Below, piece by piece: positions 1 through 33,384 of a DNA stretch of 33,384 nt. The translations under genes and the position numbers were made by a program. This stretch comes from Bacteroidota bacterium. GTDB taxonomy: Bacteria > Bacteroidota > Bacteroidia > Flavobacteriales > JADGDT01. Under the pieces are notes generated by a model. It was not told the DNA's origin. It saw nothing but the letters and a program-made list of their open reading frames with translations, and did not search any database. The first letter of the stretch is position 1. The number at the start of each line of letters is the position of its first letter. Location of the stretch: assembly GCA_039714315.1 (NCBI GenBank), contig JBDLJM010000019.1:1-33384 (forward strand). The letters run 5' to 3'.

Positions 1-12
1 AATCCCTCACGC

Positions 13-52
13 AAAAAAAAGTGCCTAAAGCTGATATTACAACTTTAGGCAC
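13..52 (-). terminator. Intrinsic terminator of the OmpA-like gene
   Basis: Perfect 10-bp inverted repeat GTGCCTAAAG (21-30) and CTTTAGGCAC (43-52) with a 12-nt loop. An A8 run at 13-20 becomes a T8 run after the hairpin on the minus strand, directly downstream of the minus-strand OmpA-like gene that ends at 83. The plus-strand side has no T-run, so it should act in one direction. Confidence 0.85.
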
Positions 53-82
53 TCTAAGTACTCTATAACTTTAGTCACTTTT

Positions 83-1018
83 TTACAATCCTCCAAGCAT
101 AGCTTCTATCTTACTCAAATCCGGCTCTATAATAACTTCGATTCTTCTGTTTTTTGATTTTCCTTCAGAAGTATTGTTTGTAGCAACTGGAATATATTTA
201 CTACGACCTGCAGCCGTAATTCTTGTAGGGTCAATACCTCTTGTATTCATTATCAATCTAACAATAGCAGTTGATCTCTTAACTGATAGATCCCAGTTGT
301 CGATTAAAGTCCCGTTTCCTCTATATGCATCAGAATCGGTATGTCCCTCAATAAGTATATTAATATCGTTCTGAACCGCTAATACACCGGCAAGTTGGTT
401 TACGGCATCTTTACCCTGTGCATTTACCTGCCAGCTTCCCGAAGGGAACAGCAAGCGGTTTTCTAACGAAACATATACTTTTCCATTGCGTTGTTCAACG
501 GTTAATCCTTTACCCTCGAAACCACGTAGAGCATCAGACAAACTATTCTTCATTTGAGCTAAAGTATTTTCGCGCTCTTTCATTAAATATTCAAGCTCGG
601 CAATTTTCTTTTCTTTAGCCTTGAGTTTAGAACCCTCTTCGGCTAACAGAATTCTCGCTTTTTCTAATTCCTCCAGTAGCTCTAAGTTCTTTTTAGCATT
701 TTTTGCCAACAAAGCATCACTTCTGTTTGTTAACATTATATACGATTCTTTTAGAGCTGCATGATCTTTTTCCAGTGCTGAGTATTTTCTTCCCAACAGG
801 TCTGCTTCTTCCTTTAATGCCGATAACTCATGGCTAACTTTACTTAACCTGTTCTGACAGTCGGCAAGATTTGATCTGAGGTTTATATTTTCTTCTTCCA
901 AAATATCTCTTTCACCCAATACTCGGTCGTATTTAGACTGTAAATCATTATGTATTTTCGAAGAAACACAAGAGCTTAATGAAGCTGTAAGAGCTATAAA
1001 TGCGATTATTTTTCTCAT
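83..1018 (-). CDS. OmpA-family outer-membrane lipoprotein with coiled coil
   Basis: 311 residues. The N-terminus is a lipoprotein signal with lipobox LSSC, so Cys17 would be lipidated. Residues about 22-150 are rich in Glu, Lys and Leu with heptad-like spacing, predicting a long periplasmic coiled coil. Residues about 175-305 form an OmpA C-terminal peptidoglycan-binding domain: GHTDSDAY, then NWDLSVKRS, then RGIDPTRITAAGRS, ending with NRRIEVIIEP. The likely role is tethering the outer membrane to peptidoglycan, as in Pal/OmpA-type proteins; the spacer coiled coil separates the two anchors. It is a single gene with its own consensus promoter upstream and a strong terminator downstream. The general family is clear; the specific role is inferred. 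Confidence 0.88.
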   Translation of the reverse strand: MRKIIAFIALTASLSSCVSSKIHNDLQSKYDRVLGERDILEEENINLRSNLADCQNRLSKVSHELSALKEEADLLGRKYSALEKDHAALKESYIMLTNRSDALLAKNAKKNLELLEELEKARILLAEEGSKLKAKEKKIAELEYLMKERENTLAQMKNSLSDALRGFEGKGLTVEQRNGKVYVSLENRLLFPSGSWQVNAQGKDAVNQLAGVLAVQNDINILIEGHTDSDAYRGNGTLIDNWDLSVKRSTAIVRLIMNTRGIDPTRITAAGRSKYIPVATNNTSEGKSKNRRIEVIIEPDLSKIEAMLGGL

Positions 1019-1052
1019 ATTAATGGTGTATGGTTTTCTTAATAACGTAAAG

Positions 1053-1084
1053 CAAACATAAATCTTATTTGAGGTTAAATCAAA
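1053..1084 (-). promoter_or_regulatory. Bacteroidetes-type promoter of the OmpA-like gene
   Basis: Read on the minus strand, TATGTTTG (1060-1053) matches the -7 consensus TAnnTTTG exactly. TTTG (1084-1081) forms the -33 element, with a 20-nt spacer. The predicted start of transcription is near 1047, giving a leader of about 29 nt before the ATG at 1018. Confidence 0.7.
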
Positions 1085-1212
1085 ATTTTAGTAATTTTTA
1101 CGTTGAATTATTTAAATTAGGTGTTTCTACCACTTATCAATTTTATTAGTAACGCATGAGAGATTATTCAAGGGGTTTACTTTTTCGGAGTTAATGGTTA
1201 CTTCGTAATTGA

Positions 1213-1319
1213 GGCGGAATCCTTTTAATCCCGGTCATTGACACAGTCTGTGAGCGGAGTCGAAGAATATATAACCGATAGCCCAACCCGCAGCGAATGC
1301 GTAGGGGTATGCCAAAAAA
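1213..1319 (+). repeat. Possible degenerate copy of a dispersed intergenic element
   Basis: This is the main content of the 311-nt gap between the OmpA-like gene and the epimerase. Its 3' end has GATAGCCC, then a short GC-rich hairpin (ACCCGCA, loop, TGCGTAGGGGT), then GCCAAAAAAA. The large structured element at 29.7 kb ends in the same order: GATAGCC, GC-rich hairpin, GCCAAAAAAA. The middle contains GAGCGGAGTCGAAG, which resembles short repeat sequences I recall as common between flavobacterial genes (recall only). It ends about 10 nt before the epimerase ATG. The similarity is partial and judged by eye. Confidence 0.4.
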
Positions 1320-1329
1320 AAACAGAAAA

Positions 1330-1734
1330 ATGAATAAGATAGAACACATAGGTATCGCCGTTAAAGACCTCGAAAAGTCGAATGAGTTATTTACTAAGTT
1401 ATTTGGTAAAGCGAATTATAAAATCGAAGAAGTGGTTTCGGAAGGAGTAAAGACATCGTTTTTCGAGGTGGGTCCTAACAAAATAGAGTTGCTGGAAGCT
1501 GCAAATCCTGAGAGTCCTATTGCAAAATTCATAGAAAAAAGAGGTGAGGGGATTCATCACATAGCTTTCGAAGTAGAAAATATAGAAGCTGAGGCAGAGC
1601 GGTTGAAAGATGAAGGTTTTACAGTATTAAATGAGCATCCCAAAAAGGGTGCAGACAATAAGAAAATTGTTTTTCTACACCCAAAATCCACAAATGGCGT
1701 ATTGATAGAACTGTGTCAGGATATCCGTAAATAG
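1330..1734 (+). CDS. mce: Methylmalonyl-CoA epimerase
   Basis: 134 residues from the ATG at 1330. It interconverts (R)- and (S)-methylmalonyl-CoA in propionyl-CoA/succinyl-CoA metabolism in the cytoplasm. The fold is the VOC (glyoxalase-like) superfamily: two beta-alpha-beta-beta-beta halves beginning IEHIGIAVKDLEKS and GIHHIAFEVENIE. Likely metal ligands are His6, His76/His77 and Glu127 in VLIELCQ. An in-frame ATG at 1297 would add 11 basic residues encoded by the repeat-like region upstream; family members start at MxKIEHIGIAV, so 1330 is preferred. No mutase or carboxylase gene adjoins it; a biotin carrier at 30.6 kb is the only possibly related gene in the window. Confidence 0.9.
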   Translation: MNKIEHIGIAVKDLEKSNELFTKLFGKANYKIEEVVSEGVKTSFFEVGPNKIELLEAANPESPIAKFIEKRGEGIHHIAFEVENIEAEAERLKDEGFTVLNEHPKKGADNKKIVFLHPKSTNGVLIELCQDIRK

Positions 1735-1744
1735 ACTGCACAGA

Positions 1745-2587
1745 TTAAAAAACCCTTACGTAGCCAATAAAAGGTATTGGTGTTCCGGCTTCTGTTACAA
1801 AACCAATACCAATATCAAATGCATTTTTTCTTGCTATAATTCTTATTCCGTGAATACCTATGTAAATACCATTTTCACCTGTTATTAAATAATTTTCAGT
1901 CAATAAAGCTATATAGTTGCTTACTCTGTGGGTTCCGGAGAACATTATGGCCGGATCGCCGGAAGTGCCACCCGTGAGTCCTATTCCTCCACCAACAGAA
2001 AAATTACTCTCGGACGATCCAAAGGTAGTAACGGCATAGGGTAGTGTAAAAGAGCCTTCTTCAGTAATCATCGTGCCAAAGAATACCCCTCCTCCGGCAT
2101 GTATTTTCTCGGTAAGCCTGAAACCAACTTTTGGTGTGAAGAAAATGATAGGGTTTCCATTTACGAGAGAGATAAATTCAAATCCACCTCCTATTGAAAT
2201 GTTTTTTGTAATACCATAATTGAAGAAATTCAGTAAAACTTCCATGTTTTGGTAGTATCCATTTCCTTTTTTTATCGGAATTGCGGTAGGAGCAAAAAAG
2301 TATCTGGTATCGTGTAAATTCGGGAACTTGAATTTTCCGTAGTATTCGTAATCCTCTATTGACTTTATATCCATGTGGGAGAGGATTATTTCGGCATTAT
2401 CTGTTTTTACCACTACTTTAGAGCTGTCTCTACTGATAATCCGGCCGACATATTCTTCACCGTCGTTCATAGTAATAATATTCTTTCTAATACCCTTTAT
2501 CGTATCAGTTTCTGTTTGAGCAAATACATTTATATTTGATAGGGCAAAGAAAAAAAGCAGTAGTGCGATTACGTGTACATTTTTCAT
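1745..2587 (-). CDS. Predicted outer-membrane protein of unknown function
   Basis: 280 residues with a signal peptide ending VFAQ. Residues about 30-85 look like a small beta-domain (MNDGEEYVGRIISRD, then a repeated ‘vvVKTDN’-type strand pattern). After a segment LHDTRYFFAPTAIPIKKG, the remainder is glycine- and aromatic-rich with alternating polarity and ends in GYVRVF, typical of an outer-membrane beta-barrel with C-terminal Phe. I recall the TRYFFxPTAxPLKKGxGYYQN pattern from a widespread Bacteroidetes family without assigned function. It converges on the epimerase with an 11-nt gap and no obvious terminator between them. Confidence 0.7.
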   Translation of the reverse strand: MKNVHVIALLLFFFALSNINVFAQTETDTIKGIRKNIITMNDGEEYVGRIISRDSSKVVVKTDNAEIILSHMDIKSIEDYEYYGKFKFPNLHDTRYFFAPTAIPIKKGNGYYQNMEVLLNFFNYGITKNISIGGGFEFISLVNGNPIIFFTPKVGFRLTEKIHAGGGVFFGTMITEEGSFTLPYAVTTFGSSESNFSVGGGIGLTGGTSGDPAIMFSGTHRVSNYIALLTENYLITGENGIYIGIHGIRIIARKNAFDIGIGFVTEAGTPIPFIGYVRVF

Positions 2588-2767
2588 ATCTCTTTAGTTT
2601 AGGTGTTTTCAATACTGAAAATTCAAAACGGATATAGTCTGCAATAATGTTTGATGAAATTTTTTGGACTGTTGTAATAGATTTCACCTATTACATAGGA
2701 GGTTGGTTATGATATAGCGATTATGCTAATATCAGTGTAAATATTATAGTAAATTTAGTAAAAGTAA

Positions 2768-2799
2768 TTGGATTTGATACAATATTTAGCGGATCTTTG
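2768..2799 (+). promoter_or_regulatory. Candidate promoter of the TruA-like gene
   Basis: GATCTTTG (2792-2799) matches TAnnTTTG except for the first base. TTGG at 2768-2771 lies 20 nt upstream as a weak -33 element. The leader would be about 50 nt. The match is imperfect. Confidence 0.35.
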
Positions 2800-2854
2800 T
2801 AAGATAGAAAGAATTGGTATTCATCTTATAATTAGGGAAATATTCTAAAATTTA

Positions 2855-3634
2855 ATGAATAAACATTACTACTTACTACATATACAATATTTGGGCTTCC
2901 GTTTTCACGGGTGGCAGAAACAAAAGGATGTGAAAACTATTCACCTGATGATAGATAAGACTGTTCGTTTTGTGTTGGGGCACGATGATTTCAAGACTTT
3001 GGGAACGAGCAGAACAGATGCTTTGGTTTCGGCTAATCAAAGTGCATTTGAGTTGTTTTTAAAAGAAGAAATAGATGAGTCCGAATTTTTAAAAGAGATG
3101 AATAAAAATTTGCCTTCTGATATTAAAATAACTGACATAAAAGAGGTTGATAATAAATTTAATATCATTAATACTCCTAAGATAAAAGAATATTTGTACC
3201 TGTTTTCTTTTGGCGAAAAGGCTCATCCTTTTAGTTCGTCTCTGATGAGTTCTTTTACTTATGAGCTGGATATTGAATTGATGAAAAAAGGGGCTAATCT
3301 GTTTTTAGGGATGCATAATTTCAGAAGATACTGTACAAAGCCATCTGAGAAGACCAATTTTCATAGAGAAATGATTGTTAGTGAAATTGTAGAAAACGAT
3401 ATTTATAAGGCTAATTTCTTCCCCGAAAAAAGTTATTTATTCAGAATAAAATCTTCCGGATTTATGAGAAATCAGGTAAGACTGATGATGGGACAATTAT
3501 TGATGTTGGGAAGGGGAGATATTAATTTGGAAGAACTTGAAATTTCTTTGTCGGGCGATGAAGAGTCGCCTTTTAATTATATAGCCCCTGCATCCGGTTT
3601 AATTTTGAATAGCATTGATTATATTGAAGATTAG
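2855..3634 (+). CDS. TruA-type tRNA pseudouridine synthase, divergent
   Basis: 259 residues, the usual TruA length. The N-terminal domain has the family start YYLLHIQYLGFRFHGWQ and the catalytic region GTSRTDALVSA with Asp55 as the probable nucleophile. The C-terminal half has the typical motif HNFRRYC and RIKSSGFMRNQVRLMMG. TruA makes pseudouridine at tRNA positions 38-40. The catalytic loop differs from the canonical GRTDxGVHA: Ser replaces the first Gly and the GVHA part reads LVSA. This suggests a second TruA-like paralogue, possibly with a changed substrate. It is monocistronic and converges on the cyclase gene 19 nt downstream. Confidence 0.8.
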   Translation: MNKHYYLLHIQYLGFRFHGWQKQKDVKTIHLMIDKTVRFVLGHDDFKTLGTSRTDALVSANQSAFELFLKEEIDESEFLKEMNKNLPSDIKITDIKEVDNKFNIINTPKIKEYLYLFSFGEKAHPFSSSLMSSFTYELDIELMKKGANLFLGMHNFRRYCTKPSEKTNFHREMIVSEIVENDIYKANFFPEKSYLFRIKSSGFMRNQVRLMMGQLLMLGRGDINLEELEISLSGDEESPFNYIAPASGLILNSIDYIED

Positions 3635-3653
3635 TTTGTGGGTAAATTGAATT

Positions 3654-5975
3654 TTAGGTCTCAATCTTATTTTTTACATAATACATCGGAACAGGACCTT
3701 TATTTTTTGCAATGATCATGCCTCTTGATATGCAGTTGAAATTGTCTTTCACCAGATCGTAAGTACTTTGCGAAATATTTACAAAGCCTTCCAGTCCGTT
3801 AGATTCAATCCTGCTCGCTGTGTTTACAGTATCACCCCAGATATCATAGGCAAACTTTTTACTTCCTACTACTCCTGCTATTACCTGACCGGTATTAATA
3901 CCGATTCTGATATTCCAATAGGGAATGTTAAATTTCTTTTTTTCTTCAATGTCTTTGGTAACAAATTCCGCAATTTCAAGTCCTGCATTTATCGCATCCA
4001 TTGCATTAGAATTATTTGGAGAGGGTACGCCACCTGCGCACATATAAGAGTCCCCGATAGTTTTAATTTTTTCCAGGTTATGTTTCTCTATGATATTATC
4101 AAATTCATTGAAATATCTGTCCAGCTCTTTTATCAGTTCATCTTCGCTGAGTTCTTCTGCAATATTTGTAAATCCGGTAAAATCAGTAAACAATACAGAA
4201 ACTGACTCATATTTACGGGGTGCAACTTTTGTATTATGTTTAAGCTCGTTGGCAATTCTTTTTGGTAAAATGTTCAAAAGTAACTTGTCCGACTTGTCTC
4301 TTTCTTTTTTTATCTGGCTGTTCAAACGACGCTGGTAAAGCATTCCCACAATAATTATGATCAGAATAGCCCCCAACAATATTGCAATTAAATACGATCG
4401 TTTAAGAATTTCGTTGGCAGCATCGACCTCTTTTTGTGCTATTCTTTGTTTTTGTATGGCTAATGCTGTGTTAATAGAGTCTGATTTAGATTTTTGTTTT
4501 GCTATCTCCTCCTGTACCAATGCATTTACAGCTGTTAAAGAATCCTGCTTAGCTTTGTTTAGAGCCGCATCTTTTTCAATTTCGATAATTCGGTTTTTAT
4601 CTACTTCATGCTGCGCAATTGCAATTGCCTGATCTCTAAGTATTCTGGATTCTCTTGCTTTTTGAGCCTCTAAATCGGCTTTTATTCTTTCTTTATCGGC
4701 TATTTCTTCTGCTGATTTTTTCTGGAACACAAGTGCATCTTTTTCAATTCGCTCTATATTAATTCGTTTTGAATTTAGTTTGGCTTCGTGTGCTTTGTTT
4801 TCGTTAGTGATATTATTTTCCTCCTCCAGATAATTCGATTTAAAATCCCTTTCTTGTTCATAACTTCCCATCGCACCATAAATTTTAGACTTAAACAGCA
4901 GTGCTTTGGAAGTGAGCTCAGTAGTATTGTTTATCCTGCTGCTCTCAATTGTTTCATCGATGTATAAAAGAGCATTATGATAGTCGGCAACGTAAAAGTA
5001 TATATTAGATGTGAGGTAGTTAATTTCGTTTTTAAGTATTTCATTTTTACTTAGATTAGAAAGGAAAGTAGCCTGACGCGTACGATTCAGTGCATCACTT
5101 TGTCTGTTCGTTTTTTGTAGAATAACTGCCAGATTTATGTTTGTTCTGGCTAATATATCAGCATATTCTTCTTCTTGAGGAATTAAGTCCAAGGCTCTTT
5201 CCAGGTTTATTTCAGATAATTCCAGATCACCCGTCTTAGTGTATAATACTCCCAAATTGTTGTGAAGTATTCCCCTGATACTTTTAGAAGCGTAAAGAGG
5301 CAGTTGTCCTAATATATCTGAGTAATATTCAATTCCTTCATAAATCATATCGGATTTCTGATACTCCAATCCAATAAGTTGATATAACCTATATATTTGT
5401 TCTGTATTAAACTCTTTTTTTGCCTGTTGTAAAGATTTTTTATACCAAATTAATGCCTCTTCATGTCGGTTGTTGATGGATGAAATATCTCCTAAATATT
5501 TTAAGCTTTTTTGTTTTATTGAGATATTATCGAAATTATGAAATAATTGTTCCAGTTCTAAAAAGTAGATTCTTGCATTTGAATACAATTCGAGGGTGAA
5601 TAATATAACACCGGTTTCATAGTTTATTCCGGCCAGTTTTTCATAATCAGGTTTGTTATTGTACAGGTATTTTAATTTTAGAAGGTAACCGTATGTTTGT
5701 TCTCTTAATTTTAAATCTCTAAAAGTCTCAATAAGTTTTAATAAACTTTGTTCCTCCTTTTCATATATTGAATTATTATGAGAGAGTTCAAATGCCTCAG
5801 TAAGAAGGTTTATTTTATTGGCAGTAACAGTTTCTTTTTCAGCTTCTGTTAATAATGAGTCAATATTGTTGTCAATGGTTTGCGAAAACAGTTGACTTTG
5901 GAATACAACAAGTACTAAAAAGATAAATATCCTTTTATAATAATCAACTTTGTATGTGTAATTTTCTGTCAGCAA
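3654..5975 (-). CDS. TPR-containing membrane class III adenylate cyclase
   Basis: 773 residues. A hydrophobic N-terminal segment (about 13-32) looks like a signal peptide. Residues about 60-385 form a helical TPR array, about 390-525 a charged coiled coil, about 530-552 one transmembrane helix, and about 590-765 a class III nucleotide cyclase domain. Catalytic residues are visible: metal-binding Asp598 in LFTDFTGFTN and the Asp of IGDSYM, the adenine-selecting Lys in KIKTIGDSYM and Asp in YDIWGD, and the transition-state Asn and Arg in VNTASRI. The Lys/Asp pair predicts ATP rather than GTP as substrate, so the product should be cAMP. The topology places the TPRs in the periplasm and the cyclase in the cytoplasm. 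It is the last gene of an operon, 10 nt after the TonB receptor. Confidence 0.88.
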   Translation of the reverse strand: MLTENYTYKVDYYKRIFIFLVLVVFQSQLFSQTIDNNIDSLLTEAEKETVTANKINLLTEAFELSHNNSIYEKEEQSLLKLIETFRDLKLREQTYGYLLKLKYLYNNKPDYEKLAGINYETGVILFTLELYSNARIYFLELEQLFHNFDNISIKQKSLKYLGDISSINNRHEEALIWYKKSLQQAKKEFNTEQIYRLYQLIGLEYQKSDMIYEGIEYYSDILGQLPLYASKSIRGILHNNLGVLYTKTGDLELSEINLERALDLIPQEEEYADILARTNINLAVILQKTNRQSDALNRTRQATFLSNLSKNEILKNEINYLTSNIYFYVADYHNALLYIDETIESSRINNTTELTSKALLFKSKIYGAMGSYEQERDFKSNYLEEENNITNENKAHEAKLNSKRINIERIEKDALVFQKKSAEEIADKERIKADLEAQKARESRILRDQAIAIAQHEVDKNRIIEIEKDAALNKAKQDSLTAVNALVQEEIAKQKSKSDSINTALAIQKQRIAQKEVDAANEILKRSYLIAILLGAILIIIIVGMLYQRRLNSQIKKERDKSDKLLLNILPKRIANELKHNTKVAPRKYESVSVLFTDFTGFTNIAEELSEDELIKELDRYFNEFDNIIEKHNLEKIKTIGDSYMCAGGVPSPNNSNAMDAINAGLEIAEFVTKDIEEKKKFNIPYWNIRIGINTGQVIAGVVGSKKFAYDIWGDTVNTASRIESNGLEGFVNISQSTYDLVKDNFNCISRGMIIAKNKGPVPMYYVKNKIET

Positions 5976-5985
5976 ATCTTACTTG

Positions 5986-8316
5986 TTAAAACATTTTAAA
6001 CTTGGCTCCAAATTCAATCATTCTACCATTTTGCGGTGTGTAATACAGCCCTTTTAAAGGGTCTGCAGTTTGAATTCCTGAGAATTTAGAATTAAATATA
6101 TTTTTTATTCTTGTGTAAAAACTGAAGTTACTGTTGCTTTGATAGTTTATTGAAAGATCAGTCCATATTGCTGCATTACTTTCATCAGTTAGTATAGTAC
6201 TTATAGATTCTTCAGGGAATATTTCCGAGAAAAATTCGTAGTATGTGTTGTTATACTGGTTATTCCCATAAATATTGGTAATAAGTTTGATGTTTTTGTA
6301 AACCTTTAATTTCATTGCCACCCTGAACAATAAGCTTGGTTGAAATCTATATGAATCATATCGTAATATGTCAGGATTTGTTGTTTCCGTTCTGTTTTGA
6401 TAGGTTATTGATGCATCGAGGTCGAAATTAGCCGAAGGAATTAAGTTTTTTAGTCTGGCAATACCCTGAATTGACAGGTTAGTGGAACCATTGTCTTTGT
6501 TGTTTACGTAACCATAATATCCGTATCTTGATACTATTGATTCATTTATATCAGGATTTGAAAAGGAAAAAATGATTTCATTATTTCGGATATAATAATT
6601 TGATAATATCTCGAAACTGTTGTTTGCAGAAGGAGAGTATTTAATCCCCAATTCTATAGCCTGTAATCGTTCATTTTCCATATTAGAATTCGGTAATGGG
6701 AAGTAATTAGTATGCAAATTTGGTTTGGCATAGTTGGAGTACTTAAAGTAGGAAGAAGGCGATTTGTGTGCAAGAGTATAGGTTGATTTTATACTTGTTT
6801 TTGGTGTAATCTTATAAAGGATAGAAGCTCTTGGGCTAATTGAATTTTCATATATTGAATGGCGATCAAACCTTAAGTCTAATAATAAATTCAGCTTTTC
6901 GGTAGAGTAATCGTATTGACCAAACATACCGAATTGATAGAATGTAAACGGAGAAAAATCCTGATAATCATTTCCGAATATATTTTTCATCAAATTTAAC
7001 TGTTCTTCTTCTAAAATATAATAATTGAATTCGTTAGAGTTCAGATGATTTGAAAAAGAATTATACGCACCCAGATCAAAAGGTTTATTAAGTGATTGGT
7101 AAATAGGTAAATTTCCGGAATAGATAAAGTTTGCCCCAAAAGCGATGTTAGATTTCTTATTTACTTTATAATTAAATAATTGGTCAAAATTGATATCGTC
7201 GGAAGCTCCATATTTGAAATTTAGTCCGGTTTCATTTCCATGTATGGGATTTACCACCAGTTCATTAGAGCCGTTATTAATTCTATATCGCAGGTATGAT
7301 AAAATTGTTTGAGAATTGAAATTATTTGCGGCTATCTCATATGTGAGGCTATATCTGTTTATACTTTCACCCCAATAACTGTCGGGAAGCTGGTAACTTG
7401 TGTAATAAGGTAGGTTACCCATTGCACTATGTGCTTCTCTTGAAAGGTGGAACATCGAAAACTTTAATGATTTATATTCTATTCCAATTCCATACATTAA
7501 GTTTTGACTCGGCAGATTTCCCAGCTGCGGGTTTGTTGCAGTACCTTCAAATAAAGAATTATTTCCAAGACCGGCAGTGTCAATATGTATGTAGTTGTTG
7601 ATGTTGTATAGATTATTGTAGTTGCTTTTAGTGTTCAGGTCGCTTTGATCGGAATGATTCGCGATAAAATTATACTTAAGAATATTTTTATCTTTACCTA
7701 TCCTTCCTCCCAGCATAAGGTTTATTTCGTTATAACCATAGTCACCAATTGCAAATATTGCATTTCCGTAGGTTGCTCTTTTTTGATTTTGTTCGGTTAT
7801 GATATTGATTACTCCTCCCATTGCATCTGCTCCGTATAAAGCTGAAGATGGATTTGTTATAAATTCAATTCTCAGAGCCTGTCTGATTGGCAATTGTCCG
7901 GCAATTGGCATTCCGGGGGCACCACTTGGTGTTATAGGAATCCCGTTGAGTAGTATTTTGGTATATAGGTTTCCAAGCAATCCGTTTATTATGAAGGTTT
8001 CCCCATTTCTTGAATCACCGGGTTGGGAGATTCTGACACCGGGTATGTTTTTTAGAACATCAGTAAGTGTACGGTAATTATTTTCCTGAATTTCTTTCTG
8101 CGTTATTACGTATGATGTAACCGGTAATTCATTGATGGTTTTTAAGCTCCTTGATGCAGTATTTACTTTAATTACATGAGGTTTTACTATAGTATCGAGG
8201 TCAGCAGAGTTAAGTTGTTCCATCAGTGATATATCAGTATTTTTGCTTTCCTGAGAAAATGCAGAAATACTAAGAATAATAAATAATATGGGGGATAATA
8301 TTTTTTTCAAATTCAA
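5986..8316 (-). CDS. TonB-dependent outer-membrane receptor
   Basis: 776 residues. A signal peptide (ending AFSQ) is followed by a short linker with DTIVKPHVIKV, a possible TonB box. The plug domain covers about 60-170 (LPVTSYVITQKEIQENN, LTDVLKNIPGVRIS, GVINIITEQ), and the rest is a 22-strand-type barrel with many Asn/Tyr/Ser strands, ending EFGAKFKMF with C-terminal Phe. There is no N-terminal carboxypeptidase-like domain and no SusD neighbour, so this is a vitamin/metal/colicin-type receptor rather than a polysaccharide locus. The ligand is not evident. The start appears to be TTG at 8316, overlapping the HD gene stop as TTGA; no ATG fits the signal peptide better. It lies between the HD gene and the adenylate cyclase. 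Confidence 0.9.
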   Translation of the reverse strand: MNLKKILSPILFIILSISAFSQESKNTDISLMEQLNSADLDTIVKPHVIKVNTASRSLKTINELPVTSYVITQKEIQENNYRTLTDVLKNIPGVRISQPGDSRNGETFIINGLLGNLYTKILLNGIPITPSGAPGMPIAGQLPIRQALRIEFITNPSSALYGADAMGGVINIITEQNQKRATYGNAIFAIGDYGYNEINLMLGGRIGKDKNILKYNFIANHSDQSDLNTKSNYNNLYNINNYIHIDTAGLGNNSLFEGTATNPQLGNLPSQNLMYGIGIEYKSLKFSMFHLSREAHSAMGNLPYYTSYQLPDSYWGESINRYSLTYEIAANNFNSQTILSYLRYRINNGSNELVVNPIHGNETGLNFKYGASDDINFDQLFNYKVNKKSNIAFGANFIYSGNLPIYQSLNKPFDLGAYNSFSNHLNSNEFNYYILEEEQLNLMKNIFGNDYQDFSPFTFYQFGMFGQYDYSTEKLNLLLDLRFDRHSIYENSISPRASILYKITPKTSIKSTYTLAHKSPSSYFKYSNYAKPNLHTNYFPLPNSNMENERLQAIELGIKYSPSANNSFEILSNYYIRNNEIIFSFSNPDINESIVSRYGYYGYVNNKDNGSTNLSIQGIARLKNLIPSANFDLDASITYQNRTETTNPDILRYDSYRFQPSLLFRVAMKLKVYKNIKLITNIYGNNQYNNTYYEFFSEIFPEESISTILTDESNAAIWTDLSINYQSNSNFSFYTRIKNIFNSKFSGIQTADPLKGLYYTPQNGRMIEFGAKFKMF

Positions 8317-8909
8317 CTATTTGAGTTTAGTTTTTCTTCTATATCACTGATGATAGTTTTTTTTACGGGTTCAAAATAATTCATGGCATATTCAGTGAAG
8401 AATTTGTGGTTTTTCAAAAAATCTAACTGGTATTTCAACCATTCTATATTACTGTCGAATTTGTGATCAAATAGTTCAGTCAATTCCTTTCTCAGTCTAT
8501 CAGCCTGATCGTGGTATGATCCCGAAGCAATATAAGATAAATCCGCATCGCAAATTATTTCTTCTAATTTAGTTTTAGGCTCATGGGGAAATTTTGTCGC
8601 TAAGATTAACCTTCTTATTAGTTCAATCTCCTTATCGCTATACCCGTAAACAGGCAGGTTTTTAGTAATAAAATTACATCCTAATTGTTCGTGGCCACAT
8701 TTTTTTTCAGAATGTCCGATATCGTGCGACAGGGCAGCGATCTGTAACAGCTCAGCATCATTTTTACTTATGCTTAATTCGCTTTTACAAATATCAATAC
8801 AGGCTTCTTCTACTTCCAGAGAATGTGAAACTCCATGATAATATGTGCTGTCTACAAATCTATGATGCAGTTTTTCGATTATGAATTGCCTTGTTTTTTG
8901 TAATCTCAT
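8313..8909 (-). CDS. HD-domain metal-dependent phosphohydrolase
   Basis: 198 residues, no signal peptide or TM segment, so cytoplasmic. HD-superfamily motifs are present: His29 in YHGVSHSLEVEE, His62-Asp63 in LSHDIGH, and Asp121/Asp123 in ICDADLSY, with additional His residues at GHEQ and FPHEP. Such proteins hydrolyse phosphomonoester or phosphodiester bonds, often of nucleotides. It is the first gene of a three-gene operon and overlaps the TonB receptor start by 4 nt, implying translational coupling. Its position with an adenylate cyclase makes a cyclic-nucleotide or nucleotide substrate plausible, but this is inference; the substrate cannot be read from the sequence. Confidence 0.8.
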   Translation of the reverse strand: MRLQKTRQFIIEKLHHRFVDSTYYHGVSHSLEVEEACIDICKSELSISKNDAELLQIAALSHDIGHSEKKCGHEQLGCNFITKNLPVYGYSDKEIELIRRLILATKFPHEPKTKLEEIICDADLSYIASGSYHDQADRLRKELTELFDHKFDSNIEWLKYQLDFLKNHKFFTEYAMNYFEPVKKTIISDIEEKLNSNS

Positions 8910-9060
8910 TAGCCTGTGGTATTATGTAAAAATACACAAAATTCAAAAAGGGATAATACTTTGGTGTCAACATCTCATATTTTTAAAGAAACTATGAGGA
9001 GTTAAATATCATGTTTTGTAATATATTTCAGGAATAATGTATATTTTTAGTGAAATATTA

Positions 9061-10455
9061 TTATCCTATTATTGTGCCGGCAATTGTAGCAGAGATTAAA
9101 GAAGCTGCAGTACCGGCAATTAGGGCTCTAATACCATATTCCGATAATTGTTTTCTCTGTGTTGGAGCTAATGATCCAATACCTCCAATTTGAATTCCGA
9201 TAGAAGCAAAGTTTGCAAAACCGGCAAGCATGAAAGTTGATATCACAATTGATTTTTGTTCCAGAAATGCTCCGGCATCTTTTAGTTCCGACAGGCTTAT
9301 ATATCCAATAAATTCAGACATAATTAATTTCTCACCAAGTAGTCTTCCCACCAGAGTTATATCTGCTGAGTCAACCCCGATAAGGTACATTAACGGTGCA
9401 AAGGCATATCCTAAAATAAACTGTAAAGAAAGTTCTTCGTATTTTCCATTAGTAATTTCTACTACGTATTGGTTTAAGTTGAAAATGTCTCCAATTCCGG
9501 CTATAATGCTGTTAAACATTGCAATAAATGCAACAAATACCAGGAGCATTGCTGCCACATTTGCTGCTAATTTTAAACCTTCAGTAGTACCGGTAGACAT
9601 GGCATCTAAAATGTTGCTGCCAATTTTTTCTTTCGATACCTTTACTTCTAAATTTATGGTTTCAGTTTGAGGAACAAGTATTTTAGAGGCTATCACAGCG
9701 CCCGGTGCAGCCATAATTGAGGCCATTAATAATTGCTTAGCGAATAGTAGTCTCATCTCCGGATCATCACCCCCGAGGAAAGAGATGTATGCAGCCAATA
9801 CTCCTCCTGCTAAAGTTGCCATACCTCCTGTCATTACCAAAAGTATTTCCGACTTATTCATCTTGTCTAAAAATGCTTTTATCATAAGAGGAGACTCTGT
9901 TTGTCCTAAGAATATATTACCGGCAACAGATAAGCTTTCAGCTCCTGATATCTTCATGGCTTTTGTCATAACCCAGGCAAGACCATAAACAACTTTTTGA
10001 ATAATACCAAGGTAGAATAAAACTGAAGTTAAGGCTGAGAAAAACATTATTGTAGGTAATACCTGGAAAGCAAATATGAAACCATATTTCCCAATATTTG
10101 TAAAGCCTTCAACTCCTCCAAAAAGAAATTCGCTACCGGCTTTTGTAAAATCTAAAACCATTACAAAAAAGCTGGAAGCACCCTCGAAAAATCTTTGAAT
10201 AAAATGTACTTTTTGAATACCAATGGCAATTATAATCTGAGAGCCAAGTCCAATACCAACTACTTTCCAGGAAATAGCTTTTCTATTAGAACTCAATAAG
10301 ACCAGAATAATTATAATTACTGTGAGCCCGATAATACCCCTGATAACTCCACTAAAGGTTAAACCTTGAGAAGGTAAAATCGTGTCAATTTTTTCTTGTG
10401 CGTTAAGTGAAAAAGTAAAAAGGGTAAGTAGGAGTAGGCTAAATAATTTCTTCAT
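9061..10455 (-). CDS. nupC: Concentrative nucleoside transporter (NupC/CNT family)
   Basis: 464 residues with about ten hydrophobic segments. It is a cation-coupled inner-membrane nucleoside importer. Family motifs include GGVEGFTNIGKYGFIFAFQVLP, GQTESPLMIKAFL, MATLAGGVLAAYISF, MSEFIGYISL and AGFANFASIGIQIGGIGSLAP, which hold the nucleoside and cation sites. It is about 60 residues longer than E. coli NupC because of an N-terminal signal-like segment ending LNAQEK plus a short linker before the first core helix. It follows the bifunctional-nuclease gene by 1 nt, so the two are co-transcribed. Confidence 0.92.
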   Translation of the reverse strand: MKKLFSLLLLTLFTFSLNAQEKIDTILPSQGLTFSGVIRGIIGLTVIIIILVLLSSNRKAISWKVVGIGLGSQIIIAIGIQKVHFIQRFFEGASSFFVMVLDFTKAGSEFLFGGVEGFTNIGKYGFIFAFQVLPTIMFFSALTSVLFYLGIIQKVVYGLAWVMTKAMKISGAESLSVAGNIFLGQTESPLMIKAFLDKMNKSEILLVMTGGMATLAGGVLAAYISFLGGDDPEMRLLFAKQLLMASIMAAPGAVIASKILVPQTETINLEVKVSKEKIGSNILDAMSTGTTEGLKLAANVAAMLLVFVAFIAMFNSIIAGIGDIFNLNQYVVEITNGKYEELSLQFILGYAFAPLMYLIGVDSADITLVGRLLGEKLIMSEFIGYISLSELKDAGAFLEQKSIVISTFMLAGFANFASIGIQIGGIGSLAPTQRKQLSEYGIRALIAGTAASLISATIAGTIIG

Positions 10456-10456
10456 T

Positions 10457-11083
10457 TTATAACGTTCGTTTATCTATTTCATCTCTTATACGAGCTGCCT
10501 TTTCATAATTTTCTTCGTTTATGGCAACCTCTAACAACTGGTTAAGTTCTTCAATTGTTAGGTTCGAAAACTTACTGTCTTCCGATTTTGAAATGTCTTC
10601 AATTTTAGAAAGTAGTTCTTCTTCTTTTTTTTCTTCTTTTTGTTCAACTACTTCGTTTTCCTCGTTTTCCAGATTAAGAGTTACACCCGCCTGCTCAATA
10701 ATAATTTTATAAGTATAAATTGGAGCTTTAAATCTAATAGCCAGTGCAACTGCATCCGAAGTTCTGGAGTCGAGAAGTACTTCTTCGTTACCACGTGTAC
10801 AAACCAGACTTGAATGAAAAACACCATCGACCAGTTTGTGGATGATTACTTCTTTTATTTTTATTGAAAACTTATCTGCAAAATTTTTAAACAGATCATG
10901 AGTTAACGGTCTTGGAGGTTTTATGTTTTCCTCTAATGCTATAGCAATAGATTGAGCCTCAGCTTTAGCAATAATTATAGGGAGTTTTCGGTCACCAAAT
11001 TCTTCACTCAGAATAAGAGCATAGGCTCCTGTCTGGGTTTGACTATACGATATTCCTTTTATTGAAAGTTTTATTAAACTCAT
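10457..11083 (-). CDS. Bifunctional nuclease family protein (DUF151) with UVR motif
   Basis: 208 residues, cytoplasmic. The N-terminal ~140 residues fit the DUF151/BFN family (LPIIIAKAEAQSIAIALE, RPLTHDLFKNFADKF, VLLDSRTSDAVALAIRFKAPIY). The family has reported RNase/DNase activity, although its cellular role is uncertain. A Glu/Lys-rich linker (about 140-170) leads to a C-terminal UVR-type helical hairpin (IEELNQLLEVAINEENYEKAARIRDEIDKR) like the UvrB-UvrC contact region. The operon with a nucleoside transporter suggests a link with nucleic-acid turnover, but this is inference. Confidence 0.87.
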   Translation of the reverse strand: MSLIKLSIKGISYSQTQTGAYALILSEEFGDRKLPIIIAKAEAQSIAIALEENIKPPRPLTHDLFKNFADKFSIKIKEVIIHKLVDGVFHSSLVCTRGNEEVLLDSRTSDAVALAIRFKAPIYTYKIIIEQAGVTLNLENEENEVVEQKEEKKEEELLSKIEDISKSEDSKFSNLTIEELNQLLEVAINEENYEKAARIRDEIDKRTL

Positions 11084-11118
11084 GTAAAAATAAATATAAT
11101 GAATTTGGTGTTTCTTTG

Positions 11119-11151
11119 CAAACCTGTATATACGCTTACTAAATCATCAAT
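11119..11151 (-). promoter_or_regulatory. Candidate promoter of the BFN-nupC operon
   Basis: On the minus strand CAGGTTTG (11126-11119) differs from TAnnTTTG only at the first base. A TTG-containing element about 21 nt upstream (near 11150-11148) could be the -33 box. It lies just after the etfA terminator, where a new promoter is needed. Confidence 0.4.
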
Positions 11152-11219
11152 AAAAAAGCCGATAGAGAATTCAGAAGCCAAATCATGTAGAATTTTCAAC
11201 TTCTAATTTCTCTACCGGC
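11152..11219 (-). terminator. Intrinsic terminator of etfBA
   Basis: Arms 11158-11177 and 11200-11219 pair in one register: GCCG, one mismatch, TAGAGAA, then after a small internal mismatch AGAAG/CTTCT. The A6 run at 11152-11157 gives T6 after the hairpin on the minus strand. It sits 42 nt past the etfA stop. Confidence 0.85.
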
Positions 11220-11261
11220 CTTAATTATCATTAGAGTGGCAAGTTACAATAATAATTGTAA

Positions 11262-12215
11262 TTAGCCTTTAAGCTCTTTAATTTTTTCAATTAGCTCAGG
11301 TACAACTTTAAATGCATCACCAACTATACCATAGTCTGCGGCCTTAAATATCGGAGCCTCATCATCGGTGTTGATCGCTACAATTACTTTTGAAGAGTTA
11401 ATACCTGCAACGTGCTGAATAGCACCTGAAATACCAATAGCAAAATATAAGTTTGGCGCAATGTTTTTACCGGTCTGACCAACGTGTTCTTCATGAGTAC
11501 GCCATCCAATATCGGATACGGGTTTTGAACAAGCTGTACCGGCTCCAAGTATATCTGCCATCTCTTCGATCATCCCCCAGTTCTCAGCGGCTTTCATCCC
11601 TCTACCTGCGGATACAACTATTTCAGCATCCATAAGGTTTACTTTACCGCTTGCCATTTCAACTGATTCACTTACCAGATTTGGAGCTGCTGCAGAAACA
11701 CTTTGTTCTTCTGTTGATCCGGCAACTTCATTTTCTTTAATACCAAAAGAGTTCTGAGCTACTACAAGGATTTTATTTTCTTTTGACAAAACTACATCTG
11801 CATGTGCTTTGTTCGAGAATACTTTTCGATTAACGGTAAAAGGGTCAAGAGATGTTGGTTCTGCAATCACACCTGTAGCTAATGAGGCATCCCATTTAAC
11901 AGCCAGGACAGGCGCAAATGAATTTACGTTCGAAGAAGCCAACATTACAACTGTATGAGCGGATACCTTATCGGCAACCTGCTTAATAGTGTCGGAAAAT
12001 GAATTTGCTGCAAAATTATTAAGATCTTCGTTTTTTACCAGAATTACTTTAGCCACTCCGTATTTGTATAATTCTTCGGTAGTTTCCGAATTTATTGTAA
12101 CGGCAATTGCCTCTGTTTCCATTTTGGCGGCTAATTCAACACCGTAAGAAACTGCTTCGAAACTGGTTTTCTTAAACTTACCATTCCATGATTCTGCATA
12201 TATTAAAACTGACAT
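11262..12215 (-). CDS. etfA: Electron transfer flavoprotein alpha subunit
   Basis: 317 residues, cytoplasmic. With EtfB it forms the FAD-carrying heterodimer that takes electrons from acyl-CoA dehydrogenases and passes them to ETF-quinone oxidoreductase. The C-terminal FAD domain is diagnostic: SAGRGMKAAENW, ACSKPVSDIGWRTHEEHVGQTGK, YFAIGISGAIQHVAGI and VIVAINTDDEAPIFKAADYGIVGD. The N-terminal domain (1-185) is the adenine-nucleotide alpha-hydrolase-like fold. Length is normal. It is 74 nt downstream of etfB in the same operon and is followed by a strong terminator. Confidence 0.96.
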   Translation of the reverse strand: MSVLIYAESWNGKFKKTSFEAVSYGVELAAKMETEAIAVTINSETTEELYKYGVAKVILVKNEDLNNFAANSFSDTIKQVADKVSAHTVVMLASSNVNSFAPVLAVKWDASLATGVIAEPTSLDPFTVNRKVFSNKAHADVVLSKENKILVVAQNSFGIKENEVAGSTEEQSVSAAAPNLVSESVEMASGKVNLMDAEIVVSAGRGMKAAENWGMIEEMADILGAGTACSKPVSDIGWRTHEEHVGQTGKNIAPNLYFAIGISGAIQHVAGINSSKVIVAINTDDEAPIFKAADYGIVGDAFKVVPELIEKIKELKG

Positions 12216-12289
12216 ATTTTCTAAATTTTGATGATTAATAAATTAACTCCGTTTGCCTGTAATTACTTCGGCATCTGAGTGTTTTTTTG

Positions 12290-13036
12290 TTAAATAGCTT
12301 TTGCTTCGTTGTGAAGTAGATCAACCAATTCTCCTACGTTGTCTGAAGAGACAATTTTACAGGCAGCTTTTGCAGCAGGTTTATCGAATTTAACAAATTC
12401 AGTCATTTTAATATCTCCATCGGGTTCAACAACCTTCAATGGTTTTTTACGGGCCATCATAATTCCTCTCATGTTCGGAATACGCAGATCCTCTTCTTTT
12501 ACAAGTCCTTTTTGTCCGGCAATTACCATCGGAAGTTCTGCGCTAACAGTTTCCTTACCTCCGTCTATTTCTCTTACTACCGTGGCTTTATTTCCATCCA
12601 CATCAAGACCAATAACAGCATTGACAAAAGGTTTGTTCATAATGGCTGCCATTAATCCGGGAACCATCCCCCCATTGTAATCAATAGATTCTTTTCCGGC
12701 CATTATTAGATCGTATCCACCTTCTTCCGCAACTTTAGCTATTTGTGTTGCTACAAATAGACTGTCTTTAGGTTCGGCATTAACACGTATAGCATCATCA
12801 GCACCAATCGCCAAAGATTTTCTAAGTGTAGGCTCTGTAGAAGCAGGTCCCACATTAATAACAGTTAGCTGAGCTCCCTGTTTTTCTTTTAATGTCATTG
12901 CTCTTGCAAGAGTAAATTCATCGTGCGGATTTATTACATACTGTATTCCGTTTGAATCAAACTCTGTATCGCTATTCGTGAAATTGATTTTTGATGTAGT
13001 GTCAGGTACGTGACCAATACAAACTAATACCTTCAT
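12290..13036 (-). CDS. etfB: Electron transfer flavoprotein beta subunit
   Basis: 248 residues, cytoplasmic. It binds AMP and pairs with EtfA. The family start MKVLVCIGHVPDT is followed by VINPHDEFTLARAMTLKEK, LAIGADDAIRV, DLIMAGKESIDYNGGMVPGLMA and the conserved C-terminal part LRIPNMRGIMMARKKPLKV, which includes the region that recognises acyl-CoA dehydrogenases. First gene of the etfBA operon. The 330-nt region upstream should hold its promoter, but only a weak match (TCATTTTG near 13076) is visible. Confidence 0.96.
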   Translation of the reverse strand: MKVLVCIGHVPDTTSKINFTNSDTEFDSNGIQYVINPHDEFTLARAMTLKEKQGAQLTVINVGPASTEPTLRKSLAIGADDAIRVNAEPKDSLFVATQIAKVAEEGGYDLIMAGKESIDYNGGMVPGLMAAIMNKPFVNAVIGLDVDGNKATVVREIDGGKETVSAELPMVIAGQKGLVKEEDLRIPNMRGIMMARKKPLKVVEPDGDIKMTEFVKFDKPAAKAACKIVSSDNVGELVDLLHNEAKAI

Positions 13037-13366
13037 ATCTAATGATTTTGTTTAGTAGTAATTACTTAATTTGACAAAATGAAGTTAATTTTTTTGAGAT
13101 ATAAGGATAGGTGATATTACTTAGTTTACGTTTCACTTATATGTGTTCTCTAGAATTAACTATCTGAGTTAGTGATTATATACTAGAAATAATTTTTTAG
13201 TAAAAATCTGTTTAGCGAATATATAGAATTCGACATTATTATGAAAGAAACTGAGGTAAAAAATTATGCACGCATAGTAAAAAAACAAAAACCATGTATG
13301 TTAAGTGCTTGACAGGTAGTGTGTAAGTCGCTTTTTTTTGTTTGTTTAAATTCAGTAGTAGTAACA
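13037..13366. other. 330-nt intergenic region, no supported gene
   Basis: It lies between the etfB start and the araC stop, both on the minus strand, so it should hold the etfB promoter and the araC terminator. It is very AT-rich. A T-run (13331-13338) and a 23-codon open frame at 13241-13312 are visible, but neither is convincing. I see no clear hairpin, repeat or RNA gene. Confidence 0.5.
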
Positions 13367-14257
13367 CTATAGAACATCCGGATAACTTTCCATTTTTTCT
13401 TTTATCTGAATAGGGGAAACTCCCATTTTTTGTTTAAAAATCCTTGAAAAGTAAGATGTAGATTGAAAACCAAGATCGAAACAGACTTCTTTTACACTTT
13501 TATCTGTTGAAATTAATAGTTCTTTTGCCCTCATAATTTTAAGTTGCAAGTGATATTGTTTAGGTGATACCCCGGTATATTTTTTAAACATCTTTCTAAA
13601 ATATGAATATCCAATGTTGAAATTGGCAGCAACCTCTTGCATTACAATTTCCGATTCAACGTTGTCGCGAATTATGAATCTAATTTTATCAATAATTTCA
13701 GAGATACTTTCACCTTCTAATTCTTCCTCTTTTTTATTGGCAACTATCAAGCCCATTAATTTAATAAGAAGTCCACTGGATATTAATTGAAAACCTGGAG
13801 ACTCACTTTCAACTAAGTCAAAAATTTTCATATAACAGTCAATAAACTGCTCTTTTATTCCACTGTTCACTATTGGATTTTTGCGGCTTATTCCAATTTG
13901 ACTCATAAAGTGTTCTGCAATTTTACCTTCAAAACCAATATAGTTTTCGGTCCAGCCATTTTTTGATTTAGGTTTGTATCTGTGCCATTCTCCCGGAAAA
14001 ATAATTATGAAACTACCTTCTGAAACATCATAGCTTGCATATTTGTTTTCGAATGTACCGTTGCCCTGGGTGATGTATATAATTTGAAATTCTGATAATA
14101 TTCTTCCATTGTTCCAAGTGAAATAATATGAAGAAGGGTGTTTCCTCGGAGGGTACTCTTCTCCTTCTTCAATCTTGGAGCTTCCAATTGCGTTAATAAA
14201 TATATCCCACTTTTTATCCTCTTCTCCTACGGCAAGGTATTTAATATGGTTCTTCAT
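13367..14257 (-). CDS. AraC-family transcriptional regulator
   Basis: 296 residues. Residues about 30-130 form a cupin-like sugar-sensing domain (FIIIFPGEWHRYKP). Residues about 185-290 form the two-HTH AraC DNA-binding domain: SEIVMQEVAANFNIGYSYFRKMFKKYTGVSPKQYH followed by SVKEVCFDLGFQSTSYFSRIFKQKMGVSP. Cytoplasmic. It is divergent from rhaA across 252 nt holding paired direct repeats of AraC type, so it probably activates rhaA in response to a sugar, perhaps L-rhamnose; this is inferred from position. It could also regulate its own gene or others. Confidence 0.9.
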   Translation of the reverse strand: MKNHIKYLAVGEEDKKWDIFINAIGSSKIEEGEEYPPRKHPSSYYFTWNNGRILSEFQIIYITQGNGTFENKYASYDVSEGSFIIIFPGEWHRYKPKSKNGWTENYIGFEGKIAEHFMSQIGISRKNPIVNSGIKEQFIDCYMKIFDLVESESPGFQLISSGLLIKLMGLIVANKKEEELEGESISEIIDKIRFIIRDNVESEIVMQEVAANFNIGYSYFRKMFKKYTGVSPKQYHLQLKIMRAKELLISTDKSVKEVCFDLGFQSTSYFSRIFKQKMGVSPIQIKEKMESYPDVL

Positions 14258-14316
14258 AGGTGCCTGAATTATATAGTTATTAGGATACTGTTTTTTTGTA
14301 AAACTATAATATTAGT

Positions 14317-14346
14317 CAAAAAGTGATATCGAAATGCCAAAAAGTG
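14317..14346 (+). promoter_or_regulatory. AraC-type operator: two direct repeats 21 bp apart
   Basis: CAAAAAGTG occurs at 14317-14325 and again at 14338-14346, exactly 21 bp from start to start, i.e. two helical turns on the same face. This is the classic geometry for a dimeric AraC-family activator. The second half-site abuts the predicted -33 region of rhaA, as in class II activation. Confidence 0.6.
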
Positions 14347-14347
14347 T

Positions 14348-14380
14348 ATTGCGTTTTTATCACATTAAAATCACATTTGT
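14348..14380 (+). promoter_or_regulatory. Predicted rhaA promoter
   Basis: CACATTTG (14373-14380) differs from TAnnTTTG only at the first base. ATTG (14348-14351) is a -33 element with a 21-nt spacer. A second direct repeat, ATCACATT at 14359-14366 and 14370-14377 (11-bp period), overlaps the spacer and -7 box. The weak -7 fits a promoter that needs an activator. The leader would be about 120 nt and contains an AU-rich hairpin near 14464-14486. Confidence 0.5.
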
Positions 14381-14509
14381 AATATAATATAAAACAGTAA
14401 TTATTCGGTTATATCCTGATGCAAAATAGGGATAAATAGTATGCCGGAATAGGGTAGGTTTTAATTTATTTTCATTAAAAATAAATAGAGTTGATAAAAT
14501 AAAATTACT

Positions 14510-15784
14510 ATGGATAATATAAAAAATGCATATGAATTAGCAAAAAGCGAATATGCAAAATTAGGTGTAAATACTGATGAGGTAATAAAGAAATTAGATG
14601 ATGTAAATGTTAGTTTACACTGCTGGCAAACCGATGATGTAGGAGGATTCGAAACTCCCGATGCAGAGCTTGGAGGTGGAGGTATTCAGGTAACAGGAAA
14701 CTATCCGGGGAAAGCTACTTCGATAGAAGAGATGCGTGCCGATTTGGATAAATCTATGTCTTTAATTCCCGGTAAACAAAGATTAAATCTTCACGCTATT
14801 TACGGAGAGTTTGGAGGAAAATTCGTTGATAGAGATGTAATTGATGTAGAGCATTTTCAAGGTTGGATTGATTGGGCGAAAGAAAGAGAAATAGGATTGG
14901 ATTTTAACGCTTCTTGTTTTTCTCACCCAAAATCAGATGACGGTTTCACTCTTTCAAGTAAAAATGAAGAAGTCAGAACCTTTTGGGTAAACCACGTAAA
15001 ACAGTGTAGAAAAATCGGTGCCGAAATGGGGAAGCAGTTAGGTACTGCCTGTGTTCATAATATATGGATCCCTGACGGATCAAAAGATACTCCTGTTGAC
15101 AGAGCAGGACACAGAAAATTATTGAAAAAATCTCTTGATGAAATTTTCGAAGTAGAGTATCCGAAAGAGCATTTAAAAGATGCTGTAGAAAGTAAATTGT
15201 TTGGAATTGGTTCTGAATCTATGGTTGTAGGTTCTCACGATTTTTACATGGGATATGCTGTTAAAAACGATAAACTAATTTGTCTTGATAACGGGCACTT
15301 CCATCCGACTGAGCAGGTTGGAGATAAAATATCGTCTGTTTTGGAATATGTTGATGAGGTATTGCTACACGTAACTCGTGGAGTAAGATGGGATAGTGAT
15401 CACGTTGTAACATTAAACGATGATACAACTCTTATAGCTCAAGAAATAGTACGTTCAAATGCACTTGACCGTGTAAATATCGGTTTGGATTTCTTTGATG
15501 CAAGTTTAAACAGAGTAGGAGCATACATAGTAGGAACACGTGCTACTCAAAAAGCATTTTTAATTGCCTTGTTAGAGCCTAAAGAGCAACTTGTAAAATA
15601 CGAGGAAGAAGGTAAAAACTTCGAACGTCTGGCTCTTCTTGAAGAATTAAAGACTATGCCGTTTGGCGCAGTATGGAATTACTATTGTGAGCAAAAAGGT
15701 GTTCCTGCCAACGCTGATTATATTAAATCGGTTCAGGATTACGAAAATGAAGTTTTATCAAAAAGAAATTTGATAGAGGCTTAG
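14510..15784 (+). CDS. rhaA: L-rhamnose isomerase
   Basis: 424 residues, close to E. coli RhaA (419), and alignable by eye along its length. It converts L-rhamnose to L-rhamnulose in the cytoplasm. It is a TIM barrel with motifs SLHCWQTDDVGGFE, GGIQVTGNYPGKA, LNLHAIYGEFGG and LDFNASCFSHPKSDDGFTLS. Metal ligands expected from E. coli are conserved: Glu227, Asp260, His263, His287, the DSD pair at 295-297 in RWDSDHV, and Asp327 in GLDFFDAS. No rhamnulokinase, aldolase or transporter gene is adjacent. It is divergent from the AraC regulator. RhaA enzymes can also act on other aldoses, so rhamnose is the likely but not certain substrate. Confidence 0.95.
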   Translation: MDNIKNAYELAKSEYAKLGVNTDEVIKKLDDVNVSLHCWQTDDVGGFETPDAELGGGGIQVTGNYPGKATSIEEMRADLDKSMSLIPGKQRLNLHAIYGEFGGKFVDRDVIDVEHFQGWIDWAKEREIGLDFNASCFSHPKSDDGFTLSSKNEEVRTFWVNHVKQCRKIGAEMGKQLGTACVHNIWIPDGSKDTPVDRAGHRKLLKKSLDEIFEVEYPKEHLKDAVESKLFGIGSESMVVGSHDFYMGYAVKNDKLICLDNGHFHPTEQVGDKISSVLEYVDEVLLHVTRGVRWDSDHVVTLNDDTTLIAQEIVRSNALDRVNIGLDFFDASLNRVGAYIVGTRATQKAFLIALLEPKEQLVKYEEEGKNFERLALLEELKTMPFGAVWNYYCEQKGVPANADYIKSVQDYENEVLSKRNLIEA

Positions 15785-15790
15785 TTATAG

Positions 15791-15846
15791 GGCAAAAGAT
15801 AAAAGGCAAAAGATAAAAGATAAAAGATAAAAGGCAAAAGATAAAA
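15791..15846. repeat. Perfect 8 x 7-bp tandem repeat
   Basis: Eight consecutive heptamers, each either GGCAAAA or GATAAAA, in the order GGC, GAT, GGC, GAT, GAT, GAT, GGC, GAT. It begins 6 nt after the rhaA stop. Units differ only at two positions, which suggests recent slipped-strand expansion of a 7- or 14-bp unit. No reading frame uses it. Confidence 0.9.
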
Positions 15847-15876
15847 GAGTGTAGAGGGTTTTATCCTTTAAACTTT

Positions 15877-15903
15877 CCTGCCTGACTGATTCACGCAGGC
15901 AGG
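15877..15903. repeat. GC-rich hairpin, possibly a dispersed palindrome
   Basis: CCTGCCTG (15877-15884) and CAGGCAGG (15896-15903) are perfect complements around an 11-nt loop. It stands out in AT-rich DNA. The 29.7-kb element has a related hairpin (GCCTGTCTGCC ... GGGCAGGC). No T-run follows on either strand, so it is a poor terminator; it may belong to a class of short intergenic palindromes. Confidence 0.65.
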
Positions 15904-16002
15904 TGTCTTTGAACTTTAAACTTGAAGAAGTTGTTAGTTGTTGTGATGAAGGGCGTTTGGTATATTTACCTTACGTCCTTTGTTTGATTAAATACTCCCA
16001 AA

Positions 16003-16659
16003 TTATTTAACTGCGATACTTACAAAATCAACTACCCATAAGTTTTCGTGATCCATTATTGCCTTATTGCCCGTTATTTCCTTACCAAGGGTGTTTACAT
16101 TATTTTTCATGGTCAGGTAAGCTACTAAAGTGTATTTCCCCGCTTTCTCAATATTTATTTTTGCTTTCCATTTATGCGAAGTTGAAATTAATGCAGGTTC
16201 TTTTGCTATAATTTTTCCATCGTCTCCTTCTGCAACTATCCATAACTGATATATGTGAGAATCAAGATAACCTGTAAAGCCTCCTCCAATTACTATAGTG
16301 CCCAAATTTTTTGTTTCGTTATTTTTTGGGTAGACAATGCTAAAGCCTTTAAAAAATTCAGGAATAGTAAAATAGCTGGGAATGTTTTCCTGATTTTCCA
16401 GTACAGATTTTAATTTACCTTCTTCATCTTCGATCAATCCGGCATCAATAAAGAATTCAATATTTTCTATGCTTTTTTCGCGTGTATTTTCCTTGATAAT
16501 TTTATCTATTAATTTTACTTTAAATTCTGTAGTTTTTTGTTTTGTCTCCGCCTTTTTTTGAGATACAAATGTCAGTATAGAAAATACACCACCAAGTATC
16601 GCAACTATTATGGTTCCAAGTACGGGTAAAACGACAGAAAGGTTATTTTTATCAGCCAT
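16003..16659 (-). CDS. One-TM protein of unknown function
   Basis: 218 residues. One transmembrane helix near the N-terminus (about 8-32, LPVLGTIIVAILGGVFSILTF) is followed by a basic, helical stretch (about 33-75) and a C-terminal domain (about 110-215) with beta-strand character: STSHKWKAKINIEKAGKYTLVAYLTM and LWVVDFVSIAVK. The pattern suggests an Ig-like or carbohydrate-binding-type sandwich, but no family is recognised. The segment between TM and the beta-domain is charged. Transcribed alone, divergent from the RluA-family gene. Function unknown. Confidence 0.7.
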   Translation of the reverse strand: MADKNNLSVVLPVLGTIIVAILGGVFSILTFVSQKKAETKQKTTEFKVKLIDKIIKENTREKSIENIEFFIDAGLIEDEEGKLKSVLENQENIPSYFTIPEFFKGFSIVYPKNNETKNLGTIVIGGGFTGYLDSHIYQLWIVAEGDDGKIIAKEPALISTSHKWKAKINIEKAGKYTLVAYLTMKNNVNTLGKEITGNKAIMDHENLWVVDFVSIAVK

Positions 16660-16737
16660 GATTTCTGATTTTGATTATTTTGAATAATTTCTACTAAGTT
16701 TAATTTGTAAAAAGCCGGAGTTTAATTTCTTAATTGC

Positions 16738-16769
16738 CAAATGTTTGCGTATAATTAAAGGTACGCAAC
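16738..16769 (-). promoter_or_regulatory. Candidate promoter of the one-TM protein
   Basis: On the minus strand AACATTTG (16745-16738) misses one base of TAnnTTTG, and GTTG (16769-16766) lies 20 nt upstream. The leader would be about 75 nt. Confidence 0.4.
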
Positions 16770-16793
16770 TTATGTAATGTTACCAAACAGAAT

Positions 16794-16823
16794 TTTGGAA
16801 AGCGAATTCTTATTGTAAATTTG
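16794..16823 (+). promoter_or_regulatory. Consensus promoter touching the RluA-family start codon
   Basis: TTTG (16794-16797), an 18-nt spacer, and TAAATTTG (16816-16823), an exact match to TAnnTTTG. The ATG at 16827 is only 3 nt beyond the box, so transcription should begin at or next to the start codon, giving a leaderless or nearly leaderless mRNA. Confidence 0.65.
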
Positions 16824-16826
16824 CCT

Positions 16827-17486
16827 ATGCTCGAAATACTTCACGAAACAAAAGATTATATCGTAGTAAATAAACCATCCGGATTAATTACCGAGAAGAA
16901 TATTTACGAAGATTCATTGGAGAATCGGGTATATGTTTATTTGCAAAAAGTAAAAAAGAACCCTTTCGTGGGGGTTGTACACAGATTAGATCGGGTAACC
17001 AGCGGAATAGTTTTATTCGCTAAAAAAAAGAGTGCGTTAAAGTATTTCAATACTCAGTTAGAGAAGAAAACAATCAAGAAAACCTATCTGGCAATTACGG
17101 GTGGAAAATCAGAGAAACCAAAAGGAACATTGTCTCATTTTTTAGAAAAGGATTTAAAAAACAAGAAGGCGAAAATTTATAAAACAAAAGTTCCTGACAG
17201 TAAAGCCTGTCTTCTTTTTTATAATATTATAAGAAAAACAGAAGGGTTGAATTTAGTAGAGGTTAAGCCTCAAACGGGTCGTTTTCATCAGATAAGGGCA
17301 CAACTATCATTTATAGGACTTCCCATTTTCGGTGATGAAAAATATGGGAGTAATGATGAGTATTTCAGCAATGAAGTTTGCTTACATGCCTGGAAATTAA
17401 AATTTCGTGATTTTGACAGCGGAGAAGTTTTGGAGCTGGATGCTAAAGTTCCAGCTAAGAATCCATGGGAGGTTTTCGAATTATAA
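16827..17486 (+). CDS. RluA-family pseudouridine synthase
   Basis: 219 residues. It isomerises uridine to pseudouridine in rRNA or tRNA. The catalytic motif GVVHRLDRVTSGIVLFAK contains nucleophile Asp55; further motifs are YIVVNKPSGL, KKTYLAIT, LVEVKPQTGRFHQIRAQLSFIGLPIFGDEKYG and LHAWKL. There is no S4 RNA-binding domain, so it is the short form like RluA/RluC-type single-domain enzymes. A TTG at 16821 would add two residues; the ATG at 16827 precedes the conserved start LEILHETKDYIVVNKPSG and is preferred. The exact target nucleotide cannot be told. Confidence 0.93.
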   Translation: MLEILHETKDYIVVNKPSGLITEKNIYEDSLENRVYVYLQKVKKNPFVGVVHRLDRVTSGIVLFAKKKSALKYFNTQLEKKTIKKTYLAITGGKSEKPKGTLSHFLEKDLKNKKAKIYKTKVPDSKACLLFYNIIRKTEGLNLVEVKPQTGRFHQIRAQLSFIGLPIFGDEKYGSNDEYFSNEVCLHAWKLKFRDFDSGEVLELDAKVPAKNPWEVFEL

Positions 17487-17502
17487 ACAAATGGAATAAA
17501 TG

Positions 17503-17537
17503 AAAACAGGAAGACAATATTTTGTCTTCCTGTTTTT
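17503..17537 (+). terminator. Strong intrinsic terminator, possibly bidirectional
   Basis: A perfect 15-bp stem (17503-17517 with 17522-17536) and 4-nt loop, ending in T5. It lies 17 nt past the RluA-family stop and 12 nt from the stop of the converging GH3 gene, for which the complementary A-run gives a short T-run on the minus strand. Confidence 0.92.
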
Positions 17538-17548
17538 ATAAGTTGTGT

Positions 17549-19045
17549 TTACACAATAAGTTGTTTTACGAGCTTGTCTGCGATATCCCGATTGTTCGAT
17601 AATCGGGGAGTTTTATTCTGCCCCCCTAGTTTACCAATTGATTTCATATATTCATTAAATCCGTTTTTTTCAACTGCCCTTATGATTAGCGACCTGAGAA
17701 CATTTCCGGAAATAAGGTCGTTGTAATAGGTGTTTTTTTCGCAGAGGAATTTGTCAATCTTTAATGCCAGATCTTCGATGTCGTCAGGAGCATTTTCAAA
17801 TTCGATAAACCATTCATGGTAGGGTAATCCTGATTCAGGGTTAACCTGAGGGGCAACAGTAAATTCATTTATTCTGATATTGCAACCTTCAATAGCGGCC
17901 TTGAGAGAATCTTCAACTTCTTTAGCTATTACGTGCTCACCAAAGGCAGATATGAAATGTTTAATTCTTCCTGAAACCTTTATTCTGTATGGTTTTTTCG
18001 ATGTAAAAACAACTGTATCTCCAATATTATAACCCCAAAGACCTGCATTTGTATTAAGAATTAATACATAATTTACTCCTAATTCAATTTCTCCGATTGT
18101 CAGCCTTGTTGGGTTTTCGTCGAAAAATTCATCTGCAGGAATGAACTCGTAGAACATTCCATTGTTGAGAAGAAGAAGCATGCCTTCCTGATTCTGTGAG
18201 TCCTGATAGGCAATAAATCCTTCTGAAGCCGGGTACAGCTCAAGAACATCGATGTGACGGCCAATTAATTGTTCAAATTTTTTGCGATAAGGTTCGTACG
18301 CTACTCCACCGTTTATGAAAAGTGAAAAATGAGGGAATAGATCGCCAATATTTTTTCCGGTCTTTTTTTCCAGCTTCTCAAAATACATAACCATCCAGGG
18401 AGGAATTCCCGAGATAAGTCGCATGTCTTCATTAAAGGTTTCTTCAACAATAGCATCAACTTTTTCTTCCCAATCATCAATAAGATTAGTTTCCCACGAT
18501 GGCATCCTGTTGCGTTGCAGGTAGCTGGGTATAAAATGTGCCGTAATGCCCGAAAGACGTCCAATGTTAATGCCGTTTTGTTCCTTTAACTCCGGACTAC
18601 CCTGTAGGAAAATCATTTTTCCGTCAACAAAAGAATTGTTCCCGGTTTCGTTTATATAAAGTAAAAGGGCATTTTTTGCCGCATTAATGTGGTTTGGCAT
18701 CGATTCTTTTGTAAGCGGGATGTATTTTGCACCGGATGTGGTACCTGAAGTTTTTGCAAAATACAAAGGTTTCCCAGGCCAAAGGATGTCATTTTGGCCA
18801 TCTACAACTTTATCGATATATGATTTTATTCCCTCATAATCGGTTATGGGAACATTTCTCTTGAAATCCTGATAAGATTTAATCTCTTTAAAGTTATGAT
18901 CCTTACCAAACTCAGTATCTTTTGCCTTTTTAATAAGGTACTGAAACATTTTGTTTTGTGTTTCTACGGGGTTCTTTGCCCATCTATATGTTTTTTTGGA
19001 AACATATTTTGCATATACTTTTGCTGCTCTGCCCTTTATGCTCAT
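17549..19045 (-). CDS. GH3 family acyl-adenylating protein
   Basis: 498 residues. It belongs to the GH3 branch of the ANL adenylate-forming superfamily: ATP-binding motif YFAKTSGTTSGAKYIPLT (about 95-112), then LELYPASEGFIAYQ, GLWGYNIGDTVVFTSKKPYRIKVSGRIKHFISAFGEHV. Plant members join amino acids to auxin or jasmonate; the bacterial substrates are mostly unknown. The C-terminal domain closes over the active site and is complete. No signal peptide. It overlaps the upstream M23 peptidase gene by 4 nt (ATGA), implying translational coupling and a shared role, perhaps at the envelope. Confidence 0.9.
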   Translation of the reverse strand: MSIKGRAAKVYAKYVSKKTYRWAKNPVETQNKMFQYLIKKAKDTEFGKDHNFKEIKSYQDFKRNVPITDYEGIKSYIDKVVDGQNDILWPGKPLYFAKTSGTTSGAKYIPLTKESMPNHINAAKNALLLYINETGNNSFVDGKMIFLQGSPELKEQNGINIGRLSGITAHFIPSYLQRNRMPSWETNLIDDWEEKVDAIVEETFNEDMRLISGIPPWMVMYFEKLEKKTGKNIGDLFPHFSLFINGGVAYEPYRKKFEQLIGRHIDVLELYPASEGFIAYQDSQNQEGMLLLLNNGMFYEFIPADEFFDENPTRLTIGEIELGVNYVLILNTNAGLWGYNIGDTVVFTSKKPYRIKVSGRIKHFISAFGEHVIAKEVEDSLKAAIEGCNIRINEFTVAPQVNPESGLPYHEWFIEFENAPDDIEDLALKIDKFLCEKNTYYNDLISGNVLRSLIIRAVEKNGFNEYMKSIGKLGGQNKTPRLSNNRDIADKLVKQLIV

Positions 19046-19923
19046 AATTCAAAATCTATATAATCTGACGGGTTAACAGGGTAACCGCTATACCAAAGTT
19101 CGAAGTGTAAGTGTGGACCGGTACTAAACTCTCCGGTTGATCCGGAAGAGGCAATTACTTCGCCGCTTTCTACAAAGTCTCCCTGCTCTTTTGTAGTGGA
19201 TGCACAGTGCTTGTAAACAGAAATTAAATTATTTTCATGCTCTAATATTATCACATTCCCTGTGGTAGAAGTCCATTCAGAAAATATAATTGTCCCATCG
19301 GCAACAGCTTTTACCGGAGTTCCTTCTTCCACTGCCACATCTATTGCGTAGTGTTTGTTTTTAGAATCATAAACCTGAGTCAGGTTACCGCTAATCGGTG
19401 CTACCAAAACAAAGTCACTTTTATTTTCTTCACCAAATATGTTATATCTGTCTTCCATTTCTAATTCAGATCTAAAAATAGAATCTTCTTTTGGAACACC
19501 GAAATCAACATTTATCGATTCGTTTGATTTATTGTTAATAGAATCCAAATTTTTCGTCATTCTGGATTCTATATCAATAGAGTCGATTTCACCACTGAGA
19601 ATTAGAGCCAGGTTATCTATATACAACTGGTTTTGCTTGATAATATTTTCCAGCGAATCGGTTTTAAAAACTAGGTTTTGTGCATTTCTTCTAAGTTCGG
19701 TTGAATTATATCCGGGAATATATTCCCTCAAAGGAGAAAATGCAATTAGAAGTATAGTACTAGTCATAAGGAAAATTAATATAAGTCCAAAGCTTACAAA
19801 TACATTGAGCCTGTTTAGCCTCAATGAAAATTTTTCTTCCCAGGTATCCTCAGAGCTAATTACCAAACGGTAATTATGTGTTAGTTTACGCTTTAGTTTA
19901 TTTTTATCGGTTTTTTTAACCAT
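19042..19923 (-). CDS. M23-family membrane-anchored metallopeptidase
   Basis: 293 residues. A basic cytoplasmic N-terminus (1-35) is followed by one transmembrane helix (about 38-63), a helical periplasmic region (about 75-160) and a C-terminal M23/LytM domain (about 170-293). Zinc ligands are intact: His191 and Asp195 in HYAIDVAVEEG, and the HLH motif (271-273) in GPHLHFELW, with His239 in VYKHC. It should cut peptidoglycan peptide bridges and act in cell-wall remodelling. The catalytic residues are present, so it is probably an active hydrolase rather than an EnvC-like activator. First gene of a two-gene operon with GH3. Confidence 0.92.
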   Translation of the reverse strand: MVKKTDKNKLKRKLTHNYRLVISSEDTWEEKFSLRLNRLNVFVSFGLILIFLMTSTILLIAFSPLREYIPGYNSTELRRNAQNLVFKTDSLENIIKQNQLYIDNLALILSGEIDSIDIESRMTKNLDSINNKSNESINVDFGVPKEDSIFRSELEMEDRYNIFGEENKSDFVLVAPISGNLTQVYDSKNKHYAIDVAVEEGTPVKAVADGTIIFSEWTSTTGNVIILEHENNLISVYKHCASTTKEQGDFVESGEVIASSGSTGEFSTGPHLHFELWYSGYPVNPSDYIDFEL

Positions 19924-20360
19924 TTATTAGCTTATTAATTATTCTTTTAGAGAATAGTTTGAGTTAGTTTATTACTTTGCAAATATCGAAAAGATATAGT
20001 TATATTTTACCAGCATGATGTATTTTATTCAGTATTACTCCGTCGGGGAAAGATTCATTTTTTTTTAATCGTTATCTATGGCTGGCTTTAGTGCTATATT
20101 TTCAACAATTTTAATGAAATTTATTCCGCTAAAAATATGCTCGTTTTTTTTACGTTATTGTTTATGTATTTATTCTATTTTTATCCGGAAATAAATATGG
20201 TCTGGAACGATGGTAAATTAATACTTATTTAGACAGGTGGTTATTTTGTTCGGAAATATTTTACAAGTACTGAAATTAAATGATTATGAACTAAAGATGT
20301 TTAGTAAGTAAATTTTTTTTGTTCAGCATCAGGCAGATATAAGACACAAATTATTAATAC
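19924..20360. other. 437-nt divergent promoter region of M23 and sprE
   Basis: Non-coding and very AT-rich. On the minus strand GATATTTG (19987-19980) misses the -7 consensus at its first base and lies about 57 nt before the M23 ATG. For the plus-strand gene no exact TAnnTTTG is present; a run TAAATTTTTTTTG near 20310-20325 is the nearest. No hairpin, repeat or RNA gene is evident. It is long for this genome, so further regulatory sites are possible. Confidence 0.5.
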
Positions 20361-22952
20361 ATGATTCAAAAAAGAAAACAGGATTCTTTATATAAAAGAG
20401 ATAATTATTTTAACAAAATATTTCTTGTACTTGGTGTTCTCATCATTGTTTCTTCTTGCTCTACTCATAAGGATAAGTTAATTAACAGAGGTTATCACAA
20501 TACAACCACAGTTTATAATGTGTTGTATAATGGTAATGTAAGTTTAGAGAAAGCTGAAGAAATTATTGTCGATAATTTCGAGGATGATTTCAGAACAATA
20601 TTGCCTGTATCTCCATTTGAGGTTGGAATGAAGGCAATGAGGGCTAAGAGCCATTTGGAAAATGCAGACGAGAAAGCTGCAAAAGCTATTCAAAAGCATT
20701 CTATGAACATAGGAGGAAGCGAGAAGAATAAGTATATGGACGCATCCTATCTTCTTTTGGGTAAAGCCCGTTATTATCAATCTAAATTTTTACCTGCTTT
20801 AGAAGCTTTTAATTATATTAAATTAAATTTTAGAGGAGGAGAAGCTTACTACGAATCTTTGTTGTGGTCTGCTAAAACTCAAATCGAACTTGGTAATTTT
20901 GCTCTCGCTGTTAGCGAGATAGAAGATATGCTCGATAATCAGAATATGCCCAAAGAGTTTAAACCTGAACTTTATGCTCATTATTCTGATGCCTTATTGC
21001 AGCAGAAAAAGTATCCCGGATCTATTAAGCAGATGAAAATGGCTGTTGAACTGGAGAAGGACGTGAGGGTTAAAACCAGATATGCATATATACTAGGACA
21101 GATATACAGACTCGATGGCAGAAAGTCGCAGTCTACTGATGCATTTGAAGATGTTATTGAATTCGGGTCGCCTTATAAATATGTATTACATGCAAAATTA
21201 GACAAAGCCGAAAATTTTGATATAGATCAGAATGACCTTAAATTATATGTAGAGGCTCTAGAAGATATGCTTGATGAGAAGAAAAATCAGAACGATCTGG
21301 AAAAAATTTACTATCAGATTGGAAGTATATATTTTAAAGATCAATATTATGAAGAGGCCGAAGAAAACCTTAAGAAATCTATTGCAGAGGCTAAAGGTAA
21401 AAAATATGAAAAAGGAGTTGCTTTTGAACAGTTAGGTAATGTATACTTTGATCAGGCAAAATATAAGTATGCAGCATCATATTACGACAGTACGCTTGCC
21501 GTAATGTCTAAATCATACATAAATTATAAAGATGTTTCGCGAAAACGAAAACAACTCAATAATGTTATAAAGTTCATTACCATAGCAGAGGAAAATGATA
21601 GTATATTGAAATTATCTGCTATGAGCGATCAGGAAAGAATTGATTTTTTTGAAAATCATATTGTCTGGTTGAAGGAGGAAGAGGCCAGAAAAATTGCTGA
21701 GGCTGAAGAAGCGGCTAAGTTAGCACTGGAAAATGCTTCGAGTACTACAAGTAGCTATTCCGGTGGAAGTAGAAGTTCTTTTTACATGTACAATCCGGTA
21801 ACTCTCGAATATGGTAAATCGGAGTTTAATAAAAGATGGGGAGACAGACCTTTGCAGGATCAATGGAGGATTTTGTCTAAGCCGGTAAATACTTTAGTTT
21901 CAAAAATTGAGGGAGAAGAAGGTGAGCAAGAAACGGATGAAGAAATTCCAGTAGAAGAAGGGGAGGAGAAGGAGTTTGTAAATCCATTGTATACCGTTGA
22001 GTATTATACAAAGCAGATTCCAACCAGTCAGGATACTCTTGATGTTATGAAGGCAGATAGAGATTTTGCATACTATGCTTTAGGTTTAATATATAATGAA
22101 CAATTTGGGAAGTATGAATTATCCGCTACTACATTAGAAACTCTGTTGGGTTATAAGCCGGATAAGGATCTTAAACTTCCGGTTTATTATTATTTATATA
22201 AGAACTATCACAGGCTTGGTTATGTAAATAAAGAAAAGGAATATAAGGATATAATATTGAACAGTTATCCCGATAGCAGGTATGCCGAAATGATATTGAA
22301 TCCCAATGAGGTTAATACTGAATCCGAAAAAGAAAGGGTAGATCTTTTATATGAGGATGTATTAAAAAATCTAGATAAAAGAGATTTTAGAGCGGTTATT
22401 GTCAGTTCAGATGAGTTGATAAGTAATTTTCCTGCAAATGAGCTGATTCCTAAAGTTGAGTTGATAAAGGCAGTTGCCATAGGAAAACTTGGTAAGTCTC
22501 GTGAGTTTGAGGAGGCTTTGGAATACGTCATGTATAATTTTCCTAATGATGAAGTGTCGGAAAGAGCAAAAAAATATCTGGGCGAATTAAATAAAGAGAA
22601 TAAATATCAGTTTGATTTAGGTAAAAAAGATTCTCCCCGAATTGTGATTTTGGCAGATAAAGAAGTTGATTTTTCGGAACTGGAAAATTCAATAGCTAAA
22701 ATTGTTTGGCAAAAAAGGTTGAAGACTGAGAGAAGTAATTTTTCATACGAAAAGGACGTATTTGTAATATATAACTTTCAAAGCTGGGAAGTAGCGGAAG
22801 ACTTTAAGAGGGAGTTTTTACCGAATAGCTTAATTAATAGTAAATTAAGTACTAAAAATATTAAAGCTTTTATTATTTCTAAATATAATTTTAATATTTT
22901 GCAACGCAAAAAGAACGAAGATGTATACTTTAAGAGTATAGAAAATAAATAA
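20361..22952 (+). CDS. sprE: SprE/PorW-type gliding and T9SS lipoprotein with TPRs
   Basis: 863 residues, the length of this family. The N-terminus has a basic region, a hydrophobic stretch and lipobox VSSC, so Cys33 is probably lipidated. After it comes the family signature INRGYHNTTTVYNVLYNG. TPR-type helical repeats fill about 90-400; a Ser/Gly-rich and acidic low-complexity segment lies near 460-540; more TPRs follow, then a C-terminal alpha/beta part. SprE (Flavobacterium) and PorW (Porphyromonas) are needed for gliding and type IX secretion, PorW linking the motor to the outer-membrane translocon. First gene of the sprE-bactofilin-atpZ unit. Family assignment rests on recalled motifs and gene order. 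Confidence 0.85.
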   Translation: MIQKRKQDSLYKRDNYFNKIFLVLGVLIIVSSCSTHKDKLINRGYHNTTTVYNVLYNGNVSLEKAEEIIVDNFEDDFRTILPVSPFEVGMKAMRAKSHLENADEKAAKAIQKHSMNIGGSEKNKYMDASYLLLGKARYYQSKFLPALEAFNYIKLNFRGGEAYYESLLWSAKTQIELGNFALAVSEIEDMLDNQNMPKEFKPELYAHYSDALLQQKKYPGSIKQMKMAVELEKDVRVKTRYAYILGQIYRLDGRKSQSTDAFEDVIEFGSPYKYVLHAKLDKAENFDIDQNDLKLYVEALEDMLDEKKNQNDLEKIYYQIGSIYFKDQYYEEAEENLKKSIAEAKGKKYEKGVAFEQLGNVYFDQAKYKYAASYYDSTLAVMSKSYINYKDVSRKRKQLNNVIKFITIAEENDSILKLSAMSDQERIDFFENHIVWLKEEEARKIAEAEEAAKLALENASSTTSSYSGGSRSSFYMYNPVTLEYGKSEFNKRWGDRPLQDQWRILSKPVNTLVSKIEGEEGEQETDEEIPVEEGEEKEFVNPLYTVEYYTKQIPTSQDTLDVMKADRDFAYYALGLIYNEQFGKYELSATTLETLLGYKPDKDLKLPVYYYLYKNYHRLGYVNKEKEYKDIILNSYPDSRYAEMILNPNEVNTESEKERVDLLYEDVLKNLDKRDFRAVIVSSDELISNFPANELIPKVELIKAVAIGKLGKSREFEEALEYVMYNFPNDEVSERAKKYLGELNKENKYQFDLGKKDSPRIVILADKEVDFSELENSIAKIVWQKRLKTERSNFSYEKDVFVIYNFQSWEVAEDFKREFLPNSLINSKLSTKNIKAFIISKYNFNILQRKKNEDVYFKSIENK

Positions 22953-22957
22953 TTATT

Positions 22958-23377
22958 ATGTTTTCAAAAGAAAAAAACGTGAAGAAAGAGCAAAGCACAA
23001 CACAGGTAGGAAGTCAACGAAATGTACTGGCTGCAGGGACAACAATTGTTGGAGATGTTAAGTCTGATGGAGATTTCAGAATAGATGGAACTATTGATGG
23101 AACGATCGAAACAAAGGGTCGTGTGTTAATAGGACAATCCGGCGTTGTAAAAGGAACTATAATTTGTACTAATGCTGAACTTGAAGGCTCGGTTGCCGGA
23201 AAGATGCAGGTTAGTGAGTTAATGTCATTAAAATCTACAGCAAAAGTTACCGGAGATGTGGTAGTAGGAAAACTGGCGATAGAGCCCGGGGCAACTTTCG
23301 ATGCTACCTGTACCATGAGAGGTAGTGTAAAAAACATAAATGGAGAAGAAAAATCAAAAAAGGAGAAAGTATCTTAA
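22958..23377 (+). CDS. Bactofilin (polymer-forming cytoskeletal protein)
   Basis: 139 residues. A short flexible, charged N-terminus (1-22) precedes a right-handed beta-helix core (about 23-125) with repeating strands: LAAGTTIVGDVKSDGDFRID, GTIDGTIETKGRVLIG, SGVVKGTIICTNAELEGSVAGKM, TAKVTGDVVVGKLAIEPGATF. Bactofilins polymerise without nucleotide on the inner face of the membrane and organise cell-wall or envelope machines. It starts 5 nt after the sprE stop and its 3' end overlaps the AtpZ-like gene by 38 nt. Its place between a gliding/T9SS gene and ATP synthase genes is typical of Flavobacteriia. Confidence 0.92.
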   Translation: MFSKEKNVKKEQSTTQVGSQRNVLAAGTTIVGDVKSDGDFRIDGTIDGTIETKGRVLIGQSGVVKGTIICTNAELEGSVAGKMQVSELMSLKSTAKVTGDVVVGKLAIEPGATFDATCTMRGSVKNINGEEKSKKEKVS

Positions 23378-23564
23378 AACCTATGCCAGACTCAGCGGAT
23401 TAGTGTTTCAGATGGCTGCTGTTATTGGCTTTAGCGCTTTTGGAGGAGTGTGGTTGGATGAGAAATACAACACAGACAAGCTCTTCACAGTAATATTTTC
23501 TCTGATCGGAGTCTTTGCTGCTCTTTATATTGCTTATAAAGAGGTGAAGAGTTTGAGTGATTAG
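23340..23564 (+). CDS. AtpZ/AtpI-type membrane protein
   Basis: 74 residues with a basic N-terminus and two transmembrane helices (about 18-38 and 47-66). The sequence YARLSGLVFQMAAVIGFSAFGGVWLDE fits the AtpZ (DUF-type ATP synthase-associated) family, which with AtpI helps c-ring assembly or Mg2+ handling. The start at 23340 lies inside the bactofilin gene in another frame; no other start gives the conserved basic N-terminus. A terminator follows 28 nt after the stop. Confidence 0.8.
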   Translation: MEKKNQKRRKYLKTYARLSGLVFQMAAVIGFSAFGGVWLDEKYNTDKLFTVIFSLIGVFAALYIAYKEVKSLSD

Positions 23565-23592
23565 AGCAATGATACAATTTGTATTCACAGTG

Positions 23593-23627
23593 ACCTGCGA
23601 AGTAGTTAAAGCTTCGTAGGTTTTTTT
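23593..23627 (+). terminator. Intrinsic terminator between AtpZ-like gene and the atp genes
   Basis: ACCTGCGAAG (23593-23602) pairs with CTTCGTAGGT (23612-23621) over 10 bp with one G-U pair and a 9-nt loop, then T7. It should separate sprE-bactofilin-atpZ transcription from the atp genes, with perhaps some read-through. Confidence 0.88.
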
Positions 23628-23679
23628 ATTATGAATAATTAGCTACTTTTAAATTTTTCAAGAATATAATTCTAAACAA

Positions 23680-24069
23680 ATGTCTCAACTGTATAAATAT
23701 ATACTGATCATACTACTACCTGTAATTATTGGTGCATACCTGATTCACAATTATATTTTTTCGAATTACTTTTCAGGGCAGGAAATTAATTATTCAATTG
23801 AGGTAATTTATGTTATTGTATCCATTATTACCCTTATTAATATCACAGGAATTCATTTTGTGAACAAATTATGGAAAGATAAAACCGGATTTGCTTTCAT
23901 GATTTTTGGCGTGATAAAGATGTTTTTAATCATATTTTTAATTGTTAAAATACGGCTTAATAATGAAGTAAATATCATTTTTGATGGTGTAAATATAGTT
24001 ATAGCCTATTTTGTCTCTCTAATTGTTGAATCTTATATAAGTGTTAAAGTGTTGAAAAGTAACGATTAG
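23680..24069 (+). CDS. Four-TM protein in the AtpI position
   Basis: 129 residues with four hydrophobic helices (about 6-28, 40-60, 70-92, 100-122) and short loops. No catalytic motif is seen. In flavobacterial atp clusters a small four-TM protein commonly sits between AtpZ and AtpB (recalled as a DUF6168-like family); the position and topology match AtpI, but the sequence does not clearly show AtpI motifs. It has its own transcription unit after the terminator. A role in ATP synthase assembly is inferred from position only. Confidence 0.7.
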   Translation: MSQLYKYILIILLPVIIGAYLIHNYIFSNYFSGQEINYSIEVIYVIVSIITLINITGIHFVNKLWKDKTGFAFMIFGVIKMFLIIFLIVKIRLNNEVNIIFDGVNIVIAYFVSLIVESYISVKVLKSND

Positions 24070-24130
24070 CAGGGTGTTTTTAAGATTTTATTAATTCCAA
24101 ATATTTCATTAGTAAAGAATCCGAAAAATC

Positions 24131-24160
24131 TTTTTTTATATAATTATTTATTTACATTTG
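24131..24160 (+). promoter_or_regulatory. Predicted atpB promoter
   Basis: TACATTTG (24153-24160) matches TAnnTTTG exactly. The -33 region is a T-run at 24131-24137 without the final G. The leader to the atpB start would be about 35 nt. Confidence 0.6.
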
Positions 24161-24201
24161 CAAGCAACGTAAAAAGCCAAATTCTTATATAGAATTCAGA
24201 A

Positions 24202-25341
24202 ATGATGATTGCAAGAACCATAATTAACCGAACACTTTTATTAGTTGGATTATTACTGTCAACAGTTTCATTTTCTTACGCAGATGAAACCGAACAAGGA
24301 AATGATCCTGAGTCTCACGAGAATGCTTCAGAAAGTAAAGAATTTGATGCGACAAGTGTAATACTTCATCATATTTCAGATTCACATGAATATCACTTAT
24401 GGGATTACACCGATGATTCAGGAGAAATTCACAAAGTATCTGTACCATTACCTGTAATACTATATGTTAAGGATAAAGGATTTTCTGCCTTTATGTCGAG
24501 TGAATTTCATCATGATGACCATGGTGAAGTTGCGGTAGAACGTAATGGAGTTTCATTTTTAAAAGCACACGATCACATATATATAGCAAATGCAGATGGT
24601 AAATTGTCTGTGGAGGAGATAGATGGTGAAGAAGTTATTACAAATACTAAACCGTTAGATTTGTCGATAACCAAAAATGTTTTTGCAATACTATTATCAT
24701 TTACAATTATCTTCGTTGTTTTTGTAAGTGTAGCCAGAAGTTATACATCCAATAAGAAAGCTCCAACAGGATTGGCAGCCTTTATAGAACCACTTGTTCT
24801 TTTTATCAGAGATGATATAGCAATTCCTAATATCGGTAAAGATAAGTATGAGAAATTTATGCCTTATTTGCTTACTGTGTTTTTCTTCATACTATTGAAC
24901 AACTTAATGGGCCTTATTCCGATATTCCCTTTTGGGGCAAATATGACAGGAAATATTGCTGTAACATTTACATTAGCTGCGATTACTCTGATTATTACCT
25001 TGATAAATGGAAATAAAAATTACTGGAAACATATATTTGCTACACCGGGAGTACCAAAACTGTTGTTGCCAATTATGATTCCTGTTGAAATAATGGGGGT
25101 ATTGTCTAAGCCATTTGCCTTAATGATTCGTTTGTTTGCAAACATATCTGCAGGACATATTATTGTGCTTAGTTTAGTATCTCTGATATTTATATTCAAA
25201 ACCGTTGCAATTGCACCTGTTTCGATAGGTTTTGTACTGTTTATGGATGTACTTGAAATATTGGTAGCTTTCTTACAGGCCTATGTATTTACTTTACTGT
25301 CGGCATTGTTTTTTGGATTAGCTACCGATGAAGCACATTAG
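24202..25341 (+). CDS. atpB: ATP synthase F0 subunit a, with extended periplasmic N-terminus
   Basis: 379 residues against about 270 in E. coli. Residues 1-27 are a signal peptide (ending SYA), and about 28-155 form an added hydrophilic domain rich in His, Asp and Glu (HHISDSHEYH, EFHHDDHGE), which would face the periplasm. The membrane core (about 160-375) holds the a-subunit helices. The essential Arg is present at Arg310 in MIRLFANISAGH. The conserved C-terminal helix ILVAFLQAYVFTLLSALFFG is also intact. It forms the proton half-channels with the c-ring. The start could be 24202 or the next ATG at 24205. Long forms occur in related Bacteroidetes. Confidence 0.95.
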   Translation: MMIARTIINRTLLLVGLLLSTVSFSYADETEQGNDPESHENASESKEFDATSVILHHISDSHEYHLWDYTDDSGEIHKVSVPLPVILYVKDKGFSAFMSSEFHHDDHGEVAVERNGVSFLKAHDHIYIANADGKLSVEEIDGEEVITNTKPLDLSITKNVFAILLSFTIIFVVFVSVARSYTSNKKAPTGLAAFIEPLVLFIRDDIAIPNIGKDKYEKFMPYLLTVFFFILLNNLMGLIPIFPFGANMTGNIAVTFTLAAITLIITLINGNKNYWKHIFATPGVPKLLLPIMIPVEIMGVLSKPFALMIRLFANISAGHIIVLSLVSLIFIFKTVAIAPVSIGFVLFMDVLEILVAFLQAYVFTLLSALFFGLATDEAH

Positions 25342-25345
25342 TAAA

Positions 25346-25415
25346 TAGCGTAGTCGAGAGATTTGTTGATATATTTAATAGATTCCTCCATACGCTACCG
25401 TTTAGTCGGAATGAC
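25346..25415. repeat. Hairpin/REP-like element between atpB and atpE
   Basis: TAGCGTA (25346-25352) and TACGCTA (25391-25397) are inverted. The segment also contains GTCGAGAGATTT, GATTCCTCC and GTCGGAATGACG, words I recall as typical of short dispersed intergenic repeats in Bacteroidetes. GTCGA also occurs in the repeat-like segment near 1258. It occupies most of the 121-nt atpB-atpE gap. Confidence 0.5.
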
Positions 25416-25459
25416 GATTAATAAAATAGAATTTTTTGTTTAACTCAAATATATATTAA

Positions 25460-25666
<207 letters not shown>

Positions 25667-25671
25667 GAGTT

Positions 25672-25692
25672 TGTATCATAAGAGATGATACA
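25672..25692 (+). other. Stem-loop just after atpE
   Basis: TGTATCAT (25672-25679) pairs with ATGATACA (25685-25692), 8 bp with a 5-nt loop, starting 5 nt after the atpE stop. It may protect or process the atpE transcript. No T-run follows. Confidence 0.6.
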
Positions 25693-25701
25693 CAAAAAGT
25701 A

Positions 25702-25736
25702 AAACAACCTGTTTAGGGATTGCCTGCAGGTTGTTT
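25702..25736 (+). other. Second stem-loop in the atpE-atpF gap
   Basis: AAACAACCTG (25702-25711) pairs perfectly with CAGGTTGTTT (25727-25736), 10 bp with a 15-nt loop. The sequence after it is GAAAACG, not a T-run, so it is not a clear terminator. A third, weaker inverted repeat (CAACTAT at 25757-25763, ATAGTTG at 25785-25791) follows before atpF. Confidence 0.6.
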
Positions 25737-25842
25737 GAAAACGAAAATAATTAGACCAACTATAATTGTTTAAGCGTTAATTGGATAGTTGTTGTGTACA
25801 ACAATTAAGTCATCTACGTTTAAATATAAAGAACCAAAAAAT

Positions 25843-26349
25843 ATGGATTTAATTACGCCGGCACTGGGCTTAATTGTTTGGACACTTATTCCGTTCATCA
25901 TCTTGATGTTTCTTCTTAAGAAGTTTGCCTGGAAGCCAATTCTTTCGGCGGTAAAGGATCGAGAAGAATCTATCAATGATGCGTTAGAGGCAGCTGATAA
26001 GGCTAAAGAAGAAATGGCTAAGTTACAGTCTGATAACGAGAAGATACTTAAAGAAGCCAGGCTAGAAAGAGATCTTATCATGAAAGAAGCGCGTCAAATG
26101 AAAGACAGAATGATAAGTGATGCTAAATCGGAAGCTTCAAAAGAAGCCGAAAAGATGATTGAGTTGGCAAAAACGTCTATCGAGCGTGAGACTATGCAAG
26201 CAATGACGGAACTTAAAAATCAAATTGCTGATTTATCTGTAGAAATTGCAGAAAAAGTTCTTCGTAGCGAACTTTCAGATAAGGATAAACAAATGTCTTT
26301 AGTAGAAAAGCTGGTTCAGGAAGCGGAAGATAATGTAGGAAACAACTAA
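25843..26349 (+). CDS. atpF: ATP synthase F0 subunit b
   Basis: 168 residues from the ATG at 25843. One N-terminal membrane helix (about 5-24, ALGLIVWTLIPFIILMFLL) is followed by KKFAWKPILSAVKDRE, the family signature, and a long charged helix to the C-terminus that forms the peripheral stalk dimer and binds delta. An earlier in-frame start at 25789 would add 18 residues that do not fit the family and lie among the hairpins. The ATG stands 12 nt before the atpH start at its 3' end. Confidence 0.94.
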   Translation: MDLITPALGLIVWTLIPFIILMFLLKKFAWKPILSAVKDREESINDALEAADKAKEEMAKLQSDNEKILKEARLERDLIMKEARQMKDRMISDAKSEASKEAEKMIELAKTSIERETMQAMTELKNQIADLSVEIAEKVLRSELSDKDKQMSLVEKLVQEAEDNVGNN

Positions 26350-26361
26350 TATTATCTTGTT

Positions 26362-26919
26362 ATGAGCGGAACTAAAGTTGCATATAGATATGCAAAATCA
26401 CTACTCGAAGTAGCTCAGGAAAAGTCTATTCTTGAAAATGTTTACAACGATATGATGCTCGTTAGTAAAACACTTTCTGAGAATCCAGATTTAGCTGAGT
26501 ATGTTTCAAGTCCTGTTGTTAAAACAGCGGATAAGATAGCGGTGGGTAAAAAGTTGTTTGAAGATAAAATTGAGGAACTTTCAATGAATTTCCTTGTACT
26601 TATCGGAGAAAACGGACGTGAAGATGTTTATCAAAAAATAGTAAAACGTTTTATTCATCTATATGATGAGATAAGAGGAGTTGAGGTTGCTAAAGTTATC
26701 TCGGCAGTAGAATTAGACAAAAAAATACTAACTCGAATTCAAACTCATGTTGCCAAATTAACAGGTAAGACTATTGATCTTGAAATAGAGATAGATGAAG
26801 ATATTATCGGAGGTTATATCCTGAAGATAGGAGATTACCAATACGATGCTAGTGTAAAAAGTAATGTACTTAAACTGCACAGAGAGTTTAAAGACAATTT
26901 GTATATCCCAAAACTATAA
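26362..26919 (+). CDS. atpH: ATP synthase F1 subunit delta
   Basis: 185 residues. The N-terminal helical domain starts VAYRYAKSLLEVAQEK, the family signature, and the C-terminal part has AKVISAVELDKKILTRIQTHVAKLTGK and the motif IIGGYILKIGDYQYDASVKSNVLKL. It joins the top of the F1 head to the b-subunit stalk. It is 12 nt after atpF and 29 nt before atpA. Confidence 0.93.
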   Translation: MSGTKVAYRYAKSLLEVAQEKSILENVYNDMMLVSKTLSENPDLAEYVSSPVVKTADKIAVGKKLFEDKIEELSMNFLVLIGENGREDVYQKIVKRFIHLYDEIRGVEVAKVISAVELDKKILTRIQTHVAKLTGKTIDLEIEIDEDIIGGYILKIGDYQYDASVKSNVLKLHREFKDNLYIPKL

Positions 26920-26948
26920 CGAACCTATAGGACATAATAAATACAGTT

Positions 26949-28529
26949 ATGGCAGAAGTAAAACCTGCTGAGGTTTCAGCGATATTGAAAGAACAGCTTT
27001 CCAAACACAGTGTAGAAGGCGAATTAAATGAAACAGGTACTATCCTAGAGGTAGGTGATGGGATTGCCCGCGCTTACGGTCTGGCAAATGCCGAATATGG
27101 AGAACTTGTAGAGTTCGAAAGCGGCATGGAAGGTATGGTACTAAACCTTGAGGAAGATAACGTAGGTATCGTATTGTTCGGTACTTCTTCTGAAATTAAA
27201 GAGGGTGATACTGTAAAACGAACTAAACGTATCTCTTCGCTTCAAGTAGGTGAAGAAATGTTAGGGCGTGTTGTGGATACTCTTGGTGACCCAATTGACG
27301 GTAAAGGACCTATTGGAGGCGAGTTATTTGAGATGCCACTTGAGCGTAGAGCACCGGGAGTTATCTATCGTCAACCGGTAAGTGAACCTCTTCAAACAGG
27401 TGTAAAAGCAATTGATTCGATGATTCCTATCGGACGTGGACAGCGTGAGCTAATCATCGGTGACCGTCAGACTGGTAAATCAACAGTTGCCTTAGATACG
27501 ATTATAAACCAAAAAGAGTTTTACGATAAAGGAGAACCGGTATTTTGTATCTATGTAGCTATAGGACAAAAAGGTTCAACAGTTGCAAATATTGCACGTG
27601 AACTTGAAGAAAAGGGAGCATTAGCTTATACAGTTATTGTTGCAGCAAATGCATCGGATCCTGCAGCTATGCAGTACTATGCTCCGTTTGCTGGAGCAGC
27701 AATTGGAGAGTATTTCCGTGATACAGGTAGACCTGCATTGATTGTTTTTGATGATTTGTCGAAACAGGCTGTGGCATACCGTGAAGTATCACTATTACTA
27801 CGTCGTCCACCGGGACGTGAGGCTTATCCCGGAGATGTATTCTATCTTCACTCTCGTTTATTAGAGCGTGCTGCAAAAATCAACGATAATGATGATATTG
27901 CTGCACAAATGAATGATCTTCCTGAATCTTTAAAAGGTAAAGTAAAAGGAGGCGGTTCATTAACAGCTCTTCCAATTATTGAAACGCAGGCCGGTGATGT
28001 ATCAGCATATATTCCAACGAACGTGATTTCTATTACTGACGGACAAATTTTCTTAGAGTCTGATTTGTTCAACTCCGGAATTCGTCCGGCCATTAACGTT
28101 GGTATATCTGTATCGCGTGTAGGTGGTTCTGCTCAGATTAAATCAATGAAAAAGGTTGCAGGTACCTTGCGTACTGACCAGGCTCAGTTCCGCGAATTAG
28201 AGGCCTTTGCTAAATTTGGTTCAGACCTTGATGCAGCTACACTTAATGTAATTGAGAAAGGAAGAAGAAACGTTGAGATTCTTAAACAGGCACAAGCATC
28301 ACCATTTAAGGTTGAAGATCAGGTAGCTATTATCTATGCCGGTTCAAAAGGACTGCTGATGGATGTTCCGGTAAATAAGATGAAGGAATTTGAAGTAGAG
28401 TACCTTGAATACTTAAACAATAAACATACTGATACTCTTGCTTTGTTACAGCAGGGGAAATTAACTGCTGAAGTTGAAGAGGTTCTTAAAAAGACAGTAA
28501 AAGACTTATCAGCGAAATATAAAGCATAA
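26949..28529 (+). CDS. atpA: ATP synthase F1 subunit alpha
   Basis: 526 residues, slightly longer than usual. The N-terminal beta-barrel domain is followed by the nucleotide-binding domain with P-loop GDRQTGKS (171-178), the Walker B region [46 protein letters not shown] and the arginine-finger region [11 protein letters not shown]. The C-terminal helical domain is complete. It carries non-catalytic nucleotide sites in the alpha3beta3 head. The beta subunit is not encoded in this window. Confidence 0.98.
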
Positions 28530-28536
28530 TTGGGTT

Positions 28537-28616
28537 TGAAATGTCTTAAACGTTTCCTGAGATTTGCTTGCTGAGCAAAATTGAAGTGAATTGTTGGAAG
28601 TGTTTAAGACGTTTTA
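28537..28616 (+). other. Long stem-loop between atpA and atpG
   Basis: 28537-28557 pairs with 28596-28616 over 21 bp without mismatch, 17 Watson-Crick and 4 G-U pairs; the core is GTCTTAAAC/GTTTAAGAC. Inside it TTTGCT (28563-28568) pairs with AGCAAA (28574-28579). The G-U pairs exist only in the plus-strand RNA, the atp mRNA sense. No T-run after the main stem beyond TTTT, so it looks more like an mRNA element than a terminator. Confidence 0.75.
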
Positions 28617-28633
28617 TCTAAATCATATATATA

Positions 28634-29494
28634 ATGGCGAATTTAAAAGAAATTAGAAATCGTATTACATCTGTTTCATCAACGAGGCAGATTACGAGTG
28701 CCATGAAAATGGTTTCTGCCTCTAAATTAAAGAGGGCTCAAGAAGCAGCTTTCAGTTTACGTCCTTATGCTGATAAACTTCAAGAGATTATTAAAAACGT
28801 ATCTTCTTCACTAGATGGTGATGCACAGTCTATGTATTCAGCTAAGCGTGATGTAAAAAAGGTTTTGATAATTGCGGTTTCTTCGAATAGAGGGTTGTGT
28901 GGAGCATTCAATGTTAATGTTGGAAAAAAAATCAATGAGATAGTAAGAGATAGATATAATAATGTATCTGTTGAAGTACTGACCATTGGTAAGAAAATCA
29001 ACGACATAGCTGTGAAAACTTATCCTGTAGTTGCTGATCACAGTGATTTATTAGATGATATTTCATTTGAAAATACAGTCAAAATTGCTCAATGGGCAAT
29101 GGATAGATTTGAAGAAGGTAAGTATGATAGAATTGATGTAGTTTATAATAAGTTTAAAAATGCTGCAACACAAGTTCTTACTCAGGAACAATTTCTTCCT
29201 ATTATTGCTAATGAATCTGATTCTTCAGTTAGTACGGATTACATATTTGAGCCGGGTAAAGATCGTATTATCACTGATTTGATGCCTACATCATTAAAAG
29301 TTCAGCTGCATGGAGCTATACTAGACTCTAACGCGGCAGAACATGGTGCACGTATGACAAGTATGCATAAAGCTACTGATAATGCTACAGAACTGATAGG
29401 CGAACTTAAACTGACATATAATAAAGCACGTCAGGCTTCTATAACCAACGAAATTCTTGAAATAGTTGGTGGGGCCGAAGCACTAAATAGTTAA
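28634..29494 (+). CDS. atpG: ATP synthase F1 subunit gamma
   Basis: 286 residues. The N-terminal helix starts NLKEIRNRITSVSSTRQITSAMKMVSASKLKRAQ and the C-terminal helix has AAEHGARMTSMHKATDNATELIGELKLTYNKARQASITNEILEIVGGAEAL; these two helices form the rotating central shaft. The middle Rossmann-like part has SSNRGLCGAFN. Last gene of the atp operon; a terminator follows the stop by 28 nt. AtpD and AtpC are not adjacent. Confidence 0.96.
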   Translation: MANLKEIRNRITSVSSTRQITSAMKMVSASKLKRAQEAAFSLRPYADKLQEIIKNVSSSLDGDAQSMYSAKRDVKKVLIIAVSSNRGLCGAFNVNVGKKINEIVRDRYNNVSVEVLTIGKKINDIAVKTYPVVADHSDLLDDISFENTVKIAQWAMDRFEEGKYDRIDVVYNKFKNAATQVLTQEQFLPIIANESDSSVSTDYIFEPGKDRIITDLMPTSLKVQLHGAILDSNAAEHGARMTSMHKATDNATELIGELKLTYNKARQASITNEILEIVGGAEALNS

Positions 29495-29522
29495 TTCAGC
29501 TTTTAACAATATAATTTTTATT

Positions 29523-29559
29523 AACCACTTCTGTTTTTAATATCGGGAGTGGTTTTTTT
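29523..29559 (+). terminator. Intrinsic terminator of the atp operon
   Basis: AACCACTT (29523-29530) pairs with GAGTGGTT-type arm AGTGGTT (29548-29554) over 7 bp with a further T-G pair, loop about 16 nt, followed by a run of T to 29559. Confidence 0.85.
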
Positions 29560-29699
29560 ATTATATTTAATTGAAGTTTCCCACGTTATAGTTTTTACAT
29601 CCGAGACGTGAATATAATCCCCGATATTTATCTATGCCCGGGTGCAGAGCATTGTTATGATGAGGTTTATTTGTTTTTAACGAAGGGAGCAGCGAAATA

Positions 29700-29878
29700 T
29701 AGTTCGCCCGGATGGAAGTGGCAGCCTTTGTTTGGGATAGCTTGTGAGAAATATATTTTGGCGGCTGAGCCATAGCGAAGACCCCGAAATGTAATTTTCG
29801 AACTGCTATGCCGTACAAAGCTATAGCGGATAGCCTGTCTGCCAATCCGGGCAGGCCGGAAATAGCGCCAAAAAAAAG
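29700..29878 (+). ncRNA. Candidate structured RNA or dispersed structured element
   Basis: This fills most of the 425-nt gap after atpG. Three nested stems are visible. P1: GCCCGGAT (29706-29713) with ATCCGGGC (29845-29852), perfect 8 bp. P2: 29726-29741 with 29805-29820, containing CTTTGT/ACAAAG and ATAGC/GCTAT in one register with two mismatches. P3: 29745-29761 with 29784-29800, 17 positions with one mismatch. Five pairs are G-U in the plus strand and would be A-C in the minus strand, which favours plus-strand RNA. P1's 3' arm can alternatively form the local hairpin CTGCC/GGCAG. It ends GCGCCA plus an A-run, not a T-run. I recall similar intergenic sequences in other flavobacterial genomes, but cannot name a family. 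Confidence 0.5.
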
Positions 29879-29919
29879 ACATGGGAAATTTCAGAAGTTA
29901 ATAAACCAATTTGATTATT

Positions 29920-30564
29920 ATGAATGAGAGAAAGATATTAATTGTTGCCTTTTTATTGATCTTACCTTTTTACAGTTTCTCTCAAAGTAAGTTTGGAGTT
30001 GGCGGATCTTATATTTATAACAATTCTGAATATGTTTTAGGCAAGGTTATTCCATTTGTAGATAGTTTTAGTATACTCGATGATAAGAATGGTTTTGATG
30101 TTGAGTTACACTACAAATATAGGTTTAATGAGAAGTTTGCAATTTCTTCAAAGGTTGATTACCTAAGAGTTAAGCAGAAATATGAAATTGTGTTCCTGTC
30201 TCTTCTTTATGATAAGTTTGAAAGGGTATTTGATCAGCACTACCTGGAGTTTGCAGTTTACCCAAATTTATATTTCTCACGTGATTTTGCGGTTTATTTT
30301 GGGCCAAAACTTATATACAATATCAAGAATTCAGAGGTGAATAATGAATTAAATGAATACGGATTAGGGATAAATTTCAATACAATGAGTATTGGTCTGG
30401 ATATAGGATTGAATTATGTTTATGAGATGTTTTATTTCGATTTGTCTTATTCCTATTTGCCCAATCATACTATTGGAAACATCGAAATATTAAATTATCA
30501 GTCCGATATACCGGTTACTTATAACGCTACACGTGTCAATTTTACTGTGGGACTTGAGTTTTAG
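29920..30564 (+). CDS. Outer-membrane beta-barrel protein of unknown function
   Basis: 214 residues from the ATG at 29920; a TTG nine bases earlier is the alternative. The signal peptide (about 1-21) ends FYSFSQ. The rest has alternating aromatic/polar strands typical of an eight-strand barrel (ELHYKYRFNEKFAISSKVDYLR, YLEFAVYPNLYFSRDFAVYFGPKLIYN, IGLDIGLNYVYEMFYFDLSYSY), with C-terminal RVNFTVGLEF ending in Phe. It resembles the general outer-membrane protein beta-barrel group common in Bacteroidetes. No operon partner; it converges on the biotin carrier gene. Confidence 0.75.
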   Translation: MNERKILIVAFLLILPFYSFSQSKFGVGGSYIYNNSEYVLGKVIPFVDSFSILDDKNGFDVELHYKYRFNEKFAISSKVDYLRVKQKYEIVFLSLLYDKFERVFDQHYLEFAVYPNLYFSRDFAVYFGPKLIYNIKNSEVNNELNEYGLGINFNTMSIGLDIGLNYVYEMFYFDLSYSYLPNHTIGNIEILNYQSDIPVTYNATRVNFTVGLEF

Positions 30565-30598
30565 CTTATGGTCTATTTTAGAAATTGGAGTGTTAGGT

Positions 30599-31105
30599 TC
30601 ATTCAAGTTCTATTAAGATTTCATCTTTATCTACAGTATCATTTTTTGAGATGTTAACATTTTTAATTTTTCCGACACTGTTAGATTTTATTATGTTCTC
30701 CATTTTCATGGCTTCTAATACTAGTAGGTGTTGTCCCTCTTTAATCGGATCATTTTTTTTGATTAATATGTCCAGTACCAGCCCCGGCATAGGTGCTTTA
30801 ATATATCTTGACTCGCTATCATTCTTCCTTCCATATCCTAAATTATGAATTAATTTATCGTATTGATCTCTTAAATTGGTCTTGAAGTATTTACCGTTTA
30901 CCAGTATTTCTATTGTTTTGGTGTTTTCGTTTAAGTCTATAATATCCAAATCGTATTCAATACCATCTTTTTCTATGATATAGTTGTTTTTATTTTGCGA
31001 CTTGATCGAAAAACTGAAATTATCGGAGTCTATTTTACCTGTAAATATAGAATCTTCACTTAGTTCAATTTCATATTTACGGTTATTTACATTTGCTTCT
31101 GACAT
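30599..31105 (-). CDS. Biotin carboxyl carrier protein (acyl-CoA carboxylase type)
   Basis: 168 residues. The C-terminal biotinyl domain (about 95-168) has APMPGLVLDILIKKNDPIKEGQ and the biotin site EAMKMEN, with Lys134 to be biotinylated. The N-terminal part (about 8-85) is a beta-rich domain as found before the biotinyl domain in propionyl- or methylcrotonyl-CoA carboxylases. It would carry CO2 between a biotin carboxylase and a carboxyltransferase in the cytoplasm. Both partner genes are absent nearby, which is unusual since relatives often sit next to them. With the epimerase at 1.3 kb, propionyl-CoA carboxylation is a plausible role. Confidence 0.88.
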   Translation of the reverse strand: MSEANVNNRKYEIELSEDSIFTGKIDSDNFSFSIKSQNKNNYIIEKDGIEYDLDIIDLNENTKTIEILVNGKYFKTNLRDQYDKLIHNLGYGRKNDSESRYIKAPMPGLVLDILIKKNDPIKEGQHLLVLEAMKMENIIKSNSVGKIKNVNISKNDTVDKDEILIELE

Positions 31106-31219
31106 TTATGAGATGATTTTAAGAGTTATAGCGCTAAATTTTTAATAACTTTAGATATGGCATATTATTTGCGATCATCATACTAAAGTATTAAAATTAG
31201 TAATTTAAAATTGTCTACA

Positions 31220-31840
31220 ATGAAAAGAATTATATTATTATCAATTGCTCTTGTAACTTTTCTTTCGGTAAACGCGCAGAACAATACTAAAGTTGGTATA
31301 AAAGGAGGCTTTAATTATAATATGTCTTCTACTGATTTAAGTGATGCTCCGCTTGGTGCCTGGAATGCAATAAAGGATCCTAAAGCGAACAACGGATGGC
31401 ATTTAGGTGTGCAATACAGAAGTTATTGCGGCGAGAAATTATATATTCAGCCCGAGTTAATTTATTCCCAGACATCAGAATCGTACGAAATAGACCTAAA
31501 TAATAATTGGATTAAAACTGATTTTGATGATAGGATGGTAGATATAAACCTATTGTTGGGGATGAAATTTATGGATATGATCAGAGTTTATGGCGGACCA
31601 ATGGGGATGCTGAATGTTGGAACAAATCAGGAAGCTAATGATATAGTAACAGCGTATAAATCTTTTAGAATGGGATATCAATTAGGGATTGGGGTAGATC
31701 TGTTATCTGCATTTACCTTTGATGTTTCTTATAAAGGAAGTTTTAATTCTGATAATGGAGTTATGAAAGTTGGTGGAGTAGATGTTCCGGTATCTCAAAA
31801 TGTATCTCAGGTATTATTGGGTGTTGGAGTTTTGTTTTAA
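31220..31840 (+). CDS. Outer-membrane beta-barrel protein (PorT-like family)
   Basis: 206 residues from the ATG at 31220; a TTG at 31211 would add three residues. The signal peptide ends SVNAQ. The start NTKVGIKGGFNYN and the strands WHLGVQYRSYCGEKLYIQPELIYSQ, VDINLLLGMKFMDMIRVYGGPMGML, FRMGYQLGIGVDLLSAFTFDVSYKGSF and the end VLLGVGVLF fit the porin-family outer-membrane beta-barrel domain widespread in Bacteroidetes. No specific function can be given. It converges on the next gene. Confidence 0.8.
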   Translation: MKRIILLSIALVTFLSVNAQNNTKVGIKGGFNYNMSSTDLSDAPLGAWNAIKDPKANNGWHLGVQYRSYCGEKLYIQPELIYSQTSESYEIDLNNNWIKTDFDDRMVDINLLLGMKFMDMIRVYGGPMGMLNVGTNQEANDIVTAYKSFRMGYQLGIGVDLLSAFTFDVSYKGSFNSDNGVMKVGGVDVPVSQNVSQVLLGVGVLF

Positions 31841-31868
31841 AAAAAAAGGGAGGCTTAAAAAACCTCCC
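31839..31868 (-). terminator. Terminator between convergent outer-membrane genes
   Basis: GGGAGG (31848-31853) pairs with CCTCCC (31863-31868) across a 9-nt loop. The A9 run (31839-31847) gives a T-run after the hairpin on the minus strand, for the gene ending at 31875. The plus-strand gene ends at 31840, directly before it, and may also stop here although no T-run follows on that side. Confidence 0.82.
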
Positions 31869-31874
31869 TGTATA

Positions 31875-32312
31875 TTATAATCTCATTGTTAACCCAAGAC
31901 CTGCTGTTCCACCACTGGTATGTCCGCCACCAAATTCAAGGTAGATACCCCATTTTTCACTCCAGAACCATCGTCCTCCTACCTGAAGTCCTGCATCAAA
32001 ATCACTGTCATTACCATTGTTTTTATCGTTACCGTTGTCTAAGCCAAAAGCATATCCTGCATTTGCTCCTGCGTATACATCCCATTGAGCAGGTAAATCA
32101 ATAAGAGTGTCAAAGTAAAAATTAGCTTTTACTCCGGCAGTTAAATAACTCAATTCCAGATTTGTACCCGCTGCAGGTGCAATTGTTATATTTTCAGCTA
32201 CAGGTATCTCATAACTTAAACCTATAACACCAAAATTTAATTGACTTGTTGCCTGTGCAAATAAACCGTTCATTGCAAATAGCATAATAACTAATAGTGT
32301 AATTTTTTTCAT
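31875..32312 (-). CDS. Small outer-membrane barrel protein
   Basis: 145 residues from the ATG at 32312, which begins MKKITLLVIMLFAMNGLFAQ, a clear signal peptide; a start at 32339 would add nine residues before it and is less likely. The mature part has short beta-strands with Gly and aromatic residues (LNFGVIGLSYEIPV, LTAGVKANFYFDTL, WDVYAGANAGYAFGL, FDAGLQVGGRWFWSEKWGIYLEFGGGH) and a loop rich in Asn and Asp (about 96-112), ending LGLTMRL. It looks like a small eight-stranded barrel. Function unknown. Confidence 0.72.
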   Translation of the reverse strand: MKKITLLVIMLFAMNGLFAQATSQLNFGVIGLSYEIPVAENITIAPAAGTNLELSYLTAGVKANFYFDTLIDLPAQWDVYAGANAGYAFGLDNGNDKNNGNDSDFDAGLQVGGRWFWSEKWGIYLEFGGGHTSGGTAGLGLTMRL

Positions 32313-32368
32313 CTTACATATTATTTTAATTAATAACATGGATATTTATGATCCATATAAAAGTTTGT

Positions 32369-32437
32369 AGTCTCAATCATTTAATTTAAAATGATTTAGT
32401 TTAATAAATTTAGTAAAAAAAAATAATTATTGAGACT
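32369..32437. repeat. Nested inverted repeats after the HNH gene
   Basis: AGTCTCAAT (32369-32377) and ATTGAGACT (32429-32437) are perfect complements 51 nt apart. Inside is a second inverted repeat, TCATTT (32377-32382) and AAATGA (32389-32394). It lies between the HNH stop and the small barrel gene; it may end HNH transcription. Confidence 0.5.
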
Positions 32438-32439
32438 TT

Positions 32440-32991
32440 TTAGTCAATTTTTACATGTCCCCAGTTTTCTCCACTGCGTATTCTATTTAATTGAGTGTGA
32501 GTAATTCCAAATTGTTTTGCAATTACTTTTAATCTTGTGTTAGGGTTTCTTTTAAGGTATTTTTTCAGACGAATAACTTCAGTCTCTGTTAGTTTAGCGT
32601 TTCTGATAATTCCCTTTCTGTTAATTTTGGCATAAGCCGGATTTTTTCTCTGATGAGCTTCCATCTCGCTTTTAGATGCCCATGCTAAATTTGTATGCTT
32701 ATTATTGGTTTTATCATAGTCAATATGAATTACAAATTTTTGGTCATCGCGCTTTGGTGGTAGAAATTGAAGAGCTACCAATTTGTGTATATACCTGGAA
32801 GTTTTTTTCATCTTATAGGTAATTCTTAATAAATCATATCCGGCAATTACGGTAGGATTCATCAACTTCCCATCAGCTACGTTTGTGTAACTAATAACGC
32901 GACCATAATTTGAAATTTTGTACCTCTCATTGAATTTTTCACCATCAATTTCCAGTACTTTCCATTCTTCATCTCTGAAACTTGCAATCAT
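32440..32991 (-). CDS. NUMOD4/HNH-domain protein with C-terminal helix-turn-helix
   Basis: 183 residues. The N-terminal NUMOD4 domain (about 7-45) has EEWKVLEIDGEKF and YKISNYGRVIS. The HNH nuclease domain (about 60-112) has RYIHKLVALQFLP with His69, then VIHIDYDKTNNKHTNLAWAS with His89 and the Asn residues of the HNH fold. The first Asn of the usual VNHID is Ile here. The C-terminal part (about 132-180) looks like a helix-turn-helix (LTETEVIRLKKYL, KVIAKQFGITHTQLNRIRSG). It resembles free-standing homing-type endonucleases; no intron, intein or phage gene adjoins it. Activity is uncertain. Confidence 0.82.
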   Translation of the reverse strand: MIASFRDEEWKVLEIDGEKFNERYKISNYGRVISYTNVADGKLMNPTVIAGYDLLRITYKMKKTSRYIHKLVALQFLPPKRDDQKFVIHIDYDKTNNKHTNLAWASKSEMEAHQRKNPAYAKINRKGIIRNAKLTETEVIRLKKYLKRNPNTRLKVIAKQFGITHTQLNRIRSGENWGHVKID

Positions 32992-33384
32992 TAGAATTGT
33001 CTTAAATGTTAATATTTGCTATGAGATAGGCATAATGTCGATTTAAGTAAGTGAATGGGAGTATAGACGTAAAAGTAAGAAAATTATTACTTATAAAAAA
33101 AGTGATTAGAAAGAAATTGAAATTTTATTATTAGTTATACCAATCACAAATCAAAATTACCGATATAAATATTTTCTATTTCCCTCTTTCTTCGTTGTAA
33201 AACAGTTCCGTAACTAAGGCTATGCAACGATTTTTCGCCTCGTTATAGGAAAATATAATTACTGACGAACAGTTGATTTTGGAGTTCGTGAATCGCTTCA
33301 CTTATTTCAATTTATTTATCAATCATTTTGAATCGTAATTGCTATAAAGGTAAAATGGCAGGTATTTATGAATCAGGAATAGGA
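32992..33384. other. 393-nt right end without a supported gene
   Basis: AT-rich non-coding sequence up to the window edge. A short inverted repeat (TCGTTG at 33192-33197, CAACGA at 33225-33230) frames a GC-richer segment that stands out. A 39-codon open frame on the minus strand (about 33308-33189) has no recognisable motif. It could be the remains of a mobile element or the beginning of a region beyond the window. Confidence 0.4.

Follow-up and report, generated by a model that had tools for sequence, protein, structure and literature searches.

The segment at 29700-29878 of the window, the whole 33,384-nucleotide stretch of Bacteroidota DNA analysed here, is probably one member of a MITE-like family of mobile elements that is specific to this lineage, and it carries a divergent Flavo-1 RNA core. 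The MITE-like reading follows from a multi-copy intergenic repeat with facing ends and with target duplications at three loci. MITE-like repeats and Flavo-1 are both already known; the combination of the two and the evidence on strand are new.

The original prediction described a large structured element between the atpG terminator and an outer-membrane gene, and this location was correct. The atpG gene ends at 29494 and is followed by a terminator-like hairpin, the repeat unit and the ATG of the outer-membrane gene at 29920, 26 nt beyond the 3′ end of the unit. The segment at 29700-29878 is only the middle of that unit, and the only reading frames inside it (92 and 71 amino acids) are both on the minus strand, inside the structured repeat. 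The features are as follows.

29522-29556, plus strand: terminator-like hairpin of atpG, the upstream neighbour (sequence reading and inverted repeat).
29563-29571, plus strand: left flank ATATTTAAT, a possible target site, matched at 6/7 with the right flank.
29572-29893, plus strand: whole repeat unit, MITE-like, 322 bp, non-coding, with ends common to four other facing pairs of 49-350 bp.
29572-29587, plus strand: left terminal inverted repeat TGAAGTTTCCCACGTT, from a pattern scan of the genome.
29701-29844, plus strand: Flavo-1-like RNA core, which spans RF01705 positions 1-76 and holds a long insertion at its apex.
29706-29713 with 29845-29852, plus strand: stem P1, 8 bp, perfect, specific to the window copy.
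29726-29741 with 29805-29820, plus strand: stem P2, two mismatches (U-U at 29732, G-G at 29736).
29745-29761 with 29784-29800, plus strand: stem P3, one mismatch (A-A at 29751).
29834-29859, plus strand: local hairpin CCTGTCTGCC-AATCCG-GGCAGGCCGG, an optional module that the alignment shows to be missing from copies C23, C18 and C131.
29878-29893, minus strand: right terminal inverted repeat TGAAATTTCCCATGTC, 13/16 identical to the left end.
29894-29902, plus strand: right flank GAAGTTAAT, a possible target site, from flank comparison.
29920-30564, plus strand: outer-membrane beta-barrel gene, the downstream neighbour (PF13505, 28.6 bits, just under the 28.7 cut-off; E 1.8e-6).

Copies were sought in the host genome, a draft assembly of 3.4 Mb in 273 contigs that is 99% complete. 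A query covering 29650-29900 gave 21 matches, comprising the window copy, seven other long copies with 79-96% identity to the window segment, and fragments. All of the host-genome copies are intergenic. The genes beside them are unrelated and lie on either strand: upstream neighbours were co-directional in 14 of 22 cases and downstream neighbours in 17 of 30, counts that take in canonical Flavo-1 copies and short units. No match to 29690-29890 was found in 59 relatives, two sister species of the same genus among them, and the plasmids and phages searched contained no match to the element. The exact core pattern likewise had no matches in GTDB genomes or IMG/VR. At the site after atpG, the sister species have other neighbours and hence no clean empty site; no equivalent element was found in their genomes. 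Many copies (L009, L019, L020, L021, L026 and L083) lie within ~150 bases of a contig end; the assembly therefore probably breaks at these repeats, and the real copy number is probably higher.

The 322-bp unit is bounded by terminal inverted repeats, TGAAGTTTCCCAYGTY, which belong to an imperfect inverted repeat in the window with arms at 29572-29595 and 29870-29893. The 16-mer TGAAGTTTCCCATGTC, allowing up to two mismatches, occurred 15 times in the host genome versus twice for the reversed control, and was at background in the two sister species (2 versus 1 for the control, and 0 versus 1). Most of the three-mismatch matches that were examined fell within long coding frames and are attributable to chance; a possible 2.7-kb pair of ends on C20 was discarded for the same reason. 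Two facing ends were present at five loci, namely C19 (the window, 322 bp), C46 (350 bp), C3 (126 bp), C74 (85 bp) and C90 (49 bp), and the shorter ones are interpreted as derivatives of the full unit by internal deletion. Clear target duplications of 8-9 bp were seen at three of the five: ACAATTAAT at C46 (9/9), GTTAYTTAT at C74 (8/9) and ACTTTAAT at C3 (8/8, offset by 3 nt). The window copy's own duplication is weak (6/7), and the flanks at C90 show none. Of 120 flank pairings, only 2 scored as high, with the true pairing counted among them. No transposase was found beside the ends (up to three mismatches) at the loci examined in this draft assembly of 273 contigs.

Bacterial MITEs, whose definition and effects on transcript stability and processing have been reviewed (PMC3733652), offer the closest comparison. 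Like RUP, NEMIS, ERIC/YPAL and Nezha (PMC3733652), the window element is non-coding and intergenic, folds strongly, has terminal inverted repeats of ~16 bp and belongs to a family in which three of the five facing pairs of ends carry clear target duplications. The MITE definition gives terminal inverted repeats of 15-30 bp, and those of the window element are 16 bp and 13/16 identical. Unlike bacterial MITEs, its full units of 322-350 bp slightly exceed the stated 70-300 bp, its partner transposase was not found in the draft assembly, and its core comes from a widespread RNA family. A short, palindromic, intergenic and repeated element could also be a REP or REPIN spread by a RAYT (Y1) transposase (PMC3116915, PMC3733652). 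The window element shares the palindromic, intergenic and repeated character of those repeats, but it is much longer and has other ends, and the combination of inverted-repeat ends and target duplications sets its family apart from REPs; moreover, Y1_Tnp (PF01797) had no matches in the 99% complete host genome, whereas the controls (E. coli and others) were positive. We regard a REP/REPIN origin as extremely improbable.

The core of the MITE-like element was compared with known RNA families. No Rfam family passed the gathering threshold across the window. With relaxed filters, 29701-29844 aligned to Flavo-1 (RF01705) with 32.7 bits (E 2.4e-5), covering 76/76 model positions with four pair columns flagged as non-standard. 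The gathering score of RF01705 is 42 bits, so the window copy is described here as Flavo-1-like or divergent and is not a member by Rfam's rule. Paralogues of the same architecture scored 43.2 (C18) and 41.8 bits (C23), and further paralogues scored 38.7 (C131), 35.4 (C46) and 32.9 bits (C127). Judged by these alignments, the window core is a divergent Flavo-1. It shares with RF01705 the core sequence GGAUnGnAGYGGCA..CC / GCUAUAGCGGAUAGCC, the order of helices, and a dispersed, high-copy distribution in Flavobacteriales; it differs by having a longer stem at the apex (P2/P3), a 3′ hairpin as an optional module, enclosing terminal inverted repeats and a score below the family cut-off.

Flavo-1 was described by Weinberg et al. 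(2010) as an RNA without known function (PMC2864571), and it is listed as one of the commonest small-RNA families of bacteria, again with no known function (PMC9029176). The family occurs in Bacteroidetes genomes, and the host is one of these. Above the cut-off, we found 13 canonical copies in the host genome and Flavo-1 in 50 of 148 Flavobacteriales genomes, often with at least 29 copies. In F. psychrophilum, Flavo-1 matches are sense or antisense to transcripts without a pattern (PMC9723704), a picture more in keeping with insertions than with dedicated regulators. Canonical Flavo-1 elsewhere showed no target duplications (51 copies; own flanks 1.47 versus 1.29 ± 0.26 when shuffled), and the MITE claim is therefore limited to the subfamily of the window element.

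Several of the canonical host copies L009-L027 carry an extra hairpin, variable in sequence, immediately 5′ of an ATTTATCC motif, and several have another hairpin 3′ of the core, with arms that vary yet remain complementary; the full Flavo-1 element in this genus thus exceeds the length of the Rfam model. Canonical Flavo-1 copies L124, L125 and L130, from different species, have similar flanks and apparently occupy one and the same site, which implies that some copies are old and have been kept vertically.

The stems of the window copy are real and exceed chance. All three nested stems were recovered with the positions and mismatch counts first described, and the five wobble pairs of P2 and P3 (29733, 29745, 29748, 29754 and 29759) were re-examined and are every one G-U on the plus strand. 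The region 29680-29890 has a folding z of -3.2. The 100-nt core at 29723-29822 folds at -40.4 kcal/mol on the plus strand (z -6.2; 0/200 shuffles equally good) and at -21.5 kcal/mol on the minus strand (z -1.3).

Evidence on strand was taken from the way in which the pairs decay. A DNA hairpin should depart from pairing toward G-T about as often as toward A-C, whereas in a plus-strand RNA only G-U still pairs. Across the eight long copies, P2 pairs were kept in 96% of cells and P3 pairs in 97.5%, and a formal count gave 97.4% of cells paired. Covariation within these eight copies alone was no better than shuffling, so that this set is weak by itself; it contains one double change, from A-U to G-C at a single P3 pair in C18. 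One-sided departures from Watson-Crick pairing in P2 and P3 comprised six G-U versus no A-C with the degenerate copy C224 excluded, and C224 alone has three A-C changes in these stems. The same preference was seen in 80 distinct canonical Flavo-1 arms, with 19 G-U versus 4 A-C (p 0.0013, an optimistic value because the copies are related), and in canonical arms at pairs other than the seven that the Rfam model scores (12 versus 3). A 3-bp helix within the core covaries clearly within the genus (GGC/GCC, GCC/GGC, GCT/AGC, GAC/GTT and AGC/GCT). When folded, the plus strand was more stable in 7/7 long copies, by 10-23 kcal/mol, and among 93 canonical copies 68 favoured the plus strand and 23 the minus. 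Read from substitutions and predicted folds, these data indicate that the plus strand evolves as an RNA would.

A repeat that acts only as DNA would instead have palindromes that matter for protein binding or as a transposition substrate, and an RNA fold without a role. Such a reading would accommodate the terminal inverted repeats and target duplications, the many canonical arms that are nearly perfect palindromes, and an orientation relative to genes that shows no strong bias. Neither the asymmetry between plus- and minus-strand folds nor the excess of G-U over A-C is expected of a DNA hairpin, however, and we consider a DNA-only repeat improbable. The plus-strand RNA-like structure that had been proposed is upheld by the homology to Flavo-1, by the retention of G-U over A-C outside C224 and by the covarying Flavo-1 core helix. 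A MITE without conserved structure had been named as the finding that would speak against it; the element is indeed MITE-like, but its structure is nevertheless conserved.

The proposed switch, in which P1 and the local hairpin would alternate, did not survive comparison between copies. The 3′ arm of P1 (29845-29852) is missing from C23, C18 and C131. C127, C46, C70 and C224 have A for G at 29849, a change that breaks P1 and falls within the loop of the local hairpin. P1 is perfect in the window copy only, the two other copies with both arms having a C-A mismatch, and the neighbouring genes are unrelated. A riboswitch-like leader RNA was rejected on the same grounds, namely that the alternative pairing is not conserved between copies and that the genes beside them are unrelated.

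More broadly, the window copy could be a regulatory RNA of this one locus: a small RNA, or a 5′ leader that serves the outer-membrane gene, in either case perhaps with the P1/hairpin switch. Its end 26 nt ahead of the ATG at 29920, its stable plus-strand fold and the alternative pairing present in this copy would suit such a role. The same element, however, adjoins unrelated genes on either strand, a perfect P1 occurs in no other copy, and the sister genomes have no counterpart after atpG. The unit also lacks a notable promoter or terminator signature: no Bacteroidetes-type promoter pattern lies within 29572-29893, and around these coordinates a sigma-70 scan gave just three weak 9/12 matches and a terminator was not found. 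A locus-specific regulatory RNA is therefore highly unlikely in our judgement. Three possibilities had originally been offered, and the dispersed element is the one retained; a dedicated 5′ leader and an independent small RNA of the locus are both disfavoured by the unrelated neighbours and by the lack of the element in the sisters.

For the MITE-like element with a Flavo-1 core, the following mechanism may apply. The element, non-coding, ~0.3 kb long, ending in terminal inverted repeats of 16 bp and with AT-rich target duplications of 8-9 bp, would presumably be mobilised by a transposase that acts in trans and recognises these ends. A plus-strand transcript of a copy could then arise, for instance when transcription of atpG reads on in the direction of the outer-membrane gene, and the transcribed core would form a stable ~100-nt hairpin with a local effect on the transcript, such as on its stability or processing, and would not act as a ligand switch. 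A further proposal is that Flavo-1 is here the plus-strand-selected core of a mobile repeat, with a fold that serves the element through spread or transcript protection and not a circuit of the host; this we put forward tentatively and think unlikely as it stands. For the function of Flavo-1, the results suggest seeking a role for the element or its host transcript, rather than a riboswitch or a single small RNA. They also call for caution, as a Flavo-1 match that precedes a gene may have arrived there by insertion without being a dedicated leader.

Two copies, L004 and L008 (C70:6478 and C224:1209), are hybrids in which the usual 5′ part is replaced by a 5′ module, ATTTTTGGAGCTCATGATTACTTCGTAATTGT, that resembles one near canonical Flavo-1 copies; their sequences suggest recombination between subfamilies. 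The apical loops of L011, L014, L022, L167, L180 and L183 contain small palindromic units, e.g., GGTCACTGAGCGGAGTCGAAGTG, which look like short repeats nested within Flavo-1 copies. In the window, three outer-membrane beta-barrel genes and a biotin-carrier gene follow atpG at 29920-32339, and a homing-endonuclease-like gene for an HNH endonuclease with a NUMOD4 motif lies close to the window end (32440-32991, minus strand). In the sister genome G002, atpG is directly followed by the orthologue of the window's last barrel gene. From this gene order, the stretch between atpG and the last barrel gene would have been either inserted in the host or lost in G002.
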